64,000 nucleotides of DNA. Origin: Leptothrix discophora (lineage in GTDB: Bacteria; Pseudomonadota; Gammaproteobacteria; Burkholderiales; Burkholderiaceae_C). The stretch spans positions 439,794-503,793 of the forward strand of contig NZ_JAUZEE010000002.1 in the NCBI RefSeq assembly GCF_030705305.1, given 5' to 3'. A program made the position numbers and the translations under genes. This document shows positions 1 to 64,000 of this stretch, in pieces (the first letter of the stretch is position 1; every line of letters starts with the position of its first letter). The notes beneath the pieces were generated by a model that was not told where the DNA came from, did no database searches, and saw only the letters and a list, made by a program, of their open reading frames with translations.

Positions 1-185
1 GGGCTCAGGTCCTGCGGGCCGAGCGCCGGGCCGCCCCAAGCCGGCCCGCGATCCCCCCGGGGGATCGGCTGGTGTACCCGCCGGACGAGGGGCTCAGGTC
101 CTGCGGGCCGAGCGCCGGGCCGCCCCAAGCCGGCCCGCGATCCCCTCGGGGGATCGGCTGGCGTACCCGGACGAGGGGCTCAGGT
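1..185. repeat. Tandem direct repeat at the 3' end of msbA
   Basis: Two nearly identical units lie head to tail: unit 1 at 1-89, unit 2 at 90-175, and the first ten bases of a third (GGGCTCAGGT) at 176-185, which overlap the msbA stop codon. The units differ by a 3-base deletion near their end and by two substitutions. Each unit contains the hairpin-forming core GATCCCC..GGGGATC (50-66 in unit 1). The array may continue beyond the left edge. It probably arose by duplication starting from the msbA 3' end; the hairpin could act as a transcript terminator or mRNA-stabilising element, but it has no T-run. Confidence 0.85.
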
Positions 186-1907
186 GATCGCCTGGGCGCG
201 CACCATGCTCGCGTAGAGGCCGTTGCCGGCGATCAGCTGCTCGTGGCGGCCGCACTCCAGCACGCGGCCGTCGCCCATCACGTAGATGCAGTCGGCGTTG
301 CGCACCGTGCTCAGGCGGTGGGCGATCAGGATCAGCGTCTTCTCGCCCTGCAGCTGCTCGATCGACTGCTGCACCGCCCGCTCGGACTCGCTGTCCAGCG
401 CCGAGGTGGCCTCGTCGAAGACCCAGATGCGTGCGTCCTTGTAGAGCGCCCGCGCAATCGCCAGGCGCTGGCGCTGGCCGCCCGACAGGCGGCTGCCGTT
501 GCTGCCGATGACGGTCTCGACGCCCTCGGGCATGCGCTCGACGAAGCCCCACAGGTTGGCCGCGCGCAGGCATTGCTCGATGCGGACCGGGTCCTTGGGC
601 AGCACGTAGGCGACGTTGTCGGCGATCGAGCCGTCGAACAGCACGATGTCCTGCGACACCACCGCGAACTGGCGCCGCAGCGAGGTCTTGCGGATGTCCT
701 GAAGGTCCAGTCCGTCGAAGGACACCTGGCCTTCGGTTGGCGCGACGAAGCCCAGCAGCGTGTTGACCACCGTCGTCTTGCCCGAGCCGGACGGGCCGAC
801 CAGCGCGATGGTCTGGCCGGGCCGGATGTCCAGGTCGAAGGTGGCCAGCGCTGCATGCTCGCTGCCGGGGTAGCGCACGGTGACGCGCTCGAAGCGCAGC
901 GCGCCGTCCGGTCGATCGGGCAGCACGCGCGTGCCGTGGTCGGGCTCGGGCGGCGTGTCCATCAGGTCGAAGCAGGCCTGCGCGCCGATCAGGCCGCCGA
1001 CGATGGGTTGCGTCACGTCGGTCAGGTGCTTCATCGGCGAGATCGTCATCAGCATCGCGGTGATGAAGGCGATGAAGTCGCCCACCGTCGCCTGTCCCTG
1101 GTTGGCCTCGATCAGCGCCAGCGTCAGGATCAGCGCCACGCCCAGGCTGGCGACGGTCTGCGTCAGAGGTGTCATGGTCGCGCCGGCCGCCACGCTCTTG
1201 AGCGTCATGCGGCGGAAGTGCTGGGCCTCCTGGCGGAAGCGCTTCTGCTCGAACTCACCGGCATCGAAGGTGCGCACCACGCGCCAGGCCCGGATGATGT
1301 CGTCGACGATGCCGATCAGCCGGATCTGCGAGCCGTAGGCCTCGCTGCCCAGCCGCAGCACCCGCTTCTGGACCTTGCGCACCACGAAGGCCAGCGCCGG
1401 CGCGATCGCGAAGGTGATCAGCGTGAGCTTCCAGTTGAGATAGAACAGGTAGCCCAGCATCGCGATCAGCGTGGTGCCATCGCGCAGCACCGTGATGACC
1501 GCGCCGGACAGCGAGGACATCGTCGAGTTCGGGTCGTTGATGACGCGTGAAGCCGCGACACCCGGGCTCAGGGTATTGTACAGGCTCGCATCGGCACCGA
1601 CGACGGCCCGCAGCAGGTCGTTGCGCAGCGAGAACACCGCCTTCGACGTCGAGGAGCCGAACAGGTAGGTGCCCGCGAACGACAGCACCCCGCGCACCAC
1701 GAACAGCCCGATCACGATCAGCGGCAGCAACCACACCGGCAAGGGACTCGTGCCATTGAAGCCGCGGTCCAGCAACTGCTTGAGCAGCGCCGGAATGGCC
1801 GGCTCGAACGCCGCCGAGACGAAGAAACAGGCCACGCCGGCGGCGAATTCGCCCTTGTGGGGCTTGAGGTAACCCAGGAGCCTGGTGGCGGTCTGCTTGT
1901 GGGACAT
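180..1907 (-). CDS. msbA: Lipid A export ATP-binding/permease protein MsbA
   Basis: This 575-residue ABC half-transporter flips lipid A-core from the inner to the outer leaflet of the cytoplasmic membrane. The N-terminal half is a six-helix exporter-type membrane domain; the C-terminal half is a nucleotide-binding domain with Walker A GPSGSGKT (about residue 370), signature LSGGQRQR (about 475), Walker B followed by FDEATSALD (about 497) and the H-loop region IAHRLST. Length matches MsbA proteins. The ATG at 1907 opens right before the first conserved helix. It lies 44 bases downstream of a glycosyltransferase gene on the same strand, so both may be cotranscribed in envelope glycan work. Related ABC exporters for drugs or peptides are possible but less likely given fold order and length. 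Confidence 0.88.
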   Translation of the reverse strand: MSHKQTATRLLGYLKPHKGEFAAGVACFFVSAAFEPAIPALLKQLLDRGFNGTSPLPVWLLPLIVIGLFVVRGVLSFAGTYLFGSSTSKAVFSLRNDLLRAVVGADASLYNTLSPGVAASRVINDPNSTMSSLSGAVITVLRDGTTLIAMLGYLFYLNWKLTLITFAIAPALAFVVRKVQKRVLRLGSEAYGSQIRLIGIVDDIIRAWRVVRTFDAGEFEQKRFRQEAQHFRRMTLKSVAAGATMTPLTQTVASLGVALILTLALIEANQGQATVGDFIAFITAMLMTISPMKHLTDVTQPIVGGLIGAQACFDLMDTPPEPDHGTRVLPDRPDGALRFERVTVRYPGSEHAALATFDLDIRPGQTIALVGPSGSGKTTVVNTLLGFVAPTEGQVSFDGLDLQDIRKTSLRRQFAVVSQDIVLFDGSIADNVAYVLPKDPVRIEQCLRAANLWGFVERMPEGVETVIGSNGSRLSGGQRQRLAIARALYKDARIWVFDEATSALDSESERAVQQSIEQLQGEKTLILIAHRLSTVRNADCIYVMGDGRVLECGRHEQLIAGNGLYASMVRAQAIT

Positions 1908-1951
1908 GTCGTCGTGGAAGGCGCGGTTTCAGGAAGATCTGGTCAGTTGCT

Positions 1952-4429
1952 TCAAGCGCTGCGCGCGAGGAACTGTTCGACCTTTTCCTTCAGCAAGGCC
2001 TCGCTTTTCTGGATCATTTCCGAATACTGCGTGTTCTGGAAGCCCCAGAGAACCGAGGTCGTGTCTTCGCGATGGCCGGCTAGGAATGGCAAGGTGGTGG
2101 TGATGCGCAATCCAGGATAGTTTTCGAGATACCGGTCGATGGTGTTGCTCTGGGGATCCTGATCGGCTTCGTTCCAATTGCTGATGATGCGCATGGCACG
2201 TTGCCCGTAAATGTTGCAGACCATGCTGGTCATGCGGTCGATGGTGACGAACTGGCGACCGTTTTCCCAGCTGACGTCGCAGACTTCGGTGTCCTCATGC
2301 AGATGGGCGATCAGGCCCGCGAAGATATCCCAGGAGTAGGGGTCCTGGCGGTGCCGGGCCTGGACGTCTGCCAGGATCGCGCTCGCTTCGTCGCTGACCA
2401 GGGCATCGTCCTCGCAGATCACGATGGATTCCAGACCTTGTTCGAGGGCCTTTCGGCACATGAACTTGTAGCTCAGTCCGCAACCCACCCATCCTGGCGT
2501 CATGCGAATGCCATCGAAGAAGGCTGCCGCGAGCGGCCGCGATTCCTCGGCCAGTTTTCTTCTGGCCACGGTTTCAGGCAGGCTCAGGCAGAGTCGGTCG
2601 GCCGGCAGGCGGAATTCGGGCTGCGCCCGCTCGAAGGTCGGGAAATCGATCAGGCGCTGCGCCAGGAGGATGCGACCGAGCAGGAACTGGAAGGTCGAGG
2701 CAGATTGCCGCAGCACCTCGGACCGATCCGGGCGGCCGGCAGAGAGCGCCGCCTTGATCTCGCGAATCATGCCGTCGATGTCGCCAGGCGCGACAAAGCG
2801 GACCTCGGCCGATTCGATCGGGTATTCGGCCTGGTTGGAACTGCTCTCCGAGACGACTTGAAGGCCCAGGGCCAGGCACTCGTTGATCCGGGTGGTCTCG
2901 AGCAACGCGTTTTCGTAGTAGTGGAGATTGATCACCACGCGGGCACGGCGGAGGACGCGGTGCAATTCGGCGCCGAAGGTGTTCGAGAGTTCGGTCAGCC
3001 TGAAATGCCGGCCGAGTTCGTCCAGGATGGCACGCCGACGCGGCACGTGAGAATCACCGTAGAAGACCAGTTCGATGTCCTGATCGATCTCCCTATGCGC
3101 GTCGTCCTGCCCGTCGCCGACGCCGTAGGGGTCGTATCCCGGCATGCTGCCGACCGGCAGGTAGTGACAGTGCGGATAGCGGATGTCGCGCTCGGCGAAG
3201 TAGTTCAGGTTGTCCAGCGAATAATCGATCATGGCCCTTGATTCCCTGAGCGTGTCCAGGTATTGGGGCGTCATCCAGCGTTCGCTGACGGTTTGTTCGA
3301 ACTGGTATGCGATGCGGCGTTCGCCGGGTGGCAGGACCTTGAAAATCTGGGGGCAGAGGACAAAATAGATCGGCAGGTCGAACGTGACCGTTTCGTCGGA
3401 GCCATGGATCCTCGATTGGATACCGTAGTTCTTCAGCGCTGCCTGAATGGCATGTGCCACGAACATCGTGTGTGGCGTCGTCATGATGCCGAACGTCAGC
3501 GTGCCGTCGCTTGCGATGTCGGCCGAGTTGAGCGTGCTTTCGACCTTGAATTCGCGAATCTTGTGCGCGTATTTCGTGACCTTGTCCTGCCTGCCCAGCA
3601 GGCGATAGAACTCGCGCTTGAACCGGTAGTAAGTCAGGTTGTGCCGGGACGGTGGCTCCGGCTTGACGGTTTCCTGCTCCGGAGGCTGCGCCCGTGATTC
3701 CGCCTGGAACGCCGCAGCTTGCTTCAGCGAGGTCCGTCGGTCGATCATGTCCAGCAGTTGATCGAGTTGCCGCTCGCGCAGCAGGAGTTTTTCCTGGTCT
3801 TCCGAGTAGAGCCGCTCCGAGCGTGGCTGGGGGTCGTCCTGGATGCGTGCGTTGTAATGTCTGGGCGACAGGTCCAGCATACGGCGGTTCCATGTCGGTG
3901 CATCAGCGCCGACCTTCTGGAAGACCGCCACATAATCGTTCCAGCGCTCGTTGTGGGCGTGGTGCGAGCCGATGAAGGACTCCAGCAGGTTCAATTCCTG
4001 ATGGTTCCGCCGGGCCCATTCCTGGAGTGCCACACCACTGTCCGGATAAAAGCGCCAGCAATCCACCGGGTAGCGGTGATACATGCCATTGCTCGGCGCG
4101 TTCAGGTAGATCAAGCCGCCCGGACGGACGATCCGGACCATTTCGAGGAAGGCCAGCCAGAAGAACTCCGAGTGCTCCAGGCATGAACTCGACATGACGA
4201 TGTCGGCGCAATCCGATTCGAGCGGCAGGGCATAAGGATCCTGCAGGATCAGGTCGACGCCCTTGCCCGGCTGGAAATCAAGACCAAGATAACGGGCATG
4301 TGCAGGAGCGAGTTCGCGCAGCGAGCCATTCACGTCCTGGCTGCCAATCTCGATGATCTGACCCGAAAAATCTTGCTCCGTGTAAGTCTGGAAAAAGAGC
4401 CTGGCGTGCTGGAGAGCGGATTGATGCAT
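1952..4429 (-). CDS. Three-domain methyltransferase / glycosyltransferase / GT25-like protein
   Basis: The product (825 residues from this start) looks like a fusion of three enzymes. Residues about 20-200 resemble a class I SAM methyltransferase (EIGSQD motif at 27-32, then the D-x-hydrophobic strand and a RPGG loop). Residues about 310-590 resemble a GT-B glycosyltransferase of the CgeB/GT1-like type (LVFYGDS, NECLALGLQVVSE). Residues about 600-790 resemble a GT25 lipooligosaccharide glycosyltransferase (GWVGCGLSYKF, then CEDDA at 672-676). A longer frame opens at 4588, but the ATG at 4429 has an AGGGA box seven bases upstream and starts just before the conserved part. GC content is visibly lower than in all neighbours, suggesting horizontal transfer. 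Likely role: modification of a surface polysaccharide, LPS or glycoprotein. Substrate unknown; domain calls are by eye. Confidence 0.72.
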   Translation of the reverse strand: MHQSALQHARLFFQTYTEQDFSGQIIEIGSQDVNGSLRELAPAHARYLGLDFQPGKGVDLILQDPYALPLESDCADIVMSSSCLEHSEFFWLAFLEMVRIVRPGGLIYLNAPSNGMYHRYPVDCWRFYPDSGVALQEWARRNHQELNLLESFIGSHHAHNERWNDYVAVFQKVGADAPTWNRRMLDLSPRHYNARIQDDPQPRSERLYSEDQEKLLLRERQLDQLLDMIDRRTSLKQAAAFQAESRAQPPEQETVKPEPPSRHNLTYYRFKREFYRLLGRQDKVTKYAHKIREFKVESTLNSADIASDGTLTFGIMTTPHTMFVAHAIQAALKNYGIQSRIHGSDETVTFDLPIYFVLCPQIFKVLPPGERRIAYQFEQTVSERWMTPQYLDTLRESRAMIDYSLDNLNYFAERDIRYPHCHYLPVGSMPGYDPYGVGDGQDDAHREIDQDIELVFYGDSHVPRRRAILDELGRHFRLTELSNTFGAELHRVLRRARVVINLHYYENALLETTRINECLALGLQVVSESSSNQAEYPIESAEVRFVAPGDIDGMIREIKAALSAGRPDRSEVLRQSASTFQFLLGRILLAQRLIDFPTFERAQPEFRLPADRLCLSLPETVARRKLAEESRPLAAAFFDGIRMTPGWVGCGLSYKFMCRKALEQGLESIVICEDDALVSDEASAILADVQARHRQDPYSWDIFAGLIAHLHEDTEVCDVSWENGRQFVTIDRMTSMVCNIYGQRAMRIISNWNEADQDPQSNTIDRYLENYPGLRITTTLPFLAGHREDTTSVLWGFQNTQYSEMIQKSEALLKEKVEQFLARSA

Positions 4430-4676
4430 CTGGTATTCCCTGGATTTTGTATCTTGTCGTTGGTTGCTCGCCGCCATTTGTCGCGCCTGAGAGGCGTTCC
4501 GGTGGCCGGTCAGTCCCGGCTGTTGCAGGTGGCGTTGAATGTTTCTGGTAATTTCAGTCGATTGAACAGGTGGGGCCGACTTGCACAAGGCCAGCCGTGG
4601 CTGACGACGCGCGAGGCTGCATTATTGCAAGGCATGCCGCTGGAATCCGCCGCAGTTCTAGAAGCGCACCCCGACC
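4430..4676. other. Low-GC upstream region of the three-domain gene
   Basis: This 247-base stretch separates the three-domain gene from the TgpA-like gene. On the minus strand TGCAATAAT (complement of 4621-4629) matches an extended -10 element (TGn + AATAAT) and could start a transcript with a leader of about 185 bases toward 4429. No convincing -35 box or coding sequence was seen. The composition is shared with the adjacent gene and may mark the end of an acquired segment. Confidence 0.35.
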
Positions 4677-6833
4677 TCAATCGGCGCCTGGCGTGCTAGT
4701 CCGCGCGGGCCGGAGCGGTGATCCGGGCCCGGTCTTCCTCGGCCGGCCGTGCCGCAAGGCACGCACCACGCGCTGGGCCGCCAGGCGGGGATCGGCAGCC
4801 GGGTCCGGCGGATTCGACCGGGACCCGTACCTCATGCCTTCCAGCGCCAGCAAGGATTCGGCAGCGGCGACGAGGTGGGCCGAGTCGGCCGGCGCCCGTT
4901 CTGCGTCCCGCCGCAAGCGCCCCGCCAGCTGCCTCGGCGTCTCGTGGGGCTGGCTCGGGTAGCCGCGTCGGGCGAGGCTGCGGCGCAGGTCTTGCCAGGC
5001 GCGCAGCCAGGGGTCGCGCGGGCGGCTGCGGCGGGCTTGCCAGGCGGCGAGGGCGGCGCCCAGGCCGGCCAGGGTCGCCAGGGCGATGGCCAGGGCGCGG
5101 CCGAGGTCGGACAGGTCGGCGTCGACCCAGCCAAGCGCGCGCAGCAGGTCGAGCTGGCGCTGCCGGCCGTGGCCCAGCACCCACTGGTTCCAGCGGTGGT
5201 CGAGCGCACCCCAGACCGCGCGCAGGCGCTCCAGCAGGGCCGGGTCGACGTTGGCCAGCGCGCCGGCGACCAGGCCGCGCGGGGCGCTCAGGCGCTGGCC
5301 GCCGCTGATGCGCTCGGGGGCGATGGCGGCAGTCGGGTCGACCCGGACCCAGCCGTCGCCGGCGCGCCAGTACTCGGCCCAGGCATGGGCGTCGCTCTGG
5401 CGCACCTCCAGCACGCCGTCGATCGGGTTGAGGCGACCGCCCTGGTAGCCGGTCACGATGCGCGCGGGCACGCCCAGGCTGCGCATCACGACGACAAAGG
5501 CGGTGGCGTAGTGCTCGCAGAAACCGGCCCGGCGGTCGAGCCAGAAGGCGTCCAGAGGCTGTTCGCCCAGCTCGCCGGGGCTGAGCGTGTAGGCGTAGCC
5601 AGCCTGACGGATGTGGGCGATCAGCGCGATGGCGAGCACGTCGGCCCGGCGGGCCTCGCTCGGTGCCTGGGCGAGGGCAGGCTGGCGAGCCAGTTCGGCG
5701 GCCCAGGCGCGGGTGCGCGGGTGCTGGCCGGCCGGCAGCGCCAGCCAGTTCGACAGGGTGCCGGTCAGCAGGTCCTCGGGCAGGCCGGGCGTGCGACCGT
5801 CGCGGCGTGCCACGGCGCGGACCTGCAGCCGCTCGGTGATCGGCCGGTTGCTGATCCAGCTGCCTTCTGGATGCGGGGCCAGCACCAGGCCGTCCTCGCC
5901 GCCGGCGATGCGCTCGGGCAGGCCCTGCACGCTTTCCAGCAGCGGCAGCGTGGCGATGCGCAGCGGCTCGACGGTCATCTCGTAGCGCAGGTCGCCGGGC
6001 ATCGACGGGTCGGCCTGCTGGCGCGGGTCGAAGGCCGGCGGCAGCGCGGCGCCGGCGCGCCAGGGCAGCACGGTCCAGCGCCGGCCGTCGGGCTGGCTCA
6101 GCACCGGGCCGCGGAAGTAGAGCGCCTGCGGCGGCGGTGGCGGGCCATTGAACTGGACCCGCAGCGCGACCCGGTCATCGAGCGCCAGCTCGGCGACGTC
6201 GCCCAACTGCAGCTCGTTGGACAGCCCGGTGCGCCCGCCGGCATCGCCGGGCACGCCCCACAGCGGCGCGATGCGCGGGAAGAAGACGAACAGCGCGGCG
6301 ACCAGCGGGACGCCGGTCAGCATCAGCCGGCCGGCCTTGCCGGCGGCGTTCGCCAGACCGGGCCGGCCGACCGGCATGTGCGCCAGCACCAGCGCCGCCA
6401 GCAGGCCCCAGACCGCACCGCCCATGGCCAGCGCGATGGCCAGCGACTGCGAGTGCAGGAAGTTCGACAGCACCAGGAAGAAGCCCAGGAAGAACAGCAC
6501 CAGCGCGTCGCGGCGGGCGCGCAGTTCCAGCGTCTTCAGGGCCGCCAGCATGACCAGCAGCGCCAGGCCGGCGTCCTTGCCGCCGAGGCTGCGCCAGGTC
6601 AGCGCGACCGCGCCGACGCTGGCGATCAGCAGGCCGGTCAGCAGCCAGCGCGGTGGCAGGGCCGCGCCGCGCCAGGCCAGCGCCGCGCGCCACAGCAGCG
6701 CCAGCGCCGCGCCGGCCGTCGCCCAGGTCGGCACATGGCCGGCCAGCGGCGCCAGCGTCCAGGCCAGCACGGCCAGCATGAAGAGCGTGTCGCGGCGCTC
6801 GCGCGGCAGGGTGGGCAGGCCCGGCAGCCTCAT
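4677..6833 (-). CDS. TgpA-like membrane transglutaminase-fold protein (DUF3488-transglutaminase-DUF4129)
   Basis: The N-terminal quarter (residues about 15-190) carries several hydrophobic helices typical of the DUF3488 region. A large periplasmic part holds a transglutaminase core with the catalytic triad: Cys in RAGFCEHYA (about residue 434), His in SDAHAWAEYW (about 481) and Asp in VRVDPTAA (about 497). A last transmembrane helix precedes a C-terminal cytosolic DUF4129-like tail. The frame runs open upstream to 7211, but the ATG at 6833 overlaps the DUF58 stop as ATGA, which fits translational coupling. The MoxR-DUF58-TgpA order is a widely conserved operon; Pseudomonas TgpA is essential and periplasmic. 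The exact substrate is unknown. Confidence 0.87.
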   Translation of the reverse strand: MRLPGLPTLPRERRDTLFMLAVLAWTLAPLAGHVPTWATAGAALALLWRAALAWRGAALPPRWLLTGLLIASVGAVALTWRSLGGKDAGLALLVMLAALKTLELRARRDALVLFFLGFFLVLSNFLHSQSLAIALAMGGAVWGLLAALVLAHMPVGRPGLANAAGKAGRLMLTGVPLVAALFVFFPRIAPLWGVPGDAGGRTGLSNELQLGDVAELALDDRVALRVQFNGPPPPPQALYFRGPVLSQPDGRRWTVLPWRAGAALPPAFDPRQQADPSMPGDLRYEMTVEPLRIATLPLLESVQGLPERIAGGEDGLVLAPHPEGSWISNRPITERLQVRAVARRDGRTPGLPEDLLTGTLSNWLALPAGQHPRTRAWAAELARQPALAQAPSEARRADVLAIALIAHIRQAGYAYTLSPGELGEQPLDAFWLDRRAGFCEHYATAFVVVMRSLGVPARIVTGYQGGRLNPIDGVLEVRQSDAHAWAEYWRAGDGWVRVDPTAAIAPERISGGQRLSAPRGLVAGALANVDPALLERLRAVWGALDHRWNQWVLGHGRQRQLDLLRALGWVDADLSDLGRALAIALATLAGLGAALAAWQARRSRPRDPWLRAWQDLRRSLARRGYPSQPHETPRQLAGRLRRDAERAPADSAHLVAAAESLLALEGMRYGSRSNPPDPAADPRLAAQRVVRALRHGRPRKTGPGSPLRPARTSTPGAD

Positions 6834-7923
6834 GGCGCGGCTCCGGGATCGGTCGGGAAGGCGCGGGCGAGCGCGTCCAGGCAGGCCAGGCGGTGGGCCG
6901 GGCCTTCGGCCTCGGGCAGGCGCAGGCCGGGCAGGACCAGGGCCCAGCGCAGGCCGGCCCGTTCGGCCTGGAGCACCCAGGCGCACAGGCGCGACAGGCG
7001 GGCCTCGCGGTCGTCGCCGAGGTCGGCGGTCTGGCGCCAGGCGAGCACGCGGCCCTGCGGTGGCGGTGGCTGGAGATCGCGCACCAGAAGCTCGCCGCCG
7101 TGGTCCAGCAGCCGGGCCGAGCGACGCCAGAGCACCTGCGACGGCCGGTCGCCGTCGCGCCAGGGCCGCACGCCGTCGGGCTCGGGCAGCTCGGTGGCGC
7201 GGCGTTGCCAAGGCGGGGTCGGGCGGGGTGAGGCTGCCTCGTCGGGTGCGGCCAGCGGCTCGCCGACCTCGTCGCCCAGGACCGGCAGCGGTGGCGGGTC
7301 GGCCTCGGGTGTCGGCCAGACCAGCAGCTCGCCGGTCGGCCGCCAGAGCGACCAGGCGCGCAGCAGGCCGAGCGGGTAGCGGGCCTCGATGTGCAGCGTC
7401 GGCCAGGGTTGCGGACCGCGCCGCAGCGGGGTCCAGGCCGGTGCGGCCTCACGCTCGCCCTGTTCGGGGCCGTCGATCGCCAGCGGCTCGGCATGGCCGC
7501 TGGCGATCGCCAGATCCGGCCTGGTCCAGCGCAGCGCGATGCCGTGGCGGCCGAGGAAGAAGGCCCGCGCCAGCGCGCCGCGCGGCTGCGGGTCGGTGAG
7601 CCGCAGCGGCAGCTCCAGCACGTCGCCGGCATGGCCTTGCCGGAGCGTCGCGCCGGCCGCCGTGATCTGCAGGCCGCGGATCGTCGCGTGGGTCGCATGC
7701 AGCGCGACCACGCCGGAGCCGGCCAGCAGGAAGGTCAGCAGGTAGCCGAGGTTGAGCTGGTAGTTGATCGAGCCCAGCAGCAGCGCGACCAGCAGGGCGG
7801 CATAGAGCCAGCCTGCAGAGGTCGGCAGGATGTAGACGTTGCGCTGCGTCAGCAGGGTCGACGGGCTGCGCGGGTGGCGGGCCTGCCACCAGCGTTGCCA
7901 GCGTGCCCGCCAGGCCGAGGCCA

Positions 7924-7924
<1 letters not shown>
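6830..7924 (-). CDS. DUF58 domain-containing membrane protein
   Basis: The 364-residue product has two adjacent hydrophobic helices near residues 35-75 (LYAALLVALLLGSINY, LLTFLLAGSGVVAL) followed by a soluble domain with the DUF58 hallmark DGVRPWRDGDRPSQVLWRRSAR-like segment, the counterpart of the family's Y-x-x-GD-x-x-R-x-I-x-W-x-x-x-AR motif. The start codon shares its A with the moxR stop codon (TGATG at 7926-7922), and the stop overlaps the tgpA-like start, so all three genes are read as one coupled message. DUF58 proteins are von Willebrand-like partners of MoxR AAA+ ATPases, usually thought to help assemble metal-containing or envelope complexes; the client is unknown here. Confidence 0.87.
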
Positions 7925-8895
<971 letters not shown>

Positions 8896-8999
8896 CCACA
8901 AACCATACCCGATGCCCGACCGTGCGACGACGCGGCGGGACATGGACAGGACCCCATCACGAGACGACGCGCGCGTGAGCCCCTCCGCCGCGAACAGAC

Positions 9000-9935
9000 A
9001 TGAGCACTGCCTTCTACAGCCACCCCGACTGCCGCGGCCACGACATGGGTCCCGGCCACCCCGAATGCCCGCAGCGCCTCGATGCGATCGAGGACCACCT
9101 GCTGGCCACCGGCCTGGACATCGCGCTGCAGCGCCCGGACGTGCCGCTGGCACGCCACCAGGATCTGATGCTGGCGCACACCGAGGGCTACCTGCTTGAA
9201 CTCGACGAGTTCCTGCGCCAGGCGGTCGAGACCGGCGAGCACCGCGCGCTCGACCCCGACACCACCGTCTGCCCCGCCACCCGCCAGGCGATGCTGCGGG
9301 CGGCCGGCGCGGCCGTGGCGGCCACCGATGCGGTGATCGACGGCACCTATGCCAACGCCTTCTGTGCCATCCGCCCGCCCGGCCATCACGCCACGCGCAG
9401 CGAGGCGATGGGCTTCTGCTTCTACAACAACGTCGCGATCGCGGCCCGCCATGCGCTGGACGTGCGCGGCCTGAAGCGCGTCGCGGTGGTCGACTTCGAC
9501 GTGCACCACGGCAACGGCACCGAGGACATCGTCGCCGGCGATGACCGCATCCTGATGGTGAGCTTCTTCCAGGACCAGCTCTATCCCTTCAGCGGTGGTG
9601 TGCCATTGGGCGACAACATGCTCAACCTGCCGATCCCCGCCTACACGCGCGGCGGCGAGATCCGCGAGCTGATCGAGGCCAACTGGATTCCCCGGCTCGA
9701 TGCCTTCAAGCCCGAGATGATCTTCATCTCGGCCGGCTTCGACGCCCACCGCGAGGACGAGCTGGGCCAGCTCGGGCTGGTCGAGGCCGACTACGCCTGG
9801 ATCACCCAGCGGCTGGTCGACGTGGCCGAGCGGCACGGCGGCGGGCGCATCGTCTCCTGCCTCGAAGGCGGCTACACGCTCAGCGCGCTGGCGCGCAGCG
9901 TGGCCGCGCACCTGCGCGTGCTGGCCGGGGTCTGA
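9000..9935 (+). CDS. Histone deacetylase family protein (zinc amidohydrolase)
   Basis: The 311-residue product belongs to the class II HDAC/acetylpolyamine amidohydrolase fold. Visible signatures are the catalytic histidine pair PPGHH (His129-His130), the zinc ligands in DFDVHHGNGT (Asp167, His169) and AGFDAH (Asp248), and the GGY loop near the C-terminus carrying the catalytic tyrosine. The set is complete, so an active zinc-dependent deacylase is expected. In bacteria these act on acetylated small molecules or protein lysines; the substrate cannot be read from sequence. The gene is divergent from moxR, with 104 bases between, and its stop abuts the convergent TonB-like gene directly. Confidence 0.87.
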   Translation: MSTAFYSHPDCRGHDMGPGHPECPQRLDAIEDHLLATGLDIALQRPDVPLARHQDLMLAHTEGYLLELDEFLRQAVETGEHRALDPDTTVCPATRQAMLRAAGAAVAATDAVIDGTYANAFCAIRPPGHHATRSEAMGFCFYNNVAIAARHALDVRGLKRVAVVDFDVHHGNGTEDIVAGDDRILMVSFFQDQLYPFSGGVPLGDNMLNLPIPAYTRGGEIRELIEANWIPRLDAFKPEMIFISAGFDAHREDELGQLGLVEADYAWITQRLVDVAERHGGGRIVSCLEGGYTLSALARSVAAHLRVLAGV

Positions 9936-10637
9936 TCAGCGGCTGGCCGCGGGCGCGGTCTGTGCCGGCGCCGGTTCGGCGCCGAACTCGACCGCCACGC
10001 GCAGCCGGCTGCGCACCGCCGCGCCGTCCTTGCGACCGGGCTCGAAGCGGGCCTGCAGGAAGGCCTGACGGGCGGCGTCCTCCAGCAGCGGGGGCAGCAT
10101 GCCGTCGGCGTCGAGCCGGACCCTGCGGACCCGGCCGGCTTCGTCGACGAACAGCGTCATGACGGCCCGGTAGTGGCCCAGCGGCGCGGCGTCCGGGTAG
10201 GGCAGGTCGATCGGGCCGGTGGCATGGGGGGCTCGGTCGAGCTGGCTGCGCACCAGGAACAGGGCTTCGTCGTCGGGTTCGGACGGCGACGCGGCTGGTC
10301 GTCCGCCGCCACCGGTGGACGGGACTGCATCAGAGGCCGGCATGGGTGGCGCGAGGGCAGCGGACGCGACCCGGACCGTGTGGGTCGCCACCTCCTGCAA
10401 CCTGCCCCGCGCCCCATCGGCCGGGCCTGGTCGGGCGGCAGCGCCCGGATCCATGCTGGCGTCCGGATCGACCAGCCGGACCTGGGCGGCGCGGGCACCG
10501 GATGGGCCGGATCCGGCACCCGCATGCCCGGCCGGGCCGGCGTCCCATGACGCCAGCAGCAGCGCCGCGTGGCCGGCGACGGCCAGCAGCACGGCGACCC
10601 GCCAGGCAGCCGGCCTCAGTCGGTCAGCTCGCGCCAC
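9936..10637 (-). CDS. TonB C-terminal domain protein, GTG start
   Basis: The protein has a short basic N-terminus, one transmembrane helix (residues about 12-30, AWRVAVLLAVAGHAALLL), a Pro/Ala/Gly-rich periplasmic linker, and a TonB/TolA-like C-terminal domain (YPDAAPLGHYRAVMTLFVDE, then ARQAFLQARFEPG). No ATG is available in frame after the upstream gene, so I place the start at the GTG at 10637; this overlaps the pilY1 3' end by 22 bases and makes 233 residues. No ExbB or ExbD gene is nearby, so partnership with outer membrane receptors is unproven. Following pilY1 directly, it could instead have a structural periplasm-spanning role linked to the pilus operon. Confidence 0.7.
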   Translation of the reverse strand: MARADRLRPAAWRVAVLLAVAGHAALLLASWDAGPAGHAGAGSGPSGARAAQVRLVDPDASMDPGAAARPGPADGARGRLQEVATHTVRVASAALAPPMPASDAVPSTGGGGRPAASPSEPDDEALFLVRSQLDRAPHATGPIDLPYPDAAPLGHYRAVMTLFVDEAGRVRRVRLDADGMLPPLLEDAARQAFLQARFEPGRKDGAAVRSRLRVAVEFGAEPAPAQTAPAASR

Positions 10638-13600
10638 GAGGCACGGCGGACGTTGCTGCCCCCGCCACCCGAGCCGCCGGTGCTGCCCTTGAGCACGGTC
10701 TTCTGGTCCTGCGTCGTGACGATGGCGCTGACCTTGCCGTTGTTGCTCATGACCCGGTTGAGGCCGACGATCATGGTCGTGAAGGTGTCGACGCCCGTGA
10801 CCTGGCCGGAGTTGAGGTCGATCTGGTACAGGAAGGACGAGCCGCCCTGCGAGCAGGCGTCGGCATTGGGTACCGTCGAGGCAAAGGCCAGGATGCCGGA
10901 GGCGAGCTGCACGCCGTCGACGTAGACCTTCTCCTTGCTGGCGGCGGTCAGGTCGATGAACCAGCCGTTGCGGGTGGTCCAGTCGACCGGCGTCAACGAG
11001 GCCAGCAGCCGGGTCGAGTTGTTCAGCGTCTGCTGCACGAAGTTGGCCGGCGTCGAGCGCATCACGCCCACGCCGGTCGTGCCGAGGGTGTCCTTGATGC
11101 TGTAGATCGATTGCGTCGTGGTGTCGCCCAGGTCGGTGGTCGTCAGCAGCCGACCGGTGCCCACGCTGATGATGGCGGTGGGCACGCCGTTGATCGACTT
11201 CTCGCTCAGCACCGGCTTGGCGGTGATCGGCTGGGCGACGCCGCCGGACGTCTCGGCCCGGCCCAGCAGCAGGGCCTCGCGGCCGGACGGCGCGATGCGG
11301 TCGTCGTGGTCGAAGCGCCAGAGGTTGCCCAGCGTGTCGCCGGCATAGAAGCGCAGTGCGGTGTTGTCGGTGTCGGAGCTGACCCAGGCGTTCAGGCGAC
11401 CCATGTTGCTGGGCGTGCCGGTCGAGCCTTCCCCGGTGCTGATGGTGCGCACCAGCGTGCCGGTCACCGCGTTCAGCACGTAGAGCCGGCCGATGCCGTC
11501 GCCGTTGCTGACGTTGTTGATGCCCGAGGTGAAGGCGACGATCCAGGTGCCCGCCGCGTCCTTGGTGATGACCGGGTTGCCGTAGGTGTAGCCGAGGTTC
11601 TCGTGGGTGTACTCCCACAGCGAGACCGGGTTTTCCGGATCGGTGATGTCGAGCGCGTAGTAGCCGCGCCCGCCCGCCCCGAGGCCAGCCACCAGGATGG
11701 TGCGCCAGCGCCCGGCGACGGCGTCGTAGACGTCCGAGACGTTGGGCGTCGCGTCGACGTAGAAGCGGTGGCTGTAGGCCTGGTCGGCCAGTCGCCACAT
11801 CTCGCTCATCGACGCGGTCGGCACATAGGCCCACAACTCCGTGCCGCCGCTGGTGTCGCCGCGGCCGGTCCCGACCTTGAAGGCGTGCAGCATGCCGTCG
11901 TTGCCGGCGGCATAGACCACCGGCATGCGCGTGGCCTTGTCGGCCGCGAAGGCCGCATAGCCCGCGTCGGCATAGCGGAATGGCGGCTTGCCGACGTAAA
12001 CCGGCGAGGCGTTGACGAAGTCGCCCAGCAGCGAGGTCGTGCGGGTCCGGAAGAGCTGGTCGTCGATCGCGGTGGCGTTCAGGTAGAGCGACTTGTTGCC
12101 GACCAGGTAGTTCACCAGGTTCTCGGCGGTGACCTTGGTGCGGGCGTTGGTGCTCAGCGCGCCGCACTGGCTCAGGTTCTCCGAGGCGGTGCCGCGGGTG
12201 CAGCGGCTCTCGAACGGCGCGGCCAGGCCGGCGGTGGCCAGGTTGGCGGCGGTGAAGTCGCTCAGGGACGTGCCGTTGCGGAAGAGCACGCGGCGGGCCG
12301 TGGTGCGGGCGTTGAGCTTCTGGCTGGCGCTCCAGATCTCCTGGCCCGGGCTGGTGTCGGGCGCGATCAGTTCGCCGTCGACGAAGGTGAACTTGAAGGC
12401 CCGAAGGTCGCCGGCCCATTCGGCCGTGGTGAAGCTGGGCACGAACACCCAGTCGTCGCCCAGCACCGGCGTGAGCGTGCTGGCGGCGGCGGCGGCACCC
12501 GATTCGGTCACGCGCTTGATCGACGACAGCGTGGTCGAGATCGCGTCGTCGAGCTGGTCCGGGTTGGAGGCCGAGAAGTACTGCCCGCGACCGTTGACCG
12601 CGGCATGCCAGAGGTCGTCGATGTGGGTGGCGTTCTCGTTGCTGCCCAGCGTGCCCGAGGGCACCGGCCAGTTCTTGGTGCCGTTCTTGATGTCGACGAA
12701 GTCGCCGCTGTTCTGCGTCAGGTAGTTGCGGTCGTAGTTGAGCGTGCCCTTCAGCCCGAGGCCGATCGTGAAGGTGCTCATGTGCTGGTGGGTCGCGCTG
12801 TCCGTGCTGTTGGGCGGGACGTTGTTCTCCAGGTTGCCGCGCAGGTCGGTCTTCCAGTAGTACTCGGCCACGTCGGCCAGCGAGTTGCTGTCGCCGGCGC
12901 TGGTGGTGGTGGTGTCCACCGTGGTGTCGCTGTCGATCGGCGTGGTCGAGACCGGCACCACCGCGCCGTTGGCCGCCGTGGACGGGTTGGACGTGGCGGT
13001 GAAGGTGGTCGCGCCGATGGTCAGGCCGTCGCCGTTGAGCTGGTTGGCGGTGCGGCAGCGCTGCGAGGTGCCGGCATTGGCCGGCACCGTCCAGTTCGCC
13101 TGCGGGCAGACCGGGTCGGCGGTGGACGTCGAGGTGTTGCGGTTGCTCGGCGAGACGGTGGTCGGGCCGGCCACGCCGTCGGTGATGACGGTCGTGTACG
13201 TCGTCACCGTCGAGCTGATCGCCGTCGTGGTGCGGGTCCAGTCGATGCGGCAGGTGGCGGTGTCGCGGTCTGTGCGGGTGACGAGGTATTCGTCGTTGTT
13301 GCAGCGGTTGCCGTTGGTCTGGGTCTGCCGGGTCTGCGAGCTGACGACGTTGCGACGACCGGTCACGGTCAGCCGCATGGGCGTGTCGGTCACGCTGGTG
13401 TTGCCGACTTCCTGGGTGCGCACGCGGGTGATGCGGGTCGAGGCGCCGTCCTTCATCGGCCGGAGCTCGCTGCCGTCCTGCTGACCGACCGGGTTGCCGG
13501 CCAGGTCAAAGGGGCCGTAGGTGGTGGTCTCGGTGTCCGCGTTCCAGTAGCCGTCGGTCGACAGCACCGCGTAGTTGCGCTGGCAGGAGTACTGGACCGG

Positions 13601-14494
13601 ATCGGGCGAGCCGGTGCGGGTGATCACGCCGCCGTAGTAGCGCCCGACCTTGGACAGCGCGCCGCGCAGCGGCGTGAAGCCGCTCGGGCTGCTGCTGTAG
13701 AGCAGGTTGAAGAAGGCGACCTTCTGGGCCGTGTTGAAGTCTGCGGGCGGCAGGAAGTTCGCGCTGGTCACGCCGGTGTCGCTGATCTTGGTGAAGCCCA
13801 CGCGGTAGCCATCGGACAGCTCGGCGAAGGCACGGCCGGCTGCCGTGCGCATCGTCAGCACGCGCTTGCGGTAGTACGAATACCAGTTCGCATAGCGCTG
13901 CTGGTCGGCCGCCGACAGGCTGCTGACGAGCACCCGGGTGAAGACCGACGAGGCGCTGCTCGTGGCGGTCCGGCACTCGATGTAGAACGGCGTCGTGGTG
14001 TCGACCGAGCCGTTGGCGGCATAGCGCCAGGACAACGCCGGCTGGCTGCCGGTGTAGCGGTAGAAGGCGTTGCCCGAGGTGGCCAGGTTGACGGTCGGCG
14101 ACGAGCTGTTGAAGCCGTCGTTCGGCGCGGCCGTGAACGGGACGTTCGGGTAGCTCTCGGCCGCGCCGGTGGTCGCGTTGATGCGCACCGGCGGCGCATA
14201 GCTCACGGCCGGATCGGGATTGAAGGCCACGCCGTTGCACTGCGACGACCAGAAGCCGTAGCGGCTCGAGTCGTTGATCTCGTCGGGCATGTACTCCCAG
14301 TCCATCGAACCCGAGTCGTCGAGGATGAACATGATGTTGGGCTTGGCCGTCGTCGTCGACGTCGTGCCCAGCGGCACGTTGGCGATGTCGGGCACGGCGG
14401 CCTGGGCCAGCGAGCCGGCCAGGGTCAGGCCCAGGACCAGGCCCTGGGCCAGGGCGCGGACCGCATGGGTCGGGAGGTTCGGGCGGTTCGGCAT
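10616..14494 (-). CDS. pilY1: Type IV pilus tip adhesin/assembly factor PilY1
   Basis: The 1292-residue product starts with a signal peptide (LVLGLTLAGSLAQA), followed by a von Willebrand-like stretch with the metal-site motif DDSGS (59-63), a long Ser/Thr-rich middle part, and a C-terminal beta-propeller of the PilC/PilY1 type (VVYAAGNDGMLHAF, LGNLWRFDHDD). PilY1 caps the growing pilus, promotes adhesion and surface sensing, and balances pilus retraction. The frame is open further upstream, but ATG 14494 is preceded by GAGG and by the pilX stop 11 bases before. In the propeller the calcium-loop position reads DTDNTALRF rather than the canonical D-x-D-x-[DN]-G-x-x-D, so calcium gating may be weakened. 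Confidence 0.93.
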   Translation of the reverse strand: MPNRPNLPTHAVRALAQGLVLGLTLAGSLAQAAVPDIANVPLGTTSTTTAKPNIMFILDDSGSMDWEYMPDEINDSSRYGFWSSQCNGVAFNPDPAVSYAPPVRINATTGAAESYPNVPFTAAPNDGFNSSSPTVNLATSGNAFYRYTGSQPALSWRYAANGSVDTTTPFYIECRTATSSASSVFTRVLVSSLSAADQQRYANWYSYYRKRVLTMRTAAGRAFAELSDGYRVGFTKISDTGVTSANFLPPADFNTAQKVAFFNLLYSSSPSGFTPLRGALSKVGRYYGGVITRTGSPDPVQYSCQRNYAVLSTDGYWNADTETTTYGPFDLAGNPVGQQDGSELRPMKDGASTRITRVRTQEVGNTSVTDTPMRLTVTGRRNVVSSQTRQTQTNGNRCNNDEYLVTRTDRDTATCRIDWTRTTTAISSTVTTYTTVITDGVAGPTTVSPSNRNTSTSTADPVCPQANWTVPANAGTSQRCRTANQLNGDGLTIGATTFTATSNPSTAANGAVVPVSTTPIDSDTTVDTTTTSAGDSNSLADVAEYYWKTDLRGNLENNVPPNSTDSATHQHMSTFTIGLGLKGTLNYDRNYLTQNSGDFVDIKNGTKNWPVPSGTLGSNENATHIDDLWHAAVNGRGQYFSASNPDQLDDAISTTLSSIKRVTESGAAAAASTLTPVLGDDWVFVPSFTTAEWAGDLRAFKFTFVDGELIAPDTSPGQEIWSASQKLNARTTARRVLFRNGTSLSDFTAANLATAGLAAPFESRCTRGTASENLSQCGALSTNARTKVTAENLVNYLVGNKSLYLNATAIDDQLFRTRTTSLLGDFVNASPVYVGKPPFRYADAGYAAFAADKATRMPVVYAAGNDGMLHAFKVGTGRGDTSGGTELWAYVPTASMSEMWRLADQAYSHRFYVDATPNVSDVYDAVAGRWRTILVAGLGAGGRGYYALDITDPENPVSLWEYTHENLGYTYGNPVITKDAAGTWIVAFTSGINNVSNGDGIGRLYVLNAVTGTLVRTISTGEGSTGTPSNMGRLNAWVSSDTDNTALRFYAGDTLGNLWRFDHDDRIAPSGREALLLGRAETSGGVAQPITAKPVLSEKSINGVPTAIISVGTGRLLTTTDLGDTTTQSIYSIKDTLGTTGVGVMRSTPANFVQQTLNNSTRLLASLTPVDWTTRNGWFIDLTAASKEKVYVDGVQLASGILAFASTVPNADACSQGGSSFLYQIDLNSGQVTGVDTFTTMIVGLNRVMSNNGKVSAIVTTQDQKTVLKGSTGGSGGGGSNVRRASWRELTD

Positions 14495-14505
14495 GGCGAG
14501 CCTCG

Positions 14506-15168
14506 TCAGAAGTGCACCAGCGTCTCGGTGACGCTGGTGGTGTTGCGGCCCCCACGGGCCCGCACGATGACGCGGAAGTACTGCGACAGCACGATCTGCT
14601 GCAGCTTCGGGTCGGTGTAGTTCATCTCGCCCTTCTCGGCGGTCGGGGCGGTGGTGGCGGTGATCGGGCGCGAGCAGGCCACGGTGTTCAGCGTCGGGTC
14701 GCCGGCGGCGCTGCACACGCGCATGATGAACCAGCGTGCCTGCACCGCGCCGTTGCCCACGCTCAGTGCGGTCGCCAGCGGCTTGACGCAGCTGGCGGCG
14801 GTCTGGCCGGCGCAGTTGTTCATGTCCCAGTCGATCAGGGCCCGGGTGTTGTCGGACGTGCGGGTGCCGGTCGCATCGAGCCGGGCGACGCTCTGGGCGC
14901 TGTAGCCCTGGGCCTGGATGCTGGCGTGCAGCACCGTGCCGGTCTTGTTGTTGTCCAGCCAGGCGATGGCCTGGCGGGTCGCCTCGTCGGCGGCCAGCAG
15001 GGTGTCCTGCTTGAAGCTCAGGTTGCCGAGGATGGTCGCGCCGGTGTCGACCGAGCGGATCAGCGCGACCGCCGCCAGCGACAGCGCCACCAGCGTGATC
15101 AGCGAGAAGACCAGCGACACGCCGCGCTGGGCGATGCGGGCCGCGAGACGGGGCGATCGGATCGTCAT
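14506..15168 (-). CDS. pilX: Type IV pilus minor component PilX
   Basis: The 220-residue protein has a short basic leader ending at QRG, then the hydrophobic pilin-like helix VSLVFSLITLVALSLAAVALI, and a soluble domain with repeated features of PilX (DTLLAADEATRQAIAWL, C-terminal strand region). PilX is a minor pseudopilin that, with PilV, PilW, FimT/FimU and PilE, primes pilus assembly and positions PilY1. AGGA lies eight bases before the ATG at 15168; the pilW stop is 11 bases upstream and pilY1 starts 11 bases downstream. Its position between pilW and pilY1 agrees with this identity. Confidence 0.88.
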   Translation of the reverse strand: MTIRSPRLAARIAQRGVSLVFSLITLVALSLAAVALIRSVDTGATILGNLSFKQDTLLAADEATRQAIAWLDNNKTGTVLHASIQAQGYSAQSVARLDATGTRTSDNTRALIDWDMNNCAGQTAASCVKPLATALSVGNGAVQARWFIMRVCSAAGDPTLNTVACSRPITATTAPTAEKGEMNYTDPKLQQIVLSQYFRVIVRARGGRNTTSVTETLVHF

Positions 15169-15179
15169 GGCGTGCGTCC

Positions 15180-16325
15180 TCACGATTGCCACAGCAGGTT
15201 GCGCAGCGGCACGACCACCTCGAAGACCTTGTAGCGGTAGTGCCGCCAGTCGCTCAGGTGGTCGACCGGCAGGGTCTCGGCGGTGGCGCCGTCCGGGCGC
15301 CAGGTCGGCTGCGCGGTCGTGACCTCGGCCTTCTCGTATTGCGTGCTGCGGGCCACGACGGCCACGCGCACCGCGATGGCGCGGGCCCAGCCGTCGGGCG
15401 TGGTCGGGGCGGTGGTGGTCCAGCTGTCGACGACGTCGTCGGCCGTGGCGCTGGTGTCGATGCCGTAGACCGCCTGGAGGTTCACGATCTGCGGGAACAG
15501 CACGTCCGCGGCGCTCCAGGCGGCGTTGCTGGCGTCGGTCGTGCGCAGCGTCAGCGCGGTGCCGCCGCCGGCGGCGGTGTCTGCGCCGAGCGCGTACTCG
15601 CGGTAGATCAGGGTGCCGAGGTTGACGAACTGGTCGCCGACCGCATAGCCGATGTCGGAGAAGCTCACGCCGGGCCGGATGTTGGCCGTCGCGTCCTGGT
15701 TCCAGGCACCCGACTCGGCATGTTCGATCGTGTCGGCCAGCGCGGCGGGCGTGGCCGTGACCTCGACCACCGAGCACCAGCTGGTGGCGATGTTCGTCGG
15801 CACCAGGGCCAGCAGGTCGCCGGCCTGCGCGGTCTCGGTGCCCAGGTTGGTGTTGGCCTCGACGCCCAGCGACACGTCGTTCTTGCGGTGGACCCGCGAC
15901 AGCCGCACCGGCAGCGCATGGAAGGACGTGCCGGGACGGCCGCTGAGCATCACGAAGATCGTGTCGGGCGAGCCACGGGTCGCGTCCGTGCCTTGCACGA
16001 TGCGGACCGGCACCATCGGCTGGCCATGCCACGGCGGCGTCACGCCGTCGCGGTTGCCGCGCAGCTCGCAGCCCGCGCCGCTGCCGGTCGTGATGCCGTA
16101 GCCGCTCATCTGCAGGTCGCGCTGCAGCATCTGCAGCGACAGCGCGCCATTGACCTGGGCGTCCGAACCCCCGGTGGTGCTGCGCTTCTGGCCTTCGAAG
16201 AGCAGGGCGACCTGGGTGATCACCAGCACGGCCAGCAGGCCGATGACCATGCCGACCATCAGCTCGATCAGCGTGACGCCCTGCGCCTGCTGGCGAGCGG
16301 CTCGACGGGAGGACGGTGCGTGCAT
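15180..16325 (-). CDS. pilW: Type IV pilus minor pilin PilW
   Basis: The 381-residue product carries a class III leader peptide (AQG cleavage) followed by VTLIELMVGMVIGLLAVLVITQ, the hallmark pilin N-terminus with Glu5, and a long PilW-type head (LQMLQRDLQMSGYG). It is one of the minor pilins forming the tip-priming complex. The ATG at 16325 shares one base with the pilV stop (TGATG); a GTG three bases earlier is also possible. Translational coupling with pilV is therefore likely. Confidence 0.9.
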   Translation of the reverse strand: MHAPSSRRAARQQAQGVTLIELMVGMVIGLLAVLVITQVALLFEGQKRSTTGGSDAQVNGALSLQMLQRDLQMSGYGITTGSGAGCELRGNRDGVTPPWHGQPMVPVRIVQGTDATRGSPDTIFVMLSGRPGTSFHALPVRLSRVHRKNDVSLGVEANTNLGTETAQAGDLLALVPTNIATSWCSVVEVTATPAALADTIEHAESGAWNQDATANIRPGVSFSDIGYAVGDQFVNLGTLIYREYALGADTAAGGGTALTLRTTDASNAAWSAADVLFPQIVNLQAVYGIDTSATADDVVDSWTTTAPTTPDGWARAIAVRVAVVARSTQYEKAEVTTAQPTWRPDGATAETLPVDHLSDWRHYRYKVFEVVVPLRNLLWQS

Positions 16326-16768
16326 CACAGGTTCCGGTTAATCGAGGTGATGGTGGTGTAGCTGTGCTGCGGCTCGTTGGGCACCACCCAGTTGATCGTG
16401 ATCTCGACGGTGGCGGTTGCCGGGTCGATGCTCAGCGTCGGCGCGATGTTGCCGGGCAGCGTGTCCTGGACCTTGGCGGTCCAGTTGCGGCAGGGCGCGT
16501 GGTTGGAGCAATCGGCCCCGTAGGCCGTGAGGTTGGCCGCATCGGCCCACATCGTGCCGACCAGGTCGTTGGCGAGGTAGGCCGCCTCGGCGCGGAACTT
16601 CGCGCCACTGGTGGCGCGGGTCAGCGAGACCTGCAGCCCGAGCACGCCGAGCGCGCCGAGCATGAAGATCAGCAGCGCGATCAGCGCCTCGATCATCGCG
16701 AAGCCGGCGGCGGCGCGGCGCAGCAGGCGGTCGGTGCGGTTCGGGCGTCGGCGTGGATGCAGCGTCAT
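16325..16768 (-). CDS. pilV: Type IV pilus minor pilin PilV
   Basis: The 147-residue product has the prepilin leader ending in AAG and then FAMIEALIALLIFMLGALGVLGLQ, the PilV-type N-terminal helix with Glu5. The head domain is short, with two cysteines (ADCSNHAPC) that could form a disulphide. TGAGG lies six bases before ATG 16768. Sits between fimT and pilW in the minor pilin operon. Confidence 0.9.
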   Translation of the reverse strand: MTLHPRRRPNRTDRLLRRAAAGFAMIEALIALLIFMLGALGVLGLQVSLTRATSGAKFRAEAAYLANDLVGTMWADAANLTAYGADCSNHAPCRNWTAKVQDTLPGNIAPTLSIDPATATVEITINWVVPNEPQHSYTTITSINRNL

Positions 16769-16776
16769 GGCAGGCC

Positions 16777-17409
16777 TCAGCACTTGCGCGGGTCGTTGTT
16801 GTCGGTGACGGCCGGATCGCAGCTGCGCACCGTGCCGCCGGGCGAGATCACCACGTTCAGCGGCCGCACCGTGGCCCCGCTGCTGTGGCCGATGACCAGG
16901 CAGCGGATCGGGTTGGCGGCGGTGTCGACGCGGCCGAAGCCGCCATAGACCACCTGCGTGTTGCCCGAGGCGCTGGTGCAGTCCGCCCCGCGCACCGACA
17001 CCGTCACGTTGCGCGAGCCGTCGCCCTGGGCGAACTTGGCCAGGATGCGCGGCGCGTTGGTCTCGCTGACAGCGTTGCCGCAGGCGCCGGCCGGGTTGTC
17101 CAGGCTGACGACCCAGGAGGCCGAGGTCGCCGAGGCGGCGCAGTTGACGTCGAGCAGGCCGGGGTTGTCGGTGGCCGTGCTCACCAGCGTGAAGCGCACC
17201 GGCAGGTTGCGCCGCACCGCCTCGGCGCGGGCCTTGGCCAGGCCGTTGCTGATCGACTCGGCGGCGTTGCGGATCTCGGTGTTGCGCAGCCAGGCGCCGA
17301 TGCTGGGCATGGTCGCCACCAGCAGGAAGCCGAGGATGGTGAGCGTCACCATCATCTCGATCAGCGAGAAGCCGCCGCGTGCCGCGCGGCCGGTGCGCGG
17401 GCTCAGCAT
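16777..17409 (-). CDS. fimT: FimT/GspH-type minor pseudopilin
   Basis: The 210-residue protein contains the prepilin motif [24 protein letters not shown] and a GspH/FimT beta-rich head ([18 protein letters not shown], a conserved segment of this family). The ATG at 17409 overlaps the pilE stop by seven bases and is preceded by AAGGG within pilE, so translation is probably coupled. The homologue in Pseudomonas is FimU/FimT; the two cannot be told apart safely here. Confidence 0.88.
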
Positions 17410-17885
17410 TCGCCGCCCTTGACCAGCCAGCAGGCCTTGCCGCTGACCGTGGCGCCCTTGAACGAGGTCGTGGCCCGCGCGTTGGCCTGGTCGACCGTGT
17501 AGACATGGGCGCTGCCCATCTCGGTGGTGTTGGTGGCCGTCAGCGTGTAGCCCTGGCCGCTGTTGCTCAGCGCGCAGCTGTAGGTGAAGTATTTGGTGCC
17601 GGCCGGCGCGGCGGCGATGGCGCCGGCGGCGCAGTCGGTGCCGGTGCCGTAGTTGCGGTTGTCCTGGTAGTACTGCTCCATCTGGACCCGGTAGTTGCTC
17701 AGGTAGGTGAAGGCTTCCGGGATGCGGCCGCGCCGCAGGTAGTCGGTGTAGGACGGCAGCGCGACGGCGGCCAGGATGCCGACGATGGCCACCGCGACCA
17801 TCAGCTCGATCAGCGTGAAGCCCCCGTGCGCGCGTCGGCCGGCGGACAGGTTCGGTTGGCGCGGGGGGGTCGGGAGCTTGGGCAT
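17403..17885 (-). CDS. pilE: Type IV pilin PilE-like, first gene of the pilus operon
   Basis: The product has the classic pilin N-terminus [24 protein letters not shown] and continues with [19 protein letters not shown] and a C-terminal cysteine pair, as in PilE minor pilins. I chose ATG 17885 (160 residues, leader about 22 residues); an alternative ATG at 17918 would add eleven residues, and neither has a good ribosome binding site. It opens the operon pilE-fimT-pilV-pilW-pilX-pilY1. In Pseudomonas pilE usually sits at the other end of the cluster. Confidence 0.88.
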
Positions 17886-17963
17886 GGCGGTCGAGGGTCG
17901 GGTCAGCGTGAACGACATGCTAGGCCGCCGACCGGTTGCCGGGCAGGGGTATCCCAACCGGCC

Positions 17964-18029
17964 GTCGCCCGGGATTGACCGTTTGTCCGGGCGGTCGCCC
18001 GGGATTGACCGTGTGTCCGGGCGGTCGCC
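17964..18029. repeat. 30-bp tandem repeat between pilE and dnaE2
   Basis: Two 30-base units (17964-17993 and 17994-18023) differ by a single T/G change and are followed by the first six bases of a third. The core is CCCGGGATTGACC. They lie in the 149-base gap between the dnaE2 stop and the pilE start, where the pilE promoter should be. The role is unknown; options are protein-binding sites, a slippage product, or a downstream transcript element of dnaE2. Confidence 0.9.
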
Positions 18030-18034
18030 GCAGC

Positions 18035-21000
18035 TCAGTGGAAGTCGCGTGAATGGGTCTGCAGCCGGCCGAGCCAGGCGCTCATGTCGTGCAGGTCCTG
18101 GGCGATCAGGTGGCTGACGCCGTCACGGCGCTGCCAGGTGCCGCGCACGGCCAGCAGGCGCGCGCCCAGCAGGGCCTGGCGGTGGCGCTCGCGCACGTCG
18201 CGCCAGACGATCACGTTGACCGGGCCGGTCTCGTCCTCCAGCGTGACGAAGATCGTGCCCTTGGCCGTGGCCGGCTGCTGGCGCGTCACGACCAGGCCGC
18301 AGGCCCGCACGGTGCGGCCGTCGGGCACGCGGGCCAGCTCGGCGGCGCTGCGCACCGACTGGCGCTGCAGCCGCTCGCGCAGCAGCGCCAGCGGGTGGCG
18401 GCGCAGGCTCAGGCCGGTGGCGGCGTAGTCCAGCGTGACGGCCTCGCCCTCCGGGGCCTCGATCAGGCTGAGCTGGGCCTCGTGGACCGGCGCACCGCGC
18501 AGCAGGCCTGACGGCGGCGGGCGCGGCCCGTCGGGCAGCGCGCTGGCGTGCCGGCGTTCACGCGGTCCGGCCAGCGGTGCGGCGGCGGCCCAGACCTGCT
18601 GGCGCCGGTGGCCGGCCAGCGCGGCCAGCGCATCGGCCTCGGCCAGCGTCTGCAGCTCGTGCGGTTCGAGCGCGGCGCGCAGGGCCAGGTCGGGCACGTC
18701 GGCGAACGGGGCCTCGGCACGGGCGCGCAGCAGCCGCTCGGCGCTGGCACGCGGCAGGCTGGCGACCATCCGCAGGCCCAGGCGCACGGCCGGGCCGCCC
18801 CGGCCCGAGCCTTCCTGTGGCACCGGGCCGCCCAGGCCCGAGCCGTCGTGTGCTGCCGCCCGAGCCGGCGCGGCCGCCCTGGGTGCCTCCAGCGTGCAGT
18901 CCCAGTCGCTGCGCGTGACGTCCACCGGCCGCACCTCGACCGCGTGGCGGCGTGCGTCGGCCACCAGCTGGGCCGGGCCGTAGAAGCCCATCGGCTGCGA
19001 GTTCAGCAGCGCGGCCAGGAAGGCGGCCGGCTCATGGCATTTCAGCCAGGCGCTGAACCACGTGATGATCGCGAAGCCGTAGGCATGGCTCTCCGGGAAG
19101 CCGTATTCGCCGAAGCCCTGGATCTGCTGGAAGATGCCCTCGGCGAAGGTGCGCTCGTAGCCGCGCTCGACCATGCCGTCGACGATGCGGTCGTGGAAAT
19201 GGTGCACGCCGCCCTTGCGCCGCCAGGCCGCCATCGCGCGGCGCAGGCTGTCGGCCTCGCCGGGCGAGAAGCCCGCCGCGATCATGCAGACCTGCATCAC
19301 CTGTTCCTGGAAGATCGGCACGCCCAGCGTGCGCGCCAGTGCCGCGTCCAGCGCCGGGTAGGGCGAGGTGGCGGCCTCGCGGCCCTGCTTGCGGCGCAGG
19401 TAGGGATGGACCATGCCGCCCTGGATCGGGCCGGGCCGCACGATCGCGACCTCGATGACCAGGTCGTAGAACTTCTCCGGCTTCAGGCGCGGCAGCATGC
19501 TCTGCTGGGCCCGGCTCTCGATCTGGAACATGCCCACCGTGTCGGCGCGCTGGATCATCTTGTAGGTCGGGTCGTCGGCGCGCGGGATGTCCTGCAGCGT
19601 CCAGCGCGGCGGGCCACCGGGCAGGCCGCGGCCGTGGCGGTCGTCGGCCAGCGCCAGCGCCTTGCGCAGCACGGTCAGCATGCCCAGCGCGAGCACGTCG
19701 ACCTTGAGCAGGCCGAGCGATTCGAGGTCGTCCTTGTCCCACTGGATGACGCGCCGCCCGGCCATCGCCGCCGGCTCGATCGGCACCAGCCGGGCCAGGC
19801 TGCCGCGCGCGATGACGAAGCCGCCGCTGTGCTGCGACAGGTGGCGCGGGAAGCCCATCAGCGTGTGCGCCAGTTCCAGCCACAGCCGCGTCACCGGCGC
19901 CTCGGCGTCCAGGCCCTGTTCGGCCAGCCGGGCATCGAGCGACTCGCGGCCGTCGAACCACTGGTGCGACTTGGCCACCGCGTCGATCAGCAGCCCGTCC
20001 AGCCCGAGCGCCTTGCCGACCTCGCGCACGGCGCCGCGCACCCGGTAGGTCGACAGCGCGGCGGCCAGCGCGGTGCGGTGGTGGCCGTACTTGGCGTAGA
20101 GGTACTGGATGACCTCCTCGCGGCGCTCGTGCTCGAAGTCGACGTCGATGTCGGGCGGCTCGCCGCGCTCGCGGCTGACGAAGCGCTCGAACAGCAGCGT
20201 GGTCTGGGTCGGGTCGACCTCGGTGATGCCCAGGCAGAAGCAGACCGCCGAGTTGGCTGCCGAGCCGCGGCCCTGGCACAGGATGCCGCGGCTGCGGGCG
20301 TGGCGCACGACGTCGTGCACGGTCAGGAAGAAGGCCTCGTAGCGCATCTCGGCGACCAGCGTCAGCTCGTGCTCGATCTGCGCCATGACCGAGGCCGGCA
20401 CGCCGTGCGGATGGGTCGACGGCGGGTAGCGCCGCCGCGCGCCGGCCAGCGTCTCGTGGCGCAGCCAGCTTGCCGGCGTGTGGCCGGCCGGGATGATCTC
20501 CTCGGGGTATTCGTAGGCCAGCTCGGACAGGCTGAAGCGGCAGCCCTGCGCGATCTCGACGGTGCGGGCCAGCCACTCGGGCCGGTAGAGCTGGGCCAGC
20601 GTCAGGCGGGCGCGCAGGTGGGCCTCGGCGTTGCGCGCCAGCTCGGCGCCGCACTGCTCCAGCGGCCGGTTCAGGCGGATCGCGGTGAGCGTGTCCAGCA
20701 GCGGCTTGCGCGAGCGCACGTGCATCAGCACCGCGCCGCAGGCGACCAGCGGCAGGCCGCTGGCGGCGCTGGCCTGGCGGGCCTGCTCGACGGCCAGGCT
20801 GTCGTCGGCCTGCATCAGCAGCTCGACCGCCAGCGAGGCCTGCGGCCCGAACACCGACGCCGCCCAGCGCGCCTGCATGGCCAGCGCCTCGGCGCCGTCG
20901 TCGCGGCGCGGCAGCACGATGGCGTGCAGGTCCTGCCAGTTCGACGGATCGGGCGCGGACGGCTCGGCAGGCTCATCGCATGAGCCGGTCGGGACGGCGA

Positions 21001-21460
21001 TCGGGCCGGGCCGGAAGTCGTCGGCATCGAGCCGGTAGCGGCCCTTCTCGCAGCGGCTGCGTGCCAGCGTGATCAGCTCGCACAGCCGGCCGTAGCCAGC
21101 CCGGTTGCGGGCCAGCAGCAGCAGCCGGGCGCCGGGATGGCCGGCGCACGGTTCGAGCGTGAAGACGCTGCCGATCAGCAGCTGCAGGCCCTCGTGCCGA
21201 CGCGCTTCCTCGTGCGCGCGCACCACGCCGGCGACCGAGCATTCGTCGCTGATGACCAGCGCGCGGTAGCCCAGCCGGGCGGCCCGCTCGACCAGCTCTT
21301 CCGGATGCGAGGCGCCGACGCCGAAGCTGAAGTTGCTGCGGCAGTGCAGCTCGGCGTAGTCGGGCACCGGGCTGAAGCCGGCCTGCCCGACGGCCAGCGG
21401 CGCGCGCCGGTCCAGCTCGACCAGTGGGCGCGGGCGTTCCGGTTGCGGGGCTTCGGGCAT
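18035..21460 (-). CDS. dnaE2: Error-prone DNA polymerase DnaE2 (ImuC)
   Basis: This 1141-residue C-family polymerase performs the extension step of damage-induced mutagenesis together with ImuA and ImuB. An N-terminal PHP domain ([13 protein letters not shown]) precedes the palm with [12 protein letters not shown] (catalytic Asp pair, about residues 436-445) and the third acidic site in [10 protein letters not shown] (about 583), then helix-hairpin-helix and an OB-fold near the C-terminus ([17 protein letters not shown] type). Length fits DnaE2 and is shorter than replicative DnaE. The start at 21460 was chosen because conserved sequence begins soon after; the frame is open to 21553 but the imuB stop at 21496 intervenes. 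Confidence 0.95.
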
Positions 21461-21495
21461 GGGGTGGTCCGGTGGCACGCGGGATCGGGGATCGT

Positions 21496-23046
21496 TCAGG
21501 CGAACAGGCCGTGCAGGTACCAGCGCGCGCCTGGCTCGCGGTAGATCCAGCACAGCCGACCGTCGGCGGCCAGCGCGACGTGGTAGTCGCGCCGCACCAG
21601 CGCGCCGTCGTGCCAGCCGGTCTCGATGCGCTCGGCGCGGGTCAGCAGCCGCAGCGGCCGGCCCTGGTGCAGCGGCCGGTCGTGCTGCTCGGCCAGCAGC
21701 TCGGGCTCGGGCAGCAGCCAGGTCGGGCGCGGCGGGTCGGACGGCCGGGCGGGGGCGGGCTCACCGGGCGCGGCGGGCGTCGCAGGCTGGTCGGCGTCGA
21801 CCCAGCGGTCGGCCTTCTCCGGCCGCGCGTCGGCCTGCAACTGCAGCCGGCGCACCCGGCCGCGGCCGAGCCGGGCCTGCAGCCGGTCGATCAGGCTGCC
21901 GTGCGCCAGCGCCTGGGTGCGCGCGTCCGGCCACAGCGCGACCGGCTGGCCGTGCTCGGGCACGCTGCGCAGCAGGCTCAGGCCGACCGCATCCACCGGC
22001 GCGGCCAGTTCGAGGCGCTGCAGGTGCTCGCGCAGCAGCGTGCGCAGGTGGACCGGGTCGCGGCTGGGACGGGCCAGGTCGAGGTCCAGCGTGAGGTCGG
22101 GCAGGTGGCGGCGCTGGCTGTACTCGTGGTGCAGGCTCAGGCGCAGGCCTTGCGCGGCCTGCCAGCGCCGGTGCAGCCAGCCGCACAGGGCCTGCAGCAG
22201 CGGCTCGGCGGCGGCCTCGATCGGGGCGACGCCGTCGGCCCGACCGGCCAGTTCCAGCCGCAGCGAGAAGGTCTCCGGCGGCTCGTGCAGCACGCGTGGA
22301 TCGGGCCGGTCGCCCCAGGCGCGGTCGAGTGCGTCCAGCCAGGGCCCGGCCCCACGCCGCCGCAGCCCGGCGCGCGGCAGCCGGCGCAGCTCGTCGATGC
22401 GGCGCAGGCCCAGCGCCATCAGCATCGCGTCGGTACCGCCGTCGGCTCGATGCTCGGCCGGCACGCCCTGCTCGGCCAGCTGGCCCAGCGGCAGCGGTGC
22501 GATCAACCGGCGCGTGCGGGCCAGCGTGGCGCAGCGGCGATGCGGCGCACCGGGCCAGGCGCTGGCGGGCGACTGGGCCAGCAGCCGGGCGGCCAGCGGC
22601 GTCGCGGCCAGGCCCCAGGTGCGCTGCGGCAGGCCGCAGGCGGCGACCAGCGCGTCGGCTCGCCGCAGCAGCGCGCGCAGGCCGCCGAACAGGCGCAGGC
22701 TCGCATGCAGGTCCACCAGCAGCACCGGCGGATCGACCACCACGTGCGAGCTGAGCTGGCCCAGCGTCAGCGCCAGGCGTTCGAGCAGCGCGGCCTCGCG
22801 CATCGCGTCGCGCGCCAGCACCAGCGTCTGTGGCGCCAGGCCCTGCGCACTGCCCAGCCGCAGTCCCGCCCGCACGCCCAGCGCCTGCGCGGCGGCGTTG
22901 GCCTGGTGGACCAGCCGGCCGCGTGCGCCGTCGCCCTGCCAGACCAGCGCTGGCAGCACCACCCCGGGCGGCCAGGGCCCGAGCGCATCGAGCGAGAGCT
23001 GCGGCAGGTGCAGGCAGAGCCAGAGGGCGGGGAGCGGGGCGGGCAT
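21496..23046 (-). CDS. imuB: ImuB, catalytically degenerate Y-family polymerase adaptor
   Basis: The 516-residue product aligns by eye with the Y-family fold (N-terminal LCLHLPQLSLDAL, then VVDPPVLLVDLHASLRLFGG), yet lacks the acidic D-x-D / SxDE residues of active DinB or UmuC enzymes. ImuB acts as the hub of the mutasome, joining ImuA, DnaE2 and the beta clamp. A Pro-rich low-complexity linker (about residues 415-440) precedes a C-terminal ImuB-type domain (GWHDGALVRRDYHVA, YLHGLFA). The gene lies 54 bases after imuA and 35 bases before dnaE2 on the same strand. Confidence 0.93.
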   Translation of the reverse strand: MPAPLPALWLCLHLPQLSLDALGPWPPGVVLPALVWQGDGARGRLVHQANAAAQALGVRAGLRLGSAQGLAPQTLVLARDAMREAALLERLALTLGQLSSHVVVDPPVLLVDLHASLRLFGGLRALLRRADALVAACGLPQRTWGLAATPLAARLLAQSPASAWPGAPHRRCATLARTRRLIAPLPLGQLAEQGVPAEHRADGGTDAMLMALGLRRIDELRRLPRAGLRRRGAGPWLDALDRAWGDRPDPRVLHEPPETFSLRLELAGRADGVAPIEAAAEPLLQALCGWLHRRWQAAQGLRLSLHHEYSQRRHLPDLTLDLDLARPSRDPVHLRTLLREHLQRLELAAPVDAVGLSLLRSVPEHGQPVALWPDARTQALAHGSLIDRLQARLGRGRVRRLQLQADARPEKADRWVDADQPATPAAPGEPAPARPSDPPRPTWLLPEPELLAEQHDRPLHQGRPLRLLTRAERIETGWHDGALVRRDYHVALAADGRLCWIYREPGARWYLHGLFA

Positions 23047-23100
23047 GGCGGCTTTCGGCGGATCGGGTGGACGGGGTGCGGCGGGCGGGTGCCCCGCCGG

Positions 23101-23988
23101 TCAGCCTTCGGCCAGCAGGTCCGGGGTGCCGGGCAGGCGCCGGCGCGCCGCAGCGGGTGCCGTCGGCACGGTGGGTGGCGCCGTCGGCAGGGCGCGATGC
23201 TGGGGCAGCGGCTGGCTCAGCCGATGAGCCAGCGCGGCGGCGAACTGCGGGCCGGTGTCGAGCAGCAGTGGGGCCTCCAGCGGCGGACCGCGACGCTTGA
23301 GGATGCGCAGCCGCAGCCGCGTCGGCTGCTCCGGGTCGACGCCGGCCTGCAGCCGCAGCGGCGCGGGCGTGCTGCGGCCGGCACGGGCGACCGGGCGCAG
23401 CACGAACAGCAGTGCCTCGCTGGCCTGCACGGCCAGGTGCAGCCGGCGCAGCGTGCCGGTGGACAGGGCGGCGGTGCGCTCGTCGCTCCACCAGAGCACG
23501 GCGGTGCGGGCGCTGTCGGCCGGAGCGGCGGGCGAGGCCGCGACGCCGGCGCGCTCGACGCTGCGCAGCGCCTGTTCGGCCGCCCAGGCCGCGTCGGCGT
23601 CGCTGGCCACGTCGATCCACAGGCCCTGCGCCAGGTCCAGCCCGAGCGCCCGCAGCGCCGGCCCGTGCGGCCGCAGCGGCGGCGCGATCGCGACCCAGCG
23701 CCCGCCGCTGCGCGCCAGTCCGGCCAGCAGCGGCCCGAGCAATCGCCACTCGCCGTGGCCGGGTTGGTCGAGCAGCAGCTCGGTCAGCGCCCCGACCGGC
23801 CAGCCGCCGCCCGGCAGCTGGGCGTCCAGCGCCTCATGTCCGCTGGCCAGCACCGGCCGGACCGCGTCGGCGATCCGGTCGGCGGCCCAGACCTGGCCGG
23901 CCAGCGCCGGATCGGTCCAGCCGGTCGGTTTCGGGGAAGAGGAGGAGGCCGCGGTCGGGTCGACCGGCGGTGGGCGCAAGGGGGTCAC
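23101..23988 (-). CDS. imuA: ImuA, RecA/SulA-like SOS mutagenesis protein, GTG start
   Basis: The 295-residue protein fits ImuA: LDAQLPGGGWPVGALTELL, a RecA-like N-terminal segment, then LARSGGRWVAIAPP and WWSDERTAALS-type sequence. Canonical Walker A residues are absent, as usual. ImuA binds RecA and ImuB in the translesion complex. A GTG at 23988 is the first good start downstream of the LexA box (24035-24050); no clear ribosome binding site is seen. It opens the imuA-imuB-dnaE2 cassette. Confidence 0.88.
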   Translation of the reverse strand: MTPLRPPPVDPTAASSSSPKPTGWTDPALAGQVWAADRIADAVRPVLASGHEALDAQLPGGGWPVGALTELLLDQPGHGEWRLLGPLLAGLARSGGRWVAIAPPLRPHGPALRALGLDLAQGLWIDVASDADAAWAAEQALRSVERAGVAASPAAPADSARTAVLWWSDERTAALSTGTLRRLHLAVQASEALLFVLRPVARAGRSTPAPLRLQAGVDPEQPTRLRLRILKRRGPPLEAPLLLDTGPQFAAALAHRLSQPLPQHRALPTAPPTVPTAPAAARRRLPGTPDLLAEG

Positions 23989-24034
23989 GGCGGCAGGGGC
24001 GGAAGGACACGTCGGCGGGAAGAGCCACGGAAGA

Positions 24035-24050
24035 CTGTATGTTCATACAG
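24035..24050 (-). promoter_or_regulatory. LexA (SOS) box of imuA-imuB-dnaE2
   Basis: CTGTATGTTCATACAG is a perfect palindrome at both ends matching the LexA consensus CTGT-N8-ACAG used in beta- and gammaproteobacteria. It sits 46 bases upstream of the imuA GTG, in position to block the promoter. DNA damage should therefore induce the whole mutasome cassette through RecA-stimulated LexA cleavage. The box may also influence the divergent GT9 gene 175 bases away. Confidence 0.92.
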
Positions 24051-24225
24051 CTTTTCAGGCGCTGCAAGCCGATTCCAGGGTCCATCGGGCGGGCCGTGTG
24101 ATCTGCCCGCAGCGTGCGGCGGCAGAATGTGTCCGTCGGTCTCACGGATGCATGGCGTGTGGCCGGCTGTCCTGGCGCCGTGAGTCCCCACTTCGCCCAA
24201 AACGTCCGAACCGCCCGTTTCGCCG

Positions 24226-25293
24226 ATGTCCTCTGTTGCTTCTTCGCCCGGCCAGCGTCCGGTCGTCGTCCGTTTTCCCGCCCTGGGCGACACCGTCTTG
24301 CTGACCACGCTGCTGAAGGCGCTGTCGCTGCGCCACGGCCAGCCGGTCGACCTGCTGGCGTCCGGGCCGTGGGTGAGGCCGCTGCTGCGCGGCAACCCGC
24401 ACGTCGGCGACATCCACCTGATCTCGAGCCGGCGCGCGCCCTACTGGCTCACGCCCAGCCAGTGGTCGGCGGTGCGCTGGCTGCGCCAGCGCGAGGGCGC
24501 GCCGATCTATGACTGCGAGCGCGATCCGCATGCCCGCGCGCTGCTGGCGCGGGCCGTGCCCGACGAGCGCCGCTACCTGCGCGCCTGGGACCATGATCCG
24601 GGGCCGCAACTGCACTGGGTCGAATGGTGGTTGCAGATCGCCAACCTCAGCCCGCCCTTCCTGAGCGAGGCCGGCATCGCGCCGCCGCCGGTCGAGGCAC
24701 CGGCGCTGACCGAACTGCACCTGCAGCCGGCCGACCTTGATGAGGCCCGCCAGTGGCTGGCCGCGCGTGGCCTGGCCGGCCAGCCCTTCGTGCTGATCCA
24801 GCCCGGTCACAAGAAGACCCACAAGCGTGGCCGGCTGGCCACCCAGCAGCATGCCAAGCACTGGCCGGCGTCGCACTGGGCGGCCGTCGCCGGCGGCATC
24901 GCCGCCGCGCTGCCGCAGGCGCGGGTGCTGGTCTGCGGCACCCGCCAGGAACAGGGGCTGGTGCAGGAGATCGTCGACGCGGCGGCCGAGCCTCGGGTGC
25001 TCAACATCGCCGGCGACCTGCCGATTCCGCGCCTGATGGCGCTGGCCTCGCTGGCGCACAGCATGGTCTCGGTCGACACCGGACCGGCCCACGTCGCCGC
25101 CGCCATGGACTGCCCGCTGGTGGTGCTGTTCAGCGCCTTCGGGGCGACCCGCTGGAAGCCCCGCGCGCCGCATGCCGACGTGATCGCCGTGGGCGCACAG
25201 GACGACGCCCAGATGCGCCTGGTCGACCTGCCGCCCGAGCCGGTGCTCGCGGCCTGGCGCTCGCTGAAGCCGCGCCAGATCGCGGCGCGCTGA
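24226..25293 (+). CDS. Glycosyltransferase family 9 (heptosyltransferase-like)
   Basis: The 355-residue product shows the GT9 pattern: N-terminal VVVRFPALGDTVLLTTLLKAL, substrate loop VLIQPGH, and C-terminal DLPIPRLMALASLAHSMVSVDTGPAHVAAAMDCPLVVLF, the ADP-heptose binding region (DTGPAH). It most likely adds heptose or a related sugar to the LPS inner core in the cytoplasm. It cannot be assigned to WaaC, WaaF or WaaQ. Divergent from the SOS cassette; msbA and the three-domain glycan enzyme elsewhere in the window serve the same envelope. Confidence 0.87.
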   Translation: MSSVASSPGQRPVVVRFPALGDTVLLTTLLKALSLRHGQPVDLLASGPWVRPLLRGNPHVGDIHLISSRRAPYWLTPSQWSAVRWLRQREGAPIYDCERDPHARALLARAVPDERRYLRAWDHDPGPQLHWVEWWLQIANLSPPFLSEAGIAPPPVEAPALTELHLQPADLDEARQWLAARGLAGQPFVLIQPGHKKTHKRGRLATQQHAKHWPASHWAAVAGGIAAALPQARVLVCGTRQEQGLVQEIVDAAAEPRVLNIAGDLPIPRLMALASLAHSMVSVDTGPAHVAAAMDCPLVVLFSAFGATRWKPRAPHADVIAVGAQDDAQMRLVDLPPEPVLAAWRSLKPRQIAAR

Positions 25294-25406
25294 TCACCCA
25301 GGCCGGTCGTCCCGGATAATCACGGGTTTTGCGGTGCGCACCGCCAACCCGGCAGCGCGCGCCGCACGGAACACCACCGGACAGCACAAGGCTCAGAACC
25401 GCACCC

Positions 25407-27071
25407 ATGGCCCAATACGTATTCACCATGAACCGCGTCGGCAAGATCGTGCCGCCGAAGCGGCAGATCCTGAAGGACGTCTCGCTGTCGTTCTTCCCCG
25501 GCGCGAAGATCGGCGTGCTGGGCCTGAACGGCTCGGGCAAGTCGACCCTGCTCAAGATCATGGCCGGCCTGGACAAGGACATCGAGGGCGAAGCCGTCGC
25601 GATGCCCGGCCTGCGCATCGGCTACCTGCCGCAGGAGCCCGAGCTGGACCCGAACGCCACCGTGCGCGAGGCGGTCGAGCAGGGCATCGGCGGCGTGCTG
25701 GCCGCCAAGCAGCGCCTGGAAGAGGTCTACGCGGCCTATGCCGAGGAGAACGCCGACTTCGACGCGCTGGCCGCCGAGCAGGCCGAGCTGGAGGCGGTGA
25801 TCGCCGCGGCCGGCAGCGAGAACACCGAGATGCAGCTGGAGATCGCCGCCGACGCGCTGCGACTGCCGCCCTGGGACGCCAACATCGGCAAGCTCTCCGG
25901 CGGCGAGAAGCGCCGCGTCGCGCTGTGCCGGCTGCTGCTGTCCAAGCCCGACATGCTGCTGCTCGATGAGCCGACCAACCACCTGGACGCCGAGTCGGTC
26001 GAGTGGCTGGAGCAGTTCCTGGGTCGCTTTCCCGGCACCGTCGTGGCCATCACCCACGACCGCTACTTCCTCGACAACGCCGCCGAGTGGATCCTGGAAC
26101 TGGACCGCGGTCGCGGCCTGCCCTACCAGGGCAACTACTCGACCTGGCTGGAGCAGAAGGAAAAGCGCCTGGAGCTGGAACAGCGCACCGAGGACGCCCG
26201 CACCAAGGCGATGAAGCTCGAACTGGAGTGGGTGCGCAAGAACGCCAAGGGCCGCCAGGCCAAGAGCAAGGCGCGCCTGGCCCGCTTCGAGGAGCTGAGC
26301 GACGTCGAATACCAGAAGCGCAACGAGACCAACGAGATCTTCATCCCGGTGGCCGAGCGCCTGGGCACCGAGGTGATCGAGTTCGAGAACGTCAGCAAGA
26401 GCTTTGGCGACCGCGTGCTGATCGACAACCTGAGCTTCAAGGTCCCGATGGGCGCCATCGTCGGCATCATCGGCCCGAACGGTGCCGGCAAGTCGACGCT
26501 CTTCCGCATGATCCAGGGCACCGAGACGCCCGACAGCGGCACCGTCAAGATCGGCAAGACCGTCAAGATGGCCTTCGTCGACCAGAGCCGCCAGTCGCTC
26601 GAGGGCGAGAAGACGGTCTGGGAAGACCTCTCGGGCGGTCTCGACAACCTGGTCATCGGCAAGTTCGTGATGCCCAGCCGCGCCTACATCGGCCGCTTCA
26701 ACTTCAAGGGCAACGACCAGCAGAAGCTGGTCAAGAACCTGTCGGGCGGTGAACGGGGGCGCCTGCACCTGGCCAAGACGCTGGCGACCGGCGGCAACGT
26801 GCTGATGCTCGACGAGCCGTCCAACGACCTCGACGTCGAGACGCTGCGCGCGCTGGAAGACGCGCTGCTGGAGTTCGCCGGCTCGGCCATGGTCATCAGC
26901 CACGACCGCTGGTTCCTTGACCGCATCTGCACCCACATCCTGGCCTGCGAGGGCGACTCGCAGTGGTTCTTCTACCAAGGCAACTACCAGGAATACGAGG
27001 AAGACAAGAAGAAGCGCCTGGGCGAAGAAGGTGCGCGTCCGAAGCGGGTGCGCTACAAGGCCCTCAAGTAA
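25407..27071 (+). CDS. ettA: Energy-dependent translational throttle protein EttA (ABCF ATPase)
   Basis: The 554-residue product starts MAQYVFTMNRVGKIVPPK as EttA does and holds two ABC domains with Walker A GLNGSGKS and GPNGAGKS, signatures LSGGEKRR and LSGGERGR, and the inter-domain arm (LEQKEKRLELEQ) that contacts the ribosome. EttA binds the ribosomal E site and gates the first peptide bond according to ATP/ADP ratio. The frame is open further upstream, but ATG 25407 matches the conserved N-terminus. GATAAT at 25315-25320 is a possible -10. Confidence 0.94.
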   Translation: MAQYVFTMNRVGKIVPPKRQILKDVSLSFFPGAKIGVLGLNGSGKSTLLKIMAGLDKDIEGEAVAMPGLRIGYLPQEPELDPNATVREAVEQGIGGVLAAKQRLEEVYAAYAEENADFDALAAEQAELEAVIAAAGSENTEMQLEIAADALRLPPWDANIGKLSGGEKRRVALCRLLLSKPDMLLLDEPTNHLDAESVEWLEQFLGRFPGTVVAITHDRYFLDNAAEWILELDRGRGLPYQGNYSTWLEQKEKRLELEQRTEDARTKAMKLELEWVRKNAKGRQAKSKARLARFEELSDVEYQKRNETNEIFIPVAERLGTEVIEFENVSKSFGDRVLIDNLSFKVPMGAIVGIIGPNGAGKSTLFRMIQGTETPDSGTVKIGKTVKMAFVDQSRQSLEGEKTVWEDLSGGLDNLVIGKFVMPSRAYIGRFNFKGNDQQKLVKNLSGGERGRLHLAKTLATGGNVLMLDEPSNDLDVETLRALEDALLEFAGSAMVISHDRWFLDRICTHILACEGDSQWFFYQGNYQEYEEDKKKRLGEEGARPKRVRYKALK

Positions 27072-27099
27072 GGCCATCGCCGGGCTTCCGTGTCCGTCG

Positions 27100-27118
27100 A
27101 CGGTGCGCCGCGCACCGT
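27100..27118. terminator. Perfect hairpin after ettA
   Basis: ACGGTGCG and CGCACCGT form an eight-pair stem around a CCG loop, 28 bases past the ettA stop. No T-run follows, so it may rather stabilise the mRNA end or need Rho. Confidence 0.4.
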
Positions 27119-27178
27119 TCTGCAGCCCTCGTGCGACAGGCTGCAGGGCCGGCGGCGCAGGTCGGAAAAAACGGTTAA

Positions 27179-27550
<372 letters not shown>

Positions 27551-27577
27551 CGCGCTGAGGGCGTTTCCTGCCGCACG

Positions 27578-27610
27578 GCGCCAGTCCACTTGTCGTGGCT
27601 GGCGCTTTTT
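27578..27610 (+). terminator. Rho-independent terminator of glnB
   Basis: GCGCCAG (27578-27584) pairs with CTGGCGC (27599-27605), extended by CCAC/GTGG after one bulged base, with a TTGTC loop and a TTTTT tract at 27606-27610. Confidence 0.9.
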
Positions 27611-27638
27611 GCTGTCTGGCGCGCAGGGCGCAGCTTGC

Positions 27639-28226
27639 TCAGATCCGGCGGTAGTGGCCGGCCTGGCCGGTGCTGTCGACGGCCAGCCGGTCGAGCAGGC
27701 GCTCGGCGTCGTCCTCGACGACCAGCATGCCGGCCTGTTCGGCCGAGACGAAGCCCTCGGCCTGGGTCCGCTGCATGAAGTCCAGCAGCGGCTGCCAGTA
27801 GCCGGCGACCTCCAGCAGCGCAACCGGCTTGTCGTGGTAGCCGAGGTGGCGCCAGGTCCAGACCTCAAACAGTTCCTCGAGCGTGCCGATGCCGCCAGGC
27901 AACGCGACGAAGGCGTCGGAAGCCTCGGCCATGCGCTGCTTGCGCGCATGCATGGTGTCGACGACGTGGAGTTCCTGCAGGCCGCGGTGGCCGACCTCGC
28001 GGCGCATCAGCGAGTCGGGAATGACACCGCAGACCTGCCCACCAGCGGCGAGCGCCGCATCGGCGACCTGTCCCATCAGGCCGACGTTGCCGCCGCCGTA
28101 GACCAGCCGCCAGCCGCGTCGAGCGATGGCCGTGCCGAGCGCCCGTGCGGCGTCGGCGTAGGCGTCCTGCGCGCCCAGGCGCGATCCGCAGTAGACGCAG
28201 ATGCTGAAGGGGCGGGCGGGGCTCAT
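27639..28226 (-). CDS. LOG-family protein (nucleotide 5'-monophosphate phosphoribohydrolase type)
   Basis: The 195-residue product has FSICVYCGS at its N-terminus, [15 protein letters not shown], the MHARKQRM element and the PGGIGTLEE motif that define the LOG/TIGR00730 family. Members cleave nucleoside monophosphates to base and ribose 5-phosphate; in bacteria they are usually housekeeping enzymes despite the plant cytokinin name. AGGA lies eight bases before ATG 28226, 10 bases after the dgkA stop. Confidence 0.9.
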
Positions 28227-28236
28227 CGGTCGGTCC

Positions 28237-28617
28237 TCAGACCATGAAGCGCTGCCACAGCGCCGAGGCCCAGATGCCACCGCACAGCAGCAGCGCCAGC
28301 ATGACGGCGGCGCTGCCAAAGTCCTTGGCGAGCTTGGACAGGTCGTGCAGCTCGAAGGAGATGCGGTCGATCGCGGCCTCGATGGCCGAGTTCAGCAGCT
28401 CCACGATCATCACCAGCACGATGCTGCCGGCCAGCAGCGCGATCTCGACCCAGCCCCGGCCGAGCCAGAAGGCCGCCGGGATCAGCGCGAGCGCCAGGAC
28501 GGTCTCCTGGCGGAAGGCGCTTTCGTTGCGGAAGGCGGTGCGCAGACCGCTCCAGGAATAGCCCGCGGCATGGATGACGCGATCAAGGCCAGTGCGGCCC
28601 TTGTGGGGATTCGACAT
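28237..28617 (-). CDS. dgkA: Diacylglycerol kinase DgkA
   Basis: The 126-residue membrane protein has the conserved N-terminal [11 protein letters not shown] segment with catalytic Glu, three hydrophobic helices and the signature [14 protein letters not shown]. It phosphorylates diacylglycerol to phosphatidic acid, recycling lipid left from glycan or lipid head-group transfer. The chosen ATG (28617) fits family length; an in-frame ATG at 28662 would add 15 residues. It precedes the LOG gene by 10 bases and follows the RDD gene by 66 bases. Confidence 0.92.
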
Positions 28618-28683
28618 GGGGTGCGATTGTGCCAGCGGGTATCCGGTCATCCGGCCTGGCACCGGGCCCGCGTCAGCCTGTCT

Positions 28684-29262
28684 TCAGCGCCTGGCCGGAC
28701 GCGGTGGCGGCGTGCGGCGGACCAGCTCGGTGCCGCAGATCACGTCGTGCAGGAACTGCCGTCCCGGCAGCACCTTGCTGAGCGCGGCATAGGCCAGCAC
28801 GCCGACCGTGAGGGCGCTCCAGAACCCACCCGAACCCTGCGCCAGGCCGGTCAGCCAGACGAACAGCAGCGCCGGCAGGAACCACAGCCAGCTGGTGACG
28901 TAGCGCAGCGCGGCGCGCGGCAGGCCAAGCGGCGCACCGCCGGCTCGGCGCAGCTGCAGGTGCCAGGTCTTCATCGCCAGCGTCTGCCCGCCGTGGGTCC
29001 AGAAGCCGATGAAGTACAGGCCGAGCACGAGGAAGAGGTAGAGCTGGAACTCGTGCCGGCCCTGCAGCGCATGGCGCTGGTTGGTCAGCGCGGCATAGGG
29101 GATGGAGGCGGCCATCAGCACGCCGAAGAGCAGCACGCCCTCGTAAACCATCGCCGCGAGACGGCGGCGCAGCGGCGGGATGTCGGCGTGGCCGGTGTCG
29201 TCTGGCGAACCGGCACCGTGCCGACCCTGTTCAGGGCCGGTCTTGTCGAGGACGCCGCTCAT
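28684..29262 (-). CDS. RDD-family membrane protein
   Basis: The 192-residue product has several hydrophobic segments (GVLLFGVLMAASIPY, LYLFLVLGLYFIGFW, and a C-terminal pair) and the RDD arrangement: an Arg-rich PPLRRRLAAMVYEG start, QTLAMKTWHLQL and the C-terminal RQFLHDVICGTELV. Function of most RDD proteins is unknown; some transport ions or compatible solutes. Its ATG overlaps the DUF3106 stop as ATGA, so it is translationally coupled to it and belongs to the sigma-DUF3619-DUF3106 unit. Confidence 0.85.
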   Translation of the reverse strand: MSGVLDKTGPEQGRHGAGSPDDTGHADIPPLRRRLAAMVYEGVLLFGVLMAASIPYAALTNQRHALQGRHEFQLYLFLVLGLYFIGFWTHGGQTLAMKTWHLQLRRAGGAPLGLPRAALRYVTSWLWFLPALLFVWLTGLAQGSGGFWSALTVGVLAYAALSKVLPGRQFLHDVICGTELVRRTPPPRPARR

Positions 29263-30050
29263 GGCTGGCGGCTGGCGGCGGCGGCCGGTGGGACGGCCTT
29301 GCGTGCCGGCTCGATCGCGGCGCCCTGCGGGCCGCGCTGTGGCAGCAGCGTGGTGCTGTCGATGAACCCGGGCGTCGCGGCGATCTTTGGCAGGCCGGGT
29401 TGCTGGTGGCGCGGCGGCAGGGCGCCTTGCGTGATCGGGCGGGTGCTGGCGCCGACGGGCGCCTTGACGGTGCCGGGTCCGACCGGCTGCGGCTTGCCGC
29501 TGGGCTGCGGCGCCTGGGCGCTCTTGGTCGCGGCGGGCTCGATGCGGGCGGGCGGGCGGGCCGTGTCGGCTGCGGCCGGGCGCTGCTCGGCCTGCTTGAG
29601 CAGGGCCTCGCGCTGTTCGGTCGGCAGCGACTGGTAGGCGTCCCAGCGGGCCTGGCGTTCGCTGGCCGGCACCTGGCGGACCTGCTCGAACTGCAACCGC
29701 GCGGCATTGCGCTGGGCCGGCGACATGGCGGCCCATTCGGCCATGCGCGAGGTGGTGCGGGCCTGCTGGTCGGCCGTCATGGCGGGAAATCGCTCGGCGA
29801 TGTCGCGCCACTTCTGCTTGCGCACGGCGTCGATCGTGCCCCACTGCTCCTTGAGCGGCTGCAGCGTCTGCTGTTCGCGGGCGCTCAGTTCGGACCAGGC
29901 CGGATTGCCCAGCACCTGTGCCTGCGCCAGCGCGCTCAGGCTGCCGCCGAGCACGAGGGCGAGCAGCCAGCGGTGGGCGGCTCCGGGTGTGCGGGTCGGA
30001 CGGATCGTGGTCATGGACGAAGGGGAGTCGGGCAGGGCGGCGTGCCTCAT
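29259..30050 (-). CDS. DUF3106 exported protein
   Basis: The product carries a signal peptide (WLLALVLGGSLSALAQAQ) and then a helical region with repeated Trp/Gln/Arg-rich segments: WSELSAREQQTLQPLKEQW, MTADQQARTTSRMAEW, MSPAQRNAARLQFEQV, LPTEQREALLKQAEQ. This pattern recalls CpxP/LTXXQ-type periplasmic sensors, but homology is not proven. The second half is Pro/Ala-rich and probably disordered. The start at 30050 overlaps the DUF3619 stop as ATGA; an ATG at 30014 gives a more compact signal peptide. It may bind misfolded protein or metal and report to the membrane partner. Confidence 0.78.
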   Translation of the reverse strand: MRHAALPDSPSSMTTIRPTRTPGAAHRWLLALVLGGSLSALAQAQVLGNPAWSELSAREQQTLQPLKEQWGTIDAVRKQKWRDIAERFPAMTADQQARTTSRMAEWAAMSPAQRNAARLQFEQVRQVPASERQARWDAYQSLPTEQREALLKQAEQRPAAADTARPPARIEPAATKSAQAPQPSGKPQPVGPGTVKAPVGASTRPITQGALPPRHQQPGLPKIAATPGFIDSTTLLPQRGPQGAAIEPARKAVPPAAAASRQP

Positions 30051-30589
30051 TCGCGCATGTCGTCGGCAGTGGTCGCGGCAACCGGTTCGGCCGCCGCGTC
30101 CAGCGGATGGCCGGCCTGCGGCTCAAGCAGGAACTCGACGAAGCCCGGATCGGTGAAGGCCGCCGGCGGCAGGTCATCGCCCAGCAGCGCGCTGTCGATG
30201 TCGGCGGTCGTGGCGATCTGCTCGCGCTCGCGCCAGTGGCTGATGAACAGCAGGCCGATCAGCAGCAGCAGGATGGGCACCAGCTTGCCCAGCGCAGCCA
30301 GGCGAGGCGGCCGGTTCTCGGGGGCGGCGTCGGGCCAGTGCATCGCGGCGCTGCCGTTGCCAACCATCACGACCTCGTCGGCCGCAGCAGTTGTCTGTGC
30401 CATCTTGAGACGGCGAGCGGCGGCGCGCTCGAGCGCCTGCTGGCGCGCCACGCGAAGGCGCTCGGTCACGTCATGGGGAAGTGTCTGCGAGCCCTCGTTC
30501 AGGCGCGCGGTGACGCGCAGGCCGAAACGGGCCTCGAGGGCTTCGGCCTCGAGGGGGTAGGCGGATCGGAGGATCGGACCGGAGTTCAC
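30047..30589 (-). CDS. DUF3619 single-span membrane protein, candidate anti-sigma factor
   Basis: Starting at a GTG that overlaps the sigma-factor stop as GTGA, the 180-residue protein has a cytosolic N-terminal part (about 1-100) with charged helices (LEARFGLRVTARLNEG, ERLRVARQQALERAAARRLKM), one transmembrane helix (about 101-119, GKLVPILLLLIGLLFISHW) and an acidic periplasmic tail. This architecture and the overlap with a sigma gene resemble RseA-like anti-sigma factors, but no known anti-sigma motif was recognised. The call as regulator is inference; the family itself has no assigned function. Confidence 0.75.
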   Translation of the reverse strand: MNSGPILRSAYPLEAEALEARFGLRVTARLNEGSQTLPHDVTERLRVARQQALERAAARRLKMAQTTAAADEVVMVGNGSAAMHWPDAAPENRPPRLAALGKLVPILLLLIGLLFISHWREREQIATTADIDSALLGDDLPPAAFTDPGFVEFLLEPQAGHPLDAAAEPVAATTADDMRE

Positions 30590-31179
30590 AGCGAGATTCC
30601 CTTGAGCTTCAATGCCTTGGCCAATGCATGAACGGCCCGCGAGCAATGCGTCTTCACGCTTCCCTCGGAGCAGCCCATCGCGGTCGCCGTTTCGGCAACA
30701 TCCATTTCTTCCCAGTAACGAAGCAGGAAGGCCTCGCGTTGACGCGTGGGCAGCTTCGCGATCTCGTCCTCGATCAGATGGAAGGTCTGGGTCCGTTCGG
30801 CGGTGTCGGCCGAACTCTCCACGCGGTGCGAACCGGACTGGTCGGCCAGCATCTCCAGGATGTCGAAGTCGCCGTCGCTGCCGGCGGGTTCGAAGTCGGA
30901 GAAGACCGTGAGCACCCCGCGCCGCACCTTCTGGTGGCGGAACCAGTCCATCGTCGCGTTGGACAGGATGCGCTGGAAAAGCAAGGGCCATTCCGCCGGC
31001 GGCCGGTCGGCATAGCGCTCGGCCAGCCGGATCATGGCGTCCTGCACGATGTCCAGGGCAGCGTCGTCGTCACGGACCGCATAGACGGTGCGTTTGAAGG
31101 CGCGCTTCTCGATGCTCTGGAGGAAGTCGGACAGTTCCAGTTCGGCGGCCAAGTGTGCGGGGCCGGATGGCCGTGTCAT
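30586..31179 (-). CDS. ECF-like RNA polymerase sigma factor
   Basis: The 197-residue protein has sigma region 2 (LDIVQDAMIRLAERYADRPPAEWP, then WFRHQKVRRG, residues about 43-88), an acidic spacer of about 45 residues, and sigma region 4 (AKLPTRQREAFLLRYWEEMD, helix-turn-helix to GSVKTHCSRAVHAL, about 140-190). Regions 1 and 3 are missing, as in ECF sigma factors. It likely directs RNA polymerase to a small regulon in response to an envelope signal. Divergent from ilvB; a TGCCATAAT extended -10 ends 11 bases before the ATG (31179), so the mRNA may be almost leaderless. DUF3619 overlaps its end. Confidence 0.9.
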   Translation of the reverse strand: MTRPSGPAHLAAELELSDFLQSIEKRAFKRTVYAVRDDDAALDIVQDAMIRLAERYADRPPAEWPLLFQRILSNATMDWFRHQKVRRGVLTVFSDFEPAGSDGDFDILEMLADQSGSHRVESSADTAERTQTFHLIEDEIAKLPTRQREAFLLRYWEEMDVAETATAMGCSEGSVKTHCSRAVHALAKALKLKGISL

Positions 31180-31189
31180 GTCGACTTGG

Positions 31190-31198
31190 ATTATGGCA
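31190..31198 (-). promoter_or_regulatory. Extended -10 of the sigma-factor operon
   Basis: TGCCATAAT reads toward the sigma gene and lies so close to its ATG that transcription would start about four bases before it. No -35 match is seen. The same nine bases occur in the opposite direction at 31256-31264. Confidence 0.45.
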
Positions 31199-31255
31199 CC
31201 GGGCTGGGGCGGGACCGCACCGGGAGGCAGCGGCGGAGGGCCGCTTCCGGCGAGA

Positions 31256-31264
31256 TGCCATAAT
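31256..31264 (+). promoter_or_regulatory. Extended -10 of the ilvB transcript
   Basis: TGCCATAAT is the mirror copy of the sigma-operon element and faces ilvB, giving a leader of about 170 bases. The palindrome at 31272-31287 would fall at the very start of that RNA. Confidence 0.4.
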
Positions 31265-31271
31265 TCACGGT

Positions 31272-31287
31272 TCCGCACACGTGCGGA
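31272..31287. promoter_or_regulatory. 16-bp inverted repeat in the ilvB leader
   Basis: TCCGCACACGTGCGGA is a seven-pair inverted repeat with a two-base centre, just downstream of the putative ilvB -10. It could be an operator for a dimeric repressor or an RNA hairpin. No leader peptide rich in Ile, Val or Leu codons was found in the leader. Confidence 0.5.
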
Positions 31288-31441
31288 CCTGGTCACTTCG
31301 CTCGCCCGACCCCGGGTGACGCCGATTTCTGACCGCGCAGGCCCTGATTCCGCTCCACGAGAGCGAGTGCCCGTTTTGACGTAGGGCGCGCGAGGAGGGG
31401 CACCGTTCGATTTTCGTCAGAGAAAACCCGAAAGGTTCGAC

Positions 31442-33223
31442 ATGGACATGTCTGCAGCGGAACACAAGCGTGCCGCATCGGCACAAGCCTCCCGCGACTC
31501 CTCTTCCACGCCCGAGCTCAACGGCTCGGACATCCTCGTTCGCTGCCTCCAGGCAGAGAACGTCAAGTACATCTGGGGCTACCCGGGTGGCGCGGTCCTC
31601 TACATCTACGACGCGCTCTACAAGCAGGAAACCATCCAGCATGTGCTCGTGCGCCATGAGCAGGCTGCGGTGCATGCCGCCGACGGCTACGCCCGTGCGA
31701 CCGGCGACGTGGGCGTCGCGCTCGTGACCTCGGGTCCGGGCGTCACGAATGCCATCACCGGCATCGCGACGGCCTACATGGACTCGATCCCGATGGTCAT
31801 CATCACCGGCCAGGTCCCGACCCCGGCGATCGGCCTGGATGCCTTCCAGGAGTGCGACACCGTCGGCATCACGCGCCCCATCGTCAAGCACAACTTCCTG
31901 GTCAAGGACGTGCGCGACCTGGCGCTGACGCTGAAGAAGGCCTTCCACATCGCCCGCACCGGCCGTCCCGGTCCGGTCGTGGTCGACATCCCGAAGGACG
32001 TCTCGCTGAACAAGACCTCGTTCAGCTACCCCGAGACGGTCGAGATGCGCTCCTACAACCCGGTGCGCAAGGGCCACGGCGGCCAGATCCGCAAGGCCGT
32101 GCAGCTGCTGTTGGGCGCCAAGCGTCCGTACATCTACACCGGCGGTGGCGTGATCCTTGGCAACGCCGCGCCAGAACTGCGCGAGCTCGCCGACCTGCTC
32201 GGCTACCCGGTCACCAACACGCTGATGGGTCTGGGCGCGTTCCCGTCGACCGATCCGCGCTTCCTGGGCATGCTGGGCATGCACGGCACCTACGAAGCCA
32301 ACATGACGATGCAGCACTGCGATGTGCTGATCGCCATCGGCGCACGCTTCGATGACCGCGTGATCGGCAACCCGAAGCACTTCGCCTCGGTCGAACGCAA
32401 GATCATCCACATCGACATCGACCCGTCCTCGATCTCCAAGCGCGTCAAGGTCGACATCCCCATCGTCGGCGACGTCAAGGACGTGCTGCAGGAACTGATC
32501 AGCCAGATCCGCGAGACCCAGCAACGCGCCGAGCCCGCCGCGATCAATGCCTGGTGGGCGCAGATCAACGAGTGGCGCAAGACCGAGTGCCTGAACTACA
32601 AGAAGTCGGACGAGGTCATCAAGCCCCAGTCGGTCGTCGAGAAGCTGTGGGAGCTGACCCGTGGCACCGAGACCTACGTCACCTCCGACGTCGGTCAGCA
32701 CCAGATGTGGGCGGCGCAGTTCTACCGCTTCGACGAGCCGCGTCGCTGGATCAACTCCGGCGGCCTGGGCACGATGGGCGTGGGACTGCCCTACGCGATG
32801 GGCATCAAGCTCGCCAAGCCGGATGCAGACGTGTTCTGCATCACCGGCGAGGGCTCGATCCAGATGAACATCCAGGAGCTCTCGACCTGCCAGCAGTACA
32901 ACACGCCGGTCAAGATCATCGCGCTCAACAACCGCTACCTGGGCATGGTGCGCCAGTGGCAGCAGCTGGACTACAGCGGCCGCTACTCGCACAGCTACAT
33001 GGACGCGCTGCCCGACTTCGTCAAGCTGGCCGAGGCCTACGGCCACATCGGCCTGAAGATCGAGAAGCCGTCCGAGGTCGAGCCGGCGCTGAAGGAACTG
33101 CTCCGCCTGAAGGACCGCACCGTCTTCCTCGACGTGCGCACCGATCCGACCGAGAACGTCTGGCCGATGGTCAAGGCGGGCAAGGGCATCAGCGAGATGC
33201 TGCTGGGATCCGAAGAGCTCTGA
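31442..33223 (+). CDS. ilvB: Acetolactate synthase large (catalytic) subunit
   Basis: The 593-residue enzyme condenses two pyruvates, or pyruvate and 2-oxobutyrate, in valine, leucine and isoleucine synthesis. Visible are the N-terminal NGSDILVRCLQAENVKYIWGYPGGAVLYIYDAL, the catalytic Glu region HEQAAVHAADGYARATG, and the C-terminal thiamine diphosphate motif ITGEGSIQMNIQELSTCQQYN (GDG-like). GAAAGG lies seven bases before ATG 31442. ilvH follows after 153 bases and ilvC after that, the usual order in Burkholderiales. Confidence 0.96.
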   Translation: MDMSAAEHKRAASAQASRDSSSTPELNGSDILVRCLQAENVKYIWGYPGGAVLYIYDALYKQETIQHVLVRHEQAAVHAADGYARATGDVGVALVTSGPGVTNAITGIATAYMDSIPMVIITGQVPTPAIGLDAFQECDTVGITRPIVKHNFLVKDVRDLALTLKKAFHIARTGRPGPVVVDIPKDVSLNKTSFSYPETVEMRSYNPVRKGHGGQIRKAVQLLLGAKRPYIYTGGGVILGNAAPELRELADLLGYPVTNTLMGLGAFPSTDPRFLGMLGMHGTYEANMTMQHCDVLIAIGARFDDRVIGNPKHFASVERKIIHIDIDPSSISKRVKVDIPIVGDVKDVLQELISQIRETQQRAEPAAINAWWAQINEWRKTECLNYKKSDEVIKPQSVVEKLWELTRGTETYVTSDVGQHQMWAAQFYRFDEPRRWINSGGLGTMGVGLPYAMGIKLAKPDADVFCITGEGSIQMNIQELSTCQQYNTPVKIIALNNRYLGMVRQWQQLDYSGRYSHSYMDALPDFVKLAEAYGHIGLKIEKPSEVEPALKELLRLKDRTVFLDVRTDPTENVWPMVKAGKGISEMLLGSEEL

Positions 33224-33376
33224 CTGGCTGGCCAGCGGCGCGCTCGCGGCGGCCACACGCCGCGCGCGACGCGCTGCGGGCGGCGGTCCGCGCACATCCA
33301 TGAACCGACCCGTTGAATGGCCTGCACGAGGTCCGCAGTTACCGTTGCGGACGGAGGTGCCGGCCTGGAGACCGAC

Positions 33377-35009
<1,633 letters not shown>

Positions 35010-35072
35010 TGCCGCAGGCGGTGCCCGCAAGGGCGCCGTCCGCCGCTTCGCGAGAGGTCCTGCAGGACCCTG

Positions 35073-35096
35073 GGGCCGCCTTCGGGCGGCCCTTTT
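35073..35096 (+). terminator. Rho-independent terminator after ilvC
   Basis: GGGCCGCC and GGCGGCCC pair around a TTCG tetraloop, followed by TTTT. A perfect 14-base palindrome GGTCCTGCAGGACC lies just upstream at 35056-35069. It should end the ilvBHC message before pssA. Confidence 0.9.
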
Positions 35097-35116
35097 CGTG
35101 AGTTATTCTCAAGCCC

Positions 35117-35953
35117 ATGAACCCCGCTGAACTGCCCGAAGAAGGCATCGACGACGACGATCCGCAGCCGCCCGTGCGCCCCCGGCGCAAGGGCATCTAC
35201 GTGCTGCCCAACCTGTTCACGCTGGCCGCGCTGTTCGGTGGCTTCTACGCGATCGTGATGGCGATGAACGGCCGCTTCGACCTGGCCGCCGCCGGCGTCT
35301 TCTGCGCCATGGTGCTCGACAGCCTGGACGGCCGCGTCGCGCGCATGACCAACACGCAGAGTGCCTTCGGCGAGCAGATGGACAGCCTGTCGGACATGGT
35401 CAGCTTCGGCGCCGCGCCGGCCCTGATCGTCTACGAGTGGGCCCTCAAGGGCCTGGGCAAGGCCGGCTGGGTGGCGGCCTTCGTCTACTGCGCTGCGGCC
35501 GCGCTGCGGCTGGCCCGCTTCAACACCAACATCGGCGTGGTCGACAAGCGCTTCTTCCAGGGCCTGCCCAGTCCGGCGGCGGCGGCCATCGTGATCGGCT
35601 TCATCTGGGTGCTCGACGACATGGGCTTCCGGGGCGTGCGCGAGATGCCCGGCATCACCTGGACGGCCTTCGCGCTGACGCTCTACGCCGGTCTGACGAT
35701 GGTCACCAACGTGCCTTTCTACAGCTTCAAGGACGTCGGCCTCAAGCGCAGCGTGCCTTTCGTGGTGATCGTCGCCATCGCGCTGGCCATCGCCGTGATC
35801 AACCTGCATCCGCCGCTGGTGCTGTTCGGCCTGTTCATGGTCTACGGCGTCTCGGGCTACGTGGTCTACGGCATCCGCAAGTCGCGCGGCAAGCCGGTCA
35901 GCGTGATCGCCACGTCGACCGACGAGCCCGACGAAAAAGGCCTGCACCACTGA
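35117..35953 (+). CDS. pssA: CDP-diacylglycerol--serine O-phosphatidyltransferase
   Basis: The 278-residue integral membrane enzyme makes phosphatidylserine, the precursor of phosphatidylethanolamine. The CDP-alcohol phosphatidyltransferase motif DG-x2-AR-x8-G-x3-D-x3-D is complete (LDGRVARM ... FGEQMDSLSD). Six or more hydrophobic helices follow an acidic N-terminal tail. It lies between ilvC and leuA, a conserved arrangement in the order. Confidence 0.94.
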   Translation: MNPAELPEEGIDDDDPQPPVRPRRKGIYVLPNLFTLAALFGGFYAIVMAMNGRFDLAAAGVFCAMVLDSLDGRVARMTNTQSAFGEQMDSLSDMVSFGAAPALIVYEWALKGLGKAGWVAAFVYCAAAALRLARFNTNIGVVDKRFFQGLPSPAAAAIVIGFIWVLDDMGFRGVREMPGITWTAFALTLYAGLTMVTNVPFYSFKDVGLKRSVPFVVIVAIALAIAVINLHPPLVLFGLFMVYGVSGYVVYGIRKSRGKPVSVIATSTDEPDEKGLHH

Positions 35954-35984
35954 GAACCCCGTGGCGATCGGCCTTCCCGGCCTG

Positions 35985-35993
35985 TGCTACATT
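35985..35993 (+). promoter_or_regulatory. Extended -10 of the leu operon
   Basis: TGCTACATT matches TGn plus TAnnnT and predicts a transcript start close to 36000, about three bases before the leader-peptide ATG. The same nine bases form the putative odhA promoter at 42867-42875. No -35 box. Confidence 0.5.
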
Positions 35994-36002
35994 GAAATCA
36001 CC

Positions 36003-36068
36003 ATGAAGACATTGACCCCGATCTGCGCCCTTGCGCTGCTACCAGGCACCCCGACACGGGTGCGCTGA
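36003..36068 (+). CDS. leuL: Leucine leader peptide of the leuA attenuator
   Basis: A 21-codon frame beginning MKTLTPICALALLPG contains four leucines written TTG, CTT, CTG and CTA; three of these codons are rare in so GC-rich a genome. Its end overlaps a possible pause hairpin (GCACCC/GGGTGC), and an intrinsic terminator lies 28 bases past the stop. This is the layout of leucine attenuation: ribosome stalling when leucyl-tRNA is scarce should prevent the terminator. No ribosome binding site precedes it, and the putative promoter would make it leaderless. Attenuation of leuA has been predicted in proteobacteria; this instance is untested. Confidence 0.68.
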   Translation: MKTLTPICALALLPGTPTRVR

Positions 36069-36096
36069 TCGATCACGTCCATTCTTCGTCCGGATC

Positions 36097-36136
36097 AACG
36101 GCCCGTCTTGCGCAACGCAGCGGGCCGTTTTCTTTT
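36097..36136 (+). terminator. leuA attenuator (intrinsic terminator)
   Basis: AACGGCCCG (36097-36105) pairs with CGGGCCGTT (36121-36129) around an inner TGCG/CGCA hairpin, followed by a T-rich tract TTTTCTTTT. It lies between the leader peptide and leuA, 61 bases before the leuA start. Confidence 0.85.
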
Positions 36137-36197
36137 GTCTTTCAGGTCCTGACATCCCCGGCGCGGCGTTGCATTCCCACCCTTCCTGGAGTCCCCG

Positions 36198-37910
36198 ATG
36201 AGCATGCTCAAGAACCCCGCCGCCAAGTACCGTCCGACGCCTCCGGTGGCGCTGTCCGACCGCCGTTGGCCTGACCGCGTCATCAGCGCCGCGCCGCGCT
36301 GGCTCAGCACCGACCTGCGCGACGGCAACCAGGCGCTGATCGAGCCGATGGACGTGGCGCGCAAGCTGCGGATGTTCGAGGCCCTGGTGGCGATCGGCTT
36401 CAAGGAGATCGAGATCGGCTTCCCGTCTGCCTCGCAGGCCGACTTCGATTTCGTGCGCTGCCTGATCGAGCAAGACCGCATCCCCGCCGACGTGACCATC
36501 CAGGTGCTGACCCCCGCCCGCGCGCACCTGATCGAGCGCACCTTCGAGTCGCTGCAGGGCGCGCGCGGCGCCATCGTCCACCTCTACAACGCGACCGCGC
36601 CCATCATGAGGCGGGTGGTCCTCGGGCTGGACGTCGACGGCATCGTCGAACTCGCCACCAGCCATGCCGCGATGCTGCGGGAACAGGCCGCGCGCCAGCC
36701 AGGCACGCGCTGGACCTTCCAGTATTCGCCCGAGATGTTCTCCAACACCGAACTCGAGGTCGCGCGCCGGGTGGTCGACGCGGTCACGGCGGTCTGGAAC
36801 GCCAGCCCGGCGCAGCCCTGCATCATCAACCTGCCGTCGACGGTCGAGAACTGCACGCCCAACGTGTTCGCCGACATGGTCGAGTGGATGGACCGCCACC
36901 TCGCGCGCCGCGACGGCATCGTGCTGTGCGTGCACCCGCACAACGACCGCGGGACCGGAACCGCCTCGGCCGAACTGGCCCTCATGGCGGGCGCCGACCG
37001 GGTCGAAGGTTGCCTGTTCGGCAACGGCGAGCGCACCGGCAACCTCGACCTGGTCAACGTCGCGCTCAACCTCTACACCCAGGGCGTGTCGCCTGGCCTG
37101 GACTTTTCCGACATCGACGCGATCCGTCGAACGGTCGAGTTCTGCAACCAGATTCCCGTCCACCCGCGCCATCCCTATGTCGGCGAGCTGGTCTACACGT
37201 CCTTCTCGGGTTCGCACCAGGACGCGATCAAGAAGGCCTTCGCAGCCCGCCGCGACGGCGAGGCCTGGGACATGCCCTATCTGCCGATCGACCCGAAGGA
37301 CCTCGGCCGCAGCTACGAGGCCGTGATCCGCGTCAACAGCCAGTCCGGCAATGGCGGCATCAGCTACCTGCTTGAGACCGAATACGGCCTCGAACTCCCG
37401 CGCCGCCTGCAGATCGAGTTCAGCCAGCAGGTCCAGGCGGTGATGGACGTGCAGGGCAAGGAGCTGTCGGCCGGCGACCTCTGGCAGTTGTTCGACGAGG
37501 TCTACGGCCTGGTAGCGGTCGATGCCGCGATGCCGCAGCCGGCCCAGGTCGACGATGCCGGCGACGGCAGCGTGCGCCTGCGGGCGCGCATCGGCGGCGT
37601 CCTGGCGGCCGACGGCGCGCCACGGGTGCTGGCCGGTGCCGGCAACGGCCCGGTCGACGCCTTCGTGCAGGCACTGACCGAGTCCGGCGGCGAGCGCATC
37701 GAGGTGCTCGACTACCATGAACATTCGATCGGCAGCGGGGCGCAGGCGCGCGCCGCCGCCTATGTGGAACTGCGGGTGGGCACGCGCGTGCTGTTCGGCG
37801 TCGGCATCGACGCCAACATCGTCAGCGCCTCGATCAAGGCGGTGCTGTCGGGCTGGCAGCGCGCCCTGAACGCGGGCTCCGACAGCCCCGCCCCGACGAC
37901 CACCGCCTGA
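36198..37910 (+). CDS. leuA: 2-isopropylmalate synthase, long form (LeuA type 2)
   Basis: The 570-residue enzyme condenses acetyl-CoA with 2-oxoisovalerate, the first committed step of leucine synthesis. N-terminal sequence [18 protein letters not shown] and [17 protein letters not shown] identify the long class, which has its own C-terminal allosteric leucine-binding domain ([25 protein letters not shown]). Catalytic features: DLRDGNQ metal site, [18 protein letters not shown] lies six bases before the ATG. Directly downstream of the attenuator, 25 bases before a second, different synthase. Confidence 0.94.
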
Positions 37911-37935
37911 CCCGACGACCTCCAGGAGACCCGCC

Positions 37936-39477
37936 ATGAGCGAACAACTCATCATCTTCGACACCACGCTGCGCGACGGCGAACAGTCCCCCGGCGCGTC
38001 GATGACGCGCGACGAGAAGCTGCGCATCGCGCGCCAGCTGGAGCGACTCAAGGTGGACGTGATCGAGGCCGGTTTTGCCGCCTCGTCCAACGGCGACTTC
38101 GAGGCGGTCAAGGCCATCGCTGACGTCATCAAGGACTCGACGATCTGTTCGCTGGCCCGTGCCAACGACCGCGACATCGGCCGTGCGGCCGAAGCGCTCA
38201 AGGGTGCCAACCGGGCGCGCATCCACACCTTCATCGCCACCAGCGAACTCCACATGGAGAAGAAGCTGCGCATGACCCGCGAGCAGGTGCTTGAACAGGC
38301 CCGGCTGGCGGTACGCTTCGCCCGCAACCTGTGTGGCGACATCGAGTTCTCGCCCGAGGATGGCTACCGCTCGGACCCGGACTTCCTCTGCCGCGTGCTC
38401 GAGGCCGTGATCGACGAGGGCGCGACCACGCTGAACATCCCCGACACGGTCGGCTACGCCATCCCCGAGCTGTACGGCAACTTCATCCGGACGCTGCGCG
38501 AGCGCGTGCCCAACTCCGACAAGGCGATCTGGAGCGTGCACTGCCACAACGACCTCGGCATGGCCGTGGCCAACTCGCTGGCCGGCGTCAAGATCGGCGG
38601 CGCGCGTCAGGTCGAATGCACCATCAACGGCCTGGGCGAGCGGGCCGGCAACTGCTCGCTCGAAGAGGTCGTCATGGCGGTGCGCACCCGGCGCGACCAC
38701 TTCGGGCTGGACGTCCGGGTGGACGCGACCCAGATCGTGCCGGCGTCGCGCATGGTGGCCCAGACCACCGGCTTCGTGGTCCAGCCCAACAAGGCGGTGG
38801 TCGGCGCGAACGCCTTCGCGCATGCTTCGGGCATCCACCAGGACGGCGTGCTCAAGGCCCGCGACACCTACGAGATCATGCGGGCCGAGGACGTGGGCTG
38901 GAGCGCCAACAAGATCGTGCTGGGCAAGCTCTCGGGCCGCAATGCCTTCAAGCAGCGGCTGCAGGACCTGGGCGTCGCGCTGGAATCCGAGGCCGAGATC
39001 AACGCGGCCTTCCTGCGCTTCAAGGACCTGGCCGACCGCAAGAGCGAGATCTTCGACGAGGACATCCTCGCGCTGGTCAGCGACGAGGAGAGCGACCAGA
39101 AGACCGAGCACTACCGGCTGCTGGCGCTGTCGCAACGCTCCGAGATGGGCGAGCGTCCGCATGCGAGCGTGGCCTTCGCGGCCGGCGAGGTCGAGCACCA
39201 TGCCGAGTCCGACGGCAATGGCCCGGTCGACGCCAGCATCAAGGCGATCGAGTCGCGCTTGGCCACGGGCGCCGAGCTGCTGCTGTACTCGGTCAACGCG
39301 ATCACCTCGGGCAGCACCGAGTCGCAGGGCGAGGTGACCGTGCGGCTGCAGCTGGGCGGGCGCATCGTCAATGGTGTCGGTGCCGATCCGGACATCGTGG
39401 TCGCATCGGCCAAGGCCTACCTGGCCGCGCTGAACAAGCTGCACAGCAAGGCCGAACGCGTCGCAGCCCAGGGCTGA
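37936..39477 (+). CDS. leuA: 2-isopropylmalate synthase, short form (LeuA type 1)
   Basis: The 513-residue enzyme has [16 protein letters not shown] at its start, [18 protein letters not shown], and a C-terminal regulatory domain ([38 protein letters not shown]). This is the usual Burkholderiales LeuA in the ilv-pssA-leuA region. A related citramalate or homocitrate synthase is less likely. CAGGAG lies eight bases before ATG 37936. Cotranscribed with the long form; the two share only the general fold, so this is not a recent duplication. Confidence 0.92.
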
Positions 39478-39734
39478 ACGCACGCCCCGGTCGTTCTGGA
39501 GCGAGGTGCCTGACGCCTGTCCCCGGTTCCCGGGGGGTCTGCGGAGTACAGGGCAATTTCCTGATTTCTTCGATAAATCAAGACGTTGCCCCGATTGAGC
39601 GATTCTCATAGACTGTGTTGAGTTGTATCTCCGCGTCACCTTTCGGCCTGGTCTGACGAGCCCGGTCCGAACCGCCGGTTCCGCCGGCACCGGGTGCGCG
39701 AAGACCCGTCCTCCCTTTCCCGAGATCGCTTCCG
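39478..39734. other. Intergenic region after the leu operon
   Basis: The 257-base gap contains the GC stem CCCCGG/CCGGGG near 39522 and an A/T-rich stem TGATTT (39562-39567)/AAATCA (39575-39580), either of which could end the leu message; neither is followed by a proper T-run. The promoter of the peptidase gene should be here, but none stands out. Confidence 0.4.
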
Positions 39735-40778
39735 ATGTCCGCCTTCAAGCCCCTGCGCTGGTCCCCCTCCGTCCTGTCCTGGCCTGGCGCGACGCGCTGG
39801 CTGACCATCGGACTGACCGCAGCCGGCCTGCTCCTGGCCGGCCAGGCGGAGGCGGCGCAAGGCAGCAACGCCAAGCGCGTGCGGCCGGAAGTCCGCGCCA
39901 AGTCCTCCAAGGTCGTGACGCAGCGTCGCGTCGTGCGCGCCCGTGCAACGGTTGCCGACCCGGTCTCGGTGGGTCGCAGCGCCGGCCTGCAGCACACCAG
40001 CGATCCGCTGGCACTGAAGTCCAACGTCGCCTTCGTGATGGACCAGGACACCTCCGAGGTCCTGTTCAGCAAGAACCCGCAGGCCGTGTTGCCGATCGCC
40101 TCGCTGACCAAGCTGATGACGGCGATGGTGGTGGTCGAGTCCGGGGCCTCGCTCGACGACGAGCTCGAGATCACCACCGCCGACATCGACACCGAGAAGG
40201 GCAGCTCCTCGCGCCTGGCCGTCGGGACCCGCCTGACCCGCGGCGAGATGCTGCACCTGGCGCTGATGTCGTCCGAGAACCGTGCCGCCAACGCGCTGGG
40301 CCGTCACCATCCGGGGGGGCTGGGCGAGTTCGTCAAGGCGATGAACTTCCGCGCTGCCTCGCTGGGCATGTCCGACACCCGCTACGTCGAGCCGACCGGC
40401 CTGTCGAGCCAGAACCGTTCCAGTGCGCCGGACCTGGCCCGGCTGGTCGGTGCCGCCTACGAATACCCGCTGCTGCGCCAGTTCTCGACCACCCCGGATG
40501 CGGAGGTCGACATCGGTCGCCGCACGGTCCAGTTCAACAACACCAACCGGCTGGTGCGCAACCCGAACTGGGAGATCGGCCTGCAGAAGACCGGGTACAT
40601 CGCCGAAGCCGGGCGCTGCCTCGTCATGCAGGCGCAGATGGCTGGCCGCAAGCTGATCATGGTGTTCCTGGATTCGGCCGGCAAGTATTCGCGCCTGGGC
40701 GACGCCGAGCGCGTGCGCCAGTGGATCGAGCATGACCATGAGCTGGCGGCGCGCTCGAATGCGCGTCCGCTGCGCTGA
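39735..40778 (+). CDS. Periplasmic D-alanyl-D-alanine endopeptidase/carboxypeptidase (PbpG/DacA type)
   Basis: The 347-residue product has an export signal (LTIGLTAAGLLLAGQAEA) and a basic linker before a serine penicillin-binding domain with SLTK (Ser123-Lys126), SEN (180-182) and KTG (285-287). It trims peptidoglycan cross-links or terminal D-Ala in the periplasm. No C-terminal amphipathic anchor is seen, which favours the soluble PBP7/PbpG group over DacA. It stands alone and ends in a good terminator. Confidence 0.9.
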   Translation: MSAFKPLRWSPSVLSWPGATRWLTIGLTAAGLLLAGQAEAAQGSNAKRVRPEVRAKSSKVVTQRRVVRARATVADPVSVGRSAGLQHTSDPLALKSNVAFVMDQDTSEVLFSKNPQAVLPIASLTKLMTAMVVVESGASLDDELEITTADIDTEKGSSSRLAVGTRLTRGEMLHLALMSSENRAANALGRHHPGGLGEFVKAMNFRAASLGMSDTRYVEPTGLSSQNRSSAPDLARLVGAAYEYPLLRQFSTTPDAEVDIGRRTVQFNNTNRLVRNPNWEIGLQKTGYIAEAGRCLVMQAQMAGRKLIMVFLDSAGKYSRLGDAERVRQWIEHDHELAARSNARPLR

Positions 40779-40823
40779 GGCCGGTCGCTCACCGCGCGGC
40801 AGTCCTCCGCCGTCTTCCGCATC

Positions 40824-40849
40824 AAGCCGGCACGTGAGGCCGGCTTTTT
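40824..40849 (+). terminator. Rho-independent terminator of the peptidase gene
   Basis: AAGCCGGC pairs with GCCGGCTT around an ACGTGAG loop, with TTTTT. It lies in the gap between the convergent peptidase and iclR genes. Confidence 0.9.
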
Positions 40850-40880
40850 CACGCCCGATTTTCTTGCGTCCGGACCGCGT

Positions 40881-41651
40881 TCAGCCGGCCTGGTAGCCGA
40901 GCGCCTTGGAGATCTGGCTGGCGGTCTCGCGCAGGCGCTCGCTCCAGCCTTCCTCGAGCCGGTCCGCCGGCGCTGAGATCGACAGTCCTGCGACCAGCTT
41001 GCCCTGGTCGTCGTAGATGCCGGCGGCCATGCAGCGCACGCCCAGTTCGAGTTCCTCGTTGTCCCGCGCCAGCGTGGTCTGGCGCACCTTCGCCAGCTCG
41101 CGTTCGAGCATCGCCAGGTCGGTCAGGCTGTTGCGGGTGTGGCCGGCCAGTCCCGTCCGGGCGGCATAGGCGCGCACCCGCTGCGGGTCGTCCTGGGCCA
41201 GGAACAGCTTGCCCACCGACGTCAGGTGCAGGGGCGCCCGACCGCCGACGGCGCGCACGACCTGCATGCCGGAACGCTCGGAGTAGGTCCGCTCGATGTA
41301 GACGATCTCGTCGCCCTGCCGCACCGAGAGGTTGACAGGCTGGTGCGTGACCTTGTGCAGATCCCGCATCGGCCCGAGGGCGGCGTCGCGCACGTCCAGC
41401 CGGGCCTTGACGAGGTTGCCCAGCTCCAGCAGGCGCATGCCGAGCCGGTAGCTGCCGGCCTCGGGCCGTTCGACGAAGCGACCGGCGGCGAGGTCGTTGA
41501 GGATGCGGTGCGCGGTCGACGGGTGCAGGCCGGTATGCTCGCTGACCTGCTTGAGCGACACCGGGTCCCGGTGCGCCGCCAGCACGTCCAGCAGCAGGAA
41601 GGTTCGTTCAAGGACCTGGATCGTCGGCGTCTGGCCGTCCTTCTTCGTCAT
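40881..41651 (-). CDS. IclR-family transcriptional regulator
   Basis: The 256-residue protein has the N-terminal winged helix (QVLERTFLLLDVLAAHRDPVSLKQVSEHTGLHPSTAHRILNDL) and the C-terminal GAF-like effector domain (APLHLTSVGKLFLA, GVRCMAAGIYDDQGKLVAGLSISAP). IclR regulators bind metabolic acids and control nearby catabolic genes, but no such genes are here; only 34 bases separate it from the divergent TIGR03790 gene. Ligand and targets unknown. Confidence 0.92.
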   Translation of the reverse strand: MTKKDGQTPTIQVLERTFLLLDVLAAHRDPVSLKQVSEHTGLHPSTAHRILNDLAAGRFVERPEAGSYRLGMRLLELGNLVKARLDVRDAALGPMRDLHKVTHQPVNLSVRQGDEIVYIERTYSERSGMQVVRAVGGRAPLHLTSVGKLFLAQDDPQRVRAYAARTGLAGHTRNSLTDLAMLERELAKVRQTTLARDNEELELGVRCMAAGIYDDQGKLVAGLSISAPADRLEEGWSERLRETASQISKALGYQAG

Positions 41652-41685
41652 GACTGCCCTCTTGAATCGCAGAAGCTATTTTTGC

Positions 41686-42798
41686 ATGGCGAAACGTGCT
41701 TTGTCAGCGTTCACGGCTGCCGTGCTGGTCGGCTGCGCCGCTCTTCCCGCTTGCGCCCAGCCTTCGGCCGCGACCCCTGCGGCGTCGAACACGGCGGTGC
41801 CGGTCCCGGCGATGCAGGTTCCGCGTGTCTTCGGGCGGCTGCATGCGTCGCAGATCGGGTTGGTGATCAATGAGGGCGATCCCTATTCGGTGGCCGTCGG
41901 CGAACACTATCTCGAACGCCGCCAGCTCGCGCCCGAGCAGGTCCTCCGGGTCGACCTTCCGGTGCAGGCGCAGCTCTCGCCGGCCGATCTGGCTCAGCTG
42001 AAGGCACGCATCGATGCCCGCTTCGGACCGCAGATCCAGGCGCTGGCGCTGGCCTGGAACCGCCCTTATGCGGTCGGCTGCCTGTCGATCACCGGTGCGC
42101 TGGCCTTCGGGGCCGACGAGGCGCTGTGCCGCAACACCTGTGGGCGTGCCAGCGCGGCCTCGTCCTACTTCAACTCGGCCTCCAGCCAGCCGCTGAAGGA
42201 CCACGGCTGGCGTCCGTCCATGCTGCTGGCCTCCGGCAGCGTCGAGGCCGCCCGTCGACTGATCGACCGGGGCGTCGCGTCCGACGGCCAGCTCGGGCTG
42301 CGCGGCAGCCCGCCGGCCCAGGCCTGGTTCCTGTCGACCGGCGACGGCGCTCGCAACGTCCGCGCGGCGCTCTTTCCGCCGTCCGCGACGGTGCCCCAGC
42401 TGGCGCTGCAGGTCGAGTCGACGACCGGCGACCTGCCGCGTCCGGGGCGTCGCGTGATGCTGGTCCAGACCGGCCTGGCGGTGCTGCCGGCCGGGCTGGA
42501 GGCGATCGACTGGGTGCCGGGCGCGCTGGCCGATCACCTGACGTCCTTCGGCGGTCTGCTCGATGCGGTGGGCGGCCAGACGCCGGCGACGGCCTGGCTC
42601 GATGCGGGTGCGACGGCGAGCTACGGCAGCGTCAGCGAGCCCTGCAACCACCTGCAGAAGTTCCCCCATCCCCAGGTGCTGCTGCTGCACTATCTGCAGG
42701 GACAGACCGCCATCGAGGCCTACTGGAAGAGCGTCGCCTGGCCGCAGCAGGGCGTGTTCGTGGGCGAGCCGCTGGCCGCTCCGTTCGCTCGCCGCTGA
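41686..42798 (+). CDS. TIGR03790-family exported protein (exosortase-associated family)
   Basis: The 370-residue product starts MAKRALSAFTAAVLVGC: a short signal with a lipobox-like LVGC, though signal peptidase I cleavage at ACAQ is also possible. The core QIGLVINEGDPYSVAVGEHYLERRQL and LALAWNRPYAVGCLSITGALAFG fits the TIGR03790 family. By established knowledge this family occurs only in genomes with exosortase/PEP-CTERM sorting, so such a system probably exists elsewhere. No catalytic motif is recognised. An in-frame ATG at 41650 would overlap iclR's start; 41686 gives a normal signal peptide. Confidence 0.75.
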   Translation: MAKRALSAFTAAVLVGCAALPACAQPSAATPAASNTAVPVPAMQVPRVFGRLHASQIGLVINEGDPYSVAVGEHYLERRQLAPEQVLRVDLPVQAQLSPADLAQLKARIDARFGPQIQALALAWNRPYAVGCLSITGALAFGADEALCRNTCGRASAASSYFNSASSQPLKDHGWRPSMLLASGSVEAARRLIDRGVASDGQLGLRGSPPAQAWFLSTGDGARNVRAALFPPSATVPQLALQVESTTGDLPRPGRRVMLVQTGLAVLPAGLEAIDWVPGALADHLTSFGGLLDAVGGQTPATAWLDAGATASYGSVSEPCNHLQKFPHPQVLLLHYLQGQTAIEAYWKSVAWPQQGVFVGEPLAAPFARR

Positions 42799-42866
42799 CG
42801 GCGGAACGCTCAACCGAAACCGTGTGTTTTCGGCCCATCCGTGCAAGTTTCGTGACGGCTTGCCGG

Positions 42867-42875
42867 TGCTACATT
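42867..42875 (+). promoter_or_regulatory. Extended -10 of the odh operon
   Basis: TGCTACATT lies 144 bases upstream of odhA; TTTCGT at 42848-42853 is a weak -35 at 16-base spacing. It is identical to the leu operon element. Confidence 0.5.
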
Positions 42876-43018
42876 CGCGGCCTGACTTGAGGTCCTTCCC
42901 GTCCCCTTCTCTGGCAACAGTCAAGGCGGGTCGCAATCCGCCAACCGGTCAAGCCGTGTCGCGGAAGGTTGTTCAACCCATCGAAGTCCTGGATACCGGG
43001 GCGAGAGGTGAGCGAAAG

Positions 43019-45877
43019 ATGATGCAGCAATACAGGTCGAACTCCTACCTGTTCGGAGGCAACGCACCGTACGTCGAAGAGATGTACGAGGCCTACCTCG
43101 ACAACCCCGGCTCCGTGCCGGACAACTGGCGCGACTACTTCGACGCGCTCCAGCATGTGCCCGCCACCGACGGCTCCGACAGCCGCGACGTGGCCCACGC
43201 TCCGGTGATCGAATCGTTCGCCCAGCGTGCCAAGGCCAACGCCTTCGCCCTGAAGGCCAGCGAAGCCGACCTCGCCGTCGCCCGCAAGCAGGTCCATGTC
43301 CAGTCCCTGATCGCCGCCTACCGCTTCCTCGGTTCGCGCTGGGCCGACCTCGACCCGCTCAAGCGCACCGAGCGCCCCAAGATTCCCGAACTGGAGCCGG
43401 CGTTCTACGACCTGAGCGAGTCCGACATGGACATCACGTTCAGCGCCGCGAACACGTACTTCAGCAAGGCCGAGAACATGTCCCTGCGCGAGATCGTGCA
43501 GGCCCTGCGTGACACGTACTGCGGCACCGTCGGGGCCGAGTTCATGCACATCACCGACCCGACCGAGAAGCGCTGGTGGCAGGAGCGCCTGGAGGCGAGC
43601 CGCAGCAAGCCCGTCTACACGGCCGAGGAAAAGAAGCACATCCTCGAGCGCCTCACGGCCGCCGAGGGCCTCGAGCGCTACCTGCACACGAAGTACGTCG
43701 GCCAGAAGCGTTTCTCGCTCGAAGGCGGCGAGAGCTTCATCGCCTCGATGGACGAGGTCGTCCAGCGCGCCGGCACGCACGGCGTGCAGGAAATGGTCAT
43801 CGGCATGGCCCACCGCGGCCGCCTGAACGTGCTGGTCAACACCCTGGGCAAGATGCCCAAGGACCTGTTCGCCGAGTTCGACCACACCGCGCCGGAACAC
43901 CTGCCCTCGGGCGACGTGAAGTACCACCAGGGCTTCTCGAGCGACATCTCGACCGCCGGCGGCCCGGTCCACCTGAGCCTGGCCTTCAACCCGTCGCACC
44001 TCGAGATCGTCAACCCGGTCGTCGAAGGCTCGGTCAAGGCCCGCATGGACCGTCGCGGCGACAAGACCGGCGACCAGGTCCTGCCGGTGCTCGTGCACGG
44101 CGACGCGGCCTTCGCCGGCCAGGGCGTCGTGATGGAGACGCTGGCGCTGGCGCAGACCCGCGGCTACTACACCGGCGGCACGCTGCACATTGTCATCAAC
44201 AACCAGATCGGCTTCACGACCAGCGACCCGCGCGACAGCCGCTCGACCCTGTACTGCTCCGACGTCGTCAAGATGATCGAGGCGCCGGTGCTGCACGTGA
44301 ACGGCGACGATCCCGAAGCCGTGGTGTTCTGCACCCAGCTGGCGATGGACTACCGCCAGCAGTTCAAGAAGGACGTCGTCGTCGACATCATCTGCTTCCG
44401 CAAGCTGGGCCACAACGAGCAGGACACGCCCAGCCTGACGCAGCCGCTGATGTACAAGAAGATCGCCCAGCACCCGGGCACGCGTCGCCTCTACGGCGAC
44501 AAGCTGGAGGCGCAGGGCGTGCTGCCGGCCGATGGTCCGGACCAGATGGTCAAGGACTTCCGCGCCGCGATGGACGCGGGCAAGCACACGGTGGATCCGG
44601 TGCTGACCAACTACAAGAGCAAGTACGCGGTCGACTGGGCACCCTTCCTCGGCAAGAAGTGGACCGACAGCGCCGACACCGCGCTGCCGATGGTCGAGAT
44701 CAAGCGCCTGGCCGAGCGCATCACGACGGTGCCGGGCAACTTCAAGGTCCACCCGCTGGTCGAGAAGGTCCTGGCCGATCGCGCCGCGATGGGCCGTGGC
44801 GAGATCAACGTCGACTGGGGCATGGGCGAGCACCTGGCCTACGCCTCGCTGGTGGCCAGCGGCTATGCCGTGCGCCTGTCGGGCGAGGACTGCGGCCGTG
44901 GCACCTTCGTGCACCGCCATGCCGTGCTGCACGACCAGAACCGCGAGAAGTGGGACATCGGCACCTACGTGCCGCTGCAGAACGTGGCCGAGAACCAGGC
45001 CCCGTTCGTCGTGATCGACTCGATCCTGTCGGAAGAGGCGGTGCTCGGCTTCGAGTACGGCTACGCCAGCGCCGATCCGAACACGCTGACCATCTGGGAA
45101 GGCCAGTTCGGCGACTTCGTCAACGGCGCGCAGGTCGTGATCGACCAGTTCATCGCCTCGGGCGAGGTCAAGTGGGGCCGCGTCAACGGCCTGGTGATGA
45201 TGTTGCCGCACGGCTATGAAGGCCAGGGCCCCGAGCACAGCTCGGCCCGCCTGGAGCGCTTCATGCAGCTGGCCGCCGACACCAACATGCAGATCGTGCA
45301 GCCGACCACGGCCAGCCAGATCTTCCACCTGTTGCGCCGCCAGATGGTGCGCCCGCTGCGCAAGCCGCTGGTCATCATGACGCCCAAGTCGCTGCTGCGG
45401 AACAAGGACGCGACCTCGCCGCTGACCGAGTTCAGCAAGGGCGAGTTCCGCACCGTGATCCCGGAGCTGAACGCCGGCATCGACGGCGCCAAGGTCAAGC
45501 GCGTGATCGCCTGCTCGGGCAAGGTCTATTACGACCTGGTCAAGAAGCGCGAGGAGAAGAAGGCCAGCGATGTCGCGGTGATCCGCGTCGAGCAGCTCTA
45601 TCCCTTCCCGCACAAGGCCTTCGCCGCCGAGCTGAAGAAGTACCCGAACGCGACCGACGTGGTGTGGTGCCAGGACGAGCCGCAGAACCAGGGTGCCTGG
45701 TTCTTCGTGCAGCACCAGATCCACGAGAACATGCTCGAAGGCCAGAAGCTGGGTTATGCCGGCCGCGCCGCCTCGGCATCGCCGGCCGTCGGTTACGCCC
45801 ACCTGCACCAGGAGCAGCAGAAGGCGCTGCTGGATCAGGCCTTCGGCAAGATCAAGGGCTTCGTGCTCACCAAGTGA
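43019..45877 (+). CDS. odhA: 2-oxoglutarate dehydrogenase E1 component
   Basis: The 952-residue thiamine diphosphate enzyme decarboxylates 2-oxoglutarate in the TCA cycle. The N-terminal helix SYLFGGNAPYVEEMYEAYLDNPGSVPDNWRDYF binds the E2 core; catalytic parts include HRGRLNVL, HGDAAFAGQGVVMETL and the transketolase-like pyrimidine domain GEDCGRGTF. GAGGTGA lies about eight bases before tandem ATGs at 43019 and 43022; the longer open frame is not conserved. Followed by odhB. Confidence 0.96.
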   Translation: MMQQYRSNSYLFGGNAPYVEEMYEAYLDNPGSVPDNWRDYFDALQHVPATDGSDSRDVAHAPVIESFAQRAKANAFALKASEADLAVARKQVHVQSLIAAYRFLGSRWADLDPLKRTERPKIPELEPAFYDLSESDMDITFSAANTYFSKAENMSLREIVQALRDTYCGTVGAEFMHITDPTEKRWWQERLEASRSKPVYTAEEKKHILERLTAAEGLERYLHTKYVGQKRFSLEGGESFIASMDEVVQRAGTHGVQEMVIGMAHRGRLNVLVNTLGKMPKDLFAEFDHTAPEHLPSGDVKYHQGFSSDISTAGGPVHLSLAFNPSHLEIVNPVVEGSVKARMDRRGDKTGDQVLPVLVHGDAAFAGQGVVMETLALAQTRGYYTGGTLHIVINNQIGFTTSDPRDSRSTLYCSDVVKMIEAPVLHVNGDDPEAVVFCTQLAMDYRQQFKKDVVVDIICFRKLGHNEQDTPSLTQPLMYKKIAQHPGTRRLYGDKLEAQGVLPADGPDQMVKDFRAAMDAGKHTVDPVLTNYKSKYAVDWAPFLGKKWTDSADTALPMVEIKRLAERITTVPGNFKVHPLVEKVLADRAAMGRGEINVDWGMGEHLAYASLVASGYAVRLSGEDCGRGTFVHRHAVLHDQNREKWDIGTYVPLQNVAENQAPFVVIDSILSEEAVLGFEYGYASADPNTLTIWEGQFGDFVNGAQVVIDQFIASGEVKWGRVNGLVMMLPHGYEGQGPEHSSARLERFMQLAADTNMQIVQPTTASQIFHLLRRQMVRPLRKPLVIMTPKSLLRNKDATSPLTEFSKGEFRTVIPELNAGIDGAKVKRVIACSGKVYYDLVKKREEKKASDVAVIRVEQLYPFPHKAFAAELKKYPNATDVVWCQDEPQNQGAWFFVQHQIHENMLEGQKLGYAGRAASASPAVGYAHLHQEQQKALLDQAFGKIKGFVLTK

Positions 45878-45988
45878 GTGTCCGAGTGACGGGAGCGGGC
45901 GCTGCGCGCCGCTTCCGTCGCGTGTGTGTGTCCGGCTTCAGGCCGGGCGTGGAACGCGCTGCAACTCCCCGAACAAAAGAGATTCCAA

Positions 45989-47248
45989 ATGGCCATCGTT
46001 GAAGTCAAGGTCCCCCAGTTGTCCGAGTCGGTCGCCGAGGCGACCCTCCTGCAATGGAAGAAGCAGCCCGGCGAAGCCGTGGCGATGGATGAAATCCTGA
46101 TCGAGATCGAGACCGACAAGGTCGTGCTCGAAGTCCCCGCGCCGGCTGCCGGCGTGCTGGCCGCGCATGTGGTCGGCAACGGCGGCACGGTCGTCAGCGA
46201 CCAGCTGATCGCCCAGATCGACACCGAGGGCAAGGCCGGCGCCGCCGCACCGGCCGCCGCCGCTGTGGCCACCGCACCGGCGGCTGCCGCACCCGCCGGC
46301 GCCGACAAGTCCGGCGTCGCGATGCCCGCAGCGGCCAAGCTGCTGGCCGACAACAACCTCGCCGCCAGCGCCGTCGCCGGCACCGGCAAGGACGGCCGCA
46401 TCACCAAGGGCGACGTGCTGGGTGCCGTCGCCGCCGGTGCGGCCAAGCCCGCCGCCGTGGCCGCTCCGGCGATCGCCGTGCCGGCCGCGCCGGCCGTTGC
46501 CAAGCCCTTGCCCGCCGTCAAGGCACCGGCCGCGCAGAACCTGGGTGACCGCCCCGAGCAGCGCGTGCCGATGAGCCGCCTGCGCGCCCGCGTCGCCGAG
46601 CGCCTGCTGCAGTCGCAGTCGACCAACGCCATCCTGACCACCTTCAACGAGGTGAACATGGCGCCGCTGATGGACATGCGCAAGAAGTTCCAGGACAAGT
46701 TCGAGAAGGAACACGGCGTCAAGCTCGGCTTCATGAGCTTCTTCGTCAAGGCTGCGGTCCATGCGCTGAAGAAGTTCCCGGTCCTCAACGCCTCGGTCGA
46801 CGGCAACGACATCGTCTACCACGGCTACTTCGACATCGGCATCGCGGTCGGTTCGCCGCGTGGTCTGGTGGTGCCCATCATCCGCAATGCGGACCAGATG
46901 AGCTTCGCCGACATCGAGAAGAAGATCGCCGAGTTCGGCCAGAAGGCCAAGGACGGCAAGCTCGGCATCGAGGAGCTGACCGGCGGCACGTTCTCGATCT
47001 CGAACGGCGGCACCTTCGGCTCGATGCTGTCCACGCCGATCATCAACCCGCCGCAGTCGGCCATCCTGGGCGTGCACGCGACCAAGGACCGCGCGGTGGT
47101 CGAGAACGGCCAGGTCGTGGTGCGCCCGATCAACTACCTCGCGATGTCCTACGACCACCGCATCATCGACGGCCGCGAAGCCGTGCTGGGCCTGGTGGCG
47201 ATGAAGGAAGCGCTGGAAGATCCCGCACGCCTCCTGTTCGACATCTGA
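45989..47248 (+). CDS. odhB: Dihydrolipoamide succinyltransferase (E2)
   Basis: The 419-residue E2 has one lipoyl domain (lipoylated Lys44 in [11 protein letters not shown]), an Ala/Pro-rich flexible linker, an E3-binding domain ([22 protein letters not shown]), a second linker and the catalytic domain ending with [13 protein letters not shown] (His and Asp of the active site). AAGAGA precedes the ATG by seven bases. A hairpin terminator directly follows. Confidence 0.96.
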
Positions 47249-47258
47249 TCCGGCCTGC

Positions 47259-47284
47259 GGGGCCGGTCATGCGCCGGCCCCTTT
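47259..47284 (+). terminator. Terminator-like hairpin after odhB
   Basis: GGGGCCGG (47259-47266) pairs with CCGGCCCC (47274-47281), followed by TTTCTGCTTTTC. It should reduce transcription of the PspC gene and lpdA relative to odhAB. Confidence 0.6.
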
Positions 47285-47306
47285 CTGCTTTTCCCGGGAG
47301 CACGCG

Positions 47307-47648
47307 ATGAGCCTCGCCGACGAACTCCAGCAACTCGAAGACCTGCGCCAGCGCGGTGTGCTGAGCGAGGCGGAGTTCGCCCAGGCCAAGGCCCGGCTGC
47401 TGGCGGGCCAGGCGGTGGCGCCGGGCGTGGTCGTCGCCAACGGCTTGCGCCGTTCGGCCGACGACCGCTGGATCGCCGGTGTCTGCGGCGGCCTGGCGCG
47501 CCTGATCGGCGCCGAGTCCTGGCTGTGGCGCCTCGCGTTTGCCCTGCTGTTCCTGTTCGCCGGCACCGGCGGGCTGCTCTACCTCCTGTTGTGGATCTTC
47601 GTGCCGCAGGCCCCGTTGCCCGGCACGCGCTCCCACCTGACGCCCTGA
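47307..47648 (+). CDS. Small PspC-domain membrane protein with SHOCT-like N-terminus
   Basis: The 113-residue product has an amphipathic SHOCT-like N-terminus (LEDLRQRGVLSEAEFAQAKARLL, residues 9-32) and a PspC domain (LRRSADDRWIAGVCGGLARLIG, 48-68) with a single transmembrane helix (about 74-98). PspC domains take part in phage-shock envelope stress sensing. Here it lies between odhB and lpdA, 24 bases before lpdA, an unexpected guest in a TCA-cycle operon. Role unknown. Confidence 0.85.
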   Translation: MSLADELQQLEDLRQRGVLSEAEFAQAKARLLAGQAVAPGVVVANGLRRSADDRWIAGVCGGLARLIGAESWLWRLAFALLFLFAGTGGLLYLLLWIFVPQAPLPGTRSHLTP

Positions 47649-47672
47649 AGTGGGCGAGAACGATAGGTCACC

Positions 47673-49100
<1,428 letters not shown>

Positions 49101-49138
49101 CGCAGCCCGGCGCCTCGCGGCGCCGCTGACGAGGCATG

Positions 49139-49162
49139 ACGGGGCGGCGCGAGTCGCCCCGT
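49139..49162 (+). terminator. Hairpin between lpdA and zapE
   Basis: ACGGGGCG pairs with CGCCCCGT around GCGCGAGT; only two T bases follow. A second stem GGCGCC/GGCGCC lies just upstream. Weak or Rho-assisted terminator. Confidence 0.45.
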
Positions 49163-49191
49163 TCGTCCATCCTGACCCGAAGAGCCAGTGC

Positions 49192-50292
49192 ATGACCCGC
49201 GTCACCGACCTCTACCACCAGACCCTGGCCGAACGTGGCTACCAGGCCGATCCGGCCCAGCTGCGCGCGGTCGCCGCGCTGCAGCGCTGCCAGGACGAAT
49301 GGGCGGCCTACAAGTCCCGCCGCAGCAACGCGCTGACCAAGGCGCTGGTGCGGCCGCCGATCCCGCGCGGGGTCTACATGTACGGCGGGGTGGGGCGCGG
49401 CAAGAGCTTCCTGATGGATGCCTTCTTCCAGGCCGTGCCGCTGCAGCGCAAGACCCGGCTGCACTTCCACGAGTTCATGCGCGAGGTGCACCGCGAGCTG
49501 CAGGACCTCAAGGGCATGGTCAATCCGCTCGATGAGCTGGGTCGGCGCATCTCCCGGCGCTTCCGGCTGATCTGCTTCGACGAGTTCCACGTCGCCGACG
49601 TCACCGACGCGATGATCCTGCACCGGCTGCTGGACGCGATGTTCCGCAACCGCGTGTCCATCATCACCACGTCGAACTTCCATCCCGATGGCCTCTACCC
49701 GAACGGCCTGCACCGCGACCGCATCCTGCCGGCCATCGAGCTGCTGAAGGCCCAGCTGGAGGTCATCAACGTCGACAACGGCACCGACTACCGGCGCCGC
49801 ACGCTCGAACAGGTCGAGCTGTACCACTCACCGCTGGGCGCCCAGGCCGATGCCTCGCTGACGCGGACCTTCGAGGAACTGGCCGAGGCCCGCGACGAGG
49901 ACCCGGTCATGAACATCGAGCACCGCGTGATCCGCGCCCGCCGCAAGGCCGGTGGCGTGGTCTGGTTCGACTTCAAGGAACTGTGCGGCGGGCCGCGCTC
50001 GCAGAACGACTACCTGGAACTGGCGACGCAGTTCCACACGCTGATCCTGTCGAACGTGCCGCTGATGCCGCCCAAGCTGGCCTCCGAGGCGCGCCGCTTC
50101 ACCTGGCTGGTCGACGTGCTCTACGACCGCCGCGTCAAGCTGGTGATCTCGGCCGCGGTGCCGCCCGAGCAGCTCTACACCGAAGGTCCGCTGTCGCACG
50201 AGTTCCCGCGCACGGTCTCGCGCCTGACGGAGATGCAGTCGGCCGAGTTCCTCGCGCTGGAGCGGCGCGATGTCGACACCTCGTTGACGTGA
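49192..50292 (+). CDS. zapE: Cell division protein ZapE (AFG1-like ATPase)
   Basis: The 366-residue P-loop ATPase has Walker A GGVGRGKS (65-72), Walker B ICFDEFHVADVTDAM, and the LHFHEFM and ITTSNFHPDGLYPNGL segments of the AFG1/ZapE family. ZapE associates with the Z-ring and destabilises FtsZ polymers. It commonly follows odhL in Burkholderiales. Tail-to-tail with the PP2C gene. Confidence 0.94.
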   Translation: MTRVTDLYHQTLAERGYQADPAQLRAVAALQRCQDEWAAYKSRRSNALTKALVRPPIPRGVYMYGGVGRGKSFLMDAFFQAVPLQRKTRLHFHEFMREVHRELQDLKGMVNPLDELGRRISRRFRLICFDEFHVADVTDAMILHRLLDAMFRNRVSIITTSNFHPDGLYPNGLHRDRILPAIELLKAQLEVINVDNGTDYRRRTLEQVELYHSPLGAQADASLTRTFEELAEARDEDPVMNIEHRVIRARRKAGGVVWFDFKELCGGPRSQNDYLELATQFHTLILSNVPLMPPKLASEARRFTWLVDVLYDRRVKLVISAAVPPEQLYTEGPLSHEFPRTVSRLTEMQSAEFLALERRDVDTSLT

Positions 50293-50316
50293 GCCCGTCG
50301 CCCGGGGGAATCCGGG

Positions 50317-51102
50317 TCAGCTGCCGTCGTCCGGCGCGTCCAGCGCCTCGACCTTGACCAGCGCGAGCGAGACGTTGTCGCCGCCGCCGCGGGCACGTTG
50401 GCGGGCCTTGGCGATCAGCATCTTGGTGGCGTCACGTGGCTTGAGCGCATGGGTGATGGTGCCCAGCTCGCGCGGCGTGAAGTAGTGCCACAGGCCGTCG
50501 CTGCACAGCAGGACCGAGTCGCCCAGCGCCAGCGTCTGCACCGCCTCCAGCGTCACCGGCGGGTCCTCGTCCGCACCCAGGCAGCCGGTCAGCAGGTGGC
50601 CGTGCGGGTGGTCGTTGGCCTCGTCCTCGGTGATCTCGCCCTGGTCGATCAGGCGCTGGACCAGCGAGTGATCCAGCGTGCGCGTGACCATCTGCGGACC
50701 GCGGAACAGGTAGACCCGCGAATCGCCCGCATGCACGACGTGGCACTCGCGGTTGGGCAGCAGCAGCGCGGCGGCGATCGTGCTGTGCGGCTCCTGCTCG
50801 GAGGTGATCGCGGTCAGCTTGATCATCAGGTGCGACTCCTCGACGAGCCGCTTGAGCAACGCCTCGGCGCTGTCCTTGACCGGCACGAAGCGCTCGAACA
50901 GCTGGCGCGCGATCAGCAGCACCTGGTCGGCCGCCTTGCGCCCGCCGCTCTTGCCGCCCATGCCGTCGGCCAGGATCGCCAGCAGGCAGCCGGCCACGCG
51001 TGGATGGGCATAGACCTCGACCTGGTCCTGCTGATAGAGACGATCGCCACGGTCGATCGCCGTGGCTGCCGTCAGCCGGTGTCCCGGCGCCATTGATTTC
51101 AT
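50317..51102 (-). CDS. PP2C-type serine/threonine protein phosphatase
   Basis: The 261-residue product contains the metal-binding motifs of the PPM family: GDRLYQQDQ, LLAILADGMGGKSGG, HAGDSRVYLFR, DSVLLCSDGLWHYF and GGGDNVSLALV. It removes phosphate from Ser/Thr, often opposing a Hanks-type kinase, for instance in type VI secretion or envelope control; no kinase gene is in this window. TATAGT lies nine bases before ATG 51102, so the mRNA could be leaderless; MAPG at 51093 is an alternative start. Confidence 0.92.
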   Translation of the reverse strand: MKSMAPGHRLTAATAIDRGDRLYQQDQVEVYAHPRVAGCLLAILADGMGGKSGGRKAADQVLLIARQLFERFVPVKDSAEALLKRLVEESHLMIKLTAITSEQEPHSTIAAALLLPNRECHVVHAGDSRVYLFRGPQMVTRTLDHSLVQRLIDQGEITEDEANDHPHGHLLTGCLGADEDPPVTLEAVQTLALGDSVLLCSDGLWHYFTPRELGTITHALKPRDATKMLIAKARQRARGGGDNVSLALVKVEALDAPDDGS

Positions 51103-51110
51103 GGTCGAAA

Positions 51111-51118
51111 ACTATAAT
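51111..51118. promoter_or_regulatory. Overlapping divergent -10 elements
   Basis: ACTATAAT reads TATAAT on the plus strand (51113-51118, toward the helicase) and TATAGT on the minus strand (51116-51111, toward the phosphatase). Both cannot be occupied at once, so the two genes would be transcribed in competition. Confidence 0.5.
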
Positions 51119-51336
51119 CGTGGACACGTTTTGCGCGTGCCGGCATCGCTGCACGTGGCAGCGCGACTCGCTGCATTGTCCACGCCGACGGGCTTCCTGA
51201 ACGCCTCGACGGTGCCCGGATGCCACTGGTCCGGCCCACCGGACCTCGAACCGCGACGCACTCGCTCCCCGATCTTGACGACTGCCCCTTCCTTCCACCG
51301 ACCGGACGCGTCGCCCGCCGACGGCGCTCGCCGCTG

Positions 51337-53310
51337 ATGGCCGTCGCGCGCAGCCCGCTGCAGACCGAGGTGCTCGACGCCTTCGCGCCGGGTGGCCTGC
51401 TGGCGCGCAGCGACGCGCAATTCCGGCCGCGCGAGGTCCAGACGCGGCTGGCACTGGCCGTGGCGCAGGCGCTCGACGAGCGCAGCGTGCTGGTCGCCGA
51501 GGCCGGCACCGGCGTGGGCAAGACCTTCGGCTATCTCGTGCCGCTGCTGCTGTCGGGCCAGCGCGCGCTGGTCAGCACGGCCACCAAGAGCCTGCAGGAC
51601 CAGCTCTTCATGCGCGACCTGCCGCGACTGGCTCGCCAGCTGGGCCTGCCGGTGCAGATCGCGCTGCTCAAGGGCCGCGGCTCCTACCTCTGCCTACACC
51701 GGCTGCAGCTGGCGCGCCAGCAGGGTGAGCTGCCGGACCGCCAGTCGGTGCGGCTGCTGGCGCGCATCGAACAATGGGCCCAGGCCACGCACAAGGGCGA
51801 CCTCGCCGAGCTGGACGTGCTCGACGACCGCTCGCCGATCGTGCCGCTGGTGACCTCCACGCGTGAGAACTGCCTGGGCAGCGAATGCCCCAGCTACCGC
51901 GATTGCCACGTCATGCTGGCCCGCCGCGAGGCGCTGCAGGCCGACCTGGTGGTCGTCAACCATCACCTGTTCTTCGCCGACCTGGCCTTGCGCGACACCG
52001 GCATGGCCGAGCTGCTGCCCAGCGTCGATGCGGTCGTGTTCGACGAGGCCCATCAGCTCAACGAGGCTGGCGTGCAGTTCCTCGGCCGCCACCTCGGCAC
52101 CGGCCAGCTGCTGGACTACAGCCGCGACCTGCTGGCCGCCGGCCTGGCCCATGCGCGCGGCCTGCAGGACTGGTCGGCCATTGCCGGCCAGGTCGAGCAG
52201 GGCGCGCGCCGGCTGCGCCTGGCCTGTGCCGGCGAACTGCGGGGCTCGGCCCGGCTGCGCTGGGACGAGCGCGGCCGCAGCGCCGACTTCGCCGAGGCGC
52301 TCGAGGCCGCCCGACGGGCCTGCGTCGGCGCCAGCGATGCGCTCGGCCCGGTCGCCGAGGCGGCGCCGGAGCTGGCCAAGCTGCGCGAGAGGGCTCAGGC
52401 ACTGAGCCAGCTGCTGGCTGCCTATGCCCAGCCGGTGCCGCCGGGCCACGTGCGCTGGCTGGACCTGACGCTGCACCAGGCACGCCTGTCCGAGGCGCCG
52501 CTGGACATCCGCGAGACCTTGCGTGACCAGGTCGAGGACGGCAGCCGGGCCTGGATCTTCACGTCGGCGACGCTGGGCGACGACGATGAGCTGAGCTGGT
52601 TCACCCGCAGTGCCGGCGTCGAGGATGCGCAGACGCTGCGGGTGGGCAGCCCCTTCGACTACCCGCGCCACGGCCGGCTCTACGTGCCCTCGTCGATGCC
52701 GCGACCCAACGATCCCCGTCATCCGGCGGCGGTCGGCGCGCTGGCCGCGCGCTGCGCGGCGGCGCTGGGTGGCCGCACCTTCGTGCTGACGACGACGCTG
52801 CGTGCGCTGCGCGAGGTCGGCGAGCACCTGCGCGGCGTGTTCGCCGCGATGGCCGATCCGATCGAGGTCCTGGTGCAGGGCGAGGGTCCGAAGCGGGCCT
52901 TGCTGAGCCGCTTCCTGAGTGCGCCGCGCGCCGTGCTGGTCGGCTCGCACAGCTTCTGGGAAGGCATCGACGTGCCGGGCAAGGCGCTGCAATGCGTGCT
53001 GATCGACAAGCTGCCCTTCCCGCCGCCGAATGACCCGCTGGCCGAGGCGCGCAGCCGCAGCCTGGAGGCGCAAGGCCAGTCGCCTTTCGACGACTACTTC
53101 GTGCCCGAGGCGGCGGTGGCGCTCAAGCAGGGCGCCGGGCGGCTGATCCGCAGCGAGACCGATCGCGGCCTGCTGGTGATCTGCGACACGCGCCTGCTGA
53201 GCATGGGCTACGGGCGCCGCTTGCTGGCGGCACTCCCGCCGATGCCGATGGTCGAGAGCGAGGCCGAGGCACTGGACTGGCTGAAGGCGCTGGCGGGCGA
53301 GCCGGCCTGA
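51337..53310 (+). CDS. dinG: DinG/YoaA-type ATP-dependent DNA helicase
   Basis: The 657-residue XPD-like helicase has Walker A AGTGVGKT (56-63), a four-cysteine iron-sulphur site (Cys120, Cys180, Cys185, Cys191), the DEAH box FDEAH (236-240) and C-terminal QGAGRLIRSETDRG (helicase motif VI). Such 5'-3' helicases unwind R-loops, D-loops and G-quadruplexes in repair. Whether it is DinG or YoaA cannot be settled; no LexA box was seen. The frame is open to 51220, but conserved sequence begins after ATG 51337. Confidence 0.93.
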   Translation: MAVARSPLQTEVLDAFAPGGLLARSDAQFRPREVQTRLALAVAQALDERSVLVAEAGTGVGKTFGYLVPLLLSGQRALVSTATKSLQDQLFMRDLPRLARQLGLPVQIALLKGRGSYLCLHRLQLARQQGELPDRQSVRLLARIEQWAQATHKGDLAELDVLDDRSPIVPLVTSTRENCLGSECPSYRDCHVMLARREALQADLVVVNHHLFFADLALRDTGMAELLPSVDAVVFDEAHQLNEAGVQFLGRHLGTGQLLDYSRDLLAAGLAHARGLQDWSAIAGQVEQGARRLRLACAGELRGSARLRWDERGRSADFAEALEAARRACVGASDALGPVAEAAPELAKLRERAQALSQLLAAYAQPVPPGHVRWLDLTLHQARLSEAPLDIRETLRDQVEDGSRAWIFTSATLGDDDELSWFTRSAGVEDAQTLRVGSPFDYPRHGRLYVPSSMPRPNDPRHPAAVGALAARCAAALGGRTFVLTTTLRALREVGEHLRGVFAAMADPIEVLVQGEGPKRALLSRFLSAPRAVLVGSHSFWEGIDVPGKALQCVLIDKLPFPPPNDPLAEARSRSLEAQGQSPFDDYFVPEAAVALKQGAGRLIRSETDRGLLVICDTRLLSMGYGRRLLAALPPMPMVESEAEALDWLKALAGEPA

Positions 53311-53360
53311 ACGCGTCGGAACCGGATGCGGCTGGCCGGGAGGCCGTCGATCCGGCTGTA

Positions 53361-54215
53361 TCAGCGGTTCGCGACCTGGCCGCCGGGCGTGTCCTGGCGC
53401 TGCGCCAGCCAGGCGCTCTTCGGGTAGTTGGTCTGCAGCACGCGCCAGGTGTCGTCGCGCAGCGTCGTCAGACCGAGCTTGTCGTAGCTGCTGGCCATGA
53501 TGAACAGCGCCTCCTCGGCCGCGGGCACGCCGCGGAAGTCGACCAGCGCCTGCTGCGCCCGGTTGGCGGCCGCCACGTAGGCACCGCGCCGGAAGTAGTA
53601 GCGCGCCACATGGACCTCGTGGGCCGCCAGCGAGTTGATGATGTAGTTGATCCGCACGCGCGCATCGGGCGCGTACTTCGATTCGGGGTAGCGCTCGACC
53701 AGCTGCTTGAAGCTCTGGTAGGCGGCGCGCGAGGCCTGCTGGTCGCGCTCGGCCAGGTCGGTGCCGACGACGGTGCCGAACAGGCCGAGGTCGTCGTTGA
53801 AGTTGATCAGGCCCTGCAGGTAGTAGGCGTAGTCGGCGGCCGGGCTGGTCGGGTGCAGCTTGAGGAAGCGCTCGACCGTGGCGAGCGCCTGGGCCTTTTC
53901 GCGCTGCTTGTAGTGCAGGTGGGCCCGCTCCAGCTGGGCCTGCTGGGCCAGCAGCGTGCCGGCAGCCAGGCCTTCGATGCGCTCGTAGAGCTTGATGGCC
54001 CGTTCGTTCGCCCCGGCCGAGGCTTCCTCGCGGGCCTCTTCGTACAATTTCCCGACGTTGTTGTTCTCGGGCAGCTTCTTCGGATCGCCGGCGCAGGCGC
54101 CCAGAAGCGTGGCCAGGACCAGCGCACCGGCCAGCATGACGCGATGGCCGGTCAAGCCGCGGCGGACCGTGGTGCCGACCGTGGTGCGGACCTGGAAGCG
54201 TGGGGCGCTGAACAT
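53361..54215 (-). CDS. bamD: Outer membrane assembly lipoprotein BamD
   Basis: The 284-residue product has a lipobox LLGAC (Cys41) after a long n-region and a chain of TPR repeats (KLYEEAREEASAGANERAIKLYERIE, FLKLHPTSPAADYAYYLQGLINF). BamD is the essential lipoprotein partner of BamA in folding outer membrane beta-barrels. GGTGAG lies eight bases before the ATG. Confidence 0.94.
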   Translation of the reverse strand: MFSAPRFQVRTTVGTTVRRGLTGHRVMLAGALVLATLLGACAGDPKKLPENNNVGKLYEEAREEASAGANERAIKLYERIEGLAAGTLLAQQAQLERAHLHYKQREKAQALATVERFLKLHPTSPAADYAYYLQGLINFNDDLGLFGTVVGTDLAERDQQASRAAYQSFKQLVERYPESKYAPDARVRINYIINSLAAHEVHVARYYFRRGAYVAAANRAQQALVDFRGVPAAEEALFIMASSYDKLGLTTLRDDTWRVLQTNYPKSAWLAQRQDTPGGQVANR

Positions 54216-54267
54216 GGCGTCTGCTCACCGGCGGTCAGGCGCCGGCTTCGATGGAAACAAGCCGATG

Positions 54268-54273
54268 ATTATA
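54268..54273 (-). promoter_or_regulatory. -10 box of bamD
   Basis: TATAAT on the minus strand, 52 bases from the bamD ATG. It overlaps the sequence just upstream of the rluD ribosome binding site; no clear -35. Confidence 0.5.
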
Positions 54274-54287
54274 GGAAGGGGGTCCGC

Positions 54288-55385
54288 GTGACCTCAGCCC
54301 CGGACGCGACCCTGACCGGTGTCGACGACGAGTTCGACGAAGCCCTTGACGACGCCGCCGCAGCCGATGGCAGCGTTCCACCCGATGCCGATGCGGTCGA
54401 GCGCCGCCGCGCCCGCGTCGATGCCCGCACCCACGGCCTGCGCCTGGACAAGCTGCTGGTGACGCTGGCAGGCGAGTTCTCGCGCAGCCACCTGCAGCAC
54501 CTGATCGAGGCTGGCCACGTGCAGGTCGACGCGCGCGTCGCGACGCAGGCCTCGCGCAAGGTCACGGCCGGCCAGCAGGTCGAGGTCGCGCTGTGGCCGA
54601 CGGCGCAGAGCACCGCCTTCCGGCCCGAACCGATGGCGCTGGCCATCGTCCACGAGGACGAGCACCTGCTGGTGATCGACAAGCCCGCGGGCCTGGTCGT
54701 GCATCCCGCCGCCGGCCACTGGAGCGGCACGCTGCTCAACGGGCTTCTGGCCCACCACGTCGGCGCCGCGCAGTTGCCCCGCGCAGGCATCGTGCACCGG
54801 CTCGACAAGGACACGTCGGGCCTGATGCTGGTGGCGCGCACGCTGGTGGCCCAGACCGCGCTGGTGCGCGCGATCGCCGATCGCAGCGTGCATCGCGAGT
54901 ACGTCGCGCTGGTGCATGGTGACCTGGCCGGCAGCGCGCCCGGTCGGCCGCTGCGCATCGATGCGGCGATCGGGCGCGATCCGGTCTCGCGCGTGAAGAT
55001 GGCGCTGCTCGCCAGCGGCAAGCCGGCGATGACCGACGTCCTGCGGCTGGGCGTCGCAAGCTTGCCGATCGGTCCGGGCGGCACCTCACGTCCGGTCAGC
55101 GCGGTGCATTGCAAGCTGCACACCGGCCGGACCCACCAGATCCGCGTCCACCTGACCTCGCGCGGGCACCCGCTGCTGGCCGATGCGATGTACGGCGGCG
55201 CGCCGGCCCTGGGCCTGGCACGCCAGGCGCTGCACGCGGCGCGGCTGTCGCTGGCGCATCCGGTCGACGGCCGCGCGCTGGTCTTCGAGGCGCCGCTTCC
55301 GTCAGACATTGCACAGGCCTGGCCACAGGTGTGTGGCCAGCCGTTCAGCCGCTTGCCATCGTGGGACTACAATCCGCGACGTTGA
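54288..55385 (+). CDS. rluD: 23S rRNA pseudouridine synthase RluD, GTG start
   Basis: The 365-residue enzyme has an acidic N-terminal tail, an S4 RNA-binding domain (LRLDKLLVTLAGEFSRSHLQHLIEAGHVQVDARV) and the synthase core with the catalytic Asp in GIVHRLDKDTSGLM. RluD modifies helix 69 of 23S rRNA. No ATG fits; a GTG at 54288 has AGGAAGGGG seven bases upstream. Divergent from bamD, as in many proteobacteria. Confidence 0.92.
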   Translation: MTSAPDATLTGVDDEFDEALDDAAAADGSVPPDADAVERRRARVDARTHGLRLDKLLVTLAGEFSRSHLQHLIEAGHVQVDARVATQASRKVTAGQQVEVALWPTAQSTAFRPEPMALAIVHEDEHLLVIDKPAGLVVHPAAGHWSGTLLNGLLAHHVGAAQLPRAGIVHRLDKDTSGLMLVARTLVAQTALVRAIADRSVHREYVALVHGDLAGSAPGRPLRIDAAIGRDPVSRVKMALLASGKPAMTDVLRLGVASLPIGPGGTSRPVSAVHCKLHTGRTHQIRVHLTSRGHPLLADAMYGGAPALGLARQALHAARLSLAHPVDGRALVFEAPLPSDIAQAWPQVCGQPFSRLPSWDYNPRR

Positions 55386-55753
55386 GTCGAAGCAGCGCCG
55401 TCGCCTGCACCGATCCATCCGGCAGAATCAGCGCCGGCGTCGGGTCCGGTGGTCAGCCGAAGGCCGCGACCCCCGGTCGTCGAGGATGTAGCCCTCGGTC
55501 GACACCGGCTCAGGAAAGACAGCGCGAACCGTCCGCATGCCGGTGCGACGGTCTCCCGATGCGGAGGCCCGCAAGGCCGGACTGGCGCGACATGGGGCGC
55601 GAGATGCGCCCGCACCAAGAACAGTGACACGCTGGCCCGCCCAAGAGGGAAGGGCCGCAACCCCCGGCCGACAGGCCGAAGAACAGCAACCGACCGGGCC
55701 ACTGGCCCGCACACAGGCAGCCGGGATGGCGGCCAAGGTGACAGACCGTATCC
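55386..55753. other. 368-base region without a recognised gene
   Basis: Between rluD and scpB I see no conserved coding frame, no terminator with a T-run and no clear promoter. Open frames here run as antisense or extension shadows of neighbours. scpA, which usually precedes scpB, is not here. The stretch may hold the scpB-rluB promoter or be remnant DNA. Confidence 0.6.
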
Positions 55754-56374
55754 ATGAACACCCAGGATGCCAAACGCGTCCTCGAGACCGCGCTCATCTG
55801 CGCCCAGCAGCCGATGACGGTGCGCGAGATGCGCGTGCTCTTCGATGACGAGCTTGCCGCCGACACGGTGCGCGGGCTGCTCGACGAGCTTCTGCGCGAC
55901 TGGCGCGACCGTGGTGTCGAGCTGGTCTGCGTGGCCAGCGGCTGGCGTTTCCAGAGCCGGCCCGCGATGCGCGTCTACCTCGATCGCCTGCACCCCGAGA
56001 AGCCGCCGAAGTACACCCGCGCGACGCTCGAGACGCTGGCCATCATTGCCTACCGCCAACCGGTCACGCGCGGCGACATCGAGGAAATCCGCGGTGTCAC
56101 CGTCAGCAGCCAGATGATCAAGCAGCTCGAGGACCGCGGCTGGGTCGACACGATCGGCTACCGCGACGCTCCCGGCCGACCGGCGCTGCTGGCGACCACG
56201 CGCCAGTTCCTTGACGACCTGGGCCTGCGCTCGCTCGACCAGCTGCCCACGCTGGACGCGGTGCTGCCCGACCCCCAGAACCTGGCTGCGGCACTGCCGC
56301 AGCAGACCTCCCTGCTCGACGCGCTCGAAGCCGACGCGGCACCGGGCGATGTCACACCTTCCGAAGAGGCCTGA
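55754..56374 (+). CDS. scpB: Segregation and condensation protein ScpB
   Basis: The 206-residue protein consists of two winged-helix domains ([46 protein letters not shown]) plus an acidic C-terminal tail. ScpB dimers join ScpA and SMC to organise and segregate the chromosome. rluB starts 9 bases downstream, a frequent pair. Confidence 0.93.
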
Positions 56375-56383
56375 GGCCACACG

Positions 56384-58696
56384 ATGAACGACCAGCCTGA
56401 TTCCACCGATCCGACCCCGGCCGCCGCCGCGTCCGATTCCGCTCCGGCGCCTCGTCGTCGCGCGCCTCGCAAGACCGCTGCGGCGGTCGAGGCCGGCGCG
56501 CCGGCCGTCGTGGCGCCTGCTGCCGTGGCGCCAACCGAGGCCGCCGCGCCCGACAGCGCCGAGGCCGTGCCCGCGAAGGCGCCACGTCGCCGCGCCCCGG
56601 CCCGATCGGCCAGCCCGATCGAGCAGGCCGCTGCGGCCGCAGCCGAGTCGCTTGCCGCGCCGGCCGTGGTCGATGTGCCGGCGGCGCTGCCCGCAGAAGT
56701 TCCCGCCGAACGACCGGCAGAAGGGCTCGCCGAGGCCACTGTCGCCGCCAAGCCCAAGGCGCCGCGCAAGCGCAAGGCGGCCGACGTGGCCGAGGCCGTC
56801 GAGGTCGCCGATGCAGCACCCGTGGCCGCGCCGGTCGTCGAAGCCGCTGCAGAACCGGCCGTCGAAGCCGCCGCGCCGGCCCGTCGTCCGCGCAACCGCA
56901 AGCCAGCCGCCGAGCCGTCGGTCGAGGCTGCTGCGGCCACCACGGCCGCTCCTGTCGAAGCCCTGGCAGAGCCGGTGGTCGAGGCGCAGGCTTCCACCGA
57001 ACCGGCCGCCGCCGAAGGTCAGTCGTCCCAAGGCGACGAGGCCCAGGATCGTGGTCCGCGCCGCCGTGACCGCCGCAACCGCCGTGATCGCCAACGTGCC
57101 GCCGCCGACGAGGGCGCCAGTGCCGACGTGGCGGCCTCGCCGGTCGCTGCTGCGGTCGATGACGTGCCACCCACCGGCGAGGTCGCCTTGCCGGTCGATG
57201 CCGGCGAGCTGTTCGCCGAGGTGCTGTCCGGCGAGTTCGATGTCGAGCCGGTCGAGGAAGCCGCCGCCGAGCCGACCAAGCGCGTGCTGCGCCCCGAACC
57301 CGAGGCGCCCAAGCTGCACAAGGTGCTGGCGCAGTCCGGCGTCGGCTCGCGCCGCGACATGGAGCAGCTGATCCAGGACGGCCAGGTGACCGTCAATGGC
57401 GAGGTCGCCCACGTCGGCATGCGCATCGCCCACGGCGACCAGATCAAGATCGCCGGCCGGCCGGTCAAGGTGCGCATCGCACCCGGACCGGCCCGCATCC
57501 TGGCCTATCACAAGCCGGTCGGCGAGGTCGTCACGCACCACGACCCGGAAGGCCGTCCGACCGTGTTCCGCGGGCTGCCGCGCCTGCCGTCGGGCAAGTG
57601 GCTGTCGGTCGGCCGCCTGGACATCAACACCGAAGGCCTGCTGCTGTTCACCAGCTCGGGCGAACTGGCCAACCAGCTGATGCACCCGCGCTTCGGCGTC
57701 GAGCGCGAGTACGCCGTGCGCGTGCTCGGCAAGCTCGAAGAGGGTGACCGCGCCCAGTTGCTCGAAGGCGTCGACGTCGACGGCCAGCGAGCCGCCTTCA
57801 AGGCCATCGCCGACGGCGGTGGCGAGGGCGTCAACCACTGGTACCGCGTGATCATTGCCGAAGGCCGCAACCGCGAGGTTCGCAAGCTGTTCGACGCCGT
57901 CGGCCTGACCGTCAGCCGCCTGATCCGCATCCGCTACGGCACCGTGGTGCTGCCGCGCGGCCTCAAGCGCGGCGTCTGGGTCGAGCTCGGCGAGTACGAC
58001 GTGCGCGCGATCCGCCGTCTGGCGCACGCGCCGCGCGACGGGGCCGGCCAGGGTCCGCGCGAGGCCCAGGGCGAGGCGCCGCAGGGCCAGCAGCAGCCCC
58101 AGCAGCCCCAGCAGCCGCGTGGTCAGCAGCAACAGCGTGGCCCGCAGCATGGCAAGGGCCAGAAGGGTCAGCAAGGCCAGCAGCATGGCCAGGGCGGACC
58201 GAACGGTCGCCAGGCCGGTCAGGGTGGCCAGGGTGGTGGCCAGGGCCAGGGCCAGGGCCAAGGTCAGGGCAAGCAGCGCGGCAAGCATGGCAAGCCGGGC
58301 TTCGGGGGTCAGGGCAACCCAGGGGGGCAGGGCGGCAACTTCGAGCAGCGGCGTCCTGATGCCCGCGCCGAACAGCGTCCGCCGCGTGCCGAGCCTTCGG
58401 TGCCGCGCGACGATCCGGACTACGACGACGGTCCGATGTACATCCCCAACCCGCTGGAACAGACCTTCGACCGCCGCTTCGCGACCGGCTCCAAGCGCAT
58501 CTCTGCCGGCTTCGGTCGCCCGATCGAGGAACCGGTGGGTGGCCGTGGCAACGGTCCCCGCAAGGGTGCCGGCGGCGGCCCGCGCGAACCCGATCCGCTG
58601 CAGACCTCGGTGGGCTACATCGGTGCCGACGCCTACTTCACCAAGCCCGGTGGCGGTGGCGGCAAGAACCGCGGTGGCGGTGGCCGGCGGCGCTGA
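56384..58696 (+). CDS. rluB: 23S rRNA pseudouridine synthase RluB with very long disordered extensions
   Basis: The core (about residues 305-555) is an RsuA-family synthase: S4 domain KLHKVLAQSGVGSRRDMEQLIQDG, catalytic Asp in GRLDINTEGLLLFT, and GRNREVRKLFDAVGL. Before it lie about 300 residues rich in Ala, Pro, Val and Glu with Arg-rich clusters (RRRDRRNRRDRQ); after it about 210 residues rich in Gln and Gly, ending in GGGGGKNRGGGGRRR. The total of 770 residues is more than twice the E. coli enzyme. The extensions may bind RNA or drive condensation. Confidence 0.9.
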   Translation: MNDQPDSTDPTPAAAASDSAPAPRRRAPRKTAAAVEAGAPAVVAPAAVAPTEAAAPDSAEAVPAKAPRRRAPARSASPIEQAAAAAAESLAAPAVVDVPAALPAEVPAERPAEGLAEATVAAKPKAPRKRKAADVAEAVEVADAAPVAAPVVEAAAEPAVEAAAPARRPRNRKPAAEPSVEAAAATTAAPVEALAEPVVEAQASTEPAAAEGQSSQGDEAQDRGPRRRDRRNRRDRQRAAADEGASADVAASPVAAAVDDVPPTGEVALPVDAGELFAEVLSGEFDVEPVEEAAAEPTKRVLRPEPEAPKLHKVLAQSGVGSRRDMEQLIQDGQVTVNGEVAHVGMRIAHGDQIKIAGRPVKVRIAPGPARILAYHKPVGEVVTHHDPEGRPTVFRGLPRLPSGKWLSVGRLDINTEGLLLFTSSGELANQLMHPRFGVEREYAVRVLGKLEEGDRAQLLEGVDVDGQRAAFKAIADGGGEGVNHWYRVIIAEGRNREVRKLFDAVGLTVSRLIRIRYGTVVLPRGLKRGVWVELGEYDVRAIRRLAHAPRDGAGQGPREAQGEAPQGQQQPQQPQQPRGQQQQRGPQHGKGQKGQQGQQHGQGGPNGRQAGQGGQGGGQGQGQGQGQGKQRGKHGKPGFGGQGNPGGQGGNFEQRRPDARAEQRPPRAEPSVPRDDPDYDDGPMYIPNPLEQTFDRRFATGSKRISAGFGRPIEEPVGGRGNGPRKGAGGGPREPDPLQTSVGYIGADAYFTKPGGGGGKNRGGGGRRR

Positions 58697-58916
58697 GGCG
58701 CTGCGACAGCCTCGCCCGGGCGAGCCGCCTTCCGGCCGTTTGCCCTGCGCTGCCCCACGCACAAGACCCTGCCTCGGGGTCCGGCCGGTCCGGACCCCGA
58801 TGTCCCTTGATGGCACCGGCTGACCCAAGCGGTCCGGTGCTGTCACGTCCGGCGGCTAAAATCGTCGGCTTTTCGTCAACACCCGGTCCCACGAGAACCG
58901 GTCCCTGGAGAACTAC

Positions 58917-59342
58917 ATGGCCATCGAACGCACCCTGTCCATCATCAAGCCCGACGCCGTCGCCAAGAACGTCATCGGCCAGATCTACGCCCGCTTTGAA
59001 GGCGCCGGCCTGAAGATCGCCGCCGCTCGCCTGGCCCAGCTGTCGCGTGCCGAGGCCGAGGCTTTCTACGGCGTGCACAAGGCCCGTCCGTTCTTCAACG
59101 ACCTGGTCAGCTTCATGATCTCCGGCCCGGTGATGATCCAGGTGCTGGAAGGCGAGAACGCCATCCTGAAGAACCGCGAGCTGATGGGCGCCACCGACCC
59201 GAAGAAGGCCGACAAGGGCACCATCCGCGCCGACTTCGCCGACAGCATCGACGCCAACGCCGTGCACGGCTCCGACGCTGCCGAGACGGCCGCCGTCGAG
59301 ATCGCGTTCTTCTTCCCCGCGATGTCGGTCTACAGCCGCTGA
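58917..59342 (+). CDS. ndk: Nucleoside diphosphate kinase
   Basis: The 141-residue enzyme exchanges gamma-phosphates among nucleotides. It starts [18 protein letters not shown] and has the active-site histidine in [18 protein letters not shown] at 58857-58862 is a possible -10; a CTGGAGA box precedes the ATG. It opens the ndk-rlmN-pilF-rodZ-ispG-hisS series. Confidence 0.97.
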
Positions 59343-59409
59343 TGCGGCGGCGGGCAAGGCGGCCGCTGTGGCCGGCTCGCCCGCATCCCAGGTCTCTCGA
59401 CGGACGCCC

Positions 59410-60579
59410 ATGACTGCGGTCAACCTGCTGGATTTCGACCTCGACGCGCTGACCGCCTGGTGCGAGCAGCTCGGCGAGAAGCGCTTCCGCGCGGTCCAGC
59501 TGTTCCGCTGGGTCCACCAGCGCGGCGCGTCCGACTTCACGCAGATGAGCGACCTGGCCAAGAGCCTGCGCGGCAAGCTGGCCGAGCAGGCGGTCGTGCA
59601 GCCCTTGCCGGTCGTCTCCGAGCACCGCTCGGCCGACGGCACGATCAAGTGGCTGTTCGACGTCGGTGACGGCAACGCCGTCGAATCCGTCTACATCCCC
59701 GAGGACGACCGCGGCACGCTCTGCGTGTCGTCCCAGGCCGGTTGCGCCGTGGGTTGCCGCTTCTGCTCGACCGGGCACCAGGGCTTCTCTCGCAACCTCT
59801 CGACCGGCGAGATCCTTGCCCAGCTCTGGTATGCCGAGCACACGCTGCGGCGCGAGCAGGGCACCGCCGTCGGCGACCGCGTCATCACCAACGTCGTGAT
59901 GATGGGCATGGGCGAGCCGCTGCAGAACTACGGCGCGCTGGTGCCGGCGCTGCGCGTGATGCTCGACGACCACGGCTACGGCCTGTCGCGCCGGCGCGTG
60001 ACGGTGTCGTCCTCCGGCGTCGTGCCGATGATGGACCGCCTGCGCGAGGACCTGCCGGTGGCGCTGGCCGTGTCGCTGCATGCCGGCGACGACCCGTTGC
60101 GCGACGTGCTCGTGCCGCTCAACCGCAAGTACCCGCTGGCCGAACTGCTCGGCGCCTGCCAGCGCTACCTGACCCGCGCCCCGCGCGACTTCATCACCTT
60201 CGAGTACTGCATGCTCGACGGCGTCAACGACAGCGATGCGCAGGCGCGCGCGCTGCTCGAACTGGTCGGTCCGCGCGGCCCTGTTGGCCGCGTGCCCTGC
60301 AAGTTCAACCTCATTCCCTTCAACCCCTTCCCGGCCTCGGGCCTGAAGCGCTCGCCAAATGCGCGCGTGCAGGCCTTCGCCCAGATCCTGATCGACGGTG
60401 GGCTGGTGACGACGGTGCGCAAGACCCGTGGCGACGACATCGACGCGGCCTGCGGTCAGCTGGCCGGCGAGGTGCAGGACCGCACCCGCGCCCACGAGCG
60501 CATGACCCGCGCGCCGATCCGCATCGTGCGCGATGCCGCGAGCGGCGCGGCGCCGGTCGATCCGGCTGCGTCGGCATGA
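59410..60579 (+). CDS. rlmN: Dual-specificity 23S rRNA/tRNA methyltransferase RlmN
   Basis: The 389-residue radical SAM enzyme methylates A2503 of 23S rRNA and A37 of some tRNAs. The CxxxCxxC cluster motif is in [22 protein letters not shown] and [10 protein letters not shown] follow, and the mechanistic C-terminal cysteine is in [13 protein letters not shown]. The frame is open upstream of 59410, but conserved sequence starts here. Confidence 0.95.
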
Positions 60580-60656
60580 ACGTTTCCTTCCCGAAGGCCG
60601 CCGGCCCCAACGCCTGTTGTTCGGACCTGGCAGGCTGGCCCGACAATCGCGCCACC

Positions 60657-61547
60657 ATGCCCAAGCGACTCCTGCGTGTCTGCCTGGCCGCCGCTGTGGT
60701 GGCCGGCTTCCTGGTCGGCCTGCCCGGCTGCACCACCACCACCGAGGTGGTCAACACCAGCGTGGGCGACACCCGCCAGGCGACCCCACCGGCCGGCACG
60801 AACAGCGCGCCGAGCACGACGCAGGCGGGCGCGCCGCGGCCGGACCTGGTCACCGCCTCCGACGAGACCGACGTCGCCAAGCGCTCGCGCATCCGCCTTG
60901 AACTGGCGGCGGCCTACTTCAGCCAGGGCCAGGCCGGCACGGCGCTGGACGAGGTCAAGCGGGCGTTGCAGGCCGACTCGAACAACGGCGCGGCCTACAA
61001 CCTGCGCGGCCTGATCTACGCCAGCCTGTCCGAGGACGCGCTGGCCGACGAGAGCTTCCGGCGTGCGCTGGCGATCAACGCCGCCGATGCCGACGCGTCC
61101 CACAACTACGCCTGGTACCTGTGCCAGAAGCGCCGCTACCCCGAGGCGCGGCGCTACTTCGAGCAGACGCTGGCCCTGCCGCGCTACCGCGACCCGTCCA
61201 AGACGCTGCTGGCGCAGGGTGTCTGCGAGGCCCGCGCCGGCGATCTGGCCGCTTCCGAGCGACTGCTGGCGCGCGGCTTCGAGCTCGACACCGGCAACCC
61301 GGCGATCGCCTACAACCTGGCCGAGGTGCTGATGCGCCGAGGTGACCTGGATCGCGCGCGGTTCTATGTCCAGCGGCTCAACGGCGACAGCAACCTGTCG
61401 AGTGCCGAGACGCTGTGGCTGGCCGCCCGCATCGAACATCGCCGCAACGACCTGGCTGCCACCGAAGACCTCGGCCGGCAGCTGCGCAACCGCTACCCCG
61501 GTTCGCGCGAGAGCGCTGCGTTTGAACGAGGCCTATTCGATGAGTGA
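60657..61547 (+). CDS. pilF: Type IV pilus biogenesis/stability lipoprotein PilF (PilW of Neisseria)
   Basis: The 296-residue product has a lipoprotein signal MPKRLLRVCLAAAVVAGF with lipobox LPGC (Cys25) and TPR repeats (IRLELAAAYFSQGQAGTALDEVKRAL; AYNLRGLIYASLSEDALADESFRRAL). It is the pilotin that helps the secretin PilQ form multimers. An in-frame ATG at 60576 overlaps the rlmN stop as ATGA but would give an unnaturally long n-region. It works with the pilus genes at 10.6-17.9 kb. Confidence 0.9.
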   Translation: MPKRLLRVCLAAAVVAGFLVGLPGCTTTTEVVNTSVGDTRQATPPAGTNSAPSTTQAGAPRPDLVTASDETDVAKRSRIRLELAAAYFSQGQAGTALDEVKRALQADSNNGAAYNLRGLIYASLSEDALADESFRRALAINAADADASHNYAWYLCQKRRYPEARRYFEQTLALPRYRDPSKTLLAQGVCEARAGDLAASERLLARGFELDTGNPAIAYNLAEVLMRRGDLDRARFYVQRLNGDSNLSSAETLWLAARIEHRRNDLAATEDLGRQLRNRYPGSRESAAFERGLFDE

Positions 61548-62556
61548 AGCGACGCCGTCCACGCCCGCCACGCCGGACGTGCCGCCCAGCGGCAGTGCCG
61601 GTGCGATGCTGCGCACCGCGCGCGAGCGCCGCGGGCTGGAACTCGATCAGCTGGCGCTGCTGCTGAAGGTGCCGGTGCGCAAGCTCGAGGCGCTGGAAGC
61701 CGATCGACACGAGGAACTGCCGGGCATGGCCTTCGTGCGCGGCCTGGCCACCTCGATCGCCCGCCAGCTCGAGATCGACCCTCAGCCGGTGCTCGCCGCG
61801 CTGCCCAGCGTCGGCGTCGCGCCGGTCGCGCTGGAGTCGGTCACGCGCGGGCTGGCAACGCCTTATCACGAGCCCATGGGCGGTCATCGCCTGACCCAGT
61901 GGCGCCACTGGCTGCGCCCGAACCTGCTCGCGCCGATCGCGCTGCTGCTGCTGGCGCTGCTGGTCTGGCAGGCACCGCCGGCGGCGAGCTGGCTGCCCGA
62001 GGGGCTCGTCGCGGCCTGGACGGGGCTGAAAGGACGCCTGTCCGGCTCCGCATCGCCCGACGGCACGACGGTGATCGAGGCGCCGGTGGCCGTCGATGCG
62101 GCCGCCAGCAGCGGCATGGCCTCCGCCGATGGTGGCGACAGCGGCGGCGCGGTCGCGGTCTCGGGCGCACCGAGCGCGGTCATCGAGACCGTGCACTCGG
62201 CGCCTCGCGAGGACCTGCAGCCGGTGCCGGTCGCCGCGCCGGCGTCGGCCAGCGGCAAGGCCGGTGCCAAGGCGACGGCTCCGGCGGCCGCAGCCAGCGA
62301 GCCCGCACGCGCGGCCTATGCCCGCACCGTCGTGCTGCGCACGCGCGCCGAATCCTGGATCGAGGCCCGTGACGCCGCCGGTGCCATCCTGCTGTCGCGC
62401 ATGCTGCCGGCCGGCGAGACGGTCGGGCTCGAAGGCAGCCTGCCGATCCGGCTGAAGATCGGCAATGCCGAAGGCACCGAGGTGCTCTTCAAGGGCGCGC
62501 CGGTCGACCTCGCGCCGCTGACCCGCGAGAACGTCGCCCGGGTCGAACTCAACTGA
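61540..62556 (+). CDS. rodZ: RodZ-like helix-turn-helix membrane protein (DUF4115)
   Basis: The 338-residue protein has a Xre-type helix-turn-helix ([32 protein letters not shown], about 22-54), one transmembrane helix (about 128-144, [14 protein letters not shown]), an Ala/Ser-rich periplasmic linker and a DUF4115 domain ([22 protein letters not shown]). RodZ links MreB to the cell-wall elongation complex. The start overlaps the pilF stop by eight bases. Confidence 0.9.
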
Positions 62557-63866
62557 TGGGTAGCCGCATGGCCAACGAGATCTCGAAGACCGACCTGGAC
62601 CTCGACCGCGAGCCGATCGCGCTCGGAGAGCCCGCACCGCGCTGCAGCCTGCAGGCCCGCGTGGTCTGGGGCGAGCGCGTCGTGACCATCGGCGGTGATG
62701 CGCCGGTGCGCGTGCAGTCGATGACCAACACCGACACCGAGGACGTGATCGGCACGGCCATCCAGGTCAAGGAACTGGCGATCGCCGGCTCCGAGCTGGT
62801 GCGCATCACGGTCAACACGCCCGAGGCGGCGGCTGCCGTGCCGGCGATCCGCGAGCAGCTCGACCGCATGGGCATCGACGTGCCGCTGGTGGGCGACTTC
62901 CACTACAACGGCCACCGCCTGCTGACCGACTTCCCCGAGATGGCCCAGGCGCTGTCGAAGTACCGCATCAACCCCGGCAACGTCGGCAAGGGCGACAAGA
63001 AGGACCGCCAGTTCGCGATGATGGTCGAGGCCGCCGTCAAGCACGACAAGGCCATCCGCATCGGCGTGAACTGGGGCAGCCTGGACCAGGAACTGCTGGC
63101 CCGCCTGATGGACGAGAACCAGCGCCGCGCCCGGCCCTGGGAGGCCCGCCAGGTCATGTACGAGGCGCTGATCCAGTCGGTGCTGGAGTCGGCCGCCGCC
63201 GCCGTCGAGCTGGGCATGAACCCGGCCCAGATCATCCCGAGCTGCAAGGTCAGCGGCGTGCAGGACCTGATCGCGGTCTACCGGGCCCTGCGTCCGCGCT
63301 GCGACTACCCGCTGCACCTGGGCCTGACCGAAGCCGGCATGGGCACCAAGGGCACGGTGGCCTCGGCCGCTGCGCTGTCGGTGCTGCTGCAGCAGGGCAT
63401 CGGCGACACCATCCGCGTCAGCCTGACGCCGCAGCCCGGCGAAGCCCGCATCCAGGAGGTCGTGGTCGCCCTGGAGATCCTCCAGGCGCTGGGCCTGCGC
63501 AGCTTCGTGCCCAGCGTCACCGCCTGCCCGGGCTGCGGCCGCACGACCAGCACGACCTTCCAGGAACTCGCCAAGCAGATCGACGACTTCCTGCGCGCCC
63601 AGATGCCGGTCTGGCGGGTGCGCTATCCCGGCGTCGAAACCATGAAGGTCGCGGTGATGGGCTGCATTGTCAACGGCCCCGGCGAGAGCAAGCATGCCGA
63701 CATCGGCATCAGCCTGCCCGGCACCGGCGAGGCCCCGGCCGCGCCCGTGTTCATCGACGGCGAGAAGGCCCTGACGCTGCGCGGCGAGGGCATCGCCACC
63801 GAGTTCCAGGCCATCGTCGAGCAATACATCGAGCGCCGCTACGGCGCCGCAGCGGCACACGCCTGA
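62556..63866 (+). CDS. ispG: 4-hydroxy-3-methylbut-2-enyl diphosphate synthase (flavodoxin)
   Basis: The 436-residue iron-sulphur enzyme carries out the penultimate step of the MEP isoprenoid pathway. [12 protein letters not shown] marks the TIM barrel start; cluster ligands are in ACPGCGRTT and [12 protein letters not shown]. The ATG shares a base with the rodZ stop (TGATG); MANEIS at 62571 is an alternative. The insert between barrel and cluster domain is shorter than in plants. Confidence 0.96.
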
Positions 63867-63886
63867 AGCCGGCACCTGACCCGCTG

Positions 63887-63910
63887 GCGGCGGCTCGATG
63901 CCGCCGCTTT
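63887..63910 (+). terminator. Hairpin between ispG and hisS
   Basis: GCGGCGGC and GCCGCCGC pair around TCGAT, followed by only TTT. It lies 17 bases before the hisS start and could attenuate readthrough. Confidence 0.4.
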
Positions 63911-63927
63911 CACTTGGACGAGAAGAC

Positions 63928-64000
63928 ATGAGCGAGAAGATCCAGGCCGTCAAAGGCATGAACGACATCCTGCCGGCCGGCCTGCCGCGCAAGGAGAAGC
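63928..64000 (+). CDS. hisS: Histidyl-tRNA synthetase, 5' fragment
   Basis: Only 24 codons are inside the window. They read MSEKIQAVKGMNDILPAG, the conserved N-terminus of bacterial HisRS. The position after ispG is typical. The gene runs off the right edge. Confidence 0.88.
   Translation, partial: MSEKIQAVKGMNDILPAGLPRKEK

Follow-up and report, generated by a model that had tools for sequence, protein, structure and literature searches.

Introduction

The CnrH-CnrY-CnrX system of Cupriavidus metallidurans consists of a sigma factor, a periplasmic helical protein and, as inhibitor, a small one-span protein that has two helices in the cytoplasm. CnrY is described as a class II anti-sigma factor (PMC7406223). 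In the account given of the SigAb-AabA-AabB system of Acinetobacter, SigAb activity is lowered by AabB, by AabA and by the cytoplasmic part of AabA on its own, and models place AabB around the periplasmic end of AabA, and AabA on the sigma factor in the manner of CnrY (PMC12153292). SigAb is stated there to respond to copper and is called Acinetobacter-specific (PMC12153292). The same source describes RpoE-RseA-RseB of Escherichia coli as a cytoplasmic sigma factor, a membrane anti-sigma factor and a periplasmic stabiliser (PMC12153292). The sigR gene of Streptomyces is reported to have a GTC start that IF3 represses (PMC5472188).

Here we describe a locus of Leptothrix discophora, located in a 64,000-nucleotide stretch of DNA (the window), which is likely to encode a transmembrane sigma switch related to SigAb-AabA-AabB.

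Results

The window carries four consecutive, overlapping genes on the minus strand, for an ECF sigma factor (30586..31152), a DUF3619 protein (30047..30589), a DUF3106 protein (29259..30050) and an RDD membrane protein (28684..29262). The overlaps are GTGA at 30586-30589, with the GTG start of the DUF3619 gene over the sigma stop, ATGA at 30047-30050 and ATGA at 29259-29262, the same four-base overlaps that an earlier note on this DNA had described. The sigma protein scored 266.8 bits against NF006550 (PRK09047; curated cut-off 173) and therefore belongs to that family; its region 4 exceeded the Pfam cut-off, while region 2 reached only 16.1 bits (cut-off 24). The other three proteins matched PF12279 (126.1 bits), PF11304 (101.7 bits) and PF06271 (52.9 bits), respectively. 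The next gene is dgkA, for diacylglycerol kinase (28237..28617, minus strand; PF01219, 116.1 bits), which is the next same-strand gene in 51 of 71 named loci. On the other side, the acetolactate synthase large subunit gene (31442..33223, plus strand; Pfam TPP-enzyme domains) is divergent from the module in 71/71 named loci.

SigAb, too, belongs to the NCBI family NF006550 (236.7 bits), and the sigma factor of the A. baumannii operon examined, which has the mapped SigAb promoter upstream, is 39% identical to that of the window. The third gene of this operon, the counterpart of aabB, is annotated as DUF3106 and scored 38.1 bits against PF11304. In both systems three genes overlap, their order is the same and the second protein has one span; with its overlapping genes for a sigma factor, a one-span protein and an apparently exported DUF3106 protein, the window has the gene make-up of a SigAb-AabA-AabB module. 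The two differ in that AabA is not recognisable as DUF3619 by sequence: it had no PF12279 match, the hhalign probability against DUF3619 was 7.9% over 19 residues, and a combined profile gave 6.6 bits (E 0.25), a score reached by 0 of 500 shuffles. In addition, the Acinetobacter operon is without RDD, and SigAb has its own promoter and is annotated from an upstream ATG.

Of 300 genomes from the order to which L. discophora belongs, 218 carry the sigma family of SigAb. Sigma factor and DUF3619 occurred together in 214 of the 300, the sigma factor alone in four, DUF3619 alone in one and neither in 81; divergent copies, together with one assembly gap, account for the five exceptions. DUF3619 and DUF3106 were both present in 80/80 named sigma loci. 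The order sigma-DUF3619-DUF3106-RDD was found in 138 of 161 loci (160 fetched and the window) and an NTGA overlap of the sigma and DUF3619 genes in 142/160, in a non-random sample drawn mostly via a DUF3619 match from 160 of the 300 genomes, picked from the listed matches, with one genome passed over for a stop inside its match. This recurrence of order and overlap is far beyond chance. Outside the order, the sigma gene lay upstream of DUF3106 in 28 of 29 loci, and 26 of the 29 matched the DUF3619 profile at E < 0.05. Two genomes have DUF3106 behind a DUF3619-like reading frame, without a recognisable sigma gene, and six loci keep the sigma factor and a DUF3619-like gene with DUF3106 absent (a further locus was left aside here as its contig ends at that point). 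The earlier note had proposed that its four-gene module would fall if the families occurred independently; sigma factor and DUF3619 do not, DUF3106 does so only in a few genomes, and RDD does. The sigma factor, DUF3619 and DUF3106 are thus one module, to which RDD is an addition.

The topology claimed earlier for DUF3619, a charged cytosolic part, one span and a periplasmic tail, holds across the 241 homologues, of which 234 have one strong hydrophobic span, the median net charge being +4 before the span and -6 after it. In the AlphaFold2 model, helices 12-34 and 39-73 make up the cytoplasmic part (30371..30556, minus strand), with block pLDDT values of 92-94 over residues 21-60, and a long helix, 96-137, contains the span, placed by family hydropathy at about residues 103-119 (30233..30283, minus strand). 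A class I or zinc anti-sigma domain, taken as a three-helix bundle with a fourth helix or as a Cys/His zinc motif, was considered and set aside, the protein having two cytoplasmic helices and no Cys. This separates the module from RpoE-RseA-RseB, which it resembles in general layout, RseA being described as having a class I domain (PMC7406223); the matches listed from a search of solved structures with the DUF3619 profile included no RseA chain. The layout is also that of CnrH-CnrY-CnrX, with a one-span, two-helix inhibitor between sigma factor and periplasmic helical protein, and profile searches of solved structures did not find CnrY or CnrX chains. As the counterpart of AabA in a SigAb-like module whose AabA and AabB have anti-sigma activity, DUF3619 is very probably an anti-sigma factor. 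The earlier note had suggested the same, and this proposal gains from the shared place, overlap and topology of AabA, the two confidently modelled helices and the near-perfect co-occurrence with the sigma factor. Coevolution analysis by mean-field DCA (214 joint rows, effective 168) disclosed no enrichment of strong sigma-DUF3619 couplings, with 1.33 per 1000 pairs over z 4 against 1.69 for sigma-DUF3106, a pair in different compartments. The top DUF3619-DUF3106 coupling (z 8.5) was set aside, since its table, D/E against M/L, looks like shared descent.

The DUF3106 protein looks exported, judging from a hydrophobic stretch that starts in the first 35 residues of 203/239 homologues. The periplasmic tail of DUF3619 (residues 130-154; 30128..30202, minus strand) is conserved in loci with DUF3106: it is kept in 243/243 proteins with DUF3106 and in 1/6 without (Fisher p 7.8e-10), by a score that uses the first 17 columns and was trained on proteins from DUF3106 loci, the 243 including one whose tail is an assembly gap and the six coming from three families only. 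One locus retains the tail although its genome is without DUF3106. This joint occurrence points to DUF3106 as the probable partner of the tail, and the anti-SigAb activity of AabB speaks for the same role. Of the suggestion that DUF3106 senses a periplasmic signal, the part supported is the partnership, sensing as such being putative, and the likeness to CpxP put forward with it was not significant. LTXXQ matched 7/52 DUF3106 homologues with a best E of 0.0023, and unrelated families did as well (TetR_C_24, for instance, 21/52, best E 0.001); the window protein had no PF07813 or PF13801 match at E up to 1. No paper on DUF3619 or DUF3106 was found in the open-licence PubMed Central literature.

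Across 239 loci the homologous start of the sigma gene is CTG in 108, TTG in 86, ATG in 40 and GTG in four, one further locus being unalignable at this position; CTG or TTG thus accounts for 194/239 loci of the order, and CTG for 15 of the 26 scored loci beyond it. In the window this codon is TTG (31152-31150), within a longer reading frame that runs from ATG 31179. The TTG is probably the start, being preferred over ATG 31179 because the preceding positions are not conserved. It could be argued that translation begins upstream in frame and that the Leu is merely structural, as 50 of the 108 CTG loci do have an in-frame ATG, GTG or TTG before the upstream stop (ATG in 22) and one more reaches the edge without meeting a stop. 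However, the codon is NTG in 238/239 loci (ATG or GTG in 44), with CTC, CTT, CTA and TTA never occurring there, although among Leu codons inside the sigma genes CTG and TTG together make up only 61%, and the seven codons before it are NTG in only 1-3%. Moreover, 57/108 CTG loci have an upstream stop with no alternative start between, and Shine-Dalgarno matches precede CTG in 79/108 loci against 27.0 in shuffled sequence (one CAA row omitted). An upstream start is thus very improbable. On the sigma tree there are 11 changes of start codon, eight of them between CTG and another codon; set against descent, the link between CTG and Shine-Dalgarno matches, strong as it is in counts, came down to two or three supported pairs that are independent (median p 1 in a sign test).

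The CTG/TTG pattern of the sigma gene is new here. It is also unusual, since only two switches to CUG are given among 61,358 ancestral AUG starts (PMC5622118), and no paper on a CUG start codon of a bacterial sigma factor was found in the open-licence PubMed Central literature. The overlapping DUF3619 gene mostly starts with ATG, preceded by a Shine-Dalgarno match, and with GTG in the window. The arrangement resembles that described for SigR-RsrA, with its weak sigma start, ATGA overlap and an anti-sigma gene that has a ribosome binding site to itself (PMC5472188), and may share with it an excess of inhibitor. It differs from the reported system in having CTG or TTG instead of GTC, a membrane inhibitor instead of a redox-sensitive zinc anti-sigma factor, and a sigma factor of another family. 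A start outside ATG, GTG and TTG, as in SigR, was not found in the window itself, though CTG is so used elsewhere in the family.

An extended -10 like element, TGCCATAAT, was read ahead of the sigma gene (31190..31198, minus strand) and recurs across loci. Among the 211 of 240 sigma genes covered, TGnnATAAT occurred within 150 nt in 58 (shuffled mean 1) and a wider pattern in 153 (shuffled mean 15.85). The SigAb promoter, GTCAAC-N17-CGTT, lay upstream of the sigma gene in 11/26 loci outside the order against 2/238 inside, and was not found before the window sigma gene; for this reason the module is filed as a related switch and not as the same system. With an extended -10 like element often present and a SigAb-type promoter mostly absent, transcription of the operon in this order probably depends on the housekeeping sigma factor and not on the operon's own. 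The genome contained 11 sites of GTCAAC, 15 to 17 bases, CGTT, against 10 in a reversed control, and therefore no regulon was readable. The commonest words upstream of the sigma gene seem to come from the leader of the divergent ilvI and from its -35. Rfam gave no match at the gathering threshold in 28000-32500.

Discussion

In the mechanism proposed, the two cytoplasmic helices of DUF3619 would tether the sigma factor to the membrane, in the way that CnrY holds CnrH, while DUF3106 would bind the conserved periplasmic tail and stabilise the inhibited state. Envelope stress would disturb the contact between DUF3106 and the tail, DUF3619 would let go or be cut, and the freed sigma factor would direct transcription. 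Inhibition of SigAb by AabB alone, as described (PMC12153292), is not predicted by a simple tail-stabiliser scheme. As for the amounts made, the weak sigma start (TTG here) set against the ATG or GTG of DUF3619, usually with a Shine-Dalgarno match inside the sigma gene, could keep the inhibitor in excess. More tentatively, poor initiation may itself set the switch, IF3 proofreading fixing the ratio of sigma factor to inhibitor, so that the fidelity of initiation would be an input to the envelope response; we regard this as possible but somewhat doubtful.

The roles of DUF3106 and DUF3619 might be divided otherwise, with DUF3106 as the main negative regulator and DUF3619 needed by the sigma factor as an adaptor or anchor, for example as a signal-transmitting activator. 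The effect of AabB alone, the extension of DUF3106 beyond the order and the missing sigma-DUF3619 coevolution signal would all suit this; nevertheless the cytoplasmic part of AabA alone is reported to inhibit SigAb strongly (PMC12153292), DUF3106 looks exported, and the six loci that lack it retain the sigma factor and a DUF3619-like gene, so that we find this division of roles quite unlikely. A metal-sensing system of the CnrYXH type, with DUF3106 as direct sensor (of copper in Acinetobacter), is rather unlikely. The copper response described for SigAb (PMC12153292), the common layout and weak Metal_resist matches in 15/52 DUF3106 proteins (best E 0.015) point towards it, but DUF3106 differs from the Cnr system in lacking widely conserved Cys or His, neither residue being present in more than half of the sequences at any column. 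Met is above half in three columns only (0.9, 0.59 and 0.67, the first near the N-terminus), and the DUF3106 profile retrieved no CnrX or CpxP chain among solved structures at E up to 10.

The RDD protein had been proposed as effector or channel of the pathway, and it does stand in order behind DUF3106 in the 138 of 161 loci mentioned above, is present in 76/80 and overlaps as NTGA in 37/139. On the other hand, of the 241 loci sampled within the order 25 have no RDD gene (21/161, a contig end or the limit of the extracted stretch cutting some of them short, and 4/80); outside it, RDD was seen beside the module in none of the 29 loci, viewed with flanks of roughly 1.5 kb, and it is absent from the Acinetobacter operon. 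The proposal is hence not upheld, and an effector role is improbable. A sigma switch in which DUF3619 is the inhibitor and DUF3106 its partner remains the preferred reading.

This reading would give DUF3619 and DUF3106, both of unknown function, a testable joint role, and would connect a regulator regarded as confined to the genus Acinetobacter with a switch found in most of the sampled genomes of a whole order. If initiation does set the switch, the mechanism reported for Streptomyces sigR would have been invented a second time, independently, and the sigma start might rank among the most deeply conserved CUG starts. The conserved CUG/UUG start would offer a natural test of whether weak initiation keeps anti-sigma factors in excess.

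Gene arrangement and distribution

Four overlapping genes encoding an ECF sigma factor (NF006550), DUF3619, DUF3106 and RDD proteins occupy positions 28684-31179 on the minus strand, and the GTGA, ATGA and ATGA overlaps described in the earlier note were confirmed in the window sequence. Named relatives such as Albitalea, Rhizobacter and Ideonella, whose sigma proteins rank high among the matches, place the genome in the Burkholderiales. The divergent ilvI gene lies upstream of the sigma gene, and dgkA (28237-28617) is downstream of the module. Among 71 relatives' loci with RDD and sufficient flanking sequence, ilvI is divergent in all 71 and dgkA is next, on the same strand as RDD, in 51. dgkA may be part of the module's transcription unit. 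The order sigma-DUF3619-DUF3106-RDD was found in 138 of 161 loci (160 fetched from the order Burkholderiales plus the window), while RDD is missing from 20 and the set is reduced in other ways in 3, in part where a contig stops. DUF3619 and DUF3106 accompany the sigma gene in 80/80 loci found by sigma, with RDD also present in 76.

Three hundred genomes of the order were searched three times, once per family (sigma at E values up to 1e-40, each match above the cut-off), and the per-family genome lists were compared by eye. DUF3619 was found in 215, DUF3106 in 217 and sigma in 218. Sigma and DUF3619 occur together in 214, sigma alone in 4 (G001, G004, G093, G298), DUF3619 alone in 1 (G200) and neither in 81; DUF3619 and DUF3106 occur together in 210, and alone in 5 and 7, respectively. 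All four sigma-only genomes carry a divergent DUF3619-like ORF directly behind sigma (loci L309-L312; small-scale search, E 3e-3 to 3e-9); in G200 the bases just ahead of DUF3619 are N. G001 and G093 are also among the seven DUF3106-only genomes. G128 and G218, with DUF3106 but without a DUF3619 match, contain a DUF3619-like ORF and no recognisable sigma gene (L315, L316), the sigma family search having given no match in either genome. In these two loci the ORF ahead of DUF3106 combines a decayed-sigma-like stretch (E 0.25 in L316, no match reported in L315) with a membrane-spanning segment and a tail like that of DUF3619, and is possibly a natural fusion. In the remaining three of the seven, G042, G227 and G242, weak DUF3106 matches are to other-looking proteins (L317-L320); these bear repeated LTPEQR-like stretches, a hint of a wider group of helical proteins related to DUF3106. 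None of the sigma, DUF3619 and DUF3106 families was matched in G048, a genome from the window's own family that is listed as complete; this is a whole-module loss.

Judged by its Pfam model, DUF3619 is nearly restricted to the order: of 299 genomes sampled across the phylum, 21 matched, 20 of them belonging to the order and 1, marginal, lying outside. In the class, 90 of 276 genomes have DUF3106 at E 0.01, 76 of them above the Pfam cut-off, including two from the window's own family. In 28 of 29 loci from outside the order a sigma gene is upstream of DUF3106, and a DUF3619 profile built in this analysis matches 26 of the 29 at E < 0.05. By eye, 26 of 28 anti-sigma ORFs outside the order end in a tail like that of the window protein (residues 130-154); of the other two, one was a wrong-frame pick and one was poor. 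In 20 of the 28 loci (L272-L301 except L291) a script also picked up, between the anti-sigma and DUF3106 genes, a further small protein that looks exported and contains an LLEFLG-like stretch.

DUF3619 and its periplasmic tail

A single prominent hydrophobic span is present in 234 of 241 DUF3619 homologues, with a median net charge of +4 before it and -6 after it. In the structural model (mean pLDDT 74.1, pTM 0.32), two cytoplasmic helices are predicted with confidence, and a loose linker connects them to a long membrane-crossing helix. This predicted layout is that of class II anti-sigma factors such as CnrY, in which, according to PMC7406223, helix 1 lies on sigma 4 and helix 2 on sigma 2. 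Sequence comparison of DUF3619 found no link to CnrY and only a hint of one to AabA of Acinetobacter. In a coevolution analysis, strong couplings (z above 4) between sigma and DUF3619 numbered 1.33 per 1000 pairs, no more than the 1.69 between sigma and DUF3106, which lie in different compartments.

The two best-kept parts of DUF3619 are RLxxAR of the second helix and the tail pattern DxDxxLLxDDLPxxAYxDxGF. A 17-column tail score, trained on DUF3106-locus proteins, lies above that of all decoys, a set of sigma and RDD proteins reaching at most 1.2, in 243/243 proteins from DUF3106 loci and in 1/6 from DUF3106-less genomes (Fisher p 7.8e-10). Among the 243, L231 is an N gap to be disregarded. 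Kept tails with DUF3106 score from 16 up; in the DUF3106-less set the tail is kept in L305 (12.7) and lost in L306-L310 (-23 to -1). As these six proteins represent three families, independent tail losses are few. The correlation is the best evidence that DUF3106 may act on the DUF3619 tail.

Relationship to SigAb-AabA-AabB

The only plasmid records matched in a protein search were four from Acinetobacter baumannii, at 39% identity and with E values no higher than 1e-24. Three PLSDB entries with a sigAb-like match (NZ_CP104448.1, NZ_CP077849.1, NZ_CP064203.1), filed as Acinetobacter plasmids, are 3.7 to 4.1 Mb and chromosome-like. One A. baumannii record annotates overlapping genes for sigma (236.7 bits to NF006550), a hypothetical protein and a DUF3106 protein (38.1 bits to PF11304), and upstream of sigma stands GTCAAC, 17 bases, CGTT, which is the sigAb promoter mapped in PMC12153292. 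From gene layout, family scores and promoter sequence, the locus was therefore taken as the sigAb-aabA-aabB operon. That paper reports that SigAb activity is lowered by AabA, by its cytoplasmic part and by AabB, that SigAb responds to copper, and that models place AabA on sigma in the CnrY fashion and AabB around the periplasmic end of AabA. It labels SigAb Acinetobacter-specific, whereas SigAb's sigma family was found in 218/300 genomes of the window's order. The window module is not new in kind, being a wide relative of SigAb-AabA-AabB. The earlier note had proposed an envelope-signalling module with DUF3619 holding sigma, DUF3106 sensing and RDD as effector or channel; the four-gene module is real and the core of that reading is mostly correct, with sensing by DUF3106 and an effector role of RDD putative.

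Outside the order, 11 of 26 loci have a SigAb-type promoter ahead of sigma (shuffled 0.0), and the same GTCAAC/CGTT dyad ranks first in an unguided count; within the order only 2 of 238 loci have one. Many loci of the order carry an extended -10 like element (strict pattern 58/211, shuffled mean 1; wide pattern 153/211, shuffled mean 15.85), and in the window TGCCATAAT (31198-31190) lies ahead of the sigma gene. The rarity of the former and frequency of the latter suggest that in the order the module is transcribed by the housekeeping sigma factor. The window's genome shows no enrichment of SigAb-pattern sites (11, compared with 10 for the reversed pattern), and no regulon could be read from them.

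Start codon of the sigma gene

Sigma genes of the order (239) were aligned on the conserved ELSxFL, the probable start being the codon five before it. This position holds CTG in 108, TTG in 86 (the window among them), ATG in 40, GTG in 4 and CAA in 1, and NTG occurs at 1-3% at each of the seven preceding codons. CTG accounts for 108 of 158 in the broad sample; the 80 close relatives have TTG in 72 and CTG in none. Since CTG or TTG make up only 61% of internal Leu codons, the lack of CTC, CTT, CTA and TTA at the start is not due to Leu usage. In 57 of the 108 CTG loci the upstream stop is reached without ATG, GTG or TTG; such a codon is present in 50.

A Shine-Dalgarno match of at least 4 lies ahead of the codon in 79/108 CTG loci (shuffled 27.0), 14/86 TTG loci (8.5) and 3/40 ATG loci (4.6); a cruder count gave 55, 8 and 0. 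The weakest codon is paired with good sites and strong codons with poor ones, a pattern inseparable from descent. The overlapping DUF3619 start (233 genes) is ATG in 195, GTG in 30, CTG in 5 and TTG in 3, and 201 of these starts have a Shine-Dalgarno match (shuffled 68.2). Outside the order, the same sigma position in 26 scored loci is CTG in 15, TTG in 1 and no start codon in 10; of the 15 CTG loci, 14 have a Shine-Dalgarno match and 5 allow no other start before the upstream stop.

Streptomyces sigR, as described in PMC5472188, starts with GTC and is repressed by IF3; rsrA overlaps it as ATGA and has a site of its own, and RsrA is present in excess. A sigR-like design seems to have arisen in this module with different codons, and by analogy IF3 would repress the sigma start. 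What was unexpected in the module is this start-codon pattern.
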